In this document: one piece after another, positions 1 to 64,000 of the stretch
Numbering within the stretch: position 1 is the stretch's first letter
Layout: the number at the start of each line of letters is the position of its first letter
The notes under the pieces: model-generated
Databases searched by the model: none
What the model was told of the DNA's origin: nothing
The model's input: only the letters and a program-made list of their open reading frames with translations
Assembly (NCBI RefSeq): GCF_001988955.1
Contig: NZ_CP014263.1
Coordinates: 310,001 to 374,000, forward strand
Length of the DNA stretch: 64,000 nt
Reading direction: 5' to 3'
Source: Spirosoma montaniterrae
Lineage (GTDB): Bacteria > Bacteroidota > Bacteroidia > Cytophagales > Spirosomataceae
Program-made: the position numbers and the translations under genes

Positions 1-137
1 ATTCCGCAATAATACAAAATGAGCGAAGAAGATTGGGTATATGGAGGGTGAAAGGACCGTATACTCGAAAGGATTCGATAGATTTGGTGGAAAACCGGTA
101 CTTTGGGCCGATCAGTGATAAGCAGAAAGAACAGAGC

Positions 138-1343
138 ATGTCTTACAGTACAGAAGCCGTTGAGCTACCCGTAGCGGCAAAGCCGGCAAGTCTGTTCCCA
201 TATTATGCATTAGTTATACTCGCCACCTGTCTATCTCTTTATCTGGCCCTTACCTGCCAACCGAAGGGTGACGAAGGTGGCCTGTATCTGCCCGCTTTTG
301 AACAGGCGTTTGACAAATGGCCAGCCATCGACATGAGTCCATACTGGCCGATTTCTTCGGTTTATCTCTGGATTATCGCCTTGCTACAGGCACTGACAGG
401 CGATAGCTTTGGTACACAGTTTATTAGGATTGGCCGAATCGTTTCATTGCTTTGCTGGATGGCTGTGGTCGTTGATTTACTGCGCACGGGTCGTTATCAG
501 GGGTTTATCGTACTATTTAACCCGTATGTACTGATCTACGCCATCCGGGCGCATCCGTTCGTGCCGAGTATTCTGCTTTTTTATCTTTTCTGGAACCTAT
601 CCCGGCGAAACAAAGTGGCAGGGCTCTTCTTTCTTCCATTTGCTGTTAATTTTCAGGTGTTTATGGCGGGTGTGGTGGGTTTGTTCATGCCTCCGTGGCC
701 GCTGCATCCAACGCCCGTCATGCGTGCTTTTGGCTTGGGCCTGCTGGTTATAGTTGGTGTTGGCCTGACGTTTCTGACGTGGGGTGGTATCTATCCTATA
801 AACTTCACAAAACACCATTTCTATAACCATTACCAGAAAACAGGTTCGCCTACATTCGCTTATGTGATCTCGGTACTGTTGCTGGCCGGTATGGTTTTCT
901 GGGTCGTTGGTGAGCGGTCGGTAGCTCAAATCAGGCATCATGCCGGCTATTCACTGGCAGTGGTTGGCGGGGTGTTGTTGGGGAGTTTATTTCTTTTCTT
1001 TACAACCGATATTATTGGTATCGCCCGTGAAGTTAGCGTAGGGGTAATGGGCCGGGCTCATCCGTATGGCTGGGTAGGTGCCTATGGCTTGCTCGGGTTG
1101 GGTTGGCTACGGCTTCACCGCGATCATTACATGGTCTTTTTCGGCCTGCTGGTTTCAGCGTTAACGTTGGTTTCGCTACACTATTTCTACGAACGATTGT
1201 CGGTATTTGCCTTCGTTGCGCCGTGCTTAGCCTGGTGTCTGGCTGGTGTTGCACCCGGTAGGCGGCACTCGTGGCTGCTTCCACTTATATGCAGTATATT
1301 TCTGGTCTGTTCTATTCTATATCAACGTTATGGCTCTTTGTAA
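138..1343 (+). CDS. GT-C-like polytopic membrane protein
   Basis: Integral membrane protein of about 400 residues with roughly ten hydrophobic segments. The first extracytoplasmic loop carries an acidic GDEGG motif just after the first membrane segment, the place where GT-C glycosyltransferases (lipid-phosphate-sugar dependent) hold their catalytic acid. The same arrangement (GDEVH) is in the gene at 2223, so the two look like distant paralogues. The frame is open from 33, but the ATG at 138 is preferred because it leaves a short cytoplasmic tail before the first membrane segment. A GT2 gene follows 47 bp later. Substrate unknown; assignment to GT-C is inferred from topology and the acidic loop, not from a recognised family signature. 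Confidence 0.6.
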   Translation: MSYSTEAVELPVAAKPASLFPYYALVILATCLSLYLALTCQPKGDEGGLYLPAFEQAFDKWPAIDMSPYWPISSVYLWIIALLQALTGDSFGTQFIRIGRIVSLLCWMAVVVDLLRTGRYQGFIVLFNPYVLIYAIRAHPFVPSILLFYLFWNLSRRNKVAGLFFLPFAVNFQVFMAGVVGLFMPPWPLHPTPVMRAFGLGLLVIVGVGLTFLTWGGIYPINFTKHHFYNHYQKTGSPTFAYVISVLLLAGMVFWVVGERSVAQIRHHAGYSLAVVGGVLLGSLFLFFTTDIIGIAREVSVGVMGRAHPYGWVGAYGLLGLGWLRLHRDHYMVFFGLLVSALTLVSLHYFYERLSVFAFVAPCLAWCLAGVAPGRRHSWLLPLICSIFLVCSILYQRYGSL

Positions 1344-1390
1344 ACACATTGTCTGTTGCCCATCAGGCTTACAACACGTCCTTCCTCTCC

Positions 1391-2101
1391 ATGAAGCTAT
1401 CCGTTATTGTACCTGCGTACAACGAAGAGCGCACAATCAACACAATTCTTCAGCGAGTTGCCAATGTAAAACTCTTAGATGATACGAAGCTCGAATTAAT
1501 TGTAGTAAACGACTGTTCGACAGACCGAACAGCAGAGCAGATACTGGCCTACAGGCAGGCTAATCCGACTGTGTGCGTTCTCTACCTGGAACACAACATC
1601 AACCGGGGCAAGGGCTACGCCATCCGAACGGGCATTCAGGCGGCAACCGGCGATTTTATTATTGTGCAGGATGCCGATCTCGAATATGACCCCGACGAGT
1701 TCAATGTCTTACTACGCCCTGCCCTGCGCGGAGTGGCCGATGTTGTCTACGGCTCGCGATTTATGGGCGGCAGACCCCACCGCATTCTGTTTTTTTGGCA
1801 TACCATTGGCAATAAGTTTCTGACGTTTTTCTCTAACCTGATGAACAACCTGAACCTGACCGATATGGAGACTTGCTATAAGCTGTTCAGAGCCAGCATT
1901 GTAAAGGGAATTGAGTTGAAAGAAGACCGATTTGGGTTTGAGCCGGAAGTTACGGCGAAACTTGCCAAACTCCCCGGTATCCGCATCTATGAGGTAGGAA
2001 TTTCATATTATGGCCGTACATATGAAGAGGGCAAGAAAATTAACTGGAGAGATGGCTTTCGGGCTATTTACTGCATTTTTCGCTACGGCGCGTTCAGTTG
2101 A
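1391..2101 (+). CDS. glycosyltransferase family 2, polyprenyl-phosphate sugar synthase-like
   Basis: A 236-residue GT-A fold enzyme resembling dolichyl-phosphate mannose synthase, which moves a sugar from a nucleotide donor to a polyprenyl phosphate. It opens with the family start SVIVPAYNEERTI, has VVNDCSTD for nucleotide binding, VQDADLEYDP as the DxD metal site and a YGSRF segment downstream. No C-terminal membrane helices are present, so it should be a soluble or peripheral form. The ATG at 1391 is chosen because it places the fold start at residue 2; upstream in-frame ATGs would overlap the preceding gene. Flanked by two GT-C-like proteins, it could supply their lipid-linked sugar donor; this coupling is inference. 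Confidence 0.85.
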   Translation: MKLSVIVPAYNEERTINTILQRVANVKLLDDTKLELIVVNDCSTDRTAEQILAYRQANPTVCVLYLEHNINRGKGYAIRTGIQAATGDFIIVQDADLEYDPDEFNVLLRPALRGVADVVYGSRFMGGRPHRILFFWHTIGNKFLTFFSNLMNNLNLTDMETCYKLFRASIVKGIELKEDRFGFEPEVTAKLAKLPGIRIYEVGISYYGRTYEEGKKINWRDGFRAIYCIFRYGAFS

Positions 2102-2191
2102 ACAAAAGATAAACAGGCTTAGGTAAATGATTAACGGGGGCGTTAGTGTAGTCGATCAATTTATCCGAAGACAGGTTTGATTCAAAACTGG

Positions 2192-2199
2192 TATTTTTG
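2192..2199 (+). promoter_or_regulatory. possible Bacteroidota -7 promoter box
   Basis: TATTTTTG fits the TAnnTTTG -7 consensus of Bacteroidota sigma-ABfA promoters and lies 23 bp before the ATG at 2223. No well-spaced -33 TTG is present (the nearest TTTG at 2176 is too close), so support is weak. Confidence 0.3.
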
Positions 2200-2222
2200 T
2201 GCAGAATTATTAATCTGCTTTC

Positions 2223-3455
2223 ATGCGTCCCTATCGCTCTATTGCCGCCGTTGTTTTGCTTGCCGTGTATGTGGTTGTCTTTTTTCTGAGAGACAAACTG
2301 GCCTACGCTATCGCTGGCGATGAAGTACACTTCTGGCCGACTGTGCTGATGTTTGCCAAAGAACCCATTCCGTCGGTACACCTGCTCAACAACTATCCTG
2401 AGGTGATAGCACCTTTGCCGTTTATGATGGGTGGGTGGCTGGTCAACCTCTTCGGCGAAAGCATACAGCCGTTACGCGTACTGAACTTTCTGCTGAGCTT
2501 CGGCCTGCTCATGGTATTTCTGACCCTCAGTTCGGGGCCGCGCCGGTTCTGGATCGCTGCGCTGGGGCTAATTGCTTTTCCTTACTACTATTTCTGTAGC
2601 ACGATTTACTACACCGATATGATTGCCCTCACCTTTATCCTGCTTGGCTGGGTGGGCTACCTGAAGGGTGTTCACTGGGCCGCTTGCCTGGCGTTTGTAG
2701 CGGCTATTTGTTCTCGGCAGTACGCAATCGTTTTTCCGGCCACTATCATTGCCTACGAACTGGCCCCTGCGGTGATGCGGTGGCCTGTGCAAATTGCGTC
2801 GACCTGGCGGCAGGTGCTGGCAAAACCGTATTTGTTGTACTACGTGCTGGCTGGTGTGACTTTGCTGGCGTGGGTGCTGTTCTGGGGGGGCTTAGGCCCG
2901 GCCCCCGAAGTAGCCCGGCAGAAATACAATGACACCGTACATGAGTTTATGTACAAGCCCGGTTTCGTGCTGTATGCGTCGGCCTGTCTGGGTGTGTATT
3001 ATGTGCTGCCCGAAATGATTCTGGCCCGCACCAACACGCTTCTGGCTCTGCGGCCTGTGCGACCGCTTTGGCTGGCCGCTGGCGTGGGGTTGGTAGCTGT
3101 ACTGGTGATTTTCTTCCCGGCGATACAGATGAACGACGGCTTTTTTGTGGTGCCGGTCATGGGCATGCTCGATCAGGTGCTGATTTTCTTCGGTATCGTC
3201 GGTACGGTCAAACAAATCGTTTTAGGTGGGCTGATGCTGCTGACATGGCTGCGGTTTGCCTCTCCGGCAAGCGGATTGGCCGGTTGGGTTGTGTTGCTCA
3301 ATTTAATACTGATGGGCAAAGCGCATATCGCCTGGGACAAATACCTGCTGCCTACCATCGGCACGCTCTGGCTACTGACACTGTGGGATAAACACTGGCC
3401 GTTCAGCCGAATTGCCGCCGAACAACCCCGCTCTGTTACTATTCAGGAAGCGTAG
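2223..3455 (+). CDS. GT-C-like polytopic membrane protein
   Basis: A 410-residue protein with about ten membrane segments. The first segment ends at residue 20-25 and is followed by an external loop with the acidic motif AGDEVHFWP, then a run of hydrophobic segments broken by short loops with YYTD, features of ArnT/PMT-like GT-C transferases. Probable role: transfer of a sugar from a polyprenyl-phosphate carrier to an envelope acceptor. It resembles the gene at 138 in layout and in the acidic first loop, and follows the GT2 gene by 121 bp that contains a possible promoter. Its last 17 bp overlap the convergent gene ending at 3439. Acceptor and sugar cannot be told from sequence. Confidence 0.6.
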   Translation: MRPYRSIAAVVLLAVYVVVFFLRDKLAYAIAGDEVHFWPTVLMFAKEPIPSVHLLNNYPEVIAPLPFMMGGWLVNLFGESIQPLRVLNFLLSFGLLMVFLTLSSGPRRFWIAALGLIAFPYYYFCSTIYYTDMIALTFILLGWVGYLKGVHWAACLAFVAAICSRQYAIVFPATIIAYELAPAVMRWPVQIASTWRQVLAKPYLLYYVLAGVTLLAWVLFWGGLGPAPEVARQKYNDTVHEFMYKPGFVLYASACLGVYYVLPEMILARTNTLLALRPVRPLWLAAGVGLVAVLVIFFPAIQMNDGFFVVPVMGMLDQVLIFFGIVGTVKQIVLGGLMLLTWLRFASPASGLAGWVVLLNLILMGKAHIAWDKYLLPTIGTLWLLTLWDKHWPFSRIAAEQPRSVTIQEA

Positions 3456-4386
3456 AAAGGCCCCGCGTGGATTCGCCCCGCGCGGTCGGCGTCCCGATGG
3501 ATTCGCCCGTGAGCGAAGGTGCGTTTGCAGGTTTGGGTAGCAACGTATAGGAGTGATAGGCCGTGCCGAGCCACCAGATTTTCAGACCAATTCGTTTAAC
3601 GATTACAACCTGCTGCACCACCGTCATAATCAGTATGGTGGGCCAGTTGCGCATGGTAATCAGGTCATCGAGAAGAAAATAAACGCCAAACAATATCGTG
3701 CCAAGCAGAATCATGAGCCAGTACAGCCCATACGTCCGGGTCAGATTTTGCCAGACGAGTTGCCCGGCCCGGCCAAACGCCCGAAATGCGTTACGCTCAT
3801 CTTCCCGAAACATAAGCACTTTGGCGTAATCGCCAATGCACAATACATACGTGGCCGTAAGCGCGAACAGGCAAAAAAAGCCACCGCCAATCCAGAACAA
3901 ACCGCGCTCAGTCAACGTATCGCTGAGGGCTATGCTTACCACCGACCCTGCCACCAGCCAAACGCCTGCCCCTGTCAGCACAAATAACAACGTAACGCCG
4001 AAGAGCCGCAGAAATCGCCCGGCATAATGGCTGCAAGCCGCCAGAAACGCACCGACGCTAAATCGTCCGGTCGGTTGCGAAAACCGGAATAAAACGCCAC
4101 CGGCCAGAAAAACGCTCAGGAAAACGTAGAGAATACTCATCCACCGGCCAGCCCGTAGTAACGGACTGATTGCCCGTTCGCTGCGGTGCATGAAATCGGA
4201 GTAAATAGTATAATCGAACCCATCGAGCAATGTCAGAAATGCCCGCGAATCCTGATCTTCAACTTTTAAGGTGCTATAAAATGGTAGGGCTACCACTAAG
4301 GCCAGTACCAGCGTAAGGCCATAAATCAGGCCAACGAGCCGTAATGAACCAAGCGTTTGGCGAAAAGAGAGAAGCAGGATGTTCAC
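3439..4386 (-). CDS. conserved hypothetical membrane protein
   Basis: A 315-residue protein with about six hydrophobic segments. The N-terminal part reads as a helix around residues 15-37, then a long external loop to about residue 85, followed by alternating membrane segments; the C-terminal 40 residues are polar. No catalytic motif is recognised. The layout resembles membrane proteins often kept beside housekeeping genes in Cytophagales, but I cannot name a family. It starts 36 bp after the end of nuoB on the same strand and could be co-transcribed with it; its 3' end overlaps the convergent gene at 2223-3455 by 17 bp. Confidence 0.6.
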   Translation of the reverse strand: MNILLLSFRQTLGSLRLVGLIYGLTLVLALVVALPFYSTLKVEDQDSRAFLTLLDGFDYTIYSDFMHRSERAISPLLRAGRWMSILYVFLSVFLAGGVLFRFSQPTGRFSVGAFLAACSHYAGRFLRLFGVTLLFVLTGAGVWLVAGSVVSIALSDTLTERGLFWIGGGFFCLFALTATYVLCIGDYAKVLMFREDERNAFRAFGRAGQLVWQNLTRTYGLYWLMILLGTILFGVYFLLDDLITMRNWPTILIMTVVQQVVIVKRIGLKIWWLGTAYHSYTLLPKPANAPSLTGESIGTPTARGESTRGLSTLPE

Positions 4387-4421
4387 AGGAAAAGGCTGGG
4401 TTGGCTTGACCAGACACAGCG

Positions 4422-4919
4422 TCAGATTTTCTGCGCCAGTGGGTGTTCTGTTCGGATTTTCTCCTGCAATTTAAGAAAACCATCGATTAGTGCTTCGGGG
4501 CGGGGCGGGCAACCCGGCACGTACACATCAACCGGAATAATTCGGTCGACACCCTTAACGACGTGGTAGCCATGTTGCCAGTAAGGGCCACCACAGTTGG
4601 AGCATGACCCCATCGAAATCACGTAGCGCGGCTCGGCCATCTGCTCGTAAAGCCGCCGGATGCGGTCGGCCATTTTGTACGTTACCGTACCCGACACAAT
4701 CATGATGTCGGATTGCCGGGGCGACGGGCGTGGAAATACGCCGAAGCGTTCGAGGTCGTAGTTGGCTGCGAATGTTTGCATCATCTCAATGGCGCAGCAG
4801 GCCAGTCCAAAACTCATAGGCCACAGCGACTTCTCGCGCGACCAGTTCAGGAGTTCTTCCGAGCGCATCAGCAGCACGCTCGCATCGCCCGATTTTTCAG
4901 TTGGAGGAGTCAGATTCAT
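4422..4919 (-). CDS. nuoB: NADH-quinone oxidoreductase subunit B
   Basis: Peripheral subunit of respiratory complex I that binds the terminal [4Fe-4S] cluster N2 and passes electrons to quinone. The adjacent cysteines in [10 protein letters not shown], the cysteine of MGSCSNCGG and that of [10 protein letters not shown] are the four expected ligands. The ATG at 4919 gives 165 residues, in line with the family; an upstream in-frame ATG at 4952 adds an unconserved stretch. The gene is separated from nuoA by an unrelated small secreted protein, and no nuoC-N genes lie nearby, so the remaining complex I genes must be elsewhere. Confidence 0.95.
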
Positions 4920-4958
4920 TGGGTAAATAAATACGTGCGGGTATGCCAACAAAACACA

Positions 4959-5477
4959 TCACGGCTGAACTCGGTTCAGTACGTCTTGTTGAGACCGGCT
5001 GGTGAATGGGTCGAGTTGCCGACGCAAATTCTCAGCCACCTCGTTGGGAGCGGCTACAATCGGTCGGATAACCCGCCTGTTGATCGGCCCGATGGCATAA
5101 CCGGCCAATGCACCGGCACCAGCCCCTATCGCTGCAGTCATGGTCAGGCTCAACCCAAACAGAATCGGACTTTGAAACCGACTTTTCTGATTCGACCTAA
5201 TAGATAAGAAGCCCGTTGTCAGCCCGCCAATGATTGCACCGTTGAGCGCGGCCCCCCGCCGGTTGGCCCGCCGGATGATGATTTTGCGAACCGTTACCAA
5301 TGGCACTTGTTCGTCGTCAATATGCACATGAGTAGCCGTAACGTTGGTTAATATGCCCTGAACCCGATACCGGTCTTCGGTAACGACCCTTGCCTGATAG
5401 CGGTTACCCGTCAGCAACTGCGCGTGCGTTTCATAGGCACACACCAGCAACAGCAGCAGACCCGTAGCGTAGCTCAT
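4959..5477 (-). CDS. secreted/membrane protein with glycine-rich segment
   Basis: A 172-residue protein with a short signal peptide (residues 1-19, ending THAQ), a beta-rich region up to about residue 70 that resembles the small SH3/Sm-like folds found in periplasmic proteins, then two glycine/alanine-rich segments (NGAIIGGLTTG and AIGAGAGALAGYAIG) reminiscent of glycine-zipper membrane segments. No known domain is firmly recognised. Its start codon overlaps the stop of nuoA in an ATGA arrangement (5474-5477), so it is translationally coupled to nuoA and lies between nuoA and nuoB. Nothing in the sequence suggests a role in complex I. Confidence 0.65.
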   Translation of the reverse strand: MSYATGLLLLLVCAYETHAQLLTGNRYQARVVTEDRYRVQGILTNVTATHVHIDDEQVPLVTVRKIIIRRANRRGAALNGAIIGGLTTGFLSIRSNQKSRFQSPILFGLSLTMTAAIGAGAGALAGYAIGPINRRVIRPIVAAPNEVAENLRRQLDPFTSRSQQDVLNRVQP

Positions 5478-5953
5478 GCAGGCTTCCGGGTAGCATATTT
5501 CCGATTAACCTGCTCGTACAAACTCATCGGCACGTTGGTGTTGGCCGTTGGTAGTTTAGGTTGTGGTTTCACCCAGTCGAGGTAGCCTTTCGCCCAGACA
5601 TACGCCAGCCCCAAGGCCAGAATCGCTACGAAAATAGCGGCTTCAGCGAGTGCAAACCAGCCCCAAAGCCCGTCGGTTTCGCGGATGAGCTGCTCCTGCC
5701 CGAACACCGTAGCCCACGGAAACAGGAAGGCCAGTTCGACGTCGAACAGCACAAATACTAACGCCACCACGTAAAACCGTAGATTGAACTGAATATTGGC
5801 ATTGCCAATTGGCTCCTCGCCCGACTCATACGTACTGTTTTTCTCTATGTTAGGCCGGTGTGGTCGCAGTAGCCGCGCCACAAACAGCACCACCGCAATG
5901 AACGCAAACGCGGCCAGAATGAACAACAGCAATATGCCAAAATCTGAAAGCAT
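5474..5953 (-). CDS. nuoA: NADH-quinone oxidoreductase subunit A
   Basis: Small membrane subunit of complex I. It has three membrane segments, the conserved loop YESGEEPIGNANIQFN between the first and second, and FYVVALVFVLFDVELAFLFPW in the second, all diagnostic of NuoA. A C-terminal extension of about 40 residues after the third helix is longer than usual and rich in K, P and N. The ATG at 5953 is preferred over 5980 because it starts directly before the first helix. The stop overlaps the start of the 172-residue gene downstream (ATGA). Confidence 0.93.
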   Translation of the reverse strand: MLSDFGILLLFILAAFAFIAVVLFVARLLRPHRPNIEKNSTYESGEEPIGNANIQFNLRFYVVALVFVLFDVELAFLFPWATVFGQEQLIRETDGLWGWFALAEAAIFVAILALGLAYVWAKGYLDWVKPQPKLPTANTNVPMSLYEQVNRKYATRKPA

Positions 5954-5963
5954 AACAGCTATT

Positions 5964-6020
5964 ATTTTATAGAGACGCAAAATCTTTTATTTTATAGAGA
6001 CGCAAAATCTTGCGTCTCTA
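5964..6020. repeat. tandem/palindromic GAGACGCAA repeat
   Basis: Two direct copies of a 23-bp unit (5964-5986 and 5989-6011) each contain TAGAGACGCAA. The second copy is followed by its reverse complement, giving a perfect 11-bp stem (5995-6005 with 6010-6020) and a 4-base loop. The right arm contains the stop codon of the minus-strand gene ending at 6018. The same nine-base core recurs at 36376-36489, so this is a dispersed repeat family. Confidence 0.9.
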
Positions 6021-6629
6021 CTTTTTCTTCTTTTTATACAGATTATACACCATCGACACCTGTAGGTTCCGGTTGCGATAGGTTGCCAGCGGTTCAGGTG
6101 AAACATTGTTCAGGCCGTATACGTACCGAACGTGCAGACTGAATTTATCGAGCATGTCCAGGAAATCGTAGTGAGCACCCACAACAATACCAACGTCGCT
6201 ATTCGAGCCGGGGCCACCCGTTTTCCCGGCATTAAGGGCGTAACTAAACTCTGGCCCGGCCTGAAGCGTCAGCCCCTCGGTTGGGATGTAACCCAGCAGC
6301 AGCGGCACACTGACGTAATAATATTTGGTCGGGAAATTGATGCGTTGGGTGGTGCCAATTTGTGTTTGTTGCAGGTTGGCTCCTTTAACGGTCAGCAATA
6401 CCTCGGGTTGGGCCACAAATCGCTGATACCGATACCGATACATAACGCCACCATGCAGTTGAAGCATCTGTTTGGGAATACTCGATGAGATACCCGATAC
6501 GTTCAGGCGCGTTAGGCTGCCGCCTGCTTTAAATCCAAAATGCCCACCAATGGGGTTATTGCTTTGTGCCCGAACAGATGCGAACGAGAAAAGAAAAATG
6601 AAAAAAAATAGAATTCGGGACGTATGCAT
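6018..6629 (-). CDS. PorT-like outer-membrane beta-barrel protein
   Basis: A 203-residue protein with a signal peptide (MHTSRILFFFIFLFSFASVRAQ region) followed by alternating amphipathic beta strands typical of the small eight-stranded barrels annotated as PorT-family or OmpW/OmpX-like in Bacteroidota. Features include GGHFGFKAGGSLTRLNV at the first strand, GGVMYRYRYQRF at the second, QAGPEFSYALNAG in the middle and a terminal strand NRNLQVSMVYNLYK. Function is unknown; such barrels are often structural or part of secretion. The ATG at 6629 is chosen because it begins the signal peptide. The stop codon lies inside the palindrome at 5995-6020. Confidence 0.75.
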   Translation of the reverse strand: MHTSRILFFFIFLFSFASVRAQSNNPIGGHFGFKAGGSLTRLNVSGISSSIPKQMLQLHGGVMYRYRYQRFVAQPEVLLTVKGANLQQTQIGTTQRINFPTKYYYVSVPLLLGYIPTEGLTLQAGPEFSYALNAGKTGGPGSNSDVGIVVGAHYDFLDMLDKFSLHVRYVYGLNNVSPEPLATYRNRNLQVSMVYNLYKKKKK

Positions 6630-6717
6630 ACAAGGAATGAGTGGTAGATGAACAACCACACTAATAACGGCTGATTAAGCTGCAAATTTGGTTAAAAAAA
6701 GTTAAGATGTCGTCCGT

Positions 6718-7278
6718 TTAGTTCAGGCGCGGGTCAACGGGGTAATGTGCAATGGCCTTATACTCGCCCCCCATGCGTTTCAGCACACCCCGCCAGAACG
6801 CATTGGCGGGCGTACTGAACAGGAAATCGGCATCGGTTTGACTCACAATCCAGGCTTTCTGTTCAAGTTCATTGGCTAATTGTCCTTCGCCCCAACCCGA
6901 GTAGCCGATGAAAAACCGAATGTCGCGCTCGGTTAGCGTGCCGAGGTTAACGGCCTGTTTCACCTGATCGAAGTTGCCGCTCCAGTACAACCCGTCGAGA
7001 ATCTGAATCGACTCGTCGAGTAAATCGGGTCGGCGGTGAATAAAATGCAGGGTATTTTGTTGAACCGGCCCACCTACGTACAACGGCAGATCGGCGTGCA
7101 TATCTTCGATGACGTCGCTCACGTTTACATCGGTAAGTTGATTCAAGACCAGCCCAAACGTACCCGCCTGATTGTGTTCGCACACTAAAACCACGCTTCG
7201 CTCAAAATTGCTGTCGCCCAAAAACGGCTCGGCAATTAGCAAACTTCCATTCACAACGATTGGCAAATTCGTATTCAT
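6718..7278 (-). CDS. yqgE: YqgE/AlgH family protein
   Basis: A 186-residue member of the UPF0301 (YqgE/AlgH) family, whose biochemical role is not settled. Diagnostic segments are GSLLIAEPFLGDSNFERSVV near the N-terminus, GTFGLVLNQ, LPLYVGGPVQQNTLHFIHR and the FFIGYSGWGEGQLANELEQ block. The ATG at 7278 matches the usual family start; the in-frame ATG at 7305 would overlap the upstream gene. It follows the DUF4230 gene by about 23 bp on the same strand and is probably in the same transcript. Confidence 0.9.
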   Translation of the reverse strand: MNTNLPIVVNGSLLIAEPFLGDSNFERSVVLVCEHNQAGTFGLVLNQLTDVNVSDVIEDMHADLPLYVGGPVQQNTLHFIHRRPDLLDESIQILDGLYWSGNFDQVKQAVNLGTLTERDIRFFIGYSGWGEGQLANELEQKAWIVSQTDADFLFSTPANAFWRGVLKRMGGEYKAIAHYPVDPRLN

Positions 7279-7301
7279 AGTCGGCCCAATTAGAAAAACG
7301 C

Positions 7302-7877
7302 TCAAAATATAATACCAATTTTTTTGCCAGATGTTCGCTCCAGCAACGGGCGCAGGATGCGTTCGGCATTTTGGCGAGTCTGGGCCAGAATGCCGCTGTT
7401 CAGGGCCGACTGCCTGATTTGCCGCTCGGCCTGCCGATACGCGTCGCTCACCAACTGGGCTTCGTTCAAAAACGAAAACCGGGTGTCATATACCCGCGAG
7501 CGGTCGTGGCTGATTTTCCAGCCGCAGAGTTCAGGTTTGGGCAGACGAATAGTCAGCGAATCGCCAGTGCCGGTAATGTCGGCGGCACTAATGCGGGTCA
7601 GGTCGATGCAGCCGGTGGCTTCGCCTTCCACAATCAGTACAGCATTGGCGTTGGGTAAAAACAGGTTTAGCTGCTCATGCTCAACGATGTCTTTGAAGGT
7701 ATATTTTACCAGTTCGAGTTTGCCCAGCGTGGTTATTTCTTTCAGCACCACAGTATGCGCGGTTTGGTCACCCCGCCGGAACCGGCTCAGTGCGTCGAAC
7801 CCGCGAATCTGTTCCCAGAAGGCAATCAGGCCAACGATAAGCAGGGCAAAAACGAACAGGCGAAAGAGGGATTGCAT
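7302..7877 (-). CDS. DUF4230 domain protein, membrane-anchored
   Basis: A 191-residue protein with one N-terminal membrane helix (residues 3-20) and a DUF4230 domain over most of the rest. Typical elements are ITTLGKLELVKYTFKDIVEHE, the VLIVEGEATGCIDLTRI strand and IRLPKPELCGWKISHDRSR. The C-terminal amphipathic helix carries ARQIRQSALNSGILAQTRQNAE-type heptads. The family is widespread and uncharacterised; the layout suggests a periplasmic SPFH-like fold anchored to the inner membrane. It lies between the hemA terminator and yqgE. Confidence 0.85.
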   Translation of the reverse strand: MQSLFRLFVFALLIVGLIAFWEQIRGFDALSRFRRGDQTAHTVVLKEITTLGKLELVKYTFKDIVEHEQLNLFLPNANAVLIVEGEATGCIDLTRISAADITGTGDSLTIRLPKPELCGWKISHDRSRVYDTRFSFLNEAQLVSDAYRQAERQIRQSALNSGILAQTRQNAERILRPLLERTSGKKIGIIF

Positions 7878-7912
7878 AGTTATCGGAGAAGAATGCCAGC
7901 AACTTAACGAAG

Positions 7913-7941
7913 AACGCCCAAACTGATCTGGTTTGGGCGTT
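7913..7941 (-). terminator. hairpin downstream of hemA
   Basis: An 11-bp perfect stem (7913-7923 with 7931-7941, arm AACGCCCAAAC) with a 7-base loop lies 24 bp after the hemA stop and before the DUF4230 start. The tail on the minus strand is only modestly T-rich (CTTCGTT), so termination may be partial. Confidence 0.65.
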
Positions 7942-7964
7942 TTACACTGACAATAATTTATACG

Positions 7965-9242
7965 TTACCGTTTGGGTTCGTCGGCGGTTTGGCTTTCGAG
8001 GTCGAACAGGTCATTCAGCACGTCGATGAGTGTTTCGGCTTCACCTCGTTTGCAGGCGGCTTTCAATTGCAGCACCGGCAGTTTGATGATCTTCTGCATG
8101 ATGCCCCGCGTAATCTTATCGACCTTCTCTGATTCATCGGGAGTAAGGTGTTTCAGGTGCCGGGCAATTTCATCTTTCCGAATCTGCTCCAGCGCGTTTT
8201 TCAGCTTGTTGATCGTTGGCGATACAATCATCTCCTTCGACCAGTCGCCAAATTCGGCTACGGCCTGAGCAATAATGGCTTCGACCTGCGGAACAGCCGC
8301 CAGCCGCTGATTCAGTGCTTCGTCGGCGCGGTTGCGAATGTGGTCTATGTTGTAGACCAGCACACCCGGAATCTGCTCTACCGATGCATCGACCGAGCGT
8401 GGCACGGAGAGGTCAATGAAATACTTGTAAGTCAGCACGTTGACGTCTTGCAGCAGGGCAGGTGTAATCAGCGGCTCGTCGCGCATCACCGACGAAATAA
8501 TTACGTCGGCTCGCTGAATCTCCTGAGTCAGATCGGCAAAATCAGCTACGCGGAAATTGTACTGTTGGGCAAGCGCTTCGGTTTTGGTTTGCGTGCGATT
8601 ACAGAGGGTAATATGTTGCACGTCACGCTCGGCGAGGTTCTTACAAACGTCGGTACCAATTTCGCCCAGACCAATAACCAGAATGTTTGGGTTGGGGCGG
8701 TTGCCGGTCAGTTCATCAATCAATTCAACGGCAGCATACGACACCGACGCGGCCCCATCACGAAACGACGTTTCCTGCGCTACCCGCTTGTTGGTAAAGA
8801 AAATGGTATGCATCAGCCGGTGCAGAAACGGCCCGGCCATGTCTAAATCTGCCGACCATTGGTAGGCTTGCTTTACCTGATTTGGAATCTGCATGTCGCC
8901 CACCACCTGCGAGTGCAGACCCGTGCAAACCTCAAACAGGTGCTGTACGGCTTTGGTGTGGGTATCGAAAAACTGAAAATAAGGCAGGTACGAATCCGTA
9001 TCGGTCAGCCCTTTTTCAATGAGCAGCAGCCGGGCAATGTCGGCGTTGCTGTTCTGTTCGCTGGCGTAGTAAACTTCAGTACGGTTACAGGTCGAAACAA
9101 CGAGCAGATCGGACAGGCCGAAGAAGTCGCGCAATCGAAGCATCAATTGCTTGGCTTCATCTTCGTTGAGTGCAATTAATTCGCGCACCGACAGTGGAGC
9201 CGTTTTGTGCGATAAACTAATTGATTTGAAGGTGTCTAACAT
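7965..9242 (-). CDS. hemA: glutamyl-tRNA reductase
   Basis: First committed enzyme of C5-pathway tetrapyrrole synthesis: NADPH-dependent reduction of Glu-tRNA to glutamate-1-semialdehyde. Length 425 residues. The catalytic cysteine is C52 in STCNRTEVYY; the tRNA-binding region has GLHSQVVGDMQIPNQVKQAY, the NADPH site is VIGLGEIGTDVCKNL, and the C-terminal dimerisation helix has the KLKNALEQIRKDE region. No haem biosynthesis partner (hemL, hemC) is adjacent. A possible -7 box sits 35 bp upstream. The neighbouring minus-strand genes appear functionally unrelated and are separated by a hairpin. Confidence 0.96.
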   Translation of the reverse strand: MLDTFKSISLSHKTAPLSVRELIALNEDEAKQLMLRLRDFFGLSDLLVVSTCNRTEVYYASEQNSNADIARLLLIEKGLTDTDSYLPYFQFFDTHTKAVQHLFEVCTGLHSQVVGDMQIPNQVKQAYQWSADLDMAGPFLHRLMHTIFFTNKRVAQETSFRDGAASVSYAAVELIDELTGNRPNPNILVIGLGEIGTDVCKNLAERDVQHITLCNRTQTKTEALAQQYNFRVADFADLTQEIQRADVIISSVMRDEPLITPALLQDVNVLTYKYFIDLSVPRSVDASVEQIPGVLVYNIDHIRNRADEALNQRLAAVPQVEAIIAQAVAEFGDWSKEMIVSPTINKLKNALEQIRKDEIARHLKHLTPDESEKVDKITRGIMQKIIKLPVLQLKAACKRGEAETLIDVLNDLFDLESQTADEPKR

Positions 9243-9574
9243 GGTTAAAAAACGCGCTGTTCGCCTTTCGGCCTTACAAAATTAAAGCATTCTACGCGGA
9301 CATGATTATAGAAAACCGGCTATCGCCCTTATTTGGAATCTGTCCAAATAATAAACAGATTTCTTGCCACAATCCTATTCTGACAGAGAACATTTACGAG
9401 CAAATGCGGGTTCGTTTTAGCACCATCAATCCACATTATTCGTTTATTTATCGAGCACGTATTCAGGCTGGCGCAGATTGGTATCAAAATTCGGGGCTAC
9501 TTGTCTGTCGAAACCATGACGCTCGTCAGTTAACAACCTGATAAACGTTCAACTACACGGGGCTACGGCACACC
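9243..9574. other. divergent intergenic region hemA / histidine kinase
   Basis: About 330 bp between two divergent genes. It holds the hemA leader and a 7-bp dyad (ATTTGGA at 9331-9337 with TCCAAAT at 9343-9349). An open frame of 79 codons at 9302-9541 has no recognisable domain, no signal peptide and unusual composition; I do not accept it as a gene. No RNA gene was recognised. Confidence 0.5.
9277..9284 (-). promoter_or_regulatory. possible -7 promoter box for hemA
   Basis: On the minus strand TAATTTTG matches the Bacteroidota TAnnTTTG consensus, 34 bp before the hemA ATG. A clear -33 TTG at proper spacing is not seen. Confidence 0.35.
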
Positions 9575-10771
9575 ATGCTGAAATCATTTGACATTTATAG
9601 TCAGAATAACATTCTGAAAATTATTGTAGCTCTGAACCTGCTGCTGGTGGGTACGGGGTCGCTGTTGTACACGAATCGGCTCATTAGCAGACTCGAAGAT
9701 CGCGAGGAGCATTACGTTCAGCTCTATGCTAAAAGCATTGCCTATCTGTTCGGCTCAAACAGTATCAATGCGGGTGATCTGAATTTCGTAACGAGCGAGA
9801 TTCTGGAAGCTAACAAATCCATCCCGGCCATTTACGTCAATCCTGATGGGCAGATTGCCGGCAAACTCAACATTGAGGTGCCGTCAAACCTGACCGACGC
9901 CGAAATAGAGCAGTTTCTGCGCAAAACAATTGACGAAATGCGTAACCGGCATCAGGCGTTGGTTGTAGACATGGGCAACGGTGAGCGGGGGCTGGTTTAT
10001 TACAACAACTCCAGTTTGCTGCGGCAGCTTCAGTATTTCCCGTATGCGCTGCTAACCATTCTGACCGCGCTGGGCGTGTTGGCGTATCTGGCGTTCAGCT
10101 CATCGCGCCGGGCCGAGCAAAACCGCGTGTGGGTGGGGCTGGCAAAAGAAACGGCGCATCAGTTGGGTACACCGATGTCGTCATTGATGGCGTGGGTCGA
10201 GTACATGCGCTCCGACCCGGCGCAATACGATGAGTCAATCACCGACGAAATCGAAAAAGACGTTCGTCGGCTCGAAACCATTACAGCCCGGTTCTCCAGC
10301 ATCGGCTCTATTCCGACGCTCAAAGACGAGAACCTCAACGAGGTGGTTCAGCAGTTCACTGATTACCTCGCCCGGCGCATCTCGACCAAAGTAAAAATGA
10401 GCGTATCGAGTCAGCTACCGGCCAATCAGACCGTGAAAATCAATAAGTTACTGTTTGAGTGGGTGATTGAAAATATCTGCAAAAACGCGGTCGATGCCAT
10501 GAAAGGCGTGGGCGAACTGCGCCTAAACCTGACGCCCCTGCCGCATCAGGAGGTCGCTATCGACATCACCGACACAGGCAAGGGCATCTCGAAAAAGAAT
10601 ATTCAGAAAGTATTCACGCCCGGTTTCAGCACAAAACAGCGGGGCTGGGGCCTGGGCCTCACGCTCGCCAAGCGCATCGTGGAGGAATACCACAACGGGC
10701 GGCTGTTTGTGAAAAGCTCCGAGGTGGGCAAGGGCACCACGTTTCGGATTGTGTTGAGTGCTGAGCGTTAG
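9575..10771 (+). CDS. membrane sensor histidine kinase
   Basis: A 398-residue kinase with two membrane helices (about 13-33 and 152-172) enclosing a periplasmic sensor domain, then a kinase core. The phospho-acceptor is probably H195 in ETAHQLGTPMSSL, a variant H-box common in Bacteroidota. ATP-lid elements are all present: N box ENICKNAVDAMKG, G1 DTGKGI, F box FTPGFSTK and G2 GWGLGLTLA. No HAMP domain is obvious. No response regulator is adjacent; the nearest is the sigma-54-type regulator at 12593-13744, a possible but unproven partner. The stop codon shares four bases with the convergent lipoprotein gene. Confidence 0.9.
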   Translation: MLKSFDIYSQNNILKIIVALNLLLVGTGSLLYTNRLISRLEDREEHYVQLYAKSIAYLFGSNSINAGDLNFVTSEILEANKSIPAIYVNPDGQIAGKLNIEVPSNLTDAEIEQFLRKTIDEMRNRHQALVVDMGNGERGLVYYNNSSLLRQLQYFPYALLTILTALGVLAYLAFSSSRRAEQNRVWVGLAKETAHQLGTPMSSLMAWVEYMRSDPAQYDESITDEIEKDVRRLETITARFSSIGSIPTLKDENLNEVVQQFTDYLARRISTKVKMSVSSQLPANQTVKINKLLFEWVIENICKNAVDAMKGVGELRLNLTPLPHQEVAIDITDTGKGISKKNIQKVFTPGFSTKQRGWGLGLTLAKRIVEEYHNGRLFVKSSEVGKGTTFRIVLSAER

Positions 10772-11316
10772 AATCGCGGCCACGGCACCCACACCGTGTC
10801 GGTTTCAACCACGTTGCTTTCGTTTAGCTGGCGGTCGCGAATCGTAATGCGGAATTTGGTAGGCAGTAATTGAAAACTGCTGCCATACAGGAACGTCTGG
10901 TTAAAATCCAGCGTACCCTGAATGGCTCCGGGCGGTTTCCCTTTTGCCAGATCGGGAAAGAAGAGCGATGAATTGACTCGTTGCTCAACCTCGACGTATT
11001 GCCGGTTGATAAGCCGAAAGGTTTGAATGCGGTAGTTACCCCATCGGCCATTCGACGCGTACAGTGCCGAATCGGCCTTTGACAGTGGTAAAGTATTCCC
11101 CAAATCGCCCCGGCCATCTTTGAAGTCGATACTGATTACCACCGAGTCGCGTCGGCCCCTACCTACACCGGGCCGGGCCGGCAGGTTTTTGTACGGAAAA
11201 ATGCTTCTGAACTCGATTTCAGGCTTGTCGGCGAAGTCGGGTTCGTTAAAACAGCCCGAGAGCGTCAGGCCAACGGCCAGCGCGAGGCAATACGTTTGAA
11301 TTACTTGCCGTTGCAT
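10768..11316 (-). CDS. predicted lipoprotein
   Basis: A 182-residue protein with a lipoprotein signal peptide (lipobox LSGC, cysteine at about residue 22) and a beta-rich body of unknown family. It contains the segment DSVVISIDFKDGRGDLGNT, which resembles a domain seen in small Cytophagales lipoproteins, and ends in a hydrophobic beta segment VETDTVWVPWPRF. It stands alone on the minus strand, diverging from the LuxE-like gene with only 36 bp between starts, so promoters must overlap. Its stop (TAA) shares four bases with the convergent kinase stop (TAG). Confidence 0.7.
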   Translation of the reverse strand: MQRQVIQTYCLALAVGLTLSGCFNEPDFADKPEIEFRSIFPYKNLPARPGVGRGRRDSVVISIDFKDGRGDLGNTLPLSKADSALYASNGRWGNYRIQTFRLINRQYVEVEQRVNSSLFFPDLAKGKPPGAIQGTLDFNQTFLYGSSFQLLPTKFRITIRDRQLNESNVVETDTVWVPWPRF

Positions 11317-11352
11317 ACTGTTGTACTCGTAGCTATCTAATTCGATTTTACT

Positions 11353-12468
11353 TTGTTTTCTTCCTTAACGCTCCCGGCTGAGGTTGCCCAGTGGCGGCAA
11401 TCGCTCCGTCAGCAAATTCTGGCCCTGTCTGCCCAACCACCCAGCCGCCCGGCATTCGAGTCGCTGGCGTTGGCTGTATTTCGGTATCAGGCTGCACATA
11501 ATCCCGTTTACCGGGCATACGTAGGGCATTTAAACATCCGGCCCGAACACGTCAACGAGGTGCGCCGGGTGCCGTTCATGCCCATTGGCTTCTTTAAAAA
11601 CCACGCTATACTGACGGGTTTTTCATCCGACATTATACAACCCGAAACGATAACCTTTGCCAGCAGCGGTACAACCGGCGTACTGCCCAGCCATCATTAC
11701 GTGTTCGATGCCGACCTGTACAAGACGGTCAGTACGCAGATTTTCAGGCAAACATACGGTTCACTGGCCGGTATGCCTATTCTGGCTCTGCTACCATCGT
11801 ATCTTGAACGAAATAACTCGTCGTTAGTGTACATGGTTCAGCAATTTATGGAAGAATCCGGCTCTCCGTTGTCGGGTTTTTACCTGAATAACCACGACAA
11901 ACTAACCCGGCAGCTACGTCAGTTGGCCGAGCAGCCTGATCCACCCCGAACGCTGCTTATCGGCGTCACGTTTGGTTTGCTCGACTGGGTTGAATCGAAC
12001 CGCGATTTGTCGTTTTTAACGATGCATCCAAATTTGATCGTAATGGAAACCGGCGGTATGAAAGGACGCCGGAAAGAACTGCTGCGTGAAGAAGTACATC
12101 AGCTATTGCAGCAAAAAATCGGCGTGTCGGCCATTCATTCAGAATATGGCATGACCGAGCTGTTGTCGCAGGCATACTCCACTGGCGCAGGCATTTTCCG
12201 GCCCAGCCCGACCTTACGCGTCTATCTGCGCGACATCAACGACCCGTTTCACCTCTATGCCGATGCGCCGACAGACACCCATGAAACCACGCCCGGCACT
12301 CGTCGCACTGGCGGCATCAACGTAATTGATCTGGCGAATTTAGATTCCTGCGCCTTCATCGAAACCCAGGATTTGGGGCAGTATGCCGATAACGAAAGCG
12401 GCCAATTCAGTGTAATTGGCCGCTTCGATAACTCGGATGTGAGAGGGTGTAATCTGATGATAGTCTGA
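11353..12468 (+). CDS. LuxE-like acyl-protein synthetase family protein
   Basis: A 371-residue protein related to the LuxE acyl-protein synthetase/adenylate-forming family. Visible elements are FMPIGFFKNHAILTG, the nucleotide-binding loop TFASSGTTG followed by PSHHYV, VMETGGMKGRRKELLREE and the SEYGMTELLSQAYS block that corresponds to the adenylate-forming Y-G-x-T-E motif. Classical LuxE activates fatty acids for aldehyde synthesis with LuxC; no luxC, ACP or carrier gene is adjacent, so its substrate here is unknown. The start is a TTG at 11353; no upstream ATG is in frame. Its stop codon lies within a 37-bp inverted repeat. Confidence 0.8.
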   Translation: MFSSLTLPAEVAQWRQSLRQQILALSAQPPSRPAFESLALAVFRYQAAHNPVYRAYVGHLNIRPEHVNEVRRVPFMPIGFFKNHAILTGFSSDIIQPETITFASSGTTGVLPSHHYVFDADLYKTVSTQIFRQTYGSLAGMPILALLPSYLERNNSSLVYMVQQFMEESGSPLSGFYLNNHDKLTRQLRQLAEQPDPPRTLLIGVTFGLLDWVESNRDLSFLTMHPNLIVMETGGMKGRRKELLREEVHQLLQQKIGVSAIHSEYGMTELLSQAYSTGAGIFRPSPTLRVYLRDINDPFHLYADAPTDTHETTPGTRRTGGINVIDLANLDSCAFIETQDLGQYADNESGQFSVIGRFDNSDVRGCNLMIV

Positions 12469-12590
12469 ACCAGGATTAGCCAGGATTATCGCGATTAAAC
12501 AAGATTTATGCGCTCTGCTTGTTCGATTTTGAAAGAAGCGCAGCGTAGAATCCTGTTTAATCGCGATAATCCTGGCTAATCCTGGTTCAG
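12465..12590. repeat. 37-bp perfect inverted repeat, GATT-periodic family
   Basis: Arms 12465-12501 and 12554-12590 are perfectly complementary over 37 bp and separated by 52 bases. Each arm has GATT spaced about ten bases apart (CAGGATTAGCCAGGATTATC is the central part). The left arm contains the stop codon of the LuxE-like gene and the right arm ends two bases from the stop of the convergent regulator. A diverged copy is at 26792-26893. It can fold into a strong hairpin on both transcripts and probably acts as a bidirectional terminator. Confidence 0.92.
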
Positions 12591-12592
12591 TT

Positions 12593-13744
12593 TTACGCGT
12601 ACAACTTCACATCGTCGAGCGTAATTTCGTCGCCACACATGATAATCAGCCGCTCGATCACGTTGCGCAGTTCGCGCACATTACCCGTCCAGGGCAGCGA
12701 TTGCAGGTAGGTCATCGCATCGGCTGTAAACTCTTTGACAGGTGAGCCGTACTCTGTGGCAATGTCGTGCAGGAATTTGTCGGTCAGCAATGGAATATCC
12801 TGCCGACGTTCGGCGAGGGGTGGTACGTGAATCACGATCACGCTCAGGCGGTGAAATAAGTCTTCGCGGAAGTTACCATTGGCAATTTCCTGCCGAAGAT
12901 CTTTGTTGGTGGCGGCAATTACCCGCACATTGACCTTAATCTCTTTGTCGCCCCCAACGCGGGTAATCTTGTTTTCCTGCAAGGCTCGCAGCACTTTTGC
13001 CTGGGCCGACAGGCTCATGTCGCCGATTTCATCCAGAAACAGCGTACCACTATCTGCCTGCTCAAACTTGCCCACGCGCCGGGCGGCTGCACCCGTAAAA
13101 GCTCCCTTCTCGTGACCAAACAGTTCGCTTTCGATCAGTTCGCTTGGAATGGCCGCGCAGTTGACCTCGATAAGCGGCTGAGTAGCGCGGCTGCCTTTTT
13201 CGTGTATCTGCTTGGCAACCATTTCTTTACCCGATCCGTTGGCTCCGGTAATCAGTACGCGGGCTTCGGTTGGAGCTACCCGGTTAATGGTTTCTTTAAC
13301 TTTCCGAATCGGCTCAGATTCGCCTACGATTTCATTGATTTTGTAGATCCGTTTTTTCAGTGTCTTGGTTTCCTGAACCAGTTTGGAACGCTCGATGGCG
13401 TTGCGAACCGTGATCAGCAGGCGATTCAGGTCGGGTGGTTTAGTGATGAAATCAAAGGCCCCCAGTTTGGTGGCTTCAACGGCGTTTTCGATGTTGCCAT
13501 AAGCCGAAATCATTACGAACTGCGTGTTTTTACTGGCTTCGCTGGCGCGCAATAGCAACTCCAGCCCGTTGAGTTTTGGCATTCGGATATCACAGAGAGC
13601 CACATCGTAGCTGGCCTGCATAATCATCTCCAATCCTTCTTCGCCATCTTTCGCTTCGTCAACATCGTAGCCTTCATACTCTAAAATATCGCGTAGAGCT
13701 GCCCGAATGGGTTTCTCATCATCCACGATAATCAGTTTAGCCAT
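12593..13744 (-). CDS. sigma-54-dependent response regulator lacking a C-terminal HTH
   Basis: A 383-residue response regulator: receiver domain at residues 1-120 (acid pair DDE, phospho-site D52 in LCDIRMP), then an AAA+ sigma-54 interaction domain with Walker A GANGSGKE, the sigma-54 contact loop GAFTGA, Walker B LFLDEIGD and the arginine-finger region FREDLFHRLSV. The protein ends at LDDVKLYA just after the AAA+ lid, so the Fis-type DNA-binding helix-turn-helix of NtrC is absent. The start at 13744 is chosen because it begins the receiver domain. Short NtrC proteins may work from solution or through a partner. Confidence 0.9.
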   Translation of the reverse strand: MAKLIIVDDEKPIRAALRDILEYEGYDVDEAKDGEEGLEMIMQASYDVALCDIRMPKLNGLELLLRASEASKNTQFVMISAYGNIENAVEATKLGAFDFITKPPDLNRLLITVRNAIERSKLVQETKTLKKRIYKINEIVGESEPIRKVKETINRVAPTEARVLITGANGSGKEMVAKQIHEKGSRATQPLIEVNCAAIPSELIESELFGHEKGAFTGAAARRVGKFEQADSGTLFLDEIGDMSLSAQAKVLRALQENKITRVGGDKEIKVNVRVIAATNKDLRQEIANGNFREDLFHRLSVIVIHVPPLAERRQDIPLLTDKFLHDIATEYGSPVKEFTADAMTYLQSLPWTGNVRELRNVIERLIIMCGDEITLDDVKLYA

Positions 13745-13982
13745 ACTCCTCGTCGGTAGGGTTTGAACAATGGATTTTGTCACGCCGAAAATAGCGGATT
13801 TCAAGTTGCATCTGCAAAGAAGCGGCCAAAATTCCCGGAATAATCAATAATAACACACACAAAAGTTAGGCAATCAGGGCTTTACCTTTCGCTCAAAGTT
13901 TAGAGACATACGTAAAAGATAACAATCAGATAAAACCCTTATACCCTATATTCACGGTTGAGTCTATAATCCAACTTTACTT

Positions 13983-14816
13983 ATGTACACACTCTATCGA
14001 AGCGCGTCGGCCTGGTCCTTCGTTTACTTGCTTTTTCTTGTTAGTCTGGCAGGCTGTAGCCGCGCCCCGCAAGCGTATTTTCAACCCACCGCCCGAACGG
14101 TTTATGAACGCCCCGCTTCAGCAACCCCTCAGCGCGTTGAAACGGCTCCAACGCCCGACCTGACAGCCTCGCTGGCCGAAGTACCCCCCACTGCTCCCCG
14201 CTCCGTTTACGATGTCGAAACGGCTCTGCCCGCTGCCAAACCGGCCATTCCAACAACGGTCAGGCGGCCCAATGCGCTCAGTTCCCTGAAACGGATGATG
14301 CCCCGAAAGCCAGCCGCGCCCGGCTGCGATCAGATCGTGCTGCGAAACGGCGACGTCATCGACGCCAAAGTGAAAGAGGTGGGTGTCAACGAAATCCGCT
14401 ACAAAAAATGCGACCGGCAGGACGGCCCCGACTACACGATCTCGAAACGCGACGTGCTGAGCATCAAATACTCGAATGGCGAAGTGGAGCGGTTCAACAG
14501 CAGCCCGACCCAGAGTAGTTCGAGTAGTTCGGGCGGACGCAACCAGTCGTACAACAGCCCAACAAATCCGCAGAACGACGGCCCCCGCACCGACCCATTC
14601 GCGATTGTGGCGTTGGCCGCTGGTGGTTTAGCCATTTTTACCAGTTTAGGTGCTTTCCTGTTGGGCGCAGCGGCCATCGTGTTTGGTGCGTTAAGTCTTC
14701 AGCGCATCAAGCGGCAACCTGAACGCTTCAAAGGCCGGGGTATGGCTATCGGCGGTATGGTGGCGGGTATTGTGGCGGCTGGTATTATCCTGCTTGCTCT
14801 TCTGGGGGTTATTTGA
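13983..14816 (+). CDS. lipoprotein with C-terminal DUF4190-like membrane domain
   Basis: A 277-residue protein. The N-terminus is a lipoprotein-like signal (LVSLAGC), followed by a proline-rich linker, a small beta domain (CDQIVLRNGDVIDAKVKEVG to about residue 165, similar to domains that read as 'RNGDxIxAKVxEVGxxEIxYKKCD' in many Bacteroidota proteins), a serine-rich linker and a C-terminal pair of membrane helices joined by LQRIKRQPERFKGRGMAIGGMV, the DUF4190 layout. Having both a lipobox and two C-terminal helices is unusual; the first helix may instead be an uncleaved anchor. Function unknown. Confidence 0.75.
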   Translation: MYTLYRSASAWSFVYLLFLVSLAGCSRAPQAYFQPTARTVYERPASATPQRVETAPTPDLTASLAEVPPTAPRSVYDVETALPAAKPAIPTTVRRPNALSSLKRMMPRKPAAPGCDQIVLRNGDVIDAKVKEVGVNEIRYKKCDRQDGPDYTISKRDVLSIKYSNGEVERFNSSPTQSSSSSSGGRNQSYNSPTNPQNDGPRTDPFAIVALAAGGLAIFTSLGAFLLGAAAIVFGALSLQRIKRQPERFKGRGMAIGGMVAGIVAAGIILLALLGVI

Positions 14817-14845
14817 GATTCCTTTTTATCTAATCTAACGTACTC

Positions 14846-15241
14846 ATGAAAAATTTCCTCATTGCATTCTTGTTGCTGTTTACAGTAGCTGCTTGTTTGC
14901 CGAACAGAGATAAAGATGATCCCGAACCAGAATTGGCCGGAACGTATAATCTTACCAGCTTTCGGGTCAATAACCAGGAGTTCATAACTGCAAACACAGG
15001 CGTGACTGGAACTATTGTGGTAACGCGCCCCAGCGATACCCGCATCTCACTAACACTGTCGTTGCGTGGGAACGGGCAAACCCAAACTGACAATTTGGGC
15101 GAAATAGAGATTCGGAAAGCAAGCGGTCGAAATTATGATATGTATGAATCAGGAACCCGTTTGGGGTCAATTAATGGTACTGACCTGAATTTCGACATAT
15201 CGGACGGTAGTGACCGTATTGTAGTTGCTGCCCGCAAGTAG
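14846..15241 (+). CDS. small lipoprotein, lipocalin-like
   Basis: A 131-residue protein with signal peptide and lipobox (TVAAC, cysteine at residue 18), an acidic linker, then a beta-rich body beginning LAGTYNLTSFRVNNQEF and ending DGSDRIVVAARK. The pattern G-x-Y near the start and alternating strands resembles lipocalin-like lipoproteins of Bacteroidota; no binding motif can be read. It is 30 bp after the DUF4190 gene on the same strand and ends at a bidirectional terminator shared with lacZ. Confidence 0.7.
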   Translation: MKNFLIAFLLLFTVAACLPNRDKDDPEPELAGTYNLTSFRVNNQEFITANTGVTGTIVVTRPSDTRISLTLSLRGNGQTQTDNLGEIEIRKASGRNYDMYESGTRLGSINGTDLNFDISDGSDRIVVAARK

Positions 15242-15256
15242 CATTTTCATACTTTT

Positions 15257-15291
15257 AACGGCCCGGTCATCATTACGACGACCGGGCCGTT
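15257..15291. terminator. bidirectional terminator
   Basis: Perfect 12-bp stem (15257-15268 with 15280-15291, arm AACGGCCCGGTC), 11-base loop, between the stops of the convergent lipoprotein (15241) and beta-galactosidase (15303) genes. A short T run (ACTTTT) precedes the stem on the plus strand, serving as the U-tract for the minus-strand transcript. Confidence 0.85.
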
Positions 15292-15302
15292 CGTTTGTGA
15301 AA

Positions 15303-18563
<3,261 letters not shown>

Positions 18564-18613
18564 TTAGCCGGGTAAATTTTGCCTAAATTTAAACCGCTTA
18601 TCCTTACTTCTCC

Positions 18614-18784
18614 ATGTCTTCACGTCGCTCATTGATTTGTTTTTGGTTGCTTGTAGCCATCACGTTTTCCACATCGGCGCAATCGCGTCGGCGGGCGCAA
18701 CTCACTACTCCGCAAAATAACGGCCCGGTGCCAGTGGTTACGGCCCGATTATCACCAACCTACGTGGTTCTGCATACTGTTTGA
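18614..18784 (+). pseudogene. truncated duplicate of the esterase 5' end
   Basis: A 56-codon frame starting at ATG 18614 encodes a signal peptide (ends STSAQ) followed by SRRRAQLTTPQNNGPVPVVT, then unrelated sequence to a TGA at 18782. That second part is nearly identical to residues 20-43 of the intact esterase at 19505; 69 of 70 bases are shared (18675-18744 with 19560-19629). The signal peptides themselves differ markedly. The remainder of the esterase is missing, so this is a broken copy or the original gene start left behind when sequence carrying mntA-hepT came in. Confidence 0.8.
18675..18744 (+). repeat. 70-bp direct repeat, copy 1
   Basis: Left copy of a direct repeat that differs from the copy at 19560-19629 by one base (A at 18733 against G at 19618). 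The two copies bracket 815 bp holding the MntA/HepT genes. Confidence 0.92.
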
Positions 18785-18811
18785 AACTACATTTGTCTGA
18801 CTAATTGTTGA

Positions 18812-19126
18812 ATGGCTATGATTCAAACCGCTTTAGCAAAAGAGTTACCGGCTGTGATCCGCATCTTACGCGAAAATCATGTGCAACGGGCATATGCTTT
18901 TGGCTCTGTCTGCACAGACCAATTCAATGCAGACAGCGATATCGATCTGCTTATTGCATTTGACGAGTCTCTTGATTCTGTACAATACGGTGAACACTAT
19001 TTTGCCATCGCTCACGCCCTGGAACGCGTATTAAAGCGGCCTGTTGATTTAGTGACAGAGCGTTCGTTGAAAAATCCGTATTTTATTAATATGGTCAATA
19101 AGACTAAAACGCCCATTTATGAGTGA
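18812..19126 (+). CDS. mntA: MntA-like nucleotidyltransferase antitoxin
   Basis: A 104-residue minimal nucleotidyltransferase with the GSx10DxD signature (GS at about residues 32-33, ending SDIDLL). In known HEPN/MNT systems MntA neutralises HepT by adding AMP to a tyrosine near the HepT active site. The third acidic residue expected downstream is probably in the KRPVDLVTE strand. The gene overlaps hepT by 8 bp, which is the standard operon arrangement. Two ATGs (18812 and 18818) are possible; the first is used. GC content is visibly lower than that of neighbouring genes, in keeping with horizontal transfer. Confidence 0.87.
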   Translation: MAMIQTALAKELPAVIRILRENHVQRAYAFGSVCTDQFNADSDIDLLIAFDESLDSVQYGEHYFAIAHALERVLKRPVDLVTERSLKNPYFINMVNKTKTPIYE

Positions 19127-19457
19127 AGAAGTACGCAAATGGCTTATCGACATAGGCGAGGCTATTGAAAATATTGACGTACATCTTGGCAGGAAGCGCG
19201 ATTTTAGTCTTTATCAGGCAAATATCACGATCCGCAGGGCTGTGGAGCGTGAGCTTGAGATTATTGGTGAAGCAACAAACCGTGTTCTGAAAGTGGATAA
19301 TACAATCGGTATAACCGACGCAAGGCGCATTATTGATTTGCGGAACCGTGTCATTCATGCTTATGATGCAGTGGATGACGTGATCGTTTGGGGTGTAATT
19401 CTAAAAAACCTGCCAGCCTTGAAGCAAGAAATTCGCGATTTATTGGCTGTTGATTGA
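19119..19457 (+). CDS. hepT: HepT-like HEPN ribonuclease toxin (DUF86)
   Basis: A 112-residue all-helical HEPN protein. The active-site motif Rx4-6H is present as RNRVIHAYDAV, including the tyrosine that MntA modifies in characterised pairs. Other family features are ELEIIGEATNRV and the preceding ITIRRAVERE helix. The predicted role is an RNase (tRNA or mRNA) held inactive by AMPylation. The start overlaps the end of mntA by 8 bp. The pair lies between the duplicated esterase ends, which shows that it is an insertion relative to the ancestral locus or has replaced part of a tandem copy. Confidence 0.87.
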   Translation: MSEEVRKWLIDIGEAIENIDVHLGRKRDFSLYQANITIRRAVERELEIIGEATNRVLKVDNTIGITDARRIIDLRNRVIHAYDAVDDVIVWGVILKNLPALKQEIRDLLAVD

Positions 19458-19504
19458 CGTTTTAGTGTTGAATTAGCTACAATAGCATCTCTTAAATCTG
19501 GCGT

Positions 19505-20455
19505 ATGCACTCACGTTGTTTATTATTTTGTCTGTTGATTTTGTTGAGTCTGTCTGCACCGGCGCAATCGCGTCGGCGGGCGCAACTCACTACTCCGCAA
19601 AATAACGGCCCGGTGCCGGTGGTTACGGCTCCGCAGGCCCGGCTGCTGGAGAGCATGGTGTTCAACAGCTCGCTGCTGAATCAGACCGTTAAATACTCGA
19701 TTTATTTTCCGCCCGATTATTACATTTCCAACCGCCGATATCCGGTTGTGTATTTGCTGCACGGCTACGGCGATAACGAAACCGGCTGGGTGCAATACGG
19801 CGAAGCCGACCGGATAGTAGACGATAAAATTCGGTCGGGCGAGTTGCCGCCCATGATTATTGTGATGCCCGATGGCGGTAAGTCGTTCTACATCAATGAC
19901 TATCAGGCGAAACTACGCTATGAAGATATGTTCGTGCAGGAGTTTGTTCAGCACATTGATGCAACGTATCGCACCCGCACACAGCGGCAGTATCGCGGTA
20001 TTTCGGGGCTGTCGATGGGCGGCTTTGGTTCATTGGTACTGGCCATGCACCACCCTGAGTTGTTCGGATCGTGTGCGGCCCTGAGCGCGTCGGCCCGCAC
20101 CGACGAGATGTTTATGGCAATTACCGACGAGCGGTATAACCAGGTTTTTGCGCCCGTATTCAGCGGCCCCACCACCGGGCAGGATCGGCTTACCGTGACC
20201 TGGAAACGCAACAGCCCTGTTACGCTGGCCCGCTCAGCTCCCGAAGGCGACCTGTCGCGGGTGCGCTGGTACATCGACTGTGGCGACGACGACGCGCTAT
20301 CGCCCGGTAATGCGACGTTGCATATTGCGCTGACGGAGCGGAAAATTCCGCACGAGTACCGCGTTCGGAATGGTGCTCATACGTGGGATTACTGGCGCAC
20401 TGCCCTGCCCGATGCACTCAAATTTATCAGTGACAGTTTTATTGGTAACGATTGA
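19505..20455 (+). CDS. secreted esterase, EstA/esterase D alpha-beta hydrolase
   Basis: A 316-residue protein with a signal peptide (residues 1-20, ending SAPAQ) and an alpha/beta-hydrolase of the putative esterase family (PF00756), the group of feruloyl/acetylxylan and tributyrin esterases. Catalytic serine is S170 in GLSMGGFG; the histidine is in NGAHTWDYWR near the C-terminus; VVYLLHGYGDNETGW forms the oxyanion-hole strand and loop. Next to a secreted beta-galactosidase, a role in side-chain removal from plant polysaccharide is plausible but not shown. The region after the signal peptide is duplicated upstream (see 18614). Confidence 0.88.
   Translation: MHSRCLLFCLLILLSLSAPAQSRRRAQLTTPQNNGPVPVVTAPQARLLESMVFNSSLLNQTVKYSIYFPPDYYISNRRYPVVYLLHGYGDNETGWVQYGEADRIVDDKIRSGELPPMIIVMPDGGKSFYINDYQAKLRYEDMFVQEFVQHIDATYRTRTQRQYRGISGLSMGGFGSLVLAMHHPELFGSCAALSASARTDEMFMAITDERYNQVFAPVFSGPTTGQDRLTVTWKRNSPVTLARSAPEGDLSRVRWYIDCGDDDALSPGNATLHIALTERKIPHEYRVRNGAHTWDYWRTALPDALKFISDSFIGND
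19560..19629 (+). repeat. 70-bp direct repeat, copy 2
   Basis: Right copy of the repeat described at 18675-18744; it encodes residues 19-42 of the intact esterase, immediately after the predicted signal peptide. Confidence 0.92.
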
Positions 20456-20617
20456 GATACTACCCGCAGCACTGGGCGTGAAACTCGTGCGAAATCGCAC
20501 AGGACGAGCGTAAACGCACAGTATTTATCGTCTAATAGTAGGTTAATATATTGATTGTTAGCTGGTTATTTGCTGGCATATCGTTCGCAAAGAGTATGAG
20601 CAAAATGCTTGTATTCA

Positions 20618-21877
20618 ATGGATCGCGAACTGGCTCCTGAACTTGTTTCCCGCTCTCGCCGAAAGCCCTGGCTGATTGGCCTGACCGCCGTTGTTGGCCT
20701 GACCGGGGCTGTGCTGGGTATGCGTTCCTGGCTTAAAACATCGGTCGAAGCCAGCCGCATCCGCACGGCGGTGGTGCAGACCGGCCCCGTCGAGAATACG
20801 CTTACGGCAACGGGCGAGGTGATTCCGGCTTACGAACAAATCATGACCAGCCCCATCCGGGCCAGTATTCGGCGGATATTGTTTACGCCCGGTGCGCGGG
20901 TGCGGCCCGGTCAGCCTCTTGTTGAATTAGATAAATCGCTGACACAGATCGAGTATGAGAAGTTGCAGGACCAACTGGCCCTGAAGCAGAACGGCATCGA
21001 ACAACTGAGGATGAAATTAGATAAAAACCTCTACGATGCCGATATTAATGACCAAATCAAGTCGCTCAATATCAATAAATTACGCGCTGAGGTAGAGGAT
21101 GCCCAGCGGCTGCTGAAAGTGGGTGGGCAAACACCCGAAGACGTTACCCGCGCCGAAAACGCGCTCCGTATCGCGCAGTTGGAGAAGAAGCAGTTGGAAA
21201 ACGATCTGACCTACAACCGCCGGTCGATGGGCGCGAGTTTGCGCGAATCGCAGTTGCAGGCTCGCATTGAAGCGACAAACCTGAAAGTACTGGCGCAGAA
21301 ACTCCGGCAGGCCAACGTTCTGGCCGACCGGGCGGGCGTGCTGACGTGGGTCAATGAAAACGTTGGCTCGGCGGTAAACGAAGGTGAAATGCTGGCAAAA
21401 GTGGCCGATTTGGGCAGTTTTCGGGTCGAGGGTTCGTGTTCTGATGCATACGCCGATCAACTGAAAATGGGTCTGCCCGTTATTGTCCGCATCAACGATA
21501 CCGACCTGCGGGGGCAGATTACGCAGGTGAAACCCGCCGTGCAGAATAACACCGTGCGCTTTGCCGTGTCGTTAGACAACAGCAGTCATGCTTCATTACG
21601 GCCCAATCAAAAAGTCGAAGTTTTTGTCGTAACCAACCGTAGTTCGCAGGCTTTGCGCGTGGCAAATGGCCCGGCGTTTAAGGGCAAACGGAAACAGCCG
21701 GTGTTTGTGCTCGGAACCGACAATGTAGCGCACCGGCGCGAAGTCGAAATAGGGTTGACTAACTTCGATTGGGTCGAGATTAAAAGCGGGCTGCAACCCG
21801 GCGAGCGGGTCATCGTGACCGACCTGAGCGAATACGAACACGTAGAGCAGATCACGATAAATCCCGCGAAGCCATGA
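20618..21877 (+). CDS. periplasmic adaptor of a tripartite ABC efflux pump (HlyD/MacA-like)
   Basis: A 419-residue membrane-fusion protein: one N-terminal membrane helix (about residues 20-37), lipoyl half-motif around GQPLVELDKS, a long coiled-coil hairpin (about 110-230, rich in K, L, Q and E) and beta-barrel and membrane-proximal domains. It should bridge the FtsX-type permeases to TolC. It starts the operon 20.6-29.6 kb. The ATG at 20618 is preferred over an upstream TTG at 20609. The stop overlaps the tolC start as ATGA (21874-21877). It belongs with MacA-type adaptors because its partners are MacB-like. Confidence 0.9.
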   Translation: MDRELAPELVSRSRRKPWLIGLTAVVGLTGAVLGMRSWLKTSVEASRIRTAVVQTGPVENTLTATGEVIPAYEQIMTSPIRASIRRILFTPGARVRPGQPLVELDKSLTQIEYEKLQDQLALKQNGIEQLRMKLDKNLYDADINDQIKSLNINKLRAEVEDAQRLLKVGGQTPEDVTRAENALRIAQLEKKQLENDLTYNRRSMGASLRESQLQARIEATNLKVLAQKLRQANVLADRAGVLTWVNENVGSAVNEGEMLAKVADLGSFRVEGSCSDAYADQLKMGLPVIVRINDTDLRGQITQVKPAVQNNTVRFAVSLDNSSHASLRPNQKVEVFVVTNRSSQALRVANGPAFKGKRKQPVFVLGTDNVAHRREVEIGLTNFDWVEIKSGLQPGERVIVTDLSEYEHVEQITINPAKP

Positions 21878-23421
21878 GAATACCCCACCCCAACCTCTCC
21901 CCGTTAGGGAGGGGATTTTGCACCCGGATGGTAAGCCCCTCCCTAATGGGGAGGGGTTGGGGGTGGGGTATCTTGCTCCTCCTCCCGTTCCTCACCCATG
22001 CCCAGCCGCTGACGCTCTCGCTGGATGAGGTGGTAACACTGGCCCGGCAACAGTCGATTGCGGGCAAACAGGCGGCTACGTTACAGAAAACCAATTACTG
22101 GAAATATCGGTCGTTTCTGGCCGATTTCAGGCCGCAGTTGAGCCTCGACGGATCGCTGCCGAGTTTTACGCGCTCGTTTATTCAGGTGCAGCAGCCCGAT
22201 GGCACTATTGCGTTTCAGCCGGTATCGAACAATAATTCGGTGCTCAATTTATCGCTGAGTCAGAATATTCCACTTACGGGTGGGTCGATTTACGTCCAAC
22301 AGCAGTTGCAGCGATTCGATGATTTTCTGAACCAGAACACACTCTATAATGGCATTCCGTTCGCTGTTGGGCTAAGTCAGCCGCTGTTCCGGTTCAACCC
22401 CATGAAGTGGGATCGTCGGATTGAGCCGCTGCGTTACGCCGAAAGCAATCAGCAATACATTGAAAGCATGGAGCAAGTGGCCTTAGACGCCACCGGCCTG
22501 TATTTCGACCTACTGGTAGCGCAGGTCAACCTCCAGATTGCCGAAACCAACCGGGCCAATAACGATACGTTGCTGACCATTGCCCGGCATAAACTCGAAT
22601 TGGGTAAAATCTCGCGCAACGACTTGCTGCAACTGCAACTGAGTGTACTGAATGCCCGTAAAGATTTGGCGTCGGCCCGGCAAACCGCCGAAGTGGCTTC
22701 GCTGAAACTCCGAACCTTTCTGAACATACAGGGTGAAATCAACGCGCTCCGCCCGTTCGATCTGGCAATCCCGAATCAGATTCGTTCGTTTTCCGTCGAT
22801 GTGAAACAGGCACTTAATCAGGCGTTTGCTAACCGCTCGGATGCTATTGGGTTTCAGCGCAGAAAATTGGAAGCCGACCGCGACGTAGACCGGGCGCGTA
22901 AAGAAAACGGCCTGAACGCCACCCTGAACGCCGATTTCGGTCTGACCAACCGGGGCAACCGACCGGGCGACGTGTATGTGCGTCCACAGAACCGGCAGTT
23001 TGTGGAGGTAAGCTTTACGGTGCCCATTATGACGTGGGGGCGGCAGCGGGCGCGTCTGGAAACGGCCAACGCCAATGCCGAACTAACGGTGCAAACGCTC
23101 GAACAGGCCAAGCGCACGTTTGAGCAGCAGGTTTACACGCAGGTGACGCTTATCGAGATGCTTCGGCAGCAGGTGAAACTGACCGCCGAAGCCGACGAAA
23201 TTGCCCAGAGCCGCTACCAGATTGCTCAGGAACGCTTCAAACTCAGCGACCTGACCGTAACGGACCTCGGCATTGCCATTCAGGACAAAGACCGTGCCCG
23301 GCGCGACGCCATCCTGGCCCTGCGCGACTATTGGCAGGCCTATTACACGCTCCGCCTGCTGACACTGTTCGATTTTGAAACAAACCAGAAAATTACCCCA
23401 CCCCCGGCCCCTCCCCAGTAG
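21874..23421 (+). CDS. tolC: TolC-family outer-membrane efflux protein
   Basis: A 515-residue outer-membrane channel protein with two repeats of the outer-membrane efflux domain; long coiled-coil helices around residues 190-290 and 385-470 (LEQAKRTFEQQVYTQV), and a QNIPLTGGSIYVQQQL segment characteristic of Bacteroidota TolC proteins. It would form the exit duct for the pump. The first 30 or so codons are supplied by an inverted repeat, giving an odd n-region; M19 or M25 (GRGWGWGILLLLPFLTHAQ region) may be the real start of the signal peptide. The last codons, TPPPAPPQ and the stop, come from a second repeat element. Confidence 0.9.
   Translation: MRIPHPNLSPLGRGFCTRMVSPSLMGRGWGWGILLLLPFLTHAQPLTLSLDEVVTLARQQSIAGKQAATLQKTNYWKYRSFLADFRPQLSLDGSLPSFTRSFIQVQQPDGTIAFQPVSNNNSVLNLSLSQNIPLTGGSIYVQQQLQRFDDFLNQNTLYNGIPFAVGLSQPLFRFNPMKWDRRIEPLRYAESNQQYIESMEQVALDATGLYFDLLVAQVNLQIAETNRANNDTLLTIARHKLELGKISRNDLLQLQLSVLNARKDLASARQTAEVASLKLRTFLNIQGEINALRPFDLAIPNQIRSFSVDVKQALNQAFANRSDAIGFQRRKLEADRDVDRARKENGLNATLNADFGLTNRGNRPGDVYVRPQNRQFVEVSFTVPIMTWGRQRARLETANANAELTVQTLEQAKRTFEQQVYTQVTLIEMLRQQVKLTAEADEIAQSRYQIAQERFKLSDLTVTDLGIAIQDKDRARRDAILALRDYWQAYYTLRLLTLFDFETNQKITPPPAPPQ
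21880..21971. repeat. GC-rich inverted repeat inside the tolC 5' end
   Basis: Arms 21880-21914 and 21936-21971 pair with one gap and two mismatches, loop 21 bases. Arms are of the type ACCCCAACC...TCCCCGTTAGGG. The related element at 23395-23493 has the same core. It begins six bases after the tolC ATG and lies wholly in tolC coding sequence, so its 92 bases are translated. Confidence 0.92.
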
Positions 23422-23493
23422 GGAGGGGAGCAATGCTCCGCCAGTGAGACGTTCCGTCTCCGCTCCTTAATGGGGAGGGGCCGGGGGTGGGGT
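23395..23493. repeat. composite inverted repeat at the tolC stop
   Basis: Outer arms 23395-23425 and 23463-23493 (ACCCCACCCCCGGCCCCTCC type) pair over about 31 bp with few mismatches. The interior holds two further small dyads, GGAGCAATGCTCC at about 23426 and GAGACGTTCCGTCTC at 23446-23460. The left arm encodes the last eight residues and the TAG stop of tolC; the right arm ends ten bases before the ATPase start. Confidence 0.9.
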
Positions 23494-23503
23494 TCAAGCA
23501 ACT

Positions 23504-24199
23504 ATGATACACCTCAAAAACATCGAAAAAGTCTACCGTACCAGCACCATCGAGACGGTGGCCCTGACGAAAGTAAACCTCCACATTCGGGCGGGTGAGT
23601 TTGTGTCCATTATGGGGCCAAGCGGCTGTGGTAAGTCAACGCTGCTCAACCTGATGGGCCTGCTCGATACGCCCAGCGCGGGGCAGGTTGAGATTGGCGG
23701 GCAGGCCGTGACACAGTACCGCGACAAAGAACTGGCCCAACTCCGAAACCAGAACATCGGTTTCATTTTTCAGAGCTTCCACCTCATTAACGACCTCTCG
23801 ATACTCGACAACGTAGAGATTCCGCTGCTGTATCGAAAAGGCGATACTACAGGCGCGTCGCGTCGGCAACTGGCGCAGGAGGCTTTGGCGAAAGTGGGGC
23901 TGAGTCATCGCACAAAGCATTTTCCGGGCCAGCTATCGGGCGGGCAGAAACAGCGCGTGGCCATTGCCCGCGCCATTGTGGGCCAACCCAGCATCATTCT
24001 GGCCGACGAACCGACGGGCAATCTCGACAGCGCGATGGGTAACGAGATCATGAACATTCTGCAACACCTCAACACCGAGGGTAGCACCATCATCATGGTA
24101 ACGCACGACGAAGCAATGGCGAAAAAAACGCACCGGCTCGTGCGGCTATTCGACGGGGCGATGGTAGGAGACTCTGTTTTAGTGATGAGCGATAAGTGA
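23504..24199 (+). CDS. ABC transporter ATPase (MacB/LolD type)
   Basis: A 231-residue nucleotide-binding protein of the LolD/FtsE/MacB class: Walker [10 protein letters not shown] (about 38-46), Q-loop [10 protein letters not shown], signature [14 protein letters not shown], Walker [13 protein letters not shown] and the switch histidine in VTHDEAM. It energises the two FtsX-type permeases that follow. Length is typical. The last codons and the TGA are part of the 24182-24266 inverted repeat. Confidence 0.95.
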
Positions 24200-24266
24200 T
24201 GAGTGATGAGTGGGCTGACCGCCCCATCGTTTGCTCACCTATAACTCATCACTTATCGTTCATCAC
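24182..24266. repeat. inverted repeat between ATPase and first permease
   Basis: Arms 24182-24204 and 24244-24266 pair at 22 of 23 positions (core CTCATCACTTATCG on the right arm). The left arm contains the last codons and stop of the ATPase gene; the right arm ends eight bases before the permease ATG at 24275. The sequence is simple and internally repetitive (GTGATGA units). Confidence 0.9.
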
Positions 24267-24274
24267 TCATCACT

Positions 24275-25516
24275 ATGTTAACTAACTACATCAAAATCGC
24301 CTGGAAGGTGTTGCTGCGGCACCCGTTTTACACCTTCATTACGCTCTTCGGCATCAGCCTCACGCTCACCGTGCTGATGGTGCTGACCTCATTTCTGGAT
24401 CACCTGATCGGGAGCCATTACCCTGAGTACAAACGCGACCGTTCGCTGTACTTGCTACATATCAGGCTGACCGATTCAACGAACCGGTCTGGTAATATGA
24501 GCGATTTTAGCTACAAGTTTCTCAAGCAGCACGTGTTCTCGCTCAAGACGCCCGAAAAAGTGGCTATGGTATCGACCTGGGCCTGGGCAAACTCCTACGT
24601 CGACGGCAAGCGCATCAAGGTCAAAAGCAAGTTCAGCGACGCCAACTTCTGGGACGTAACGGATTTTACATTCCTCGAAGGCAAGCCCTACAGCGAGCAG
24701 AACATCGCCAACGCCGACCCCGTAGCGGTAATTACCGACGCCTTTCGCACCGACTACTTTGGCCTGAACACCAACGCAGTAGGCAAAACCATTGAAGTCG
24801 ATAATGCACGCTACCGGGTCATCGGCGTCGTGAAAGCCGCGCCGATCACGCGTTTGTTTTCGTCGGCAGAGGTGTACTTGCCCTATACATTGCCCAAAAG
24901 CAACTACCAGAAAGGCGAGTATCTCGGCTCGTTCAACGCCATTATTCTGGCCCGTAACCAGCGTGATTTCAAAGCCATTCAGGATGAATACAATCAGTCG
25001 GTGAAGCGCATACCGATACCGTTTATGGAAGGTAACTGGCTGAAAGTATTCTACATCCGTGCCGAAGCAAAACCGTACTTAGATACGTTCATACAGAACT
25101 TCCCCAGTGGCCCCAACAGCACCACAGTGTACACAGTGATTACACTCATTATGCTGCTGTTTATGCTGCTGCCCGCCATTAATTTGGTCAACCTCAACGT
25201 GGGACGTAGTATGGAGCGGGCGTCGGAAATTGGCGTTCGGAAAGCGTTTGGTGCGCCCGTCCGTACACTGCTGGGCCAGTTCGTAATCGAAAACGTATTC
25301 ATCACGCTCCTTGGCGGACTGATTGCGCTCGGGCTGTCGGCACTCATTCTAAGCCTGATTAATCAGAGCGGGTGGATTCTGCACAGCGACCTGACTATCA
25401 ATCTGAGCGTACTGGCTGTCAGTATTTTTCTCTGTCTCATTTTTGGCATCCTGTCGGGCGTTATTCCTGCCTGGCGCATGGCTAAACTTCCTATTGCTGA
25501 TGCACTTAAAAGTTAA
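24275..25516 (+). CDS. ABC transporter permease, FtsX/MacB type
   Basis: A 413-residue protein with the FtsX/MacB layout: membrane helix at about 20-42, a long periplasmic MacB-core domain (about 50-280), then three C-terminal helices with the NLVNLNVGRSMERASEIGVRKAFGA coupling region that contacts the ATPase. Works as mechanotransmitter in a tripartite efflux complex. The paralogue at 25617 is probably the second half of a heterodimer. Substrate is unknown; MacB-type pumps export peptides, antibiotics or lipids. Confidence 0.9.
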   Translation: MLTNYIKIAWKVLLRHPFYTFITLFGISLTLTVLMVLTSFLDHLIGSHYPEYKRDRSLYLLHIRLTDSTNRSGNMSDFSYKFLKQHVFSLKTPEKVAMVSTWAWANSYVDGKRIKVKSKFSDANFWDVTDFTFLEGKPYSEQNIANADPVAVITDAFRTDYFGLNTNAVGKTIEVDNARYRVIGVVKAAPITRLFSSAEVYLPYTLPKSNYQKGEYLGSFNAIILARNQRDFKAIQDEYNQSVKRIPIPFMEGNWLKVFYIRAEAKPYLDTFIQNFPSGPNSTTVYTVITLIMLLFMLLPAINLVNLNVGRSMERASEIGVRKAFGAPVRTLLGQFVIENVFITLLGGLIALGLSALILSLINQSGWILHSDLTINLSVLAVSIFLCLIFGILSGVIPAWRMAKLPIADALKS

Positions 25517-25519
25517 TCT

Positions 25520-25610
25520 TTGAATGATTGAATGACTGAATGATTGAATTACTGACGTCCAGCTATTCACTCATTTGGCTACTCAATCATTTAGACATTC
25601 AATCATTCAA
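25520..25610. repeat. inverted repeat between the two permeases
   Basis: Arms 25520-25549 and 25581-25610, with the outer 15 bases perfectly paired (TTGAATGATTGAATG against CATTCAATCATTCAA) and several inner mismatches. It starts three bases after the stop codon of the first permease and ends six bases before the second ATG. Confidence 0.85.
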
Positions 25611-25616
25611 TAAACT

Positions 25617-26789
25617 ATGTTACAACACCTCATAACCCTCATCTGGAACAAGAAGCGGACGCACGCGCTGCTGATTGTCGAAATTCTGGCTTCTTTTCTG
25701 GTGCTCTTTGGTGTGTCGAGCCTGATTATCGACAATCTGGGCAATTACCAGACGCCCATTGGCTACCAGTATAAAGACCGCTGGGTCATCAGCATGGACT
25801 GGGGCCAAACGCCCGACTCGCTTGCCGACCCCATCCGGCAACAACTCAAACAGCGTGTACTGGCTTATCCGCAGGTGGTAGCGGCCAGCCTGTCGTCGGG
25901 CAACACGCCTTTTTCCAACGGTACGTCCAACGGCGAGCCAACCTACAATGGCGTGAAACTGATGACCTACAACTACTGGGTCGATACCGATTATGCCCGA
26001 ACGTATGAAATACCCGTGCTGGAAGGCCGCTGGTTCGATAAGTCCGACGAAGCCGCAGCGGTTACGCCCGTGATTATCAATGAACCATTCCGCCGTAAGG
26101 TGTTTGGCGGTAGTCCAGCGGTAGGCAAACTGCTGCTCAACGACGAAGATAAAAAAGACAAAAAACGGATCATCGGCGTGATTGGTAACTTTAAGAAAGA
26201 TGGCGAATACGAGAAGAATGAGCCGGGTATGTTTTACCGCGTGAAAAGCAATGAATGGCAGAGTTCTCTGAGCATCCACGTCCGGCCCGACACCGACGCT
26301 ACGTTCGAGGGGCGAATGATGCGCGACCTGAGTCAGATAGCCAAAGGCTGGAACCTCGAATTGAGCTACCTGACCGATCAGCGGGAGGGCAAGCACAACA
26401 TAACGCTCGTACCGATGATTATCTTCTTAGTAGTCAGTACATTCCTGCTCATTAACGTGGCCCTCGGCCTGTTTGGGGTGCTCAACGTAAGCATCACCAG
26501 ACGCCGGGGCGAAATTGGTCTGCGCCGGGCACTGGGGGCTACGGAGAGAAGCATTTCGTGGCAGTTTGTTGGCGAGATGTGGGTGCTGGCTACCTTTGCG
26601 CTACTGCTGGGGCTGGTGCTGGCCGGGCAGTTTCCGCTGCTGAACGTGTTCGATCTGAGCGCAGGCGTGTACCTGACCGCAATGGCCGTTTCGGTCGTAG
26701 TCATCTACGTCATAATCACTTTGTGCGCCTTATATCCCAGCAGGCAGGCCGCCACTATTCAACCAGCCGTGGCCTTGCATGAGGAATAA
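25617..26789 (+). CDS. ABC transporter permease, FtsX/MacB type (second subunit)
   Basis: A 390-residue paralogue of the preceding permease: helix at about 15-38, large periplasmic domain to about 265, three C-terminal helices with NVSITRRRGEIGLRRALGA as the coupling helix. The two permeases share this motif but little else, which fits a heterodimeric exporter. It is followed by an inverted repeat and then the two-component regulator of the operon. Confidence 0.9.
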   Translation: MLQHLITLIWNKKRTHALLIVEILASFLVLFGVSSLIIDNLGNYQTPIGYQYKDRWVISMDWGQTPDSLADPIRQQLKQRVLAYPQVVAASLSSGNTPFSNGTSNGEPTYNGVKLMTYNYWVDTDYARTYEIPVLEGRWFDKSDEAAAVTPVIINEPFRRKVFGGSPAVGKLLLNDEDKKDKKRIIGVIGNFKKDGEYEKNEPGMFYRVKSNEWQSSLSIHVRPDTDATFEGRMMRDLSQIAKGWNLELSYLTDQREGKHNITLVPMIIFLVVSTFLLINVALGLFGVLNVSITRRRGEIGLRRALGATERSISWQFVGEMWVLATFALLLGLVLAGQFPLLNVFDLSAGVYLTAMAVSVVVIYVIITLCALYPSRQAATIQPAVALHEE

Positions 26790-26791
26790 TC

Positions 26792-26893
26792 CGAACCAGA
26801 ATTAGCCATGATGTTTAGGATTAAACAAGATTGGCTGATTCGTCACGAATAATCTTGTTTAATCCAAATAATCCTGGCCAATCCTGGTTCAGA
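26792..26893. repeat. inverted repeat, diverged GATT-periodic family copy
   Basis: Arms 26792-26833 and 26852-26893 pair over 42 positions with about eight mismatches; the inner 13 bases (GGATTAAACAAGATT side) match best. It is a diverged relative of the element at 12465-12590, sharing CTGAACCAGGATT, GCCAGGATTAT and GATTAAACAAGATT. It begins three bases after the permease stop and ends one base before the regulator start at 26895. Confidence 0.88.
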
Positions 26894-26894
26894 C

Positions 26895-28283
26895 ATGCTG
26901 CTACTAATCGACGACGATATCGCTATTCAAACTTCGCTTTCGCTGCTGTTCAGGAAAGAAGGTTTCGCCGTGCGCATGGCCGACGGGCCGTTTGAAACCC
27001 GCGACGTGCTGGCCGAAGAAACGCCCGAAGCTATTGTACTCGATATGAACTTTTCGGTCGATACGTCGGGCGACGATGGGCTGCGGCTGTTGCGCTACCT
27101 GCGCGAACACCTGCCCACCGTGCCGGTGATTTTGCTGACAGGCTGGGGTAGCATCGATCTTGCCGTGCAGGGTATGAAAGCCGGAGCCAGCGATTTTATT
27201 ACCAAACCCTGGCAAAACGAACACCTCGTACAGTCGGTCAGAACGGCCCTGAAACTGTCGGCTGCGGCCCGGCAGTCGGGCGAACCCGCATCGGCCAGTC
27301 GGCGGCAGTTGGACGAGCAGTTCCAGCTCGACAACATCGTGGGCGAAGACCCGCGCCTGCTCGACGTGCTGGCAACCATCGGGCGTGTGGCCTCTACCGA
27401 CGCGCCGGTGCTGATTACGGGCGAGAGTGGTACGGGAAAAGAACTTATCGCCGAAGCCGTGCATCAGAACAGCCGACGCAAACGCCAGCCATTCGTGAAA
27501 GTCAATCTCGGCGGCATTTCGAGTACGCTCTTCGAGAGCGAACTGTTCGGTCACGTGCGCGGAGCCTTCACCGATGCCAAAACCGACCGCGTGGGCCGGT
27601 TTGAGTTAGCCAGCAAAGGCAGTATTTTTTTAGACGAAATCGGCGATCTCGATCCGGCCAGTCAGGTAAAACTGCTGCGCGTGTTGCAGGACCGAACGTT
27701 CGAGCCGCTGGGCAGCAGCAAAAGCCGCACAGTGGACGTGCGCGTGATTTGCGCTACCAACCGCAATCTGGAAGAGATGGTAGCCAAAGGCGAATTTCGC
27801 GAAGATTTGTACTACCGTATCAACCTGATTACGGTTCGTTTGCCTGCCCTCCGCGAACGCCCCGCCGATATTCCGCGCTTAGTCGATTTTTTTGTCGACA
27901 ACCTGAAAACGCTCTATAATCGGCCCAACCTGCAAGTCGATAAATCGGCGCGACAGTGGCTTAAAAATTTGACGTTACCCGGCAACATCCGGCAGTTGAA
28001 AAACATAGTCGAGCGCACCGTACTGCTGTCAGGCACGGACATACTCACCATTGACGACTTTGAAAAACACCTTCCTACCACCCATGCCGCCCCCGTTACC
28101 CATGCGTTTTTACCCCCCGTTGGCAGCATGACGCTCGATGAAATGGAACGGCAAATGATTGAGCGGGCTATGACTTTTCACAACAACCGCGTTGCCAATG
28201 TGGCGCGGGCGTTGGGCATTACGCGCTTCGCCCTGTATCGGCGATTAGAGAAATACGGTCTGAACTATGATTCGTCGGATTGA
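26895..28283 (+). CDS. NtrC-type sigma-54 response regulator
   Basis: A 462-residue regulator: receiver domain (D50 in IVLDMNF), AAA+ domain with Walker A GESGTGKE, sigma-54 loop RGAFTDAK (GAFTDA instead of GAFTGA), Walker B IFLDEIGD, arginine-finger region FREDLYYRINL, and a Fis-type helix-turn-helix at the C-terminus (RVANVARALGITRFALYRRL). Partner of the kinase starting at 28380. It should control the efflux operon or related genes from sigma-54 promoters. The last codons and stop lie within the 28259-28290 arm of an inverted repeat. The G-to-D change in the loop is seen in several Bacteroidota regulators. Confidence 0.93.
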   Translation: MLLLIDDDIAIQTSLSLLFRKEGFAVRMADGPFETRDVLAEETPEAIVLDMNFSVDTSGDDGLRLLRYLREHLPTVPVILLTGWGSIDLAVQGMKAGASDFITKPWQNEHLVQSVRTALKLSAAARQSGEPASASRRQLDEQFQLDNIVGEDPRLLDVLATIGRVASTDAPVLITGESGTGKELIAEAVHQNSRRKRQPFVKVNLGGISSTLFESELFGHVRGAFTDAKTDRVGRFELASKGSIFLDEIGDLDPASQVKLLRVLQDRTFEPLGSSKSRTVDVRVICATNRNLEEMVAKGEFREDLYYRINLITVRLPALRERPADIPRLVDFFVDNLKTLYNRPNLQVDKSARQWLKNLTLPGNIRQLKNIVERTVLLSGTDILTIDDFEKHLPTTHAAPVTHAFLPPVGSMTLDEMERQMIERAMTFHNNRVANVARALGITRFALYRRLEKYGLNYDSSD

Positions 28284-28380
28284 ACTGATTCGTCTGATTC
28301 TGCTTTTGGCGGTGAAAAATAAACCGGCAGAGCCGGAAAATCATAGTAAATCAGTTCAATCCGACGAATCATAGTTCAGA
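28259..28380. repeat. 32-bp perfect inverted repeat joining regulator and kinase
   Basis: Arms 28259-28290 and 28349-28380 are perfectly complementary over 32 bp, loop 58 bases. The left arm encodes the last residues and stop of the regulator gene; the right arm ends on the A of the kinase ATG at 28380. GATT recurs every nine bases, as in the families at 12465 and 26792. Confidence 0.94.
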
Positions 28381-29648
28381 TGACTCGCTACTTAGTCTAC
28401 ATTATTGCCGTTCATGCGGTGCTTGTGGCCCTGACGTTTCAGGTGCTGAAAACAAGCAAACAATGGTTTATTGCCTCCGAAGTGCTGATTGGGCTGTCGC
28501 TGGTAGTGGGCTGGCGGATTTATCGGTCGTTTCAAAAACCGTCGGAGTTTATTGCGTCGGGTATCGAAGCCATTCGCGATCAGGATTTTACGGTCAAGTT
28601 TGTACCAACCGGCAACCGGGACGTCGATGAACTGATTCGGGTGTATAACCTGATGATCGACCAATTGCGGCTCGAACGCACACGGCAGGCCGAACAGCAA
28701 TTTTTCTTAGACAAATTAGTCGATGCGTCGCCCATTGCCCTGCTCATTCTCGATTTCGACGAGCGCGTATCGGCCATCAATCCGAAAGCCCGGAAGCTGC
28801 TCGATCTGCCCGATAATCAGTTGATTGGTAAACCGCTGACTGCAATCGGGCATCCACTGCTGGCGCAACTTAGTACGCTGCAACCCGATCAGCCGCAGAC
28901 CGTAAAACTGGCGGGCGTTGAAACGTATCGGGTATTGCTGGGGCAGTTTATCGACCGTGGATTTCGGCGGCAATTTCTGTTTATCGAAGAACTCACGGCT
29001 GAGATTATCGAGACTGAAAAGAAGGCTTACGGAAAGGTAGTCAGGATGATGGCGCATGAAGTCAACAACTCCATCGGGGCAATCAACTCCATTCTGCACA
29101 TTGCTGAGCCGGAACTACCAAATCCCGATTTGCGGCAGGCTGTTCGGGTAGCTATCGAACGCAACGACCGGCTCAACCTGTTCATGCGCCGGTTCGCCGA
29201 CGTAGTGCGGTTGCCAGTACCAAATAGAGCATCGACCAACCTGACTGTATTCGTAGACGCTGTGGGGCAACTCATGCAGCCTCAGGCTCACGCCCGTGGT
29301 GTGCAGCTAACCACGCAGCTACCCGCCGAGCCGGTATACTGGTTAGTCGACATAGGGCAAATGGAGCAGGTATTAGTCAATGTTGTAAAAAACGCACTTG
29401 AAGCTTGCACTGCCGGTAACGTGGTTGATATTGAGTTGACTAATAGGCAGTTGGCCGTGCGAAACAACGGTCAGCCGATTCCCGATACTGTGGTTGCAAA
29501 CCTGTTCGATCCGTTTTTTAGCACCAAAACTATCGGGCAGGGTATCGGCCTGACGCTAACCCGCGAAATTCTGCTTAATCACGGTTTTTCGTTCTCACTC
29601 GCCACCGAAGCCGATGGCTGGACGGTGTTTCGGTTGAATGGGCATTAG
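28380..29648 (+). CDS. membrane sensor histidine kinase (NtrY-like)
   Basis: A 422-residue kinase: two N-terminal helices (about 5-25 and 30-48) with almost no periplasmic loop, a HAMP-like linker, a PAS domain (about 110-205, SPIALLILDFDERVSAINPKA), and a kinase core with H-box AHEVNNSIGAI, N box NVVKNALEAC and an F/G2 block (LFDPFFSTKTIGQGIGLTL). The absent external loop implies sensing inside the membrane or cytoplasm. Translation probably starts at 28380, at the inverted-repeat edge. With the NtrC-type regulator it forms the two-component pair for this operon. Confidence 0.92.
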   Translation: MTRYLVYIIAVHAVLVALTFQVLKTSKQWFIASEVLIGLSLVVGWRIYRSFQKPSEFIASGIEAIRDQDFTVKFVPTGNRDVDELIRVYNLMIDQLRLERTRQAEQQFFLDKLVDASPIALLILDFDERVSAINPKARKLLDLPDNQLIGKPLTAIGHPLLAQLSTLQPDQPQTVKLAGVETYRVLLGQFIDRGFRRQFLFIEELTAEIIETEKKAYGKVVRMMAHEVNNSIGAINSILHIAEPELPNPDLRQAVRVAIERNDRLNLFMRRFADVVRLPVPNRASTNLTVFVDAVGQLMQPQAHARGVQLTTQLPAEPVYWLVDIGQMEQVLVNVVKNALEACTAGNVVDIELTNRQLAVRNNGQPIPDTVVANLFDPFFSTKTIGQGIGLTLTREILLNHGFSFSLATEADGWTVFRLNGH

Positions 29649-29691
29649 AATAGACTGGCTGAACGGCTTTAGACAGAAAGCCTAAACCGTC

Positions 29692-30726
29692 ATGGAAAAC
29701 CAATCACGCCGACGCTTCCTCGGCACATCAGCCGCCCTTGCTGCCGGAACGCTACTTGGCACGAACAAACTCTTCGGTGCCCCGGCCATTATCCGGCATT
29801 ACAATAAACCCAACTCGCTCATCAACGGCGTACAGATTGGCACCATCACGTACTCGTTTCGCGATATGCCCGACCAAAGTGCCGAAGCCACGCTGAAATA
29901 CGTGGTCGAGTGCGGCATCAGTGCTATCGAGCTGATGGGTGGCCCGGCGGAGTCGTTTGCAGGTATGCCGAAAAGCCCTGTCGACATGCGAACGATGTTT
30001 CCGCTTATGCGTAAACGGCGTGAGAATCAGCCGCTCACCGCCGATGAACAGAAGCAGTTGACCGACGCCGAAGCCCAGCTAAACGCCTACCGCGAACAGG
30101 TGTCGAAATGGCGGCTAACTGCCGATATGAAAAAGTTTGAGCAGGTGCGCCGGATGTATAATCAGGCGGGCGTGAGCATCTACGGTTTCAAGCCCGATGC
30201 GTTTGGGATGCAGGCTACCGACGCCGACATCGACTACGGAATGCGGGCGGCCAAAGCACTGGGAGCCAATCAGGTAACGCTCGAACACCCTGTCAATGAT
30301 GCCCATACGCTGCGGTTAGGCAAGATGGCTGAGAAACATGGTCTGCGCGTCGGCTACCACGGCCACGAACAGCAAACACCCACGTTCTGGGATACGGCAC
30401 TGGCACAGTCGCCGGGCAACGCACTGAACTTCGACCTCGGCCATTACGTAGCCGCCAACCAGCCCGACCCGCTGGGCCTGATTCGGCAAAAACACGACCG
30501 CATTGCCAGCATGCACATCAAAGACCGGCAAACGCCCGCGCACGGCAAAGGCAACCTTCCCTGGGGACAGGGCGACACGCCCCTGACCGACGCGCTGCGG
30601 CTGATGCGTGAACAGAAATATACCTTCCCGGCGGCTATTGAACTGGAATACAAGATACCGGAAGGTTCCAATTCAGTCGCCGAAGTGAAAAAATGCGTTG
30701 ATTACTGCCGGAACGCGCTGAGTTAG
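29692..30726 (+). CDS. Tat-exported sugar phosphate isomerase/epimerase-like protein
   Basis: A 344-residue protein with a twin-arginine signal (SRRRFLGTSAALAAGTLLG, residues 5-23) followed by an AP-endonuclease-2-type TIM barrel (PF01261), as in xylose isomerase-like and inosose-like enzymes. Metal-binding residues are likely E in the IELMG strand, H in GYHGHEQQ, D in NFDLGHYV and H in MHIKDRQ. Many such genes in Bacteroidota sit next to glycosidases; the following gene is an apiosidase-like enzyme and both may serve one plant sugar. The exact substrate cannot be told. Confidence 0.87.
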   Translation: MENQSRRRFLGTSAALAAGTLLGTNKLFGAPAIIRHYNKPNSLINGVQIGTITYSFRDMPDQSAEATLKYVVECGISAIELMGGPAESFAGMPKSPVDMRTMFPLMRKRRENQPLTADEQKQLTDAEAQLNAYREQVSKWRLTADMKKFEQVRRMYNQAGVSIYGFKPDAFGMQATDADIDYGMRAAKALGANQVTLEHPVNDAHTLRLGKMAEKHGLRVGYHGHEQQTPTFWDTALAQSPGNALNFDLGHYVAANQPDPLGLIRQKHDRIASMHIKDRQTPAHGKGNLPWGQGDTPLTDALRLMREQKYTFPAAIELEYKIPEGSNSVAEVKKCVDYCRNALS

Positions 30727-30748
30727 GTTGTATAATCCCGATTTTTGC

Positions 30749-32089
30749 ATGAAAACCCGGATACTCATTGGCTGGCTCTGGCTGGCTGTTACTGTTTGCT
30801 CGGCCCAGTCCAAACCCGCTTTCCCGCTCAAAACCAGCGAGAATGGTCGCTATTTTGTCGATCAGACTGGTAAACCATTTTTCTACCATGCCGACACCGG
30901 CTGGCAGCTATTTGCCCGACTCACGCTGCCCGAAGCCCGCGAATACCTGACACTTCGCAAACAGCACGGCTTCAATACCATTCAAGTCCATATTTCGATG
31001 AACCCCGACTCGGTGAACCGGGCCGGGCAAAAAGCACTTATTGACTACGATTTCTCGAAGCCCAACGAACCATATTTCGCACACGTTGAACGGGTAATTC
31101 AGGTGGCCGATTCGCTGGGGCTGCTGCTTACGATTTCGCCGTTCTGGATTGGGTGCTGCCGCGAAGCACACGGCGTAGAAGCCAAACACGAGGTGTATAA
31201 ACTGAGTGGCCCAGCCAAATGTCGGCAGATGGGCGAGTACCTGGGCCGGCGGTTTGGCAAGTACAAAAACATTCTGTGGCTAATGGGGGGCGACAATGAC
31301 CCGCGCAGCATCCGGGCCGAAATCGTAGCTATGGCTGAGGGTTTACACGCCCCCGCTCCGCAGCAACTGCAAACCTACCACGCCACGCCACCGCACTCCA
31401 GCACCGACCTGTTTCAGTACGCGCCCTGGCTGGGGTTCAGCATGATTTACACCTACTGGCGCGAGAAACCCAACGAATGGTCGGACGGGCAGCAGATGCC
31501 GCACGTATATGAGGCTGCGTTACGCGAATACAACAAGAGTGACCGGATGCCGTTTGTGCTGGGTGAATCGCAGTACGAAGGCGACGGCGTTCGCTATGGC
31601 AACGACATTGGTACGCCACAGCAAGTTCGCCGACAAGCCTACTGGACTATGCTGTGTGGGGGGGCGGGCCACGCCTACGGACACGATGGCTGGGATTTTC
31701 CAAAGCAATGGCGCACAATTATCAACTACCCCGGCGGTTCGCAGCACATGAAGCACGTCAGAACATTGTTCGAGTCGCTGCCGTGGCATACGCTCGTGCC
31801 TGACCAGAAACATACAGTCATCGTGAACGACTACGGCGAGTTTATGAAAGCCGACTACGTAGCAGCCGCCGTGACAGCCGATAAAACTACACTCGTGGCC
31901 TACCTGCCCCAACCCGGTCGGCCCGTAGTTGACCTCAGCCAATTGAAAGGTCCCAACCTGACTGTGCGCTGGTACGACCCTCGCACGGGGCAGTTCGGTA
32001 AAGAGCAAAAAATGCCCGCGCAGGGTGTAAAACGGCTTGTTTCGCCCCCGCAGAACGATTGGGTGCTGGTCGTTCAGTCGGGGCAGTAG
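30749..32089 (+). CDS. apiosidase-like glycoside hydrolase (DUF4038)
   Basis: A 446-residue secreted protein: signal peptide (MKTRILIGWLWLAVTVCSAQ), DUF4038 catalytic TIM barrel (about 25-340) and a C-terminal putative collagen-binding-type beta sandwich (about 350-440). GH140 apiosidases, which cleave apiose from pectin rhamnogalacturonan II, are in this family. Likely catalytic acids are in LWLMGGDNDPR and PFVLGESQYEG. The start at 30749 is used because it begins the signal peptide. It lies 22 bp after the TIM-barrel gene and is probably co-transcribed with it. Confidence 0.83.
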   Translation: MKTRILIGWLWLAVTVCSAQSKPAFPLKTSENGRYFVDQTGKPFFYHADTGWQLFARLTLPEAREYLTLRKQHGFNTIQVHISMNPDSVNRAGQKALIDYDFSKPNEPYFAHVERVIQVADSLGLLLTISPFWIGCCREAHGVEAKHEVYKLSGPAKCRQMGEYLGRRFGKYKNILWLMGGDNDPRSIRAEIVAMAEGLHAPAPQQLQTYHATPPHSSTDLFQYAPWLGFSMIYTYWREKPNEWSDGQQMPHVYEAALREYNKSDRMPFVLGESQYEGDGVRYGNDIGTPQQVRRQAYWTMLCGGAGHAYGHDGWDFPKQWRTIINYPGGSQHMKHVRTLFESLPWHTLVPDQKHTVIVNDYGEFMKADYVAAAVTADKTTLVAYLPQPGRPVVDLSQLKGPNLTVRWYDPRTGQFGKEQKMPAQGVKRLVSPPQNDWVLVVQSGQ

Positions 32090-32151
32090 CGGCTATGTTT
32101 GGCGGTGACGTAGTGAATAAGGGTCGCTTTTTGTAACTTGCGGCCTTCGCT

Positions 32152-32658
32152 ATGTCACCGTTAACTTGTATGTCCAACACCCGTACCTATCACCTTGTCT
32201 ATCCAGACCCAATTACAAACGAAGAAGAGCCATCGGGCGGCTATGTAGAAGTGCATATTACGCACAATTCTCACGAAGCGGAGCGCAATGTCGAAACAGC
32301 TATTATTCTGGCTAAGGTCGGATTTAAGATTAGGCTATTAATGATTGATGATACACCCCACACCAAAAACCCTGATGCTTACTTTTTTAATGAACAAGTA
32401 ACGGTGGAATTCAAGCATAACTTTACCCCTACCCGCTCTGCTATTGAACATGCGGTCCGCGCAGGGCGTAAGCAAGCCGATTATTTATTGCTGCACATAC
32501 TGAGTAGCATTGATGCAAATCATCTTCTGGATGGCCTTAAGAATAGGCTTTACTTTGCCGATAATGTGAAAGGTCTGTGGCTAATTTGGCAGGAAAGGCT
32601 TTACTATTTTGAGCGTAGGGAGTTTTTCGACGGTACTATTGACCTAAAAATACAATGA
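32152..32658 (+). CDS. orphan CdiA-C-terminal-like nuclease domain protein, copy A
   Basis: A 168-residue protein with the signature of CdiA-type C-terminal nuclease domains (toxin end of contact-dependent inhibition proteins): GGYVEVHITHN, EAERNVETAIILAKVGFKIRLL, then the acidic core KNPDAYFFNEQ and VEFKHNFTPTRSAIE, and the QADYLLLHI strand. The D and E-x-K pair would be the metal-binding PD-(D/E)xK-like centre. There is no secretion or linker part, so it is a free-standing domain. ATG at 32152 or 32170 could be the start. Low GC relative to neighbours suggests transfer. Whether it is toxin, immunity-bearing cargo or something else is not known. Confidence 0.65.
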   Translation: MSPLTCMSNTRTYHLVYPDPITNEEEPSGGYVEVHITHNSHEAERNVETAIILAKVGFKIRLLMIDDTPHTKNPDAYFFNEQVTVEFKHNFTPTRSAIEHAVRAGRKQADYLLLHILSSIDANHLLDGLKNRLYFADNVKGLWLIWQERLYYFERREFFDGTIDLKIQ

Positions 32659-32690
32659 GGTGATGCTATCCGGCCGGTCGCATCACCTCA
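32656..32690 (+). terminator. hairpin at the stop of nuclease copy A
   Basis: Perfect 11-bp stem (32656-32666 with 32680-32690, arm TGAGGTGATGC); the first three bases of the stem are the TGA stop. The 3' flank (32684-32727) recurs after copy B. Confidence 0.8.
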
Positions 32691-32772
32691 AGGTCATGGC
32701 CGAGGCTCTCACCTCAACCGTTGCAAAGATAACCATTAATAGTAATATCTGTCAAGTTAATCCCCACCGTGC

Positions 32773-33267
32773 TTGGAAACATCTCCCTTTCTTGAATGCC
32801 TGCTCATCTATCCAGACCTTCGTCAGAATCAAACAGAGCCATCTGGTGGCTATGTAGAAATGCACCTTACGCACGCATCGCAGGAGGCCGTGCGAAACAT
32901 AGAAACGGCCATTTTTCTGGCGCAATTAGGTTTTAAAGTGAGACTATTAGCCATCAGCCACGAACCAGGCGTCAAAAATCCCGATGCGTATCTGATTGAG
33001 GAGCAACTCATTATCGAGTTCAAACATAACAGCACCCCTACTGCGTCGGCTATTGAAAACGAACTACGTGACGCGAAACGTCAGGCCGATTATGTGTTGC
33101 TGCACATCAAAAGCACAATTTCGAGAGAGGATTTAATCAAGGGGTTACGTCGGCAAATTCACCGGGCTGAAAATGTAAAAGAAGTATGGATAATTTACGG
33201 CCAGGTATTAAGTCGCCTTACACCAGAGGAGATACGCGACAAGAACGCAGAAGCTAAAATACAATGA
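32773..33267 (+). CDS. orphan CdiA-C-terminal-like nuclease domain protein, copy B
   Basis: A 164-residue paralogue of the preceding protein, about half its residues identical: GGYVEMHLTHAS, EAVRNIETAIFLAQLGFKVRLL, KNPDAYLIEEQ, IEFKHNSTPTASAIE and QADYVLLHIKST. All predicted core residues (PD, E-x-K) are kept in both copies. The start is a TTG at 32773; the first ATG in frame is inside the conserved GGYVEMH region, so the 5' end may be damaged or use a non-ATG start. A hairpin and 3' flank like those of copy A follow. No immunity gene is next to it. Confidence 0.6.
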   Translation: METSPFLECLLIYPDLRQNQTEPSGGYVEMHLTHASQEAVRNIETAIFLAQLGFKVRLLAISHEPGVKNPDAYLIEEQLIIEFKHNSTPTASAIENELRDAKRQADYVLLHIKSTISREDLIKGLRRQIHRAENVKEVWIIYGQVLSRLTPEEIRDKNAEAKIQ

Positions 33268-33294
33268 GGTGACACAGTTGCCTGCATCACCTCA
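33265..33294 (+). terminator. hairpin at the stop of nuclease copy B
   Basis: An 8-bp stem (33265-33272 with 33287-33294, arm TGAGGTGA) whose left arm is the stop codon and next bases. The sequence 33288-33331 is a diverged copy of 32684-32727. Confidence 0.7.
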
Positions 33295-33361
33295 AGGTAG
33301 GGGTCGAGGATCTCTCCCCAACCGTTGCAAATGTAAGCAAATGATTGCAAAGCTACAAGCC

Positions 33362-35382
33362 CTACGCCTTCTCCGTCTTCAGTTTATCGCGCAGTTGAAA
33401 CAGTTCGTCGCGTAGGCGGGCGGCTTCGAGGAAGTCGAGTTCTTTGGCGGCTTTCTCCATTTTCGATTGCGTTTCGGCGATAACCTTTTCCAGATCGCCC
33501 CGGCCCATGTATCGCACCACCGGGTCGGCGGCAATGCGGATTTCGTCGGGTTCGACGTAAAACTGCCGCACCTTCGAGTCAGCAACTTTGGTTTGACCCA
33601 TAATGGCCTCGCGCGATTTTAGCACCGTGGTCGGCGTAATGCCGTTGTCTGTGTTGTATTCCATCTGAACGGCCCGGCGTCGGTTGGTCTCGTCAATCGC
33701 TTTCTGCATCGACCCCGTAATGGTGTCGGCATACATGATTACTTTGCCGTTGGCGTTTCGGGCAGCCCGGCCAATAGTCTGAATCAACGACCGAATGTCG
33801 CGCAGGAACCCTTCTTTGTCGGCGTCCATGATGGCTACCAAACTCACTTCGGGCAAATCAAGCCCTTCGCGGAGCAGGTTTACGCCTACCAATACGTCGA
33901 AATTACCCAGCCGCAAGTCGCGCAGGATTTCGACCCGGTCGAGGGTTTTTACTTCCGAGTGAATATAGCGGGTTTTGATGCCTACACGCTCAAGATACTT
34001 CGTCAGTTCTTCGGCCATGCGCTTGGTCAGGGTTGTTACCAGCACACGCTCGCCCGCTTTGATGCGGCTATCGATGCTTTCGAGCAGGTCGTCGATCTGG
34101 TTCAGGCTGGGCCGTACCTCAATTTCGGGGTCGAGCAGACCCGTTGGCCGGATGAGTTGTTCAACCACTACGCCCTCAGCCTTGCGGAGTTCATAATCCG
34201 ACGGGGTGGCCGAAACGTAAATGGTTTGGCCCGATAATTCTTCAAACTCCTGAAACGTAAGCGGGCGGTTATCCATCGCGCTCGGCAGCCGGAATCCGTA
34301 GTCGACCAACGCCGTTTTGCGCGAACGGTCGCCCCCCACATGGCCCGAATCTGCGGAATAGTGACGTGGCTTTCGTCGACAACCAACAGATAATCGTCGG
34401 GGAAATAATCGAGCAAACAGAACGGGCGTTGGCCGGGTTGCCGCCGGTCGAAATAGCGCGAGTAGTTCTCGATGCCGGAGCAGTAGCCTAATTCGCGCAT
34501 CATTTCGAGATCGAACTCGGTGCGTTCTTTAATGCGCGTAGCCTCCTGTTCCCGAAACTCGCTCTCGAAGTAGCGAATCTGCGCTACCAGATCATCCTGA
34601 ATCTCGTGGATGGCATTATTGAGCGTGTCGCGGCCCGTCACGAACAGATTGGCCGGGAAAATGGTCACGAGGTTTTCGTTCGATATTTTCTTGCCCGTCG
34701 ATGGCTCGATGCGCTGAATGGTTTCGATTTCATCGCCGAAGAAAATCACGCGATAGGCAAAATCAGCGTAGGCTACGAACACATCGACGGTGTCGCCCTT
34801 GACGCGGAAGTTGCCGCGCTGAAACTCGCCTTCGGTACGACTATACAGAATCTCGACTAACTTGTGCAGGAACTGATTCCGGCTCATGCGTTCGCCTACA
34901 CCAATCCGCACCACGTTGCGTTTGAACTCTTCGGGGTTGCCCATCCCGTAGATACACGACACCGACGCCACCACAATTACGTCGCGCCGGCCACTCATCA
35001 GGGCCGACGTAGCCGACAGCCGCAGCTTATCGATTTCTTCGTTGATGGCGAGGTCTTTCTCGATGTAGGTACCGGTGGTAGCGATGTATGCTTCGGGCTG
35101 GTAATAGTCGTAGTAGGAGATGAAGTACTCGACGGCATTTTCGGGGAAAAACTGTTTGAATTCGCCGTAGAGCTGGGCGGCCAGTGTTTTGTTGTGGCTC
35201 AGTACGAGCGTTGGTCTATTAAGTTGAGCGATTACGTTCGCAACTGAAAATGTTTTACCTGATCCCGTCACGCCCAGCAACACCTGCGCGGGTTCGCCTT
35301 CTTTAATCCCGCCAACCATCTTGTCGATAGCCTTTGGTTGGTCGCCAGTGGGTTGAAATTCGGAAGTTAGTTTAAAGTTCAT
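33362..35382 (-). pseudogene. uvrB: excinuclease ABC subunit B, frameshifted
   Basis: UvrB, the helicase-like subunit of nucleotide excision repair. The N-terminal part (Walker A GVTGSGKT, beta-hairpin SYYDYYQPEAYI, motif [10 protein letters not shown]) and the C-terminal part ([49 protein letters not shown] domain at the end) are in two different frames. The break is at a run of six G (minus strand; C at 34332-34337). One more G would restore MWGGDRSRK, matching the MYxGDRSRK of the family, and give a full-length protein of about 673 residues. It is probably a sequencing or assembly error, or else a recent loss. Start ATG at 35382 begins NFKLTSEFQPTGDQPKAI. Confidence 0.88.
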
Positions 35383-35488
35383 CAGCGTTGCCATGCTCGG
35401 GGCCAACTTGTGTGCGTTGGCCCAGTGTAATCAGGCTAAATTACAAAAAAACGGGCTGAATTGCAAGGCTGACTTTATTTTGCGAACT

Positions 35489-36100
35489 ATGCGGTCTTAC
35501 GATCAACCTACCCGTCACGGACGTATGCCCGATGTTCTGTTTACGCCTAAACAACTTGTCCTGACCGACGACGAAACGACCACCATTCGTCTGCTGAAGC
35601 CAACCGACGTGCTGCCATTAATCAACTATTTTGGCGGCTTATCGGAGCAAACGAGGTCTTATTTTTCACCCCATTCGTTCGACCCCGTAACGGTGCATCA
35701 AATCTGCAACTCAGTAGAACAGGACGACACTATTCGCCTGGTTGCTGCCCTGCCCAACGGTGAGATTGTTGCCTACCTGCTGTTGCTGCCCGGTGCCACA
35801 ACATCTGATCTGACCCGGTATGGAACTGCGGGCGTATCGGTACAACCCGACACAACCTATTCATTCGCCCCCTCCATTGCCGATGCTTACCAGGGCCGGG
35901 GGCTGGGCGGACATCTGCTACAAGCGGCTATAGATGTAGCCCGGCAAATGGAGAAACGTCAGCTTATTTTGTGGGGCGGGGTGCAGGCCAATAACGAACG
36001 CGCTGTTCACTTCTACCAAAAACATGGGTTTCAGAAAGTAGCAGAATTCGAGCGCAATGGCCTGAATTATAGCATGGTGCTGTCTATTGAGAGTCGTTAA
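35489..36100 (+). CDS. GNAT-family N-acetyltransferase
   Basis: About 203 residues from the ATG at 35489 (a later ATG at 35525 is possible). The acetyl-CoA binding loop is seen in SIADAYQGRGLGGHLLQAAID, and the preceding strand and the C-terminal HFYQKHGFQKVAEFERNGLNY match the acetyltransferase domain. Substrate unknown. The gene is divergent from uvrB with about 106 bp between starts, and its stop (TAA) shares four bases with the stop of the convergent DUF4177 gene. Confidence 0.82.
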   Translation: MRSYDQPTRHGRMPDVLFTPKQLVLTDDETTTIRLLKPTDVLPLINYFGGLSEQTRSYFSPHSFDPVTVHQICNSVEQDDTIRLVAALPNGEIVAYLLLLPGATTSDLTRYGTAGVSVQPDTTYSFAPSIADAYQGRGLGGHLLQAAIDVARQMEKRQLILWGGVQANNERAVHFYQKHGFQKVAEFERNGLNYSMVLSIESR

Positions 36101-36291
36101 ATTTCTCGTTTCAGCGTTACCAGCAACCCGCGTGAGCCACCACCGTAAACCTCGGTGTCTACAACCGATACGACTTCCCAACCCTCGCGACCCATTTCGT
36201 TCAGCTTGTCGGTCAGGTCCTGAGCGTCTACCTTGCCACCCAGCCAGCCTTTTGCGGTTATGTCTATTATGCGATATTCAAAGCGTTTCAT
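36097..36291 (-). CDS. DUF4177 small protein
   Basis: A 64-residue protein of the DUF4177 type: MKRFEYRIIDITAKGWLGGK, LTDKLNEMGREGWEVVSVVDT and a final strand SRGLLVTLKRE. The start is ATG 36291; the open frame continues upstream but that region is a repeat and hairpin, not coding. Function is unknown. It is downstream of sufB but isolated from it by a hairpin and a repeat. Confidence 0.8.
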   Translation of the reverse strand: MKRFEYRIIDITAKGWLGGKVDAQDLTDKLNEMGREGWEVVSVVDTEVYGGGSRGLLVTLKREI

Positions 36292-36315
36292 TAAGATTGA
36301 GGGTTTAATTAAGAA

Positions 36316-36341
36316 AAGCCCCCACGTTTCGGCAGGGGCTT
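36316..36341 (-). terminator. hairpin between sufB and DUF4177
   Basis: Stem AAGCCCC (36316-36322) with GGGGCTT (36335-36341), followed on the minus strand by TTCTTAATT. This looks like a Rho-independent terminator of sufB read-through, or possibly an attenuator of the DUF4177 gene. Confidence 0.6.
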
Positions 36342-36375
36342 CAATATAGACAGAATGTTGTAGAAATTGAATCAG

Positions 36376-36489
36376 GTGACTGGCTGACGCGAGAGAGACG
36401 CAAAGGTGGCTGGCTGGCGCGAGAGAGACGCAAAGGGTTGCGTCTCTACAATTGACCATCCGGTGTAGAGACGCAACCCTTTGCGTCTC
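36376..36489. repeat. composite GAGACGCAA repeat element
   Basis: Two 30-bp direct units (36376-36405 and 36406-36435, 28 of 30 identical) each end in GAGACGCAAAG. The second runs into a perfect 26-bp inverted repeat (36425-36450 with 36464-36489), and each arm of that repeat is itself a GAGACGCAA...TTGCGTCTC palindrome. An outer 9-bp dyad GCTGGCGCG / CGCGCCAGC encloses it. It lies between sufB and the DUF4177 gene. The same core is at 5964-6020. Confidence 0.92.
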
Positions 36490-36516
36490 ATCCGCGCCAG
36501 CTATCAAAGCTACAGA

Positions 36517-38010
36517 TTATCCAACACTGCCTTCCAGACTAATCGCCAGCAGCTTTTGCGCTTCAACGGCAAATTCCATCGGGAGTTGGTTTAGTACTTC
36601 TTTGGCGTAGCCGTTGATAATCAGGGCTACGGCCTGTTCGGTCGGGATGCCGCGCTGATTGCAGTAGAATAGTTGGTCTTCACCAATTTTCGACGTCGTG
36701 GCTTCGTGTTCGACGGTGGCCGAGGGGTTGTTTACTTCCAGATAGGGGAAAGTATGCGCCCCGCATTTATCGCCCAAAAGCAACGAGTCGCACTGCGAGT
36801 AGTTACGGGCATTTTCGGCGCGTTTCAACACCTGCACCAAACCCCGGTATGAGTTGTGGCTCCGGCCCGCCGAAATGCCTTTCGAGACAATCCGGCTTTT
36901 CGTGTTTTTGCCGATGTGTACCATCTTCGTACCCGTATCGGCCTGTTGCATGTTGTTGGTAACGGCCACCGAATAAAACTCACCAATGGAGTTATCTCCC
37001 TTCAGAATCACAGATGGGTATTTCCAGGTAATAGCCGAGCCGGTTTCTACCTGCGTCCACGAAATTTTGGCGTTCTGACCGTCGCAGATGCCGCGTTTGG
37101 TTACGAAGTTATAGATACCGCCTTTCCCGTCTTTGTCGCCCGGATACCAGTTCTGAACAGTCGAGTATTTGATTTCGGCGTTGGCATGGGCTATCAGTTC
37201 GACCACAGCCGCGTGAAGCTGGTTCTCGTCGCGCATGGGGGCTGTGCAACCCTCCAGATAACTAACATACGAACCTTCGTCGGCTATAATCAGCGTCCGC
37301 TCAAACTGCCCTGTTCCGGCTGCGTTGATGCGGAAATAAGTCGACAGTTCCATTGGGCAGCGAACGCCTTTCGGAATATAGCAGAACGAGCCATCTGAGA
37401 ATACAGCCGCATTCAGAGCCGCGAAATAGTTGTCTTTGGCAGGCACCACTGAGCCGAGATACTTCCTGACCAGTTCGGGATGCTCATGCACGGCTTCCGA
37501 CATGGAACAGAAGATAATGCCGCGTTCGGCGAGGTCTTTCTTAAACGTCGTGGCTACTGATACCGAGTCCATTACGGCGTCTACAGCCACTCTTGGCCGG
37601 TCGCCTTCGGGCAAGTCGAGGCCGGGTACGTCAACAACGCCTGCCAGCCGTTTCTGTTCGCTCAGCGAAATACCCAGTTTGTTGAACGTGTCGAGCAGTT
37701 CGGGATCGATTTCATCTAAGCTACCAACGGTTTTCTTCTGCTTCGGGGCTGAATAATACTTGATGGCCTGATAATCGATCTTGGGATACTTGACATTGGG
37801 CCAATGGGGTTCGGTCATTTCCTGCCACAGCCGGAATGCCCGCAAGCGATCCTCCAAAAGCCAGTCAGGTTCGTTTTTCTTGGCAGATATGAAGCGAATG
37901 GTACTTTCGTCAAGGCCAACAGGGGCTTCATCGGCCTCGATCAGCGTCTCGAATCCATACTTATATTCCGAGGTAGTGATGCTTTCTAAAATTTCAGCGT
38001 CCTTGCTCAT
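36517..38010 (-). CDS. sufB: Fe-S cluster assembly protein SufB
   Basis: A 497-residue SufB, scaffold subunit of the SufBCD complex that builds iron-sulfur clusters. Diagnostic segments include [79 protein letters not shown] and [20 protein letters not shown]. Length is standard. No sufC, sufD or sufS is next to it in this window; the upstream gene is divergent and the downstream region is a repeat element, so the operon is split. Confidence 0.95.
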
Positions 38011-38164
38011 GGTCGGTTAATGCGCCTGGTTAGTAGTGCCACACGCTCTGTTTTTAACAATCTGCCGGGTGGGTACGTTCCGGTTTGAGTTGACAAATAT
38101 CGGAATCTTTATGTTAATTCGGGGCATCGCTCCTACGAACAGGTGTGATATGTAACCACGACCA

Positions 38165-38542
38165 ATGATAAGACTTGGTTATCAATTCTCCGAGCGTCTA
38201 AATGCCCGCACTTATCTTGCTTTGTTGGTCATGAGCTGGCTGGCAACGATCTGCGTTGAGTTTGTGCCGTTTCTTCAGACGTTCGACTACGACGCGGTGC
38301 GGATGATTGAGAAAATGGCAAAACACCCCTTCGCCTGGATCAGATGGGGGCAGTTGGGGGTGCTTACCGGAGCCGCAATATCGACGTGGCGACGGGATTT
38401 CGATGATGATTTGGCAAACACACCCAAACTATGGCTGGTTATTCCTGTAGTCGCTATCAGTAATTTTGTAAATGGCATGCTGCTGTATCTGTACTTAACC
38501 GAACGCTGGAAAGAGCAAAGCAACGACGAACAATCCCGCTAA
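38165..38542 (+). CDS. hypothetical membrane protein
   Basis: A 125-residue protein with about three hydrophobic segments (residues 20-36, 58-75 and 85-108) and an acidic, polar C-terminus. No family recognised. It diverges from sufB with a 154-bp gap. Its stop TAA overlaps the stop TAG of the convergent DoxX gene by four bases. Confidence 0.5.
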   Translation: MIRLGYQFSERLNARTYLALLVMSWLATICVEFVPFLQTFDYDAVRMIEKMAKHPFAWIRWGQLGVLTGAAISTWRRDFDDDLANTPKLWLVIPVVAISNFVNGMLLYLYLTERWKEQSNDEQSR

Positions 38543-38931
38543 AATCGTTGGCGGTCGGTATCGCTCAGCCCGCGCAGTGCCAGATAAAACGCGATGACGT
38601 AAATCATTTGTGAACCAGCCGTATCCCAGTCTTCTTTGAGCGTTGTACCGAACAGCAACGCGCCAATAATCAGACCACCCAGCACGTAGCCCCACCTACT
38701 GAGCCGACCGCCCAGCAGAATGAGCAAACCACTGGTCAGTTCAGCAAACGGCAGCATGTACAGAAACGCGTTGGTCAAGACGGGCGGTAGGATGGTATTA
38801 GCGAAGCCGGCCCCCATTTTCTCGACAAATCCGCTAAGTTTGGGTAACCTCACCAGCCCGTGCATAAGCATGTTGATGCCCAGACCAAGGCGCATGATGA
38901 TCTGGGCCAGTTGCTTGTTTGTCAGGTTCAT
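38539..38931 (-). CDS. DoxX family membrane protein
   Basis: A 130-residue four-helix membrane protein with the DoxX pattern: IMRLGLGINMLMHGLVRLPKL in the first helix, MLPFAELTSGLLILLGG in the second, then GYVLGGLIIGALLFGTTL. Family members are associated with redox-related membrane complexes or quinone/thiol metabolism; the role here is open. The start at 38931 fits the family better than an in-frame ATG at 38961. It follows the 86-residue gene with a single-base gap. Confidence 0.8.
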   Translation of the reverse strand: MNLTNKQLAQIIMRLGLGINMLMHGLVRLPKLSGFVEKMGAGFANTILPPVLTNAFLYMLPFAELTSGLLILLGGRLSRWGYVLGGLIIGALLFGTTLKEDWDTAGSQMIYVIAFYLALRGLSDTDRQRF

Positions 38932-38932
38932 A

Positions 38933-39193
38933 TCAGTTGTCGCCTTCTTCGTATTCGACATTCACGTTGCCTGCTTCAACGTCTTCTTCAGCCAGTAGGT
39001 CATCATTTACGCCATTGGCATCGGTGTCTGACGCATTGACTTCTTCCCTGATGGTTTCCGGGCCTTGCGCAGTTGGAATGGCAATACCGCCCGATTGTGA
39101 AAAGCCGCCGTTTGTAGCCTGCGCCAGTGGCTGTACCACGCCCTGATTGTCATCTTCTGCGGGATTGTAATCCTGATTATCGTTCGGGTTCAT
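38933..39193 (-). CDS. small acidic protein, unknown
   Basis: An 86-residue hydrophilic, strongly acidic protein (about 20 D/E against very few K/R), rich in N, Q and G, with no predicted membrane segment or signal peptide. Sequence features suggest an intrinsically disordered protein. It directly precedes DoxX and may be co-transcribed. I recognise no family; coding status rests on frame openness and spacing. Confidence 0.5.
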   Translation of the reverse strand: MNPNDNQDYNPAEDDNQGVVQPLAQATNGGFSQSGGIAIPTAQGPETIREEVNASDTDANGVNDDLLAEEDVEAGNVNVEYEEGDN

Positions 39194-39336
39194 AACGTTG
39201 CTGTTTGTTTTGATTGATAAACGGTAAACCCGCCGAAGACCTGAAAGGTTAAAAGTGTCGGTTAGAAGGCTGATTATCAGAATTTTGTAAGGGGATTTTT
39301 AGATAATCTGCTTCATTGTCCACTTCCAACAGTATT

Positions 39337-39882
39337 TTACCGATGCTCGTAGTCAATCAGTAGCAAGCCGCTTATACCATTGGCAATCAGACCAACTAAA
39401 GGTGGCGTAATGAATAGAGTGAGACTGCCCGTTTCCAGAAAATGAGCAGACAGGTTGGCCATCGATACATAGAAACCAAGACAGACAGCACCGGAAATAA
39501 GCATACTACCCATCCACCGCAGTACCGCGTTTTGCAATTCGTCGGAGATCATCAGCAACAGGCATGTACTGCATAGCAACTGACCTGCATAATGTGCTGC
39601 GATACCATACTCGACACGTCCGTGAGGTTCAGAAAACAGTTGCTCGATGGGACCCCATCTGAACCAGATGTAACTGGTAATTGGTGCCGTGAGAAACCAA
39701 ATCCAAGGCCGGATAACCACCGGATGCTTTTTGAGCGTATAATAGTACACGATAGTCAGTAATAGTGGAAACAGGAAAATGCTCAGAGGGCCAGCTACCC
39801 AACTCAGTATAAACGCCAGCGAAGGAAGCAGCATCCAGCGTTGGTAGAGCGGATGACGCAGAGCGAAATAGAGCAAGTTCAT
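39337..39882 (-). CDS. hypothetical membrane protein
   Basis: A 181-residue protein with about five hydrophobic segments, beginning at ATG 39882 (NLLYFALRHPLYQRWMLLPS). No motif recognised. It follows the M23 peptidase stop (39894) by 12 bp on the same strand, so the two are likely in one transcript. Confidence 0.55.
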   Translation of the reverse strand: MNLLYFALRHPLYQRWMLLPSLAFILSWVAGPLSIFLFPLLLTIVYYYTLKKHPVVIRPWIWFLTAPITSYIWFRWGPIEQLFSEPHGRVEYGIAAHYAGQLLCSTCLLLMISDELQNAVLRWMGSMLISGAVCLGFYVSMANLSAHFLETGSLTLFITPPLVGLIANGISGLLLIDYEHR

Positions 39883-39893
39883 GAACGTATTTT

Positions 39894-40586
39894 TTATGGC
39901 AGCCCCGGAATGTTCAGCCACTGGTTCGGATTGGGGCAGATGCTTAGAAAACGGGCACGGTCGGCCACGGAGCAAACGCCGGGGAAGTCGCCGTGCAGGC
40001 CGAGCAGGTCGTTCATCACCTGAAAATGCAGGTGCGGGGGCCAGTCGCCGTTTTCGGGGTAAGGGCCAATTTCGGCAATTTTTTCGCCTGCCTTTACTGA
40101 TTTTCCAACGAATAGACCATCGAGAGACGTGCGCGTCAGGTGGCCGTAGAGCGAGTAACGCGGCTGAAAAGCTGCATTTTTCATCTCTGCCAGCGGCTTT
40201 CCAGCCGCGTTACTGTGTTCCAGAATGATGGTTGGGCCATAGTCGCCGAAATTGTTATTATCCTGAAAGCTGTGTACCACCCCGTCGAAGGGCGCAAATA
40301 CGGGTGTACCGGCTTCGGCCCAGAAGTCAATGCCGAGGTGAATTTCGCGGGGTTCAGGCTGCTCGTCGGTGCGGATTCTCTGAAAATGATTGCTACGGCG
40401 GTAAATGGTGCGGTGTTCGTTGTAGCCGCCCACGCCAATCACCGCGCCCGCGTCGCGGAGTTTGCCGAATACGTAGTCGTTAAATGCCGCTGTGTTGGTT
40501 AGGTCAAGGCTGAGCAGGTCGGGGTTTGTGGCCGAGAAGTCGAGAACCAGAAACCGCTCGCGGTAGAAGTCGTAAGGAAGGAGCAT
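39894..40586 (-). CDS. M23-family metallopeptidase domain protein
   Basis: A 230-residue protein with a LytM/M23 peptidase fold. Zinc site elements are present: HLGID, the YGHL motif and the HLHFQ pair (the H of the first motif and the second H of the third would bind zinc). No signal peptide is evident, which is unusual for a peptidoglycan hydrolase but is common in a cytoplasm-facing subgroup seen in Bacteroidota. Start at 40586 is chosen over 40604. The target could be an envelope peptide or a small molecule; sequence alone does not tell. Confidence 0.8.
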   Translation of the reverse strand: MLLPYDFYRERFLVLDFSATNPDLLSLDLTNTAAFNDYVFGKLRDAGAVIGVGGYNEHRTIYRRSNHFQRIRTDEQPEPREIHLGIDFWAEAGTPVFAPFDGVVHSFQDNNNFGDYGPTIILEHSNAAGKPLAEMKNAAFQPRYSLYGHLTRTSLDGLFVGKSVKAGEKIAEIGPYPENGDWPPHLHFQVMNDLLGLHGDFPGVCSVADRARFLSICPNPNQWLNIPGLP

Positions 40587-40734
40587 GGTTGGGAGCCGAG
40601 TCATGAGTTCGGCGCGAAGACTGCAAAATTGAGGTGGCGATGGGTTGTTTGCAAGATGGTGAATATCTTTACCATTCCGTTTTTTGTTATTTGTCCATAT
40701 TTCTTCTTTGCATACGTTTAGTTAACCCGACTAC

Positions 40735-42249
40735 ATGGAATCAACGCTTGGCAGAACAGCCCACCAAACCACAATTCTGGGCCATCCGGCTGGCCTTTTT
40801 GTTTTGTTCTTCACCGAAATGTGGGAACGCTTCAGCTACTACGGAATGCGGGCCATTCTCCTGCTGTTTCTGCTCGACAATGTGCGGGGTGGCATGGGCT
40901 TAGACGAAGCCAACGCAGCCGCTATCTATGGCCTCTATACGTCGTCGGTCTACCTGCTTTCATTACCCGGCGGCTGGATTGCCGATAACATTCTCGGCCA
41001 GCGACGGTCGATCTGGTACGGCGGGTTGGTTATTATGCTGGGCCATATCATTCTGGCTTTTCCGGCGGGGGAAGCTCTGTTCTATGCTGGCTTATGTACT
41101 GTGGCTCTCGGCACGGGCCTGCTGAAACCCAACATCAGCAGTATTGTGGGCGAACTCTATCCCGAAGGTGGTGCCCGCAAAGATGCGGCTTTCTCCATTT
41201 TCTACATGGGCATCAACATCGGCTCGCTGCTCGGAATCACCATTGTTGGGTATCTGGGTCAGAAAGTCGGCTGGCATTATGGTTTTGGTGCGGCTGCGGT
41301 CGCAATGGCACTCGGTCTGGTCATCTTCCGCACGTTTGGGCAGCGTTACCTCGGTCAGGCGGGCGAACGTGTGCAAACCGACAAGCCGCAAACAAGCGGG
41401 GGAAGCCGGTCGTTGTGGCTGTTTCTGGCAATATTAGTGGTCATTCTGACCACGCTGCAACTTACCGGCACCCTTGACCTGACCACCGCACCGGGTCTGG
41501 CAAAGGGCATGGGCACTATTATTTCGCTGACTGCTTTAGGGTATTTTGCTTATATTCTGATTGCGGGTGGGCTGGATGCCGTCGAGCGGAAGCGCGTGCT
41601 GGTGCTGTTCGTGTTTTTTCTGGCGGCTGCCATGTTCTGGGCTGGCTTCGAGCAGCAGGGTTCGTCGCTGCAAATTTTCTCCGACCGATATACCGACCTG
41701 AATATTCTGGGCTGGCAGATGCCATCGAGCTGGTTTCAGAACTTTAACCCGGCGTTCATCCTGATTTTTTCGCCCATACTGGCTGGATTTTGGGTGTTTC
41801 TGGCAAATCGAAACATCAACTTTGCCGCCCCGGCCAAACTGGCAACGGGCCTGTTATTGCTTGGCGTTGGCTATTTGATTATGGTAGCTGCTTCTAAACT
41901 GGCCGTGGCCGGGCAGAGTGCTACGCCGAAAGAATTGGTATCGCCCGTGTTTCTGTCCTTCACGTACCTGTTTCATACGTTGGGCGAACTGTTTCTAAGC
42001 CCGGTAGGGTTAAGTGCGTTTTCCAAGCTTTCGCCCAAACGCTACACCAGCCAACTGATGGGCATCTGGTTTGTGGGCGCGTCGCTTGGCAACCTCATTG
42101 CGGGCTTGTTTGCGGGTGGCTTCGACGAAGAAAACGTTGAGCAGATGCCATCTCTGTTTCAGAGCGTTGCTTTCCCCTGTTTAGCGTTCGGATTGCTTCT
42201 GTTGCTGCTGGCCCGCCCGCTGACAAAATGGATGGGTGGAATAAAGTAG
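40735..42249 (+). CDS. POT/PTR2-family peptide MFS transporter
   Basis: A 504-residue proton-coupled oligopeptide transporter with 14 predicted helices. Family motifs: FFTEMWERFSYYGMRAILL in the first helix (E-x-x-E-R-type proton site), GGWIADNILGQRRSIWYGG and FSIFYMGINIGSLLG. It should take up di- and tripeptides into the cytoplasm. It stands alone on the plus strand between the M23 gene and the SUI1 gene; no peptidase partner is adjacent. Confidence 0.93.
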   Translation: MESTLGRTAHQTTILGHPAGLFVLFFTEMWERFSYYGMRAILLLFLLDNVRGGMGLDEANAAAIYGLYTSSVYLLSLPGGWIADNILGQRRSIWYGGLVIMLGHIILAFPAGEALFYAGLCTVALGTGLLKPNISSIVGELYPEGGARKDAAFSIFYMGINIGSLLGITIVGYLGQKVGWHYGFGAAAVAMALGLVIFRTFGQRYLGQAGERVQTDKPQTSGGSRSLWLFLAILVVILTTLQLTGTLDLTTAPGLAKGMGTIISLTALGYFAYILIAGGLDAVERKRVLVLFVFFLAAAMFWAGFEQQGSSLQIFSDRYTDLNILGWQMPSSWFQNFNPAFILIFSPILAGFWVFLANRNINFAAPAKLATGLLLLGVGYLIMVAASKLAVAGQSATPKELVSPVFLSFTYLFHTLGELFLSPVGLSAFSKLSPKRYTSQLMGIWFVGASLGNLIAGLFAGGFDEENVEQMPSLFQSVAFPCLAFGLLLLLLARPLTKWMGGIK

Positions 42250-42262
42250 GGGCTGTACAGAC

Positions 42263-42601
42263 TCAGTTGCCTCCGGCCTTCTTCGCCTTGTATCCTTTCG
42301 TGGTAAGCCACGTCAGCACTCTGTCGCGGTGGTCGCCCTGAAGCAGAATTTCGCCGTCTTTTACGGAGCCGCCTGACCCACAGGCGGCTTTTAGCTGTTT
42401 ACCCAAATCAGATAAATCAGCGTCAGAACCCACAAAATCACGCACTGCCGTTACCAGTTTGTTGCCGCCTAATTTCACGAGCCAGATTTTCAGATTCTGC
42501 TGGGCCGGTGGCAGAGTCACCGCTTCGGGCTGGTCGTCGGACTGGAAGGCGAAATCCGGGTTGGTGGAATACACAATGCCGGTGCGATTTTTCTTGCTCA
42601 T
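42263..42601 (-). CDS. yciH: SUI1/YciH-type translation factor
   Basis: A 112-residue protein of the eIF1/SUI1 (YciH) family: NLKIWLVKLGGNKLVTAVRDFVG, KQLKAACGSGGSVKDGEILLQG and the basic C-terminus VLTWLTTKGYKAKKAGG. It probably acts on start-site selection or ribosome binding, though the bacterial role is only partly known. The ATG at 42601 overlaps the left arm of an inverted repeat that links it to the LytTR gene. Confidence 0.85.
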   Translation of the reverse strand: MSKKNRTGIVYSTNPDFAFQSDDQPEAVTLPPAQQNLKIWLVKLGGNKLVTAVRDFVGSDADLSDLGKQLKAACGSGGSVKDGEILLQGDHRDRVLTWLTTKGYKAKKAGGN

Positions 42602-42650
42602 AAGCGAAGCGAATGTCATTAGTTGGAGTAATAACATTCGCTTCGCTTAT
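42600..42650. repeat. 17-bp perfect inverted repeat over a stop and a start codon
   Basis: Arms 42600-42616 and 42634-42650 (ATAAGCGAAGCGAATGT) pair perfectly with a 17-base loop. On the minus strand the element spans the stop codon of the LytTR regulator (42647-42649) and begins at the middle base of the SUI1 start codon (42599-42601). Confidence 0.92.
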
Positions 42651-43423
42651 AGTTCCAGCAGTTGCCGCACGGCGTCGGCGTAGGTGCTGCCGGTGGTGAG
42701 TTTGGTGGCCTTTTTGTCGTTCATAATCAGGACAAACTTACCATCGAAATGGCGGTGAATCTCGCTGATTTTGTGTCGATTAACCATCGCCGACCGGCTT
42801 ACGCGCACAAATGTATCGGGCAGTTTTTCGGCGAGCGTAGTTAGCGTGTACGTCGTCAGGAATTTCTGTCCATCGAGGGTAGACAGAAAAACGTATTTGT
42901 CTTCGGCTTCAAAAAAGGCAATATCGGAGAGCGGAATAAGCCGGATTTTTTCGCCTGTTTTCACCGAGATCGAATAGATTTCTTTCTTCGGCTGCATCTG
43001 GGCCAGGAGCCGCATCACGTTCTCAGTCATTGGATTCGTGACTGACCTCGGTTCATTGCGTTCGACTAACGTTCTGATTTTCTGAGCTGTACGTGCTAAT
43101 CGGTCGGCTTCAATGGGCTTTAGCAGATAATCGACCGAGTTTTCTTCAAACGCCCGGATGGCGTATTGGTCGAAGGCCGTAGCAAACACCACCATCGGCA
43201 CGGTAGTGAGCCGCGACAGCATCTCGAAGCCGTTGAGCAGCGGCATTTCGATGTCTAAAAAAATAACGTCGGGCTGCTGGGCTTCAATGAGCGTTAATCC
43301 TTCGGCCCCGTTCGGAGCATCGCCGATGACCTCGAACGTGTCGCTGTGTTTATCAAGCAATCGACGCAGCCGACTGATTGCCAGCGGTTCATCGTCAATT
43401 AAGATAGTTCGTAGACGGCTCAC
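42647..43423 (-). CDS. LytTR-family response regulator
   Basis: A 258-residue regulator: receiver domain with phospho-site D57 in VIFLDIEMP and signature T/K residues (ATAFDQYAI, LLKPIEAD), then a LytTR DNA-binding domain (residues about 150-258, ending RSAMVNRHKISEIHRHF...). Paired with the LytS-type kinase upstream, whose coding sequence it overlaps by 29 bp. Its stop lies in a 17-bp inverted repeat. Confidence 0.92.
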   Translation of the reverse strand: MSRLRTILIDDEPLAISRLRRLLDKHSDTFEVIGDAPNGAEGLTLIEAQQPDVIFLDIEMPLLNGFEMLSRLTTVPMVVFATAFDQYAIRAFEENSVDYLLKPIEADRLARTAQKIRTLVERNEPRSVTNPMTENVMRLLAQMQPKKEIYSISVKTGEKIRLIPLSDIAFFEAEDKYVFLSTLDGQKFLTTYTLTTLAEKLPDTFVRVSRSAMVNRHKISEIHRHFDGKFVLIMNDKKATKLTTGSTYADAVRQLLEL

Positions 43424-44669
43424 TTATTTTTTCAAGTTTAATGCTTAACAAAACCTGCTTAACGGGCCAGTTCTGAAGTTCCATACGGGCATCGTCGCCG
43501 TAGAGCAGTTTGAGTTTATCCTGAATGCTACGCAGGCCGTAACCTCCCCCCATCTCGTCGGAGAAAGCCGGGCCGTTATCGTGAACGCAGAGGTGTAGCT
43601 CACCATTTTTTTCGTAGATACGCACGTCGATACGGCCCGCGTCGGCGCGTTTGGCGATGCCGTGTTTGATAGCATTTTCAACGATAGGCTGCAACAAAAA
43701 CTGCGGCAATCTCAGCTCAATCAAGCCTGGGTCTGATACATCGACGCTGAACGTCAGGCGGTTGCCAAATCGAACCTGTTCAACCTGCAAATAAGTTTTC
43801 ACCATCTCCAGCTCGTCGGCCAAACTGGCAAACAGCTCTCCATCGCGCCCGGTCGAATATCGAAACAGCTTTGAGAGCAACAGCGTCATTTCCTCAGCTT
43901 TTTCGGGATTGTCATGCACCAAACTGGCGACGCTGTTGAGGGCGTTGTAGAGAAAATGTGGATTTATTTTAGCCTGTAGCGCATCGAGTTCGGCACGGGT
44001 TTTCAGTTTGTCGAGGCTTAAGAGCTGAATCTCCTGTTCGGTCATTTTGCGGGTCAGTTGCCGCCCCTGCCGCAGTACGTAGCTAAACAGGTTGGCTACC
44101 ACGATATATGCGAGCACGTAGGCCCAGCCCGGCGCATTGCTTTGGTCATAGTTGGGCCGTTGGGCCAGGACCTTAAGAGGGCCTTCGCCTAACCACAGGT
44201 AGATGCCTACGTTGACCACAAAGCTGAGAGCCAGTGCCATGCCCGAAATGAGCAAATGCCGCCACCAGACTGATCGAATCTGCCGGTCCAGCCAGTCGGA
44301 TACCAACCACACCATTAAAAAGATGGTAATACCCTGCATTACATTCAGCACAACCAAAAAACGGTAGAGACCTGCCAGAGCGGTGTCTTTGGTGATCACA
44401 AGCAGGCCGGTGAAATAAATAATGCCACTGAAACCATAAATAATCAGCGCACTTAGTACCATGCCCGTTAGTAAACCCCAAACAGGTTTTTGCAGAATCG
44501 ACGCCAGTGTAATCCGTTCGGTGAGGCCAGCTTTTTTAGGGTCTGAAAGACCAAAATCGGCTCCTGCCAGATTAGTGTAGCCGCGCTGTCCGGATTCCTG
44601 TATCGGCGAACCTTGCCGGAATGTGTCGGGAGGGCGGTGTAGCTGCTGTTCGAGTTGTTCGCGGGTCAT
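43395..44669 (-). CDS. LytS-type sensor histidine kinase
   Basis: A 424-residue kinase with four or more membrane helices (residues about 55-205) followed by the His_kinase/HATPase core. The signature KINPHFLYNALNSVASL holds the phospho-acceptor H; the ATPase has VENAIKHG and DNGPAF with GGGYGLRSIQDKL. Such kinases pair with LytTR regulators, and the partner overlaps its 3' end. The context is the TonB/barrel/repeat-protein group upstream on the same strand, suggesting sensing of a nutrient or envelope signal. Confidence 0.92.
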   Translation of the reverse strand: MTREQLEQQLHRPPDTFRQGSPIQESGQRGYTNLAGADFGLSDPKKAGLTERITLASILQKPVWGLLTGMVLSALIIYGFSGIIYFTGLLVITKDTALAGLYRFLVVLNVMQGITIFLMVWLVSDWLDRQIRSVWWRHLLISGMALALSFVVNVGIYLWLGEGPLKVLAQRPNYDQSNAPGWAYVLAYIVVANLFSYVLRQGRQLTRKMTEQEIQLLSLDKLKTRAELDALQAKINPHFLYNALNSVASLVHDNPEKAEEMTLLLSKLFRYSTGRDGELFASLADELEMVKTYLQVEQVRFGNRLTFSVDVSDPGLIELRLPQFLLQPIVENAIKHGIAKRADAGRIDVRIYEKNGELHLCVHDNGPAFSDEMGGGYGLRSIQDKLKLLYGDDARMELQNWPVKQVLLSIKLEKISEPSTNYLN

Positions 44670-44685
44670 ACGAGAATATGGTTAC

Positions 44686-45312
44686 TCATTTGCACTTCGC
44701 TAATAAAGGGGCTATCTGATCTCTTCCCCAGTTCGGATGCAGGTCGCTGGTGGGTTTAAAGGTAGCGAATTTCTGAACCGACTGTTGCAGTAAAGGGCAG
44801 GCCGAGGCAGGACCACCGCCAAAGGTGGCAGGCTTATGATAGAGGGCGAGACCCTCCAGCAAGGGTATGCGCGGATTTGCCGGATTCTTCTGCCGGGCGG
44901 CTTGCAGTGCCTTCTCCGACAGCGGGCCATACTTCATCCACCGGAACATGGGTTTGGCCGCCAGTCGGGCCTGTGCCATATAGCTTTGCAACACCAGCAC
45001 TTCGTCGTTTTGGGGTTGAAGCCGGATAACCCGCTCGTAATAGGGTTCGGCACGGTCAAGCAGGTCGTCGGCGTTGTCGCCTGCCCGAAAGCTTGCTGTA
45101 ATGTAGGCATAGGTAGCCCAATAGGCAGGCAACCATTCGTTGGGGGACTGATCGCTCAGGCGGCTTAGCTGCGAAGCCACGTTCTGCCATTGGTCGGCGG
45201 TGCGGGCCGCATTCATCTGCGCCAGAGTGGGGCGTAAGGCCGGGTTTGCCCACGTCGCGAGAGACGTGCCTGCAATGCAAAGCACGAACAGACTGATTAT
45301 GCGCGTTTTCAT
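44686..45312 (-). CDS. secreted TPR-like protein, paralogue 1
   Basis: A 208-residue protein with a signal peptide (ends LATWAN) and helical repeats (about 40-160) reminiscent of TPRs: SNEWLPAYWATYAYITASFRAG and RVIRLQPQNDEVLVLQSYMAQARL. The C-terminal block FGGGPASACP and TSDLHPNWGR is nearly the same as in the neighbour at 45329, showing a tandem duplication. Probably periplasmic. The function is unknown; its place between a LytS kinase and a TonB/barrel pair suggests a role in that system. Confidence 0.7.
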   Translation of the reverse strand: MKTRIISLFVLCIAGTSLATWANPALRPTLAQMNAARTADQWQNVASQLSRLSDQSPNEWLPAYWATYAYITASFRAGDNADDLLDRAEPYYERVIRLQPQNDEVLVLQSYMAQARLAAKPMFRWMKYGPLSEKALQAARQKNPANPRIPLLEGLALYHKPATFGGGPASACPLLQQSVQKFATFKPTSDLHPNWGRDQIAPLLAKCK

Positions 45313-45328
45313 CGGCGTACTACAGAGT

Positions 45329-45976
45329 TTATTTTGAGCATTTTGCCAGTAGTTGTTCCATGTTTTGACGGCCCCAGTTTGGGTGCAGGTCGCTGACAGG
45401 TTTGAAGGTGGTGAACCGTTCCGCAGCCTGCTTCAGCACCGGACAGGCCGTGGCGGGGCCACCGCCAAACTGTTCGGGTGTATACAACAGGCCGGTTCCT
45501 TCCAGGATGTAAGGGCGCGGATTGCCGGGATTCATGCTCTTTGCTTTGTCGATATTGGTTTGAAAAATAGGGCCATACTGTTGCCAGCGATTCATCGGAT
45601 CGACTGTCATGCGAGCCTGCGCTATGTAAGCTGCCAGTACAATCAGTTCATCGTTGGTGTTGATGGCCTGGGCTTCTTTCAGATAGCGGTCGGCATTGTC
45701 TAAGTATTTGTCCTTTTCGGTGGCATCTTTACCCATAAAACCCAGAAACACATACGATAAACCGGCATAGTAGCGTGGCAGCCATTCGTTCGGTTCGGCA
45801 CTGGCAATGCGCTCAAACTGGTTGGCAACGCTCAGAATATCGGCAGTTGGCGTTTTTTCACTTTGAGTTTTCATCGTGCCGATGGCGTCGGCCATAGCCT
45901 GTTGATATTGAGCCGACTGAGCTTGTAGGGCGGTGGTGGTCAGTGCCACGAGCAGGAGAATGATGAGGGTTTTCAT
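45329..45976 (-). CDS. secreted TPR-like protein, paralogue 2
   Basis: A 215-residue paralogue of the gene at 44686: signal peptide (ends TTALQAQ), helices with PNEWLPRYYAGLSYVFLGF and AQAINTNDELIVLAAYIAQARM, and the shared C-terminal block FGGGPATACP, KPVSDLHPNWGRQNMEQLL. The two starts are separated by 664 bp and the genes by 16 bp, so translation is likely coupled. A short hydrophobic N-terminus and lack of lipobox place both in the periplasm. Confidence 0.7.
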   Translation of the reverse strand: MKTLIILLLVALTTTALQAQSAQYQQAMADAIGTMKTQSEKTPTADILSVANQFERIASAEPNEWLPRYYAGLSYVFLGFMGKDATEKDKYLDNADRYLKEAQAINTNDELIVLAAYIAQARMTVDPMNRWQQYGPIFQTNIDKAKSMNPGNPRPYILEGTGLLYTPEQFGGGPATACPVLKQAAERFTTFKPVSDLHPNWGRQNMEQLLAKCSK

Positions 45977-46020
45977 GGTTTCGCTTTATTTGATGTTAAC
46001 AGATTGGTACTTGAAAAGCA

Positions 46021-47106
46021 TTAAAAGGCTTCTGCCAGTTGAATGTAAAAATTGGACGTACCTTGCCCGACGCCATAATCGAAGCGGAGGTTAAGGTTTT
46101 CTTTCGGGATAATCTTAAACCGAATGCCCGCTCCCGCGTTGGGCTTTAAGCCACTAAAGCTGAACTGATTAAGTTCTGAAGCCACACTGCCCGCGCCTAA
46201 CCACGCCACCACGCCTAACCAATTATTGATGGTCCGGCGATATTCGGCCTGTGTGGCAATAAAATGATTATCGCGGAAACGCCCCGTGAAGTAGCCTCGC
46301 ATAATCATCGAACTACCCAGCAGCGAGAGGTCGGTGAAAGGAGTATTGCCCGCGCTGAACTCCGAAAAAATCTGTGCGGCAATCACGTTTTTATACGGAT
46401 TTTGCGGATTGAGCGACCAGTATTTCCGGGCGTCGATGCGCAGTTTTTCGTAGTCGAAAGTGCTACCCAAAGCCTGTCGGTTCGGGTTATAATTCAGATC
46501 GAGATACCAGCCCCGGTAGGCGTTGAGTATACTGTTTCGGTTGTCGTGCCGAAGCGTAAACAAGAATCCGGACGATACCGAACCGTTCCAGCCAGGGGGG
46601 CGCTTCGAATCTAATAAGCCGCCGTCTTTCTGCGAAAAATCGAACAGGTTCATATACTGATACCCTGCCCCCACAAACCACTTGCCCCCAAGCCGATACA
46701 AAAATTGATGATTGAACGAAAAACTTTTCGAGTCATAACGCTCCCGGTCTTCGCGTCTGGTTTGGTTGCCAATTCCGAAATAATAGAATGGAAAACTGGT
46801 ATAGCGGATGCTGCCAACGAGGTTCCAGCGTTCGGCTTTTGTGAACACGTTGTATTCACCAACCGTAACAAACTGTCGCCGTAGGGTGTAGAAGGCAGTC
46901 AACTGGGCAAACGAGGTGCGCACGTCTGAGCCGGCGTTTCGGGGCTTGAATAGCTTTTTGCCGTTTGCGCCAAGCAGGAAGCTGGTTTCCGGCGATACGC
47001 CAAATATGGGTGCCCAGGCAAACTCACTCCGATACGGCTGCTGTAGACTATCCGACTGGGCCAATAGCGGGCCGCTACTTATCAGCAGAATAACAAACGT
47101 TTTCAT
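46021..47106 (-). CDS. BamA/TamA-type outer-membrane barrel protein
   Basis: A 361-residue protein with a signal peptide (ends LLAQ), then a 16-strand-like beta barrel without POTRA domains. Repeated elements are TSFAQLTAFYTLRRQFVTVGE, SSGFLFTLRHDNRN, DLSLLGSSMIMRGYFTGRFRD (the RG-type motif of the surface-antigen family) and a last strand FRIKNLNLRFDYGVG-like. It resembles the C-terminal domain of D15/Omp85-like proteins. The start codon overlaps the stop of the TonB receptor gene as ATGA (47103-47106). Confidence 0.8.
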   Translation of the reverse strand: MKTFVILLISSGPLLAQSDSLQQPYRSEFAWAPIFGVSPETSFLLGANGKKLFKPRNAGSDVRTSFAQLTAFYTLRRQFVTVGEYNVFTKAERWNLVGSIRYTSFPFYYFGIGNQTRREDRERYDSKSFSFNHQFLYRLGGKWFVGAGYQYMNLFDFSQKDGGLLDSKRPPGWNGSVSSGFLFTLRHDNRNSILNAYRGWYLDLNYNPNRQALGSTFDYEKLRIDARKYWSLNPQNPYKNVIAAQIFSEFSAGNTPFTDLSLLGSSMIMRGYFTGRFRDNHFIATQAEYRRTINNWLGVVAWLGAGSVASELNQFSFSGLKPNAGAGIRFKIIPKENLNLRFDYGVGQGTSNFYIQLAEAF

Positions 47107-49334
47107 AGTTCATTTACATTGACTTTTGCTTTGCGGTTTAACATTACAATACCGCCTAAGAAGAAACTCCGAAATGCCTGTGGGCCAACGGCATAACGAG
47201 TTTGCCCATCGGGCGTGTAGCGGTAGGTGAATACGTTACGGGTGTTCAGGATGTTATCGACGGTGGCGTATAAAATCACCATGTTCTTTTTGATGTTGGT
47301 GAGATGGCTGGCCGTGAAACTCAGGTTGTTGACTACGGGCGTGCGGTCGCCCAGAAACTCACCCGGCGTTTCCGGGCGGTTGGGGTTGTAATACGGGCGG
47401 CCACTGCTGACGGTGTAGGTCAGCCCTACGTTGGTCGTGATTTTCTCGAACCACCGCTTGGCAATGAAGCTCATGTTGTGGTTTGAAATAAACGTGGGCG
47501 TGGCCGAAACAACGTAGTTCTGAAACAGCCGTTTCGAGTCGACGTAGCTGTAGGTGATCCAGTAATCTAATCCTTTCACCGACTTCTGATCGCGCCAGAA
47601 TACGTCGAATCCCTGAGCGTAGCCGCTGCCGGTGTTGTTGGTCTGACCCCAGGGAAACCGAAACGGGTTGGCGTCGAACTGGCGGCCCGGCGTTCCGGTC
47701 TCGCCGGTGAACTCCCGCACTAATTGCGCGTAGTTTTTGTAGTAGGCTTCGACCCGGAACGTGCGCTGGTTTTTGATAATCTGATAGTTTAGAATCAGGT
47801 GGTCGGCCCGCTCAAAATCCAGCATTTTGTTCAGATATAGATAGCGATAGTCGGGCGTCTGATAAAACTGCCCGTATGCCGCTGAAATCTGACTGTATAA
47901 CCCCGTTTTGTAGGCCAACGACAGGCGCGGAGCCACGTTGGCCCGGTTAATAACAGACGCATATTCGACCCGGATACCCGACTGCAAGGCGAACTTACGG
48001 CTCAGATACGTCTGCGATTCCACGAATACGGCACCGTAGTTATCCTGAAGTTTATAGGATGTTCCAGTGACGGTGTTACGCAATGTAATTGCACTCGCTT
48101 CTGTTCCGAAGAGAATCGAATGGTTATTTCGTAGCAGCCGCGTCAGCACCAGCCGCCCCTGCTGCCGGGCACTGCTTCGACCAAAATCCATGACGTCGAA
48201 ACGTGTATCGTCGGTGTCGTAGCTCGATGATAAACCCGCGTTCAGCAGCCATTTTCCATCGGCCCAGCTATCGGTATAGGTGCTGGTCATGAAGGCGTTA
48301 CGATTGAGTTGATTGAACGACACCCGGCCTTGTGGGTTCGTCTCGGTAGCCATGCGAGGGTCGCGGACATACATGCCTAACCGACTGTCGGAATACATGC
48401 CGTAGACTTTCAGCATACCCGTCTTGCTGGGCTTGAAACGATACGTAAGCGACGACCCTGTAAAGACCGGTTCGCGTAGCCACTCAACGTTTTGCGGCAC
48501 CAGCGCAAACAGTGCTTTCAGGTTGCCGTAATAGCCGGTTGCCGAGATAGAAGATCGTTCGGTGGCGCGGTCGTAGCTGACGTTGGCACTGACTAAGTTC
48601 AACCCCAGACTAAAACCATTGTTGTTACCTAAATCCGTAGTATTCAGTAACAGCACACTCGACATGGCCTGCCCGTACTGTGCCGAGTAGCCGCCCGTGC
48701 TGAACGACGTACCTTTGAACATAAACGGCTGAAAACGTCCGCGTGACTGTAGATCGGGAAGGCTGGAAAAAAACGGATTCTGCACAATCATGCCATCGAT
48801 AATTACCTTCGCTTCGGCATTGGAGCCGCCCCGTACAAACAGCCCTTCCTGCTCGCCCACGCGCTGCGCTCCGGGCAATAAATTCATGACTGCCGTAATA
48901 TCGGCTCCGGCTCCGGCGGTTGTTACGATATCGATGGGTTTCAACATGGTCATACGCTTCTCGTCCGATGCCTCGAACGATCCGGCAGTAATGACCACTG
49001 TGTTCAGTTCATTGGCAGCTTCTGTTAGCCTGAAGGTCAGCGGACCGGGTTGGCCGATGGTGATTTTGCGGCTAAATGGCTCATAGCCAATATAAGAGAC
49101 AACAGCGGTGGCCGTATCTTTACGCTGAGTTTTGAATCGAAACGCGCCCGTGCTGTCGGTGTTGCCCCCATCGTAGGTGCCGCGCAGAAATACGTTTGCA
49201 CCGGGCAGCGGTTGCCCTTTCTGGTCTGTAACGCGGCCCGTAAGCACAGTCTGCGCCAGGGTTTCACCCCCGTAAGGTGCTATGCTGAGTAGCAGACAAA
49301 CGGTGAGCAGAAAAGTTGATCGGTGGCGGTTCAT
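47103..49334 (-). CDS. TonB-dependent receptor
   Basis: A 743-residue receptor: signal peptide, carboxypeptidase-regulatory-like domain (residues about 28-105, VLTGRVTDQKGQPLPGANV), plug domain with NLLPGAQRVGEQEGLFVRGGSNAEAKVIIDGM, and a 22-strand barrel. The N-terminal domain is that of SusC-like or siderophore-type receptors; no SusD is adjacent, so a small ligand such as a metal complex is more likely than a polysaccharide. It heads a probable operon: receptor, barrel, two TPR-like proteins, kinase, regulator. The start is ATG 49334. Confidence 0.92.
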   Translation of the reverse strand: MNRHRSTFLLTVCLLLSIAPYGGETLAQTVLTGRVTDQKGQPLPGANVFLRGTYDGGNTDSTGAFRFKTQRKDTATAVVSYIGYEPFSRKITIGQPGPLTFRLTEAANELNTVVITAGSFEASDEKRMTMLKPIDIVTTAGAGADITAVMNLLPGAQRVGEQEGLFVRGGSNAEAKVIIDGMIVQNPFFSSLPDLQSRGRFQPFMFKGTSFSTGGYSAQYGQAMSSVLLLNTTDLGNNNGFSLGLNLVSANVSYDRATERSSISATGYYGNLKALFALVPQNVEWLREPVFTGSSLTYRFKPSKTGMLKVYGMYSDSRLGMYVRDPRMATETNPQGRVSFNQLNRNAFMTSTYTDSWADGKWLLNAGLSSSYDTDDTRFDVMDFGRSSARQQGRLVLTRLLRNNHSILFGTEASAITLRNTVTGTSYKLQDNYGAVFVESQTYLSRKFALQSGIRVEYASVINRANVAPRLSLAYKTGLYSQISAAYGQFYQTPDYRYLYLNKMLDFERADHLILNYQIIKNQRTFRVEAYYKNYAQLVREFTGETGTPGRQFDANPFRFPWGQTNNTGSGYAQGFDVFWRDQKSVKGLDYWITYSYVDSKRLFQNYVVSATPTFISNHNMSFIAKRWFEKITTNVGLTYTVSSGRPYYNPNRPETPGEFLGDRTPVVNNLSFTASHLTNIKKNMVILYATVDNILNTRNVFTYRYTPDGQTRYAVGPQAFRSFFLGGIVMLNRKAKVNVNEL

Positions 49335-49355
49335 AATTCGGCTTGGTTGATGCAC

Positions 49356-49363
49356 CAAAACTA
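49356..49363 (-). promoter_or_regulatory. possible -7 box of the TonB receptor operon
   Basis: On the minus strand TAGTTTTG matches TAnnTTTG, 21 bp before the ATG at 49334. A TTG about 15 bases further upstream is closer than the usual -33 spacing. If used, the leader would be about 15 nt. Confidence 0.4.
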
Positions 49364-49457
49364 TTGCCCACCAACGGCCAATACCTACCTTTTCCGACGA
49401 ACCCGGTTTAAGCGGGAGTAAACTGCCGAACTAACCCGATGATTTTTTTTCGTAGTA

Positions 49458-50069
49458 TTGAAAAAACGGCCCTACCTTAACAGTTCAGGCAGGTTCGTGG
49501 TTACTAACCTACCAAACGAAGCCCTTCTCTTGACAACAACGTTGCTAACTTTTCAACTCTCTTTAGGCCGCCTTCGTCCCTGGCGCGAGGGCGACGAAGA
49601 GGCTTTGGTGCGCCATGCCAGCAACCGGCGAATCTGGAACAATGTCCGCGATTTTTTCCCGTATCCCTACACCCCCCGCGACGCCAGTTCGTGGGTGCGC
49701 TCGAATAAATCGTACCACCAACCCAATAATTTCGCCGTAGAAATAAATGGCGAAGCGGCTGGCAATGTTGGCTTCACGGTTAAAGATGACATTTACCGTT
49801 TCAACGCCGAAATTGGTTACTGGCTCGGCGAACAATATTGGGGCCGGGGTATCATGACCGAAGCCGTACCGATTCTGACCAACTACATTTTCGATAACTT
49901 CCAGGTGAACCGCATTTATGCCTGTGTGCTTGACAATAACATTGGCTCGATGCGCGTACTCGAATCGGCGGGCTACCGGCACGAAGCCATTCATCGCAAA
50001 GCCGCTGTCAAGAATAATCAATACATAGACGAACATATTTTCGCGATGCTACGCGAAGAGCGAGCGTAA
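49458..50069 (+). CDS. RimJ/RimL-type GNAT acetyltransferase
   Basis: About 203 residues in the longest reading, an N-acetyltransferase with LGRLRPWREGDEEALVRHASN, EIGYWLGEQYWGRGIMTEAV and YACVLDNNIGSMRVLESAGYRHE, the last two forming acetyl-CoA binding and a conserved C-terminal strand of the RimJ/L group. No ATG precedes the domain, so the start must be a non-ATG codon: TTG 49458, GTG 49497 or TTG 49530 are possible; the shorter ones fit family length better. Substrate unknown. Cytidylate kinase follows at 50128. Confidence 0.8.
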   Translation: MKKRPYLNSSGRFVVTNLPNEALLLTTTLLTFQLSLGRLRPWREGDEEALVRHASNRRIWNNVRDFFPYPYTPRDASSWVRSNKSYHQPNNFAVEINGEAAGNVGFTVKDDIYRFNAEIGYWLGEQYWGRGIMTEAVPILTNYIFDNFQVNRIYACVLDNNIGSMRVLESAGYRHEAIHRKAAVKNNQYIDEHIFAMLREERA

Positions 50070-50127
50070 CTGTTCACTGTTCTCTATTTTTGCTGAAACA
50101 TTACCGCTTCGGCGGAATCATTCATTC

Positions 50128-50823
50128 ATGCCGAAGATCGTTATTGCCATTGACGGGCATTCGAGTTGCGGAAAAAGTACGACCGCCAAAGCCGTTGCGG
50201 CCCGCATGGGCTACGGTTATATTGATACCGGGGCTATGTACCGGGCCGTTACATTATTTTTCACGCAGGAACGTATATCGCTGACTAACCCACGTGAGAT
50301 TAATGCCGCCCTCGATGCCATTCATATCACATTCAACCATAATAGCCGCACCGGCAAAAATGAAACCTGCCTTAATGGGCTGAATGTGGAAGAGGAAATC
50401 CGAAAGATGTATATTTCCAATTTAGTTAGTGAAGTAAGCGTAATTCCTGAAGTGCGCCGGGCAATGGTGGCGCAACAGCAGCGCATGGGCCGCAGGCGGG
50501 GTGTAGTGATGGATGGGCGAGATATTGGCACGAAGGTTTTTCCCGATGCCGAGGTAAAAGTGTTCATGACTGCCGAGACGCTCATCCGGGCCAAACGCCG
50601 ACAGCAGGAGTTGCTGGCAAAAGGCGAACTGATTAATCTCGACGACATCGTAGAAAACCTCAAAAAGCGTGATTTTATCGACTCCACCCGTGCCGAAAGT
50701 CCACTGATTCAGGCTCCCGACGCCATACTGCTCGATACGTCGTATATGACCATTGAAGAGCAGGTCGATTGGGTTATCGAACAGGCTGACCGCCGACTGG
50801 CGCAACTGCATAGAGGAAAGTGA
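50128..50823 (+). CDS. cmk: cytidylate kinase
   Basis: A 231-residue CMP/dCMP kinase: phosphate-binding loop IDGHSSCGKSTTAK, CMP-binding residues in GYIDTGAMYRAV and VVMDGRDIGTKVFPDAEVKVF, and the lid region around TAETLIRAKRRQQE. Makes CDP/dCDP for nucleotide pools. The ATG at 50128 is the usual start. The TGA stop lies in the left arm of an inverted repeat. Confidence 0.95.
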   Translation: MPKIVIAIDGHSSCGKSTTAKAVAARMGYGYIDTGAMYRAVTLFFTQERISLTNPREINAALDAIHITFNHNSRTGKNETCLNGLNVEEEIRKMYISNLVSEVSVIPEVRRAMVAQQQRMGRRRGVVMDGRDIGTKVFPDAEVKVFMTAETLIRAKRRQQELLAKGELINLDDIVENLKKRDFIDSTRAESPLIQAPDAILLDTSYMTIEEQVDWVIEQADRRLAQLHRGK

Positions 50824-50915
50824 AAAGTGAAAAATGTAAAGTGAATAGTATGACCAACAGGAAGTGGTACAGAACGTGTGCCCATTTTTCATTATACATT
50901 TTTCACTTTTCACTT
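50818..50915. repeat. 21-bp perfect inverted repeat after cmk
   Basis: Arms 50818-50838 and 50895-50915 (AAGTGAAAAGTGAAAAATGT type) pair perfectly over 21 bp with a 56-base loop. The left arm includes the cmk stop codon (50821-50823); the right arm ends seven bases before the ATG at 50923. Confidence 0.92.
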
Positions 50916-50922
50916 CACCATC

Positions 50923-51999
50923 ATGACTATTGATTTCCTCATTGTAGGGCAGGGGGTGGCGGGGTCGGTGCTGGCCTGGACCCTCGACCGGCGTGGCTGC
51001 TCGGTGGTGCTGGCCGATGATCCGGCTTCGCCCTCGGCATCGGGCGTGGCGGCTGGCATCGTGAATCCGCTCACGGGTCGCAAACTCGTTCGTACCTGGA
51101 AAGCTGATGAATTGTTCCCGTTTCTGCACCAATTTTATACCGGCATCGAGCAGGAATTAGGCGTTCGTTTTTTTCATCCCAAAACTATCTATCGTCCGTT
51201 CCGCTCCGAGACAGAAAAAAACGAGTATCTGGCTTTAGTGGCCGACCCGGCTGTGCGACCGTATGCATCGGAAGCTGCTGATAATGAGCAATACGCGGGT
51301 TATATTGCTAATTCGTTTGGCGGGTTGGACGTTCGGCAGGCGGGCTGGCTCGATCTCAATGAGTTTGTGCGGATTATAAAAGGTTATTTTATTAAAAAAA
51401 ATCAATATTACGAAGGCTGGTTTGATAGCAGTGAGCTGATAAACAAAGGAGAATCAGTACAATGGCAGGGGTTGACCATTAATAAAGTTATATTTTGTGA
51501 TGGTACGCAGGCCCGCGAGAATCCGTTATTTAACTGGTTGCCGCATAACCCGGTAAAAGGGCAGATTCTGACGGCGGTTGTCGATAATTATCCTATAAAA
51601 CATATAGTTAATCAGGGCGTTTTTATTTTGCCTGTTCGCGATGGCCTGATTCGGATTGGGGCTACCTACACCTGGCACGACCTCGACTGGCAAACAACCG
51701 ACGATGGTCGTGCGTTCTTAGAGTCTAAGGTTCAGAATCTTCTGACCGTGCCATACCGGGTGGTGGCGCAGCAGGCGGGCATTCGGCCTTCGACCAAAGA
51801 CCGCCGACCATTCATTGGCCTGCATCCCGAATCCCTATCTTTCGGTATATTTGGTGGAATGGGCACCAAAGGCGTATCGCTCGCTCCGTATCTGGCCGAG
51901 CAATTCGCCCGGCATTTACTCGATGGCGAAGATTTGGATGCCGAAGCGAATATTAGCCGATGCGTTTCGTTATATCAGGGAGATAAAAAACAAGGGTGA
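50923..51999 (+). CDS. FAD-dependent oxidoreductase (DAO family)
   Basis: A 358-residue flavoprotein of the D-amino-acid-oxidase group: dinucleotide-binding fold at the N-terminus (FLIVGQGVAGSVLAWTLDRRG), the ASGVAAGIVNPLTGRKLVRT segment, and a C-terminal GIRPSTKDRRPFIGLHP with FGIFGGMGTKGVSLAPYLAE. The residue set resembles the glycine/sarcosine oxidase and MnmC-like proteins, but no methyltransferase part is present. The substrate is unknown. The ATG at 50923 is chosen because upstream codons lie in the hairpin. The next gene starts within 25 bp. Confidence 0.87.
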   Translation: MTIDFLIVGQGVAGSVLAWTLDRRGCSVVLADDPASPSASGVAAGIVNPLTGRKLVRTWKADELFPFLHQFYTGIEQELGVRFFHPKTIYRPFRSETEKNEYLALVADPAVRPYASEAADNEQYAGYIANSFGGLDVRQAGWLDLNEFVRIIKGYFIKKNQYYEGWFDSSELINKGESVQWQGLTINKVIFCDGTQARENPLFNWLPHNPVKGQILTAVVDNYPIKHIVNQGVFILPVRDGLIRIGATYTWHDLDWQTTDDGRAFLESKVQNLLTVPYRVVAQQAGIRPSTKDRRPFIGLHPESLSFGIFGGMGTKGVSLAPYLAEQFARHLLDGEDLDAEANISRCVSLYQGDKKQG

Positions 52000-52022
52000 G
52001 CTGGCTCCTCATCAATACGTTT

Positions 52023-55000
52023 ATGCGGAATCGATACTTACTGTTTTGTGTGCTGTGGCTGAGCGGGTTAGGTGCCGTTTCGGCTCAGAATTATCCATCG
52101 CTCGAGCGGTTCGGGCGGAACCGGATTCAGTATCAGACATTCGACTGGAAAATTATTCGCACGTCGAACTTTGAAATCTATTACTACCAGGACGGTACGC
52201 AGATTGCCAACCTGACAGCGCAGTATGCCGAGTCGGAGTTTGACCGTATTACCGAACTGCTGGGATATACGCCTTATAATCGCATCAAAATTTTCCTGTT
52301 CAACTCCCCGCAGGAACTGGCGCAGAGCAACATCGGTCTCAATGGGCAGGGCGGGCTGAGCAGCCGCGAACGCGACCTGTCTAAATCGCGGGTCGAACTG
52401 GCTTTCACTGGCGATCAGGTGAGTTTTCGGCGTGAAGTGATCCGCAATATTTCGATGCTGTTTGTGTATGACATGCTTTACGGCGGTAGCCTGAAAGATG
52501 CCTTGCAAAGCTCCCTGCTGCTGACCCTGCCCGACTGGTTCATGCCCGGCATTGCGGCCTATATTGCCGATGGCAACAGCGTTGAACTGGACGATTACAT
52601 GCGCGACGTGGCACTGACCCGGCCCGTTCGGAAGCCGTCGCTGTTATCGGGGGCCGATGCCGAGCGGGTAGGTCACTCAATCTGGAATTACATCGTACAG
52701 AAATACGGGCGAGACAATGTCTCGAATATTCTGAACCTGACGCGTATTATTCGCAATGAACAAAGCAGCATCTCCAGCACACTGGGCATTCCCTACAGCC
52801 GGTTTTTGCGTGAATGGCGCGAATATTACGCCGGTATGGCAGGCAGCGTGGCGCAGGCATATCGCAACAGTACCGATAATTTTCAAATCAAAGTAGGTTC
52901 GGCAGAGTCGCGCTCGTCGTTGGTAAGTCTGAAACTTAGCCCTGATAATCAGTTTATTGCGTACACTGTTCTGCGTGATGGGAAGTTCACGGTAGAGGTG
53001 GTGAACACTACCAATAGCAAACGTACCTCGGTGCTTACGGGCGGCTACCGGCTCGACGGGCAGGCTAACCTGACTACTACTCCGCTGGTAGCCTGGCAAC
53101 GTGAGAATAATCTGCTGGTACTGACCGAAGAGAAAGGCCGCACGAACCTTTACCAGTTTGCAAATTTTGAGAAACGCCCCAAGCAAGAATTTAAGCGACC
53201 CGTAGTGGGGCTGTCTGAAGTGGTCTGGATGGACGCGTCGGACGATGGCGGCAGCCTGATTATGAGTGCCGACCGTAACGGGCAGAATGACCTGTTTCTG
53301 TATAGCATCAATCGGGGTTCATATCAGCAACTGACCAACGACCTGTACGATGACCTGTACCCGCAATTTATTGGCCGCACAGCCCGGCAGGTAGTATTCA
53401 GCAGCAACCGGCGATACGACACGCTTGGCGTCGATAAGGGGTCGTATCGCAGCATTCGCGATCAGTTTAGCTTGTTCACCAAAGAAGGTGGTGCCCGCGA
53501 TTTCTCATTAGTGCGGCTGACCGACTCGCTAACGAATGCTTACCAGCCTATCCCGGCGGGCGAATCGACGGTGTATTTTCTGAGCGATATGGGCGGCATC
53601 CGCAACCTGTATCGGCTCGAAACGGAGTCGCGTTCAGTGCGGCAATTAACCGCTTTCGCGCAGGGTATTCGTATGTACGATCTGAATACGGCCAACGGCG
53701 GCTTCGTATACAGTAGCCTGAAAAATGGCGATGAATACATCGGATTTCGTTCGCAGCTCGACTTAACCCAGTCGGTTCAGGCACCACCCACGCAGCGAAC
53801 GGTCAGTATCCGGCGGGCCAATCCGCTGAGTTCTGTACCTATTAATAGTGGTCAAACAATGCCGGTAACAACTGCCCCTCCCGATTCGGCTCGTGCCGAC
53901 AGCACCCGTGCAGTTGCCGACACAAGCATAACGAACCGAACCGTAGCCGCAAACGGCGGACAAACTGCGCTGGAACCGGGCGAAGTAGATACTGATAATT
54001 ACCAGTTCGACCCTGAAGTTGTGAAGGCGGCTGAGTATCGGCAGCGTCGGTCAACGGCGGGCATTCCGGCACTGGTGTCGAGTGCGCCACCGCGTAACCG
54101 CCGTCGGGAGAACATTACTATTCGTGGCCCGTTCGATTATCGCGGCTTGTTTTCGGTTAATGATGCTACGTCGAACTGGCTCATCGATCCGATTCGCGGC
54201 TTCGGTTTTGCGCAGGATGTGTTGCTGACCGATCTGCTCGAAAACCATGTGCTGCGGGCTGGCGGATTCATTAATACCACACTTAACAACAGTAATTTAT
54301 TCGCGGAATATAATTACCTGAAACATCGCGTTGACTTCGGCTTGCGAGCCGACCGACAGACGTTACGCATCCCTGACGACGGTGGTTTAAATCAGCGGTA
54401 TCGATATAATCGGTTTGCCCTGTCGGCATCGTACCCACTGTCGGTTAACAGTCGTTTCACGGTGTCGCCTTTTTATGCCATCACCCGATTGGTTGATCTG
54501 ACTTCGTTTGCTGTCCCTGATCTGGTTTCTGACTATGCCGGTTTGCGGACCGAGTTTGTTTTCGACAACACCAATATCAATGGGATGAACATGATGGTAG
54601 GAACGCGGCTCAAACTGCGCTTCGATGAGTTCGCCGGACTACGTTCCTCTTCTGAAGGTTTTCGTCGGCTGTCACTCGATTTGCGGCATTATCAGCGACT
54701 TCATCGTGACCTGGTGTTAGCACTGCGTTTTTCGGTGAGCCAATCGGGTGGCCCTTCGCCCAAGCAAAGCACGCTGGGCGGTATGGAAAACTGGATAGGT
54801 GCCAACACGAAAGACCCTATTGCCAACAATCCGCTGCGCGTACCCAATACCGTACCGAATGAGATTCCGTATGATTATCGGGATGTTTTCTTTCTTGATT
54901 TTGCGGCTCCGCTGCGGGGTTTCCGGCAGGGCAAGCTAACGGGTAATAGCCACATGTTGTTTAACGCAGAGCTACGCTTGCCACTGGTGCGCTATTTATA

Positions 55001-55307
55001 CAGAGGCAACATTACATCGAACTTCCTGCGTAATTTGCAGTTGGTGGCCTTTACCGACATTGGCACCGCCTGGACGGGGCCTGACCCATTCAGCCAAAAT
55101 AATTTGAATACTGAGATAGTAGGAGGGGGCAATATTCCCTTCCGGGCTGTGGTAACGAATTTCAAGAACCCTTTCCTGATTGGCTATGGAGCCGGTGTAC
55201 GAACTATGCTTTTTGGCTTTTTTGTTAAGTTCGATTACGGCTGGGGCTTAGAAGATAAAGTGGTTGGAAAGCCCATTAGCTATCTGACACTGGGCTACGA
55301 TTTTTGA
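52023..55307 (+). CDS. TolB-like propeller protein with peptidase-like N-terminus and barrel C-terminus
   Basis: A 1094-residue secreted protein (signal peptide ends GAVSAQ). Residues about 30-260 resemble a peptidase-MA/gluzincin domain (TSNFEIYYYQDG, IKIFLFNSPQELAQ, LPDWFMPGIAAYIADG) but the HExxH motif and the later glutamate are not conserved (REVIRNIS and FMPG are found at those places), so it should be inactive. Next comes a WD40-like PD40 propeller (about 285-560, LSPDNQFIAYTVLRDGK), a low-complexity linker and a C-terminal outer-membrane-barrel-like region with RGPFDYRGLFSVND. Role unknown; surface exposure is likely. Confidence 0.75.
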   Translation: MRNRYLLFCVLWLSGLGAVSAQNYPSLERFGRNRIQYQTFDWKIIRTSNFEIYYYQDGTQIANLTAQYAESEFDRITELLGYTPYNRIKIFLFNSPQELAQSNIGLNGQGGLSSRERDLSKSRVELAFTGDQVSFRREVIRNISMLFVYDMLYGGSLKDALQSSLLLTLPDWFMPGIAAYIADGNSVELDDYMRDVALTRPVRKPSLLSGADAERVGHSIWNYIVQKYGRDNVSNILNLTRIIRNEQSSISSTLGIPYSRFLREWREYYAGMAGSVAQAYRNSTDNFQIKVGSAESRSSLVSLKLSPDNQFIAYTVLRDGKFTVEVVNTTNSKRTSVLTGGYRLDGQANLTTTPLVAWQRENNLLVLTEEKGRTNLYQFANFEKRPKQEFKRPVVGLSEVVWMDASDDGGSLIMSADRNGQNDLFLYSINRGSYQQLTNDLYDDLYPQFIGRTARQVVFSSNRRYDTLGVDKGSYRSIRDQFSLFTKEGGARDFSLVRLTDSLTNAYQPIPAGESTVYFLSDMGGIRNLYRLETESRSVRQLTAFAQGIRMYDLNTANGGFVYSSLKNGDEYIGFRSQLDLTQSVQAPPTQRTVSIRRANPLSSVPINSGQTMPVTTAPPDSARADSTRAVADTSITNRTVAANGGQTALEPGEVDTDNYQFDPEVVKAAEYRQRRSTAGIPALVSSAPPRNRRRENITIRGPFDYRGLFSVNDATSNWLIDPIRGFGFAQDVLLTDLLENHVLRAGGFINTTLNNSNLFAEYNYLKHRVDFGLRADRQTLRIPDDGGLNQRYRYNRFALSASYPLSVNSRFTVSPFYAITRLVDLTSFAVPDLVSDYAGLRTEFVFDNTNINGMNMMVGTRLKLRFDEFAGLRSSSEGFRRLSLDLRHYQRLHRDLVLALRFSVSQSGGPSPKQSTLGGMENWIGANTKDPIANNPLRVPNTVPNEIPYDYRDVFFLDFAAPLRGFRQGKLTGNSHMLFNAELRLPLVRYLYRGNITSNFLRNLQLVAFTDIGTAWTGPDPFSQNNLNTEIVGGGNIPFRAVVTNFKNPFLIGYGAGVRTMLFGFFVKFDYGWGLEDKVVGKPISYLTLGYDF

Positions 55308-55327
55308 TTGGTCAGCACATAGCAAGA

Positions 55328-55354
55328 AAAGCCGCATCGGAGGGATGCGGCTTT
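55328..55354 (+). terminator. Rho-independent terminator
   Basis: Perfect 11-bp stem (55328-55338 with 55344-55354, arm AAAGCCGCATC) with a 5-base loop followed by a T run (CTTTTTTTAT), 20 bp after the stop of the propeller/barrel gene. Confidence 0.92.
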
Positions 55355-55421
55355 TTTTATTGGCTAATAAGTTAAGTAACACCGAATGGTAAATACAGGG
55401 CTATTTACCATTCGCTCTGTC

Positions 55422-55429
55422 TATATTTG
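55422..55429 (+). promoter_or_regulatory. possible -7 promoter box with adjacent operator-like dyad
   Basis: TATATTTG fits TAnnTTTG. The 12-bp dyad at 55384-55413 covers the region where the -33 element would be, so a protein bound there could block or recruit polymerase. No clear -33 TTG. Confidence 0.4.
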
Positions 55430-55924
55430 TATGACCAAAGTTGTCAGGCAGGTACTTGAGGCCCGACGACGGCTTTGGCCCCTAATCCATAACAAGCTTC
55501 TATCACTGGTTTTGTCCATCAGTTCGTGTGTCGACTGACGGCTTTGCTATGCTCGTCAAATCGGTTGATTCTGTTTAATCAGTTGTACCCGGCTACAGTT
55601 GGCATAGTTTTCGCTATCCTCAGGCCGCTGTGAATCATAGGTCGTCAAGCAGGTATAGGCACGTCTGGTGGGCAAACTCGTTCAGGTGTTCAATCAAATA
55701 ATACCTCTTTGTGATTCGAAAAATGCACATTTAGGCCGACTTGGCGGTCGTGTACCCCGTGAACTCGTGATTTGGCATAGTTTTAGTTAATTTTTGACAG
55801 AGGAAGATAGCCTAAAAGCTGAAAAATTTATTCGTGACTCATTCATAACGAAAGGGTCTGAATAATCGCACTTTGTGCGTAGGCTATTTCTTTAAAAAGT
55901 GTGTCGCTCCAAATCAAGTTGCAG

Positions 55925-58900
55925 ATGAACGTATTTTCTACGCTACGCAAAAAGTATCTTGAGACTCAGAACGCTCGGTTCGGGGTTTTCTCGAAGCCCG
56001 CAACAGGTGAGCGCAATCGGTCGATTGTGCCGCTGGTTGGGCAGTTTATCCACTATTTTCTGCACCTGATTCAAGACGGGTTTTCTACGACGCCTGCTGT
56101 TTTAGCGGATGCTACACCCTCAACTCCATTTTCATCTGAGCCGGTTTTTAAGTGGCAAACGAAGCAGGAGGGTAGGCGGACAAGAGGTGAACCACCCGAT
56201 TTTGTTGATACCGGCCCACCCAAGAGCCATTATCAATCGTTTCAGGAGATTCTTACTTCTTTCTATCAACATCCAATGAATGAACATTTTTTACTAAGCA
56301 AATCACCTCACGAGTCCATTTATCGGGCAGATACCGATTCGGGTGGTGAGCCAGTCAGTCAGACCAGCCCGCCATTGGTGAGGAGCAGCCTATCAGAGCT
56401 GCTGTTACCGTTTGTCGGCTGCATTGCCAGAGCCATGCAGCCAGGTGGGCGAAGTGTTGGAGCTGTAGTCGCATTGCTGCTGCTGTGGCTGGCTGCTCCG
56501 CTGGCAATGGCCCAAACACCAACCACAGTCGACTTAAGCCTGACCAAAAGTGTCAGTAAGCAGAATCCAACTATTGGTGAGGTTATTACGTATACGGTGG
56601 TTGTGGAAAACAGTCCCACGTCAACCACAGCTACCAATGTTGTTGTAACCGATCAGTTATTGGCCGATGGAGCTACCTACGTACCGAACTCAGCTTCGGT
56701 GTCGAGTGGTACGTTTACGCCGGGGGCATCGGGAACGCTGGTGACAAGCACCTGGAACATTCCATCGATTGCGCCGGGTGTATCAACTACCTTGACGTTT
56801 CAGGCGACCGTAAAGGCGCGGGGTGTCTGGTTCAACACGGCTGAGGTAACAGCCGTTGACCAAGCCGACGCTGACTCTCCTGAGATTGGAAACGTTTACG
56901 AAGACGATTACGCTGCGGTATGCTTCGCTATACCAATTTTGTGGTATGCTGGTGACGAATACACGGTTTCTGTACCGGCAGGGTATGATCAGATTGTTTG
57001 GTATCGCGATAATCAGCCAATCAGCGCGTCGGCCACTTCTGCATCTATCGCCGTTGTTAATCAGGATAACTCGCTGACCATTAAGGCAACGGGCGTTTAT
57101 CGTTTTGTAACCTTTAAAAATGGTTGCGAATCATCGAACTGCTGTAATATCGAGTTGATCCCAGGACCGCTTGCGGGCTTGGGCGATTATGTTTGGGCTG
57201 ATATTAATGGTAATGGTCAGCAGGATACGGGTGAGCCGCCCATTCCGGGCGTAGTTGTTACGCTTTATCTGAATGGCAGTGCGACCAGCACAACGGCTAT
57301 CACCGATGCCAACGGTCTGTACAGCTTTACGGGTCTGACGCCGGGCAGCAGTAATAGCTACGCGGTGGGTTTTACCACGCCTTCGGGCTTCACGGCTACG
57401 CTGGCTAATCAGGGTAATGATGCTACCGACAGCGATCCGGTGAATGGTATCACTCAAAGCGTCACGCTGGCAGCCAGCGAGTATAATCCAACACTGGATG
57501 CGGGCTTCCTGCCATTTTATGATGTAGGTATTGCGAAAGCCGTACTGAATCGTAAAGGTAGCTATCTGCCGGGCGATCAGATTACATATGAGCTGACAGT
57601 AACCAACAACTCAGCTTTCCCGGTATATAACGTACAGGTAAACGATCAGATGCCAGTGGGCGTGAGCTTCGTGAGCAGTGGCAACGGTCTCGTTAGCAGC
57701 GGTCCGAACTCAACCTCGACTACCATTGCTGGTCCATTAAATGCCGGAGCAAGTGTTTCGCTCACCTACGTAGCGCAAATTAGCCAGAGCTACTCGGCTA
57801 CCAGCGTTACGAACGTAGCTGTTGTGGGTCCCTTTACCTCGACTTCGAACGTAGACGGTTTCCGCCCGACGGATTCTAATCCAAACAACAACACAGCTAC
57901 AGCGACGGTGCCGGTTGGCAACTTTGCTTCACTTGGCGACTTTGTTTGGGCCGACCTGAACGCTAATGGTCAGCAGGATGCGGGAGAGCCGGGCATTCCG
58001 GGTGTAGTAGTAACACTCTACGTTAACGGTCAGCCAACGTCTACCACGACGTTGACCGATGCTACGGGATTCTACAGCTTCACGGGCCTGACGCCGGGTA
58101 ACAGTTTCTCTTATAGTGTAGGCTTTGGTACACCATCGGGTATGACGGCCACGCAGGCTAATCAGGGCAATGATGCCACCGATAGCGATGCTGTCAACGG
58201 ATTGACTCAGAGCATCACGCTGGCCTCGGGCGAGAACAACCCAACGCTGGATGCGGGCTTCCTGCCACCCTTTGATGTGGGTATTGCCAAAACGGTAGTG
58301 AATCAACGTTCGTCGTATCTGCCGGGCGATCAGATTACATATCAGTTGGCAGTGACGAACAACTCGGCTTATCCGGTTTATAACGTTGTTGTCAATGATC
58401 TGCTGCCACCGAACACTACCTTCGTTGAAGGTACGGGCTTTACGGCTTCGGGTGCCAACTCGGTAAGTGCGGTGATTGCCGGGCCACTGACGGCTTCGGG
58501 TACGCTCGGATCAAGCACGAGTTTAACGCTCACGCTTCAGCTTAGCAATCCGTATCCGTTTACCAGCGTAACGAACGTGGCAGTTGTAACGCCGTTCACC
58601 TCGGTGAGCAATACGGATGGCTATAAACCAAGAGATACCAACCCGGCTAATAACACGGCTACGGTAACGGTGCCGGTAATCAGCCCTGACTTGGTTGTTA
58701 CGGTTGTACCGCCTGTATGTAATACGGCAACAAATAATTATACGACAACCGGTACTGTTTCGCTGACCAACACCCAGGCGGGTACGCTGGTCATCACCGA
58801 CAATGGTACGGTTGTGTACAGCCAGACGATTGCCGCCGGAACTACGTCGGTTCCGTTCACGCTGACCGGCGTGAGCAACGGGCCAGCCAGCCGCACGGTA

Positions 58901-61900
58901 ATTGCGTCGGTGGTAAATGGGCTGACAGTGACCAGTAACACGACTTACAGTGTGCCGGAATCCTGTACGAAGGTTAGCTGTCCGCAGGACTTTAGTCTGA
59001 CAGTTTCGAGTAACAGCACGATCTGTAATGGCGAAAGCGTAACGCTCGTGGCTTCGTCGCCGGTGCCGGGTGCCAAAATCTGCTGGTATCTGACGCCAAC
59101 AGACGGTCAGGCTCTGGTAACGCTCGACAGTGGTCAGCCGTTTGCCGTGACGATCACTTCGTCGGATACGTTCTATGCAGAAGCCGTTACGATTATTGAT
59201 GGCGTAACCTGTGTGAGTGGCCGCAAGCCCGTACATGTTATGGTAACGACCATCCCGACGCCGATTTGCCTTGGAAACATTCGGAATGTGTGCCCAAGCC
59301 GCACGGTTGATCTGACGAAAATTCAGATTACCAATAGCGAGACCATCTACAGCTATGAATGGTACACCAGCATCGACCGCGCTCAGGGTACGCAGGTAAC
59401 CAACCTGACAGCAGTGGGAGCCGGTACATATTACCTGTTCGCCAAACTGGGACGTTGCTACAGCAATCCGTCGGTAACAACCGTTGAAATTGTTGACTGC
59501 AACTGCCAGAATGTAGCGGGCGTAAACGTTGGGCCGGGTGTTTCGGTCTGCGAAGGCCAACCGGTTTCGCTCACCGCCGTACTAACGGGTTCGGCAACGA
59601 GCGTCGTATGGTCAACGAGTGGTACGGGTACGTTCAGTAATCCGAACAGCCCGATAACGACCTACACGCCATCGGCGCAGGATATTACTAATGGCTCGGT
59701 GTTGCTGACCGCAACTACCAACGACCCGGATGGCAGTGGTATTTGTCAGGCAGCAACCAGTTCGCTGATTGCGACCATCAACGCCCGCCCGAAAGCTCCA
59801 ATCAATCTGACCTGCGCCGATTCGCTGGTTTGCCAGGGGCAAAGCACGAAAGTGTTTGCACTGGTAGTGAATGGCAACAATCAGGTTATGCCAGGCGTGA
59901 AAATCAACTGGTACGATCAGACCAACAAATTAGTTGGAACGGTCGATAACGGAGCACCGCTCGTTATCACACCTTCCGTATCGGGTCAGGTTGTTTACAC
60001 TGCCGAAGCCGTGAGTGCCGATAACTGCATTAGCCCACGGAGTTCGCTGACCATTACGGTAGGTACGTGTCTGGCTGATCTGGCAGTTGTGAAGAAGGTA
60101 GTATCGGCTGGCCCGTACAAACTCGGTCAAAAGATCACCTACTCGATAACGGCCAGCAACAACGGTCCAATAACGGGAACCGATGTGACAGTGAGCGACG
60201 TGATGCCGTCGAACCTCTCGTTTGTCAGCGCAACCCCAGCCAGCGAATACAACGCGGCTACCGGTGTCTGGACGATAGGTACGCTGACGAAAGGTTCGGA
60301 CCGGAGCCTGTTGATAGAAGCTACGATTAACTCGGCGGGTTCGATTCTGAATACGGCTATTATCGGCGGCTCGAACAATGATCCGAAACGTTCGCAAAAC
60401 GATACGTCCTCTGTTCGCATCGATGTGGGTGAGTGTGTCGTGAAAGCTCCACACATTGAATGCGCCGTAACCGACATCTGCGTCGATGGCTCTACGAAGC
60501 TGACGGCCAGTGGTTGCGAAGGTGGCGTTGTTCATTGGTCAGATGGGCAGACGGGCGTATCGGTTGACGTTAGCCCAAAAGTAACGACCACTTATACGGC
60601 AAGTTGCGTACTGGGCCGGAGCTGCGTAAGCCCTGCTTCAAACGCCATCACGATCCGCGTGATTACGCCAACGATTCCGACAATTACCGCTACAGCAGAC
60701 AAAGTTTGCCCAGGCGCGTCGGTAACACTGACCGCAGGCTACTGCGAGGGTACGGTTGAATGGTCGGAAGGGGCACAAACGGGTTCGTTCATCGTTGTGC
60801 AGCCATACACCAAAACGACCTACACCGCACAGTGCCGCGTGGGTAACTGCCCCGGCAAACCGGCAACCAAAACGATTGATATCGCTACGGACCTGCCCAC
60901 GCCGACAATTGTATGCAGCACAAGTGTAGTTTGCCCCGGCGAATCGGTAACGCTCACGGTTGAGAACTGTGTGGGTACGCCGGTCTGGAGCAGCACCACA
61001 CAAACAACGGGCAGCATCGTGGTATTCCCGACGGTAGGCAACAACACCTACACGGTATACTGCACCAACGGCGTGTGCCGCAGCAAACCATCGAAAGAAT
61101 ATGTAATCGAAGTTACCGAACCGAAAGTGCCGACTGTTACGGCCAGTGCCGATTCGATCTGCGCCGGTCAGCCAGTAACGCTCACGGCTACAGGGTGTAA
61201 CGGGACGGTTCAGTGGAACGTGACGGGTCGGAATGGTCAGATTATGACTGGTTCGATTATCACGGTGAATCCGCGCGAAAGCATCAGCTACTATGCACAG
61301 TGCAAATACCGCTCGTGCATCAGCGATCCGTCGAACGCCGTACCGATTACGGTAGTATCGCCACAGGCACCTGACATTGCCATCCGTCCGGCCAAAACCG
61401 TGTTCTGTAGCGGTGAGAGCCTGACCTTAACGGCTGAAGGTTGCAATGGTGGTACGATCTGCTGGCACGCTGGTAATACGATGATTGGCACGGGTGCCAG
61501 CATGAGCCAGATTGCGACGGTCGCCACGGAATACTATGCAGTCTGCAAAATGGGTAGCTGTGAAAGCGATCCATCGTTGAAGATCAAAATTTCGGTGAAC
61601 ACCACGCCAGGTCCTGCGCCGACCGTTATGGCCTCAGCAACCTCGGTTTGTGAAGGCGGTGTAGTATCGCTGTCGGCAATGAACTGCAACGGTAATGTAA
61701 AATGGAGCGACGGCCAGATGGGCAATGTGGTATCGGTAACGGCAACGGCATCGAACAACGAGTTCTACGCTGTCTGCACACCAACCAGCGGTACGGCTTG
61801 CGGTAGTTCGCGCTCGAAAGTGATTCGGGTGAACGTAACGCCAGCTCCGACACCAACGGTGACGTGCAGCACGGGTGAGATTTGCCCCGGCGAGTCGGTA

Positions 61901-64000
61901 ACGCTCACGGTTAATAATTGCGCCGGTACGCCGTACTGGAGCACAGGCGAAACGGCCAAGACGACCATCGTGGTATCGCCAACAGCTACGACGCCCTATA
62001 CGGTGTATTGCCAGGATGGTGTTTGCCGCAGTGCAACCTCGAAAGAGTATACCATCAAGGTGACGCCGGTACCGGCACCAACCATTGTGGCTTCGGCTAC
62101 GGTTGTTGAGCCGGGTGGAACGATCTCGCTATCGGCTATTGGCTGTGTGGGTGAGGTTATCTGGAACGCCAACGATGTCAACGGTAACAATAAAGGCGAA
62201 GTAATTGTAGTGCGGCCAGAAGGCACGCAGACGTACTACGCACAGTGTCGCTATCGGACATGTCTCAGTGACCCATCGATCACCATCGTAGTGAATCCGG
62301 GCAACTGCATCGCCGATGCTGGCTCGCTGACGGCAGTTAATACGAATGTATGCGCTGGAACAGCCACCTCAGTAACGCTTGACGCTACGCCAAACGGCGG
62401 TCTGGTGAAACCGGAAGGCTACTCGGTGCTGTATGTCCTGACGAAAGGCGATGGGCTGGTAATTCAGCAAACGAGCGCAACACCATCGTTTACGGTAGCT
62501 GCCACAGCCGGTAACTACACCATCCATACACTGGTGTACAATGCCAACGCAGGCGACAAAAACTACCTCGATCTGTCGGGCGTAGTGCCAGGTGTGACGA
62601 CGGGTGCCGACGTGCTGAAACTCATTGCCGACCGCAAGGTATGCGCCGACCTCGACGCTGCCGGTGCTAAGGTGAACGTGAAGATTGTGGCTCCGCCAAC
62701 GCTCGCGTCCCTGCCATCACTAACGGTTTGTGCCGGTTCGAGCGTAACGCTCACGGCTGCGGGCTGCGACGGTGGCACGGTAACGTGGTCTGACAAGTCA
62801 ACGGGTGCATCGATTGTGCGCACGGTGAACAGCAACCTGTTCCTGACGGCAGTCTGTACCATCGACGGTTGCACCAGCCAGCCTTCGGCAGGTCTCAACG
62901 TAGCAATCGCTACCTACGAGATTCCGACCATTGCGGTCGATAAGCCGGTCATCTGCACAGGTGAAACTGTATCGCTGACGGCAACAGGCTGCAACGGTGG
63001 TACATACGTCTGGTCTGATCCGGCCAGCACCACTGGTTCGGTACTGACCGTGACACCGCAGGAGACGTCGCAATACCGCGTGAAGTGTATGATTGGTCAG
63101 TGCGTAAGCGACTGGTCGGCTTCTAACACCATCACGGTGGGTACGCCACAGGCTCCGACGGTTGCCATTGCCGGATCAGCGCAGGCCAGCACCACGCTGT
63201 GCTTCGGCTCGCCAGTTACGCTGGTGGCGGAAGGTTGTCCGCAAGGCAGCTACGTAACCTGGTCGAATCAGCAGGTAGGTACGTCGATCACGATCACGCC
63301 AAGCCAGAGCGGAACCTATACGGCCCAGTGCTGCACCTCGAACAATTGTAAGAGTGTGCCGTCGAGAGTCATTGCGGTAACGGTGCTGCCGAAAGTACAG
63401 CAGCCGACAGTGGCAGACAGGACAAACACTTGTCCGTTCAATACGGTAGACCTGACTACGGCAGTAGTGGGCCGCGTATCAACTGTCGGTGGCATGTTCG
63501 AATTCTACACGAGCGAGACGCTGAATAGTGAATCGAAAGTGGCGAATCCGGCGGCTGTCGGCACGGGAACCTACTACGTGATTGAGAAGACGGTGGATGG
63601 TTGCACCAGCCTGCCGGTTGTCATTCATGTACGGATTACCAACTGTACTGAGCAGACGCCCTGCGACGAGAAGAATCCGGCCACTGCGGATGCTGGTACG
63701 GATGCCAGCATCTGCGCAGCCAAAACGTATCAGTTAGCTGGTAAGATGGGTGGTTCGGGCAAAACGGCTCAGTGGACCACCAGTGGCACGGGTAAGTTTG
63801 ACGATCCGTTCGCGCTTAACGCTATTTACACCGCCAGTTTGAATGATATTCTGGCGGGTAAAGTAACGCTGACGCTCTCGGTAAGCACAAATAACACGGC
63901 CTGCCCGGTAGCGAAAGACCAGATGGAACTGACCATCAACGGTGGCAAAACCGTTCCGACGATTAGCCCGAATGGGTCAATCAGTCTGTGCTTCGGCGAC
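55925..64000 (+). CDS. giant secreted DUF11/SdrD-like/Ig-like repeat protein (3' end outside window)
   Basis: An open frame of 2,692 codons from ATG 55925 to the window edge without a stop. Residues 1-170 are a soluble extension; a signal-peptide-like segment follows (GAVVALLLLWLAAPLAMAQ, 56461-56517), and ATG 56435 is an alternative start. After it come DUF11-like domains (about 56521-56850, 57518-57915, 58270-58680, 60074-60425), two SdrD-B-like domains (LGDYVWADINGNGQQD near 57180 and LGDFVWADLNANGQQD near 57940) and at least eleven cysteine-rich Ig-like units of about 78 residues from 60450 to 63390 (CxGxxVTLTAxGC...TYxAQC...CxSxPS). The layout is that of Bacteroidota type IX-secreted adhesins; the sorting domain would lie beyond the window. 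Confidence 0.85.
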   Translation, partial: MNVFSTLRKKYLETQNARFGVFSKPATGERNRSIVPLVGQFIHYFLHLIQDGFSTTPAVLADATPSTPFSSEPVFKWQTKQEGRRTRGEPPDFVDTGPPKSHYQSFQEILTSFYQHPMNEHFLLSKSPHESIYRADTDSGGEPVSQTSPPLVRSSLSELLLPFVGCIARAMQPGGRSVGAVVALLLLWLAAPLAMAQTPTTVDLSLTKSVSKQNPTIGEVITYTVVVENSPTSTTATNVVVTDQLLADGATYVPNSASVSSGTFTPGASGTLVTSTWNIPSIAPGVSTTLTFQATVKARGVWFNTAEVTAVDQADADSPEIGNVYEDDYAAVCFAIPILWYAGDEYTVSVPAGYDQIVWYRDNQPISASATSASIAVVNQDNSLTIKATGVYRFVTFKNGCESSNCCNIELIPGPLAGLGDYVWADINGNGQQDTGEPPIPGVVVTLYLNGSATSTTAITDANGLYSFTGLTPGSSNSYAVGFTTPSGFTATLANQGNDATDSDPVNGITQSVTLAASEYNPTLDAGFLPFYDVGIAKAVLNRKGSYLPGDQITYELTVTNNSAFPVYNVQVNDQMPVGVSFVSSGNGLVSSGPNSTSTTIAGPLNAGASVSLTYVAQISQSYSATSVTNVAVVGPFTSTSNVDGFRPTDSNPNNNTATATVPVGNFASLGDFVWADLNANGQQDAGEPGIPGVVVTLYVNGQPTSTTTLTDATGFYSFTGLTPGNSFSYSVGFGTPSGMTATQANQGNDATDSDAVNGLTQSITLASGENNPTLDAGFLPPFDVGIAKTVVNQRSSYLPGDQITYQLAVTNNSAYPVYNVVVNDLLPPNTTFVEGTGFTASGANSVSAVIAGPLTASGTLGSSTSLTLTLQLSNPYPFTSVTNVAVVTPFTSVSNTDGYKPRDTNPANNTATVTVPVISPDLVVTVVPPVCNTATNNYTTTGTVSLTNTQAGTLVITDNGTVVYSQTIAAGTTSVPFTLTGVSNGPASRTVIASVVNGLTVTSNTTYSVPESCTKVSCPQDFSLTVSSNSTICNGESVTLVASSPVPGAKICWYLTPTDGQALVTLDSGQPFAVTITSSDTFYAEAVTIIDGVTCVSGRKPVHVMVTTIPTPICLGNIRNVCPSRTVDLTKIQITNSETIYSYEWYTSIDRAQGTQVTNLTAVGAGTYYLFAKLGRCYSNPSVTTVEIVDCNCQNVAGVNVGPGVSVCEGQPVSLTAVLTGSATSVVWSTSGTGTFSNPNSPITTYTPSAQDITNGSVLLTATTNDPDGSGICQAATSSLIATINARPKAPINLTCADSLVCQGQSTKVFALVVNGNNQVMPGVKINWYDQTNKLVGTVDNGAPLVITPSVSGQVVYTAEAVSADNCISPRSSLTITVGTCLADLAVVKKVVSAGPYKLGQKITYSITASNNGPITGTDVTVSDVMPSNLSFVSATPASEYNAATGVWTIGTLTKGSDRSLLIEATINSAGSILNTAIIGGSNNDPKRSQNDTSSVRIDVGECVVKAPHIECAVTDICVDGSTKLTASGCEGGVVHWSDGQTGVSVDVSPKVTTTYTASCVLGRSCVSPASNAITIRVITPTIPTITATADKVCPGASVTLTAGYCEGTVEWSEGAQTGSFIVVQPYTKTTYTAQCRVGNCPGKPATKTIDIATDLPTPTIVCSTSVVCPGESVTLTVENCVGTPVWSSTTQTTGSIVVFPTVGNNTYTVYCTNGVCRSKPSKEYVIEVTEPKVPTVTASADSICAGQPVTLTATGCNGTVQWNVTGRNGQIMTGSIITVNPRESISYYAQCKYRSCISDPSNAVPITVVSPQAPDIAIRPAKTVFCSGESLTLTAEGCNGGTICWHAGNTMIGTGASMSQIATVATEYYAVCKMGSCESDPSLKIKISVNTTPGPAPTVMASATSVCEGGVVSLSAMNCNGNVKWSDGQMGNVVSVTATASNNEFYAVCTPTSGTACGSSRSKVIRVNVTPAPTPTVTCSTGEICPGESVTLTVNNCAGTPYWSTGETAKTTIVVSPTATTPYTVYCQDGVCRSATSKEYTIKVTPVPAPTIVASATVVEPGGTISLSAIGCVGEVIWNANDVNGNNKGEVIVVRPEGTQTYYAQCRYRTCLSDPSITIVVNPGNCIADAGSLTAVNTNVCAGTATSVTLDATPNGGLVKPEGYSVLYVLTKGDGLVIQQTSATPSFTVAATAGNYTIHTLVYNANAGDKNYLDLSGVVPGVTTGADVLKLIADRKVCADLDAAGAKVNVKIVAPPTLASLPSLTVCAGSSVTLTAAGCDGGTVTWSDKSTGASIVRTVNSNLFLTAVCTIDGCTSQPSAGLNVAIATYEIPTIAVDKPVICTGETVSLTATGCNGGTYVWSDPASTTGSVLTVTPQETSQYRVKCMIGQCVSDWSASNTITVGTPQAPTVAIAGSAQASTTLCFGSPVTLVAEGCPQGSYVTWSNQQVGTSITITPSQSGTYTAQCCTSNNCKSVPSRVIAVTVLPKVQQPTVADRTNTCPFNTVDLTTAVVGRVSTVGGMFEFYTSETLNSESKVANPAAVGTGTYYVIEKTVDGCTSLPVVIHVRITNCTEQTPCDEKNPATADAGTDASICAAKTYQLAGKMGGSGKTAQWTTSGTGKFDDPFALNAIYTASLNDILAGKVTLTLSVSTNNTACPVAKDQMELTINGGKTVPTISPNGSISLCFGD

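Follow-up and report, generated by a model that had tools for sequence, protein, structure and literature searches.

Six inverted repeats of the Spirosoma montaniterrae efflux operon appear to belong to a large, many-family population of short palindromes of the REP, REPIN or MITE kind in a Spirosoma-type genome. We think it probable that REP/REPIN-like elements have colonised gene ends, with their arms kept matched through template switching. Two scans of the window (the whole 64-kb stretch of DNA analysed) recovered all six repeats at, or a few bases from, their predicted positions, with arms of 28-43 nt in one scan and 24-40 nt in the other and an arm spacing of 5-58 nt (Table 1). The window contained 11 inverted repeats, six of them in the operon, against none in each of five Markov-shuffled controls. 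The RNA-fold z-scores of hairpins 1 to 6 were -7.66, -9.15, -9.66, -7.94, -7.77 and -13.31, and the fold stability of each was matched by none of 200 shuffles. The original prediction of a hairpin at every operon junction therefore held as to the existence of all six but not as to their position, as hairpin 1 lies inside tolC and not between genes. Pfam searches upheld the gene names (HlyD, OEP/TolC, ABC ATPase, two MacB_PCD/FtsX permeases, sigma-54 response regulator and histidine kinase), and Rfam models at gathering score gave no match across the 64-kb window, ruling out a known Rfam element as the identity of the hairpins.

Table 1 Genes of the efflux operon and associated hairpins (positions in the window).
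Feature	Position	Strand	Basis
HlyD-type membrane-fusion adaptor gene	20618..21877	+	Pfam HlyD_3 1.1e-12; sequence
TolC-like outer membrane efflux protein	21874..23421	+	Pfam OEP 4e-38; terminus compared with relatives
Hairpin 1, CCCC family (ACCCC...GGGGT), 88 nt, in tolC codons	21882..21969	.	Scans, fold, cluster 4
Hairpin 2, CCCC family, nested hairpin in arm	23395..23493	.	Scans, fold, arm test
ABC-transporter ATPase	23504..24199	+	Pfam ABC_tran 1.6e-35
Hairpin 3, 7-nt word family (AGTGATG)	24180..24275	.	Scans, fold, arm test
MacB-like permease 1	24275..25516	+	Pfam MacB_PCD, FtsX
Hairpin 4, 8-nt word family (TGAATGAT)	25520..25610	.	Scans, fold, arm test
MacB-like permease 2	25617..26789	+	Pfam FtsX, MacB_PCD
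Hairpin 5, CTGAACCAGGATTAGCC family member (with variants)	26790..26893	.	Scan, clustering, genome-wide family search, fold
Sigma-54-dependent response regulator	26895..28283	+	Pfam Sigma54_activat, Response_reg, HTH_8
Hairpin 6, GAACTRTGATTCGTCGGATT family, 32-nt arms 100% complementary	28259..28380	.	Scan, sequence comparison
Histidine kinase	28380..29648	+	Pfam HATPase_c 2.6e-14

The adaptor stop and the tolC start overlap in an ATGA (21874-21877), and hairpin 1 sits in frame within the signal-peptide codons of tolC, where the palindrome was presumably inserted into the N-terminus; among close relatives, none was found in which this site is empty. Hairpin 2 supplies the tolC stop codon (TAG, 23419-23421) and the C-terminal tail TPPPAPPQ. 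The upstream stop codon ends 27 nt into hairpin 2 (tolC/ATPase junction), 19 nt into hairpin 3 (ATPase/permease 1) and 25 nt into hairpin 6 (regulator/kinase), so that the coding 3' end lies inside their left arms, and the last codons of the regulator form part of the left arm of hairpin 6. Hairpin 4 starts 3 nt past the permease 1 stop and ends 6 nt ahead of the next ATG; an element in so tight a junction would necessarily reach the stop codon on one side and the following start codon on the other. Hairpins 1 and 2, both CCCC-rich, formed one cluster and hairpins 5 and 6 one loose cluster (CTGAAC...GATT), so the six represent four types, where at least four had first been claimed.

In 864 kb of genome we detected 135 inverted repeats, against one in a shuffled control, which fell into nine multi-member clusters (102 of the 135 repeats) and 33 singletons, 42 clusters in all; element size was commonly about 60-150 nt. 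We counted 74 copies of the 15-mer GAACCAGGATTAGCC in the whole genome, 36 in forward and 38 in reverse orientation, and none of a reversed-pattern control; 50 of the 74 copies form 25 inverted pairs spaced 87-276 nt apart. One 30-mer had an exact match in 13 of 36 genus genomes, with 20 matches in one of them. Such dispersal suggests that the palindromes spread as units, for which mobility would be the cause. An inverted repeat lay within 350 nt of 18 of the 21 RAYT-like genes inspected (20 from the genus and that of S. montaniterrae itself) and on both sides of 11, many of these repeats being of GTAG-, GTAA- or GTAC-ended types. The AGTAACGCGG family flanks the RAYT-like (Y1_Tnp) gene of S. 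montaniterrae (L179), and two types found beside RAYT-like genes occupy orthologous junctions of the efflux operon in other species (GTAGCC in L060 and GTACCCGACAGC in L076). The tagged, nested-hairpin families are thus linked to RAYT-like transposase genes. Tags combined with nested arms occurred in other families of the genome but not in the operon's six, none of which carried a terminal GTAG or CGTC tag on sequence inspection and only one of which, at the tolC/ATPase junction, scored as nested. Word-type repeats were not seen beside transposase genes in 32 loci and 20 further RAYT-like loci inspected, of about 143 matches, the gene picked not being clearly the transposase in several of the first 32 (L316, L319, L335, L337, L338 and L340); mobility of hairpins 3 and 4 is therefore only presumed, which we counted against colonisation.

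Flanking direct repeats showed no excess over shuffled pairs (n = 318 repeats), as expected for single-strand movement of the IS200/RAYT type, and for this reason DDE-type MITEs such as NEMIS, ERIC and RUP were rejected. The AT on either side of hairpin 1 is a single 2-nt case.

The convergence of unrelated elements on gene junctions, initially noticed in the operon alone, was seen genome-wide. Elsewhere in the genome, the longest run of filled tandem junctions was two (40 other stretches, 415 tandem junctions), neighbouring tandem junctions were not clustered (7 adjacent pairs against 6.3 expected), and a run of six arose in none of 2000 permutations of these stretches. The run of six in the operon is unusual but was picked post hoc; random colonisation would not lead one to expect it, and it was counted against our preferred reading. 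Repeat ends within 5 nt of a stop codon numbered 49, against 14.1 ± 3.7 expected when each repeat was placed at random in its own gap and allowed to extend up to 30 nt into a gene. Confining 67 non-overlapping repeats to their gaps left 46 such ends against 38.8 ± 2.7, with a simulated maximum of 49 in 3000 simulations. Ends near stops were above expectation, but the stricter null took away most of an excess that had looked decisive, and strong targeting of stop codons was rejected; the mobilising mechanism first proposed is thus poorly supported in its original form. Most of the effect arises because the element fills the gap, and part because element ends bear stops: in one family a stop lay within the outer 20 nt at 5 of 21 places, and element ends read inward were stop-rich even without a facing gene end (1.55 against 0.72 frames, 88 ends). 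Ends that read stops inward would do little harm at gene 3' ends, where the palindromes may for that reason be mainly tolerated. Repeated, mostly extragenic and arranged in inverted pairs, often downstream of genes to which they give stops, the repeats have the features of REP/REPIN elements.

Comparison with related genomes, proposed at the outset, showed that a hairpin of the operon could be found, missing or replaced by another at the corresponding junction. A repeat was called at 58 of 210 orthologous operon junctions, and 7 of 35 genomes had none in this operon, in a scan that misses weak copies. Orthologous junctions could agree in their hairpin, carry unrelated ones or have none, and of three species pairs compared one showed clear swaps. 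In one pair of filled and empty junctions the gap measured 140 nt and 1 nt, respectively, and in a convergent pair 95 and 2 nt. Median identity in the G021/G001 pair was 0.69 in hairpin gaps and 0.84 in other gaps (p = 0.011, including the part that gave p = 0.053), and the other two species pairs pointed in the same direction (p = 0.057 and 0.18). The regulator/kinase element is shared with a relative (L092) as a decayed copy at the same junction, in which the right arm retains the commoner family base where the right arm in the window matches its own left arm. With its core at about 12 genome places, hairpin 6 is on this evidence a dispersed family, an arm of which now encodes the last residues of the regulator, and the notion that native regulator coding sequence had been copied into the right arm was dropped. 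Families may replace each other at one site over species time; the literature searched, in which few subscription papers were covered, yielded no account of one hairpin being exchanged for an unrelated one at an orthologous junction.

Among 21 located sites in one species pair, eight held a different repeat and none was empty, which counts against colonisation, as insertion and loss alone would leave more empty sites. It is possible, though we hold it only tentatively, that hairpin slots persist at gene ends in the genus while their sequence is rewritten, with the two arms altered jointly by template switching during replication and by word slippage, and with unrelated families taking over the slot; word-type palindromes would then renew themselves without a dedicated transposase and persist through their stop-rich ends.

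A function as intercistronic hairpins, with stems that block 3'-5' decay or receive RNase III cuts and so set the pump-subunit ratio, the slot being kept whatever its sequence, seems to us unlikely. The very stable folds are compatible with it, as are the absence of empty slots in the species pair above and the occupancy in the 40 other stretches, which was highest at convergent junctions (29 of 106, compared with 64 of 415 tandem and 11 of 87 divergent). In looser gaps, repeats lay closer to the stop than to the start in 17 of 25 cases in the genome itself and in 48 of 53 in relatives, a bias also to be expected if the repeats acted at transcript 3' ends, and one that was counted against colonisation. 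The many orthologous junctions with no called repeat speak against function, as do the mismatches: G.U to A.C ratios at tandem junctions were 45:49, 39:31 and 28:23 in three data sets, of which the second and third overlap in part. Pairable G.U mismatches being no commoner than A.C, RNA-level selection through wobble asymmetry was rejected, and the earlier proposal of hairpins selected to set mRNA stability found no support in its original form. Strong mRNA hairpins are predicted from the elements, but there is no sign of RNA-level selection for them, and under colonisation they would be neutral.

Short repeated words made up 48 of 90 longer arms, according to a test with false positives (one arm of the genome's own REPIN scored as word-built), and nested hairpins occurred in 23 of the 90. 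Exact-match scans for two words gave matches in 2 of 198 genomes of the phylum and 2 of 98 of the order, the genome itself included in each, although exact matching cannot settle the distribution of words that drift. Across 461 arm pairs, compensated double changes numbered 11 against about 1.2 expected; in two lower-identity repeats there was one against about 1.7 expected, which was counted against our reading. Arm complementarity may accordingly be maintained in the DNA itself, with template-switch correction in replication as the most likely means. The word-built arms, the coupled changes and a single slot with reworded yet recognisable hairpins in relatives would also suit an origin in place, by inverted copying of gene-end sequence and short-word slippage with no mobile element. 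We regard this as improbable, since in-place origin alone leaves unexplained the sequence-conserved families that recur in the genome and the genus.

That the hairpins act between the genes as intrinsic transcription terminators or attenuators is very improbable. Stop-to-stop convergent elements could work both ways, but none of the six right arms is followed by a T run, and arms of 24-43 nt spaced 5-58 nt apart are unlike short terminator hairpins. A scan of the region for terminator-like sites with loops of 3-8 nt gave 13, where 11.0 ± 3.5 were expected, and none was on the six stems, so that short terminators with a G+C stem and T run were rejected. The loop of hairpin 6 contains one such site, on the minus strand.

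By extrapolation, the S. montaniterrae genome would carry several hundred gene-end palindromes, several families side by side. It offers a tractable system in which template switching and selection can be directly tested as causes of hairpin-arm matching, and in which the movers of palindromes lacking a visible transposase and the effect of hairpins on operon expression can also be tested. Annotators should be aware that gene ends, and here one signal peptide, can derive from elements.

The initial remark that no described system of this kind was known is not supported as it stands, given the published REP elements. GTAG- and CGTC-tagged REPs lie mostly between co-directional and convergent genes, and GTAG ends often supply a TAG stop (PMC3733652). 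REP/REPIN elements with RAYTs (PMC3733652; REPINs, PMC3116915) share with the repeats described here the coexistence of several families of short palindromes in one genome, an arrangement in inverted pairs, placement between co-directional or convergent genes, stop-supplying ends, occasional location within ORFs and palindromes flanking RAYT genes (here L179 and relatives); in contrast, the operon's six are without the GTAG/CGTC tag and have a single nested arm, and the commonest arm type here consists of short tandem words. Rickettsia palindromic elements and other small bacterial MITEs (PMC2229807) are likewise palindromes of about 100-200 nt, mostly intergenic, that sometimes lie in frame in proteins, as the palindrome does at the tolC N-terminus in the window; the difference is that here target-site duplications show no excess and many unrelated families share one genome. 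The TAACTGA heptamer repeats of Beggiatoaceae, Cyanobacteria and five Bacteroidetes (PMC4679880) are also intergenic short words, with stops in all three frames and possible overlap of the upstream stop, but their words are repeated in direct orientation, apart from one inverted set in the BOGUAY genome, whereas here words fill both hairpin arms. Perfect inverted repeats peak 50-80 bp past bacterial stop codons, which has been attributed to termination (PMC13155455). Creation and maintenance of hairpins by template switching (PMC8794818) predicts arm matching and multibase compensated changes, as observed here, although that work deals with RNA genes, and no application of it to dispersed gene-end palindromes was seen. 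REP-type placement and stop-giving ends were thus already known; less ordinary are the word-built arms, the junction swaps and the coupled arm changes.

Pfam profile matches resolve the efflux operon, which lies in a genome of one 5.8-Mb contig, into genes for an HlyD adaptor, TolC, an ABC ATPase, two MacB-like permeases, a sigma-54 response regulator and a histidine kinase. Two scans recovered all six inverted repeats where the original prediction had placed them (hairpins 1 to 6, in order: adaptor/tolC, tolC/ATPase, ATPase/permease 1, permease 1/permease 2, permease 2/regulator and regulator/kinase). The whole window holds 11 inverted repeats of such strength against none in five shuffled controls, and as RNA the six hairpins fold far more stably than shuffled sequence (z from -7.7 to -13.3). 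An Rfam search of the window gave no family match. Hairpins 3 and 4 have arms built of short repeated words, hairpin 2 carries an extra hairpin nested within its arm, and hairpins 1, 5 and 6 show neither design.

The operon is a crowded instance of a REP/REPIN-like population, that is, of short palindromic repeats, at gene ends. A genome sample of 864 kb (the window and 40 stretches of 20 kb each) contained 135 repeats of comparable strength, against one in the shuffled control. These fell in tandem (56), convergent (31) and divergent (9) gaps, at stretch ends (5) or centred in an ORF (34, as delimited by a simple longest-ORF caller). With the window left out, occupancy was 29 of 106 for convergent junctions, 64 of 415 for tandem ones and 11 of 87 for divergent ones. 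The repeats formed 42 clusters, nine with several members. Among the 90 repeats whose arms reached 24 nt, 48 had arms composed of repeated words (with a period of 7 in 17, 8 in 15, 10 in 10, 9 in five and 12 in one), 23 held a nested hairpin and 19 neither; some false positives are expected in this typing, because a 5% test was applied repeat by repeat.

Positions of individual elements (window coordinates count from its first base; the window spans G000:C1:310001-374000; G000, own genome; L numbers, individual loci; RAYT-like, likened to REP-associated transposases)
Location	Element	Setting
Window 12465-12590	126-nt GAACCAGGATTAGCC family member, 42-nt arms	Fills gap of convergent gene pair, stop to stop
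Window 21882-21969	Hairpin 1, 88-nt palindrome	Flanked by AT on both sides
Window 36413-36501	REP-like GAGACGCAAAGGGTTGCGTCTC element with nested hairpin	Between convergent genes
Window 40154-40214	AGTAACGCGG family member	Family flanks RAYT-like gene at G000:C1:3915248
Window 50818-50915	AGTGAAA-word hairpin	Across junction of two co-directional genes
G000:C1:1657666-1657730	About 8 tandem copies of 8-nt word TGAATGAT	From run of overlapping exact matches
L092 4008-4128 (Cytophagales bacterium, oriented)	CCCC-rich hairpin, sequence unlike the window's	Also within tolC N-terminal codons
L099 1941-2082 (Saprospiraceae MAG, outside genus)	GATT-type inverted repeat, 64-nt arms	Permease 1/permease 2 junction

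The GAACCAGGATTAGCC core occurs in 74 copies genome-wide, 50 of them forming 25 inverted pairs, and the hairpin-6 core has 22 matches at about 12 places. An exact 30-mer of another family was present in 13 of 36 genus genomes; in one genome, with 40 of the 138 candidates scored, the hairpin of this family recurred at about 44 places. The own genome encodes three Y1_Tnp transposases, one of them RAYT-like, a label resting on our reading of protein length and motif, with the AGTAACGCGG family on both flanks. In 21 RAYT-like loci, a sample of about 143 matches, an inverted repeat lay within 350 nt in 18 and on both sides in 11, many being of GTAG-, GTAA- or GTAC-ended types; by our reading no repeat there belonged to a word family, and none of that type was seen in a set of 32 inspected transposase loci. 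RAYT-like genes in two genus-mates (L375 in G015, L381 in G007) lie between GTACCCGACAGCAT palindromes, a type that L076 carries at its ATPase/permease 1 junction. Inverted repeats of the CTACAAAC or GTCCCTACGGGAC type adjoin a second kind of Y1_Tnp gene (MPNTYTQI... proteins; L177, L178, L322, L323, L326-L328). Flanking direct repeats, sought as target-site duplications, showed no excess among 318 repeats.

At the six orthologous junctions of 35 genomes a repeat was called at 58 of 210, an undercount, as a weakened regulator/kinase copy in L092 escaped the scan. The window's operon carries six, the next three genomes four each and seven genomes none. A single junction hosted up to seven repeat clusters, the exception being permease 1/permease 2, where all 14 repeats chained into one cluster of 8-nt words. 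One empty/filled pair differed by a stop-start distance of 1 nt versus a 140-nt gap with a hairpin, and a convergent gene pair by 2 versus 95 nt between orthologues. From genus-mate G021 to syntenic G001, sites were located for 21 of the 23 repeats (10 alike, eight a different repeat, three other, none empty); by our reading of the alignments, the eight replaced sites comprised three unrelated repeats, four reworded ones and one small terminator-like stem. The reverse comparison located 16 of 22 (eight alike, seven different, one scored empty with an inconsistent gap). Changes were fewer from G004 to G005 (seven located: four alike, two different, one scored empty; eight not located) and from G009 to G020 (eight located: six alike, two different; one not located). 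Presence, absence and swapping at orthologous junctions were all found; clear swaps of unrelated families thus come mainly from G021/G001 and the operon table.

The targeting of stop codons was not supported in the form proposed. Repeat ends lay within 5 nt of a stop in 49 cases, against 14.1 ± 3.7 under random placement with gene overlap of up to 30 nt allowed, but the excess shrank to 46 against 38.8 ± 2.7 (67 repeats) with overlap forbidden, a constraint that selection would largely impose. Closeness to stops is therefore mostly geometry. For five of the operon's six junctions, compared across orthologues, the residual gap beside a repeat had a median of 2.5 to 24.5 nt. Two effects remain beyond geometry. 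In looser tandem gaps the repeat was nearer the stop in 17 of 25 cases in the own genome (p=0.11), and six relatives gave 48 of 53 (p=7e-10, paired species not being independent). Element ends read inwards were also stop-rich: over 30 nt, a stop occurred in 1.54 of the 3 frames on average, compared with 1.32 when shuffled and 0.71 on the opposite strand of the same 178 ends, and equally so at ends facing no gene end.

The stop was at least partly within the repeat in 34 of 108 gene ends lying up to 60 nt from one. The tolC stop and C-terminal tail TPPPAPPQ come from hairpin 2 (many relatives end in QKIK), and the regulator's final codons from hairpin 6. The claim that all hairpins sit at junctions fails for hairpin 1, which lies in frame within the tolC N-terminus, after the ATGA in which the adaptor stop overlaps the tolC start. 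Counted together with one AT, this palindrome adds up to 90 nt, or 30 codons, between residues MRI and LLLLPFLTHAQ; leaders of relatives differ from this one, many having about 20 residues. Translation of tolC could alternatively start at an ATG within hairpin 1.

Arms were compared in 20 orthologous repeats of at least 55 nt with arm identity of at least 0.75, gapped pairs set aside and nine shorter repeats kept outside the sum. Of 461 arm pairs, 393 were unchanged, 54 had single changes, 11 compensated and three uncompensated double changes; about 1.2 compensated doubles are predicted if arms change independently. Two more divergent repeats gave one, against about 1.7 expected. Template switching is predicted to match hairpin arms at the DNA level (PMC8794818). 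Coupled change without RNA-strand asymmetry (no excess of G.U over A.C was found among arm mismatches) fits such DNA-level correction better than RNA selection, the counts being small. The same pattern would arise had whole elements been replaced recently. As to hairpins serving the pump, nothing in the analysis shows such a role.

Stop-giving palindromes between co-directional and convergent genes have already been published (PMC3733652); word-type arms, family turnover in one slot and coupled arm changes set the present population apart from them.
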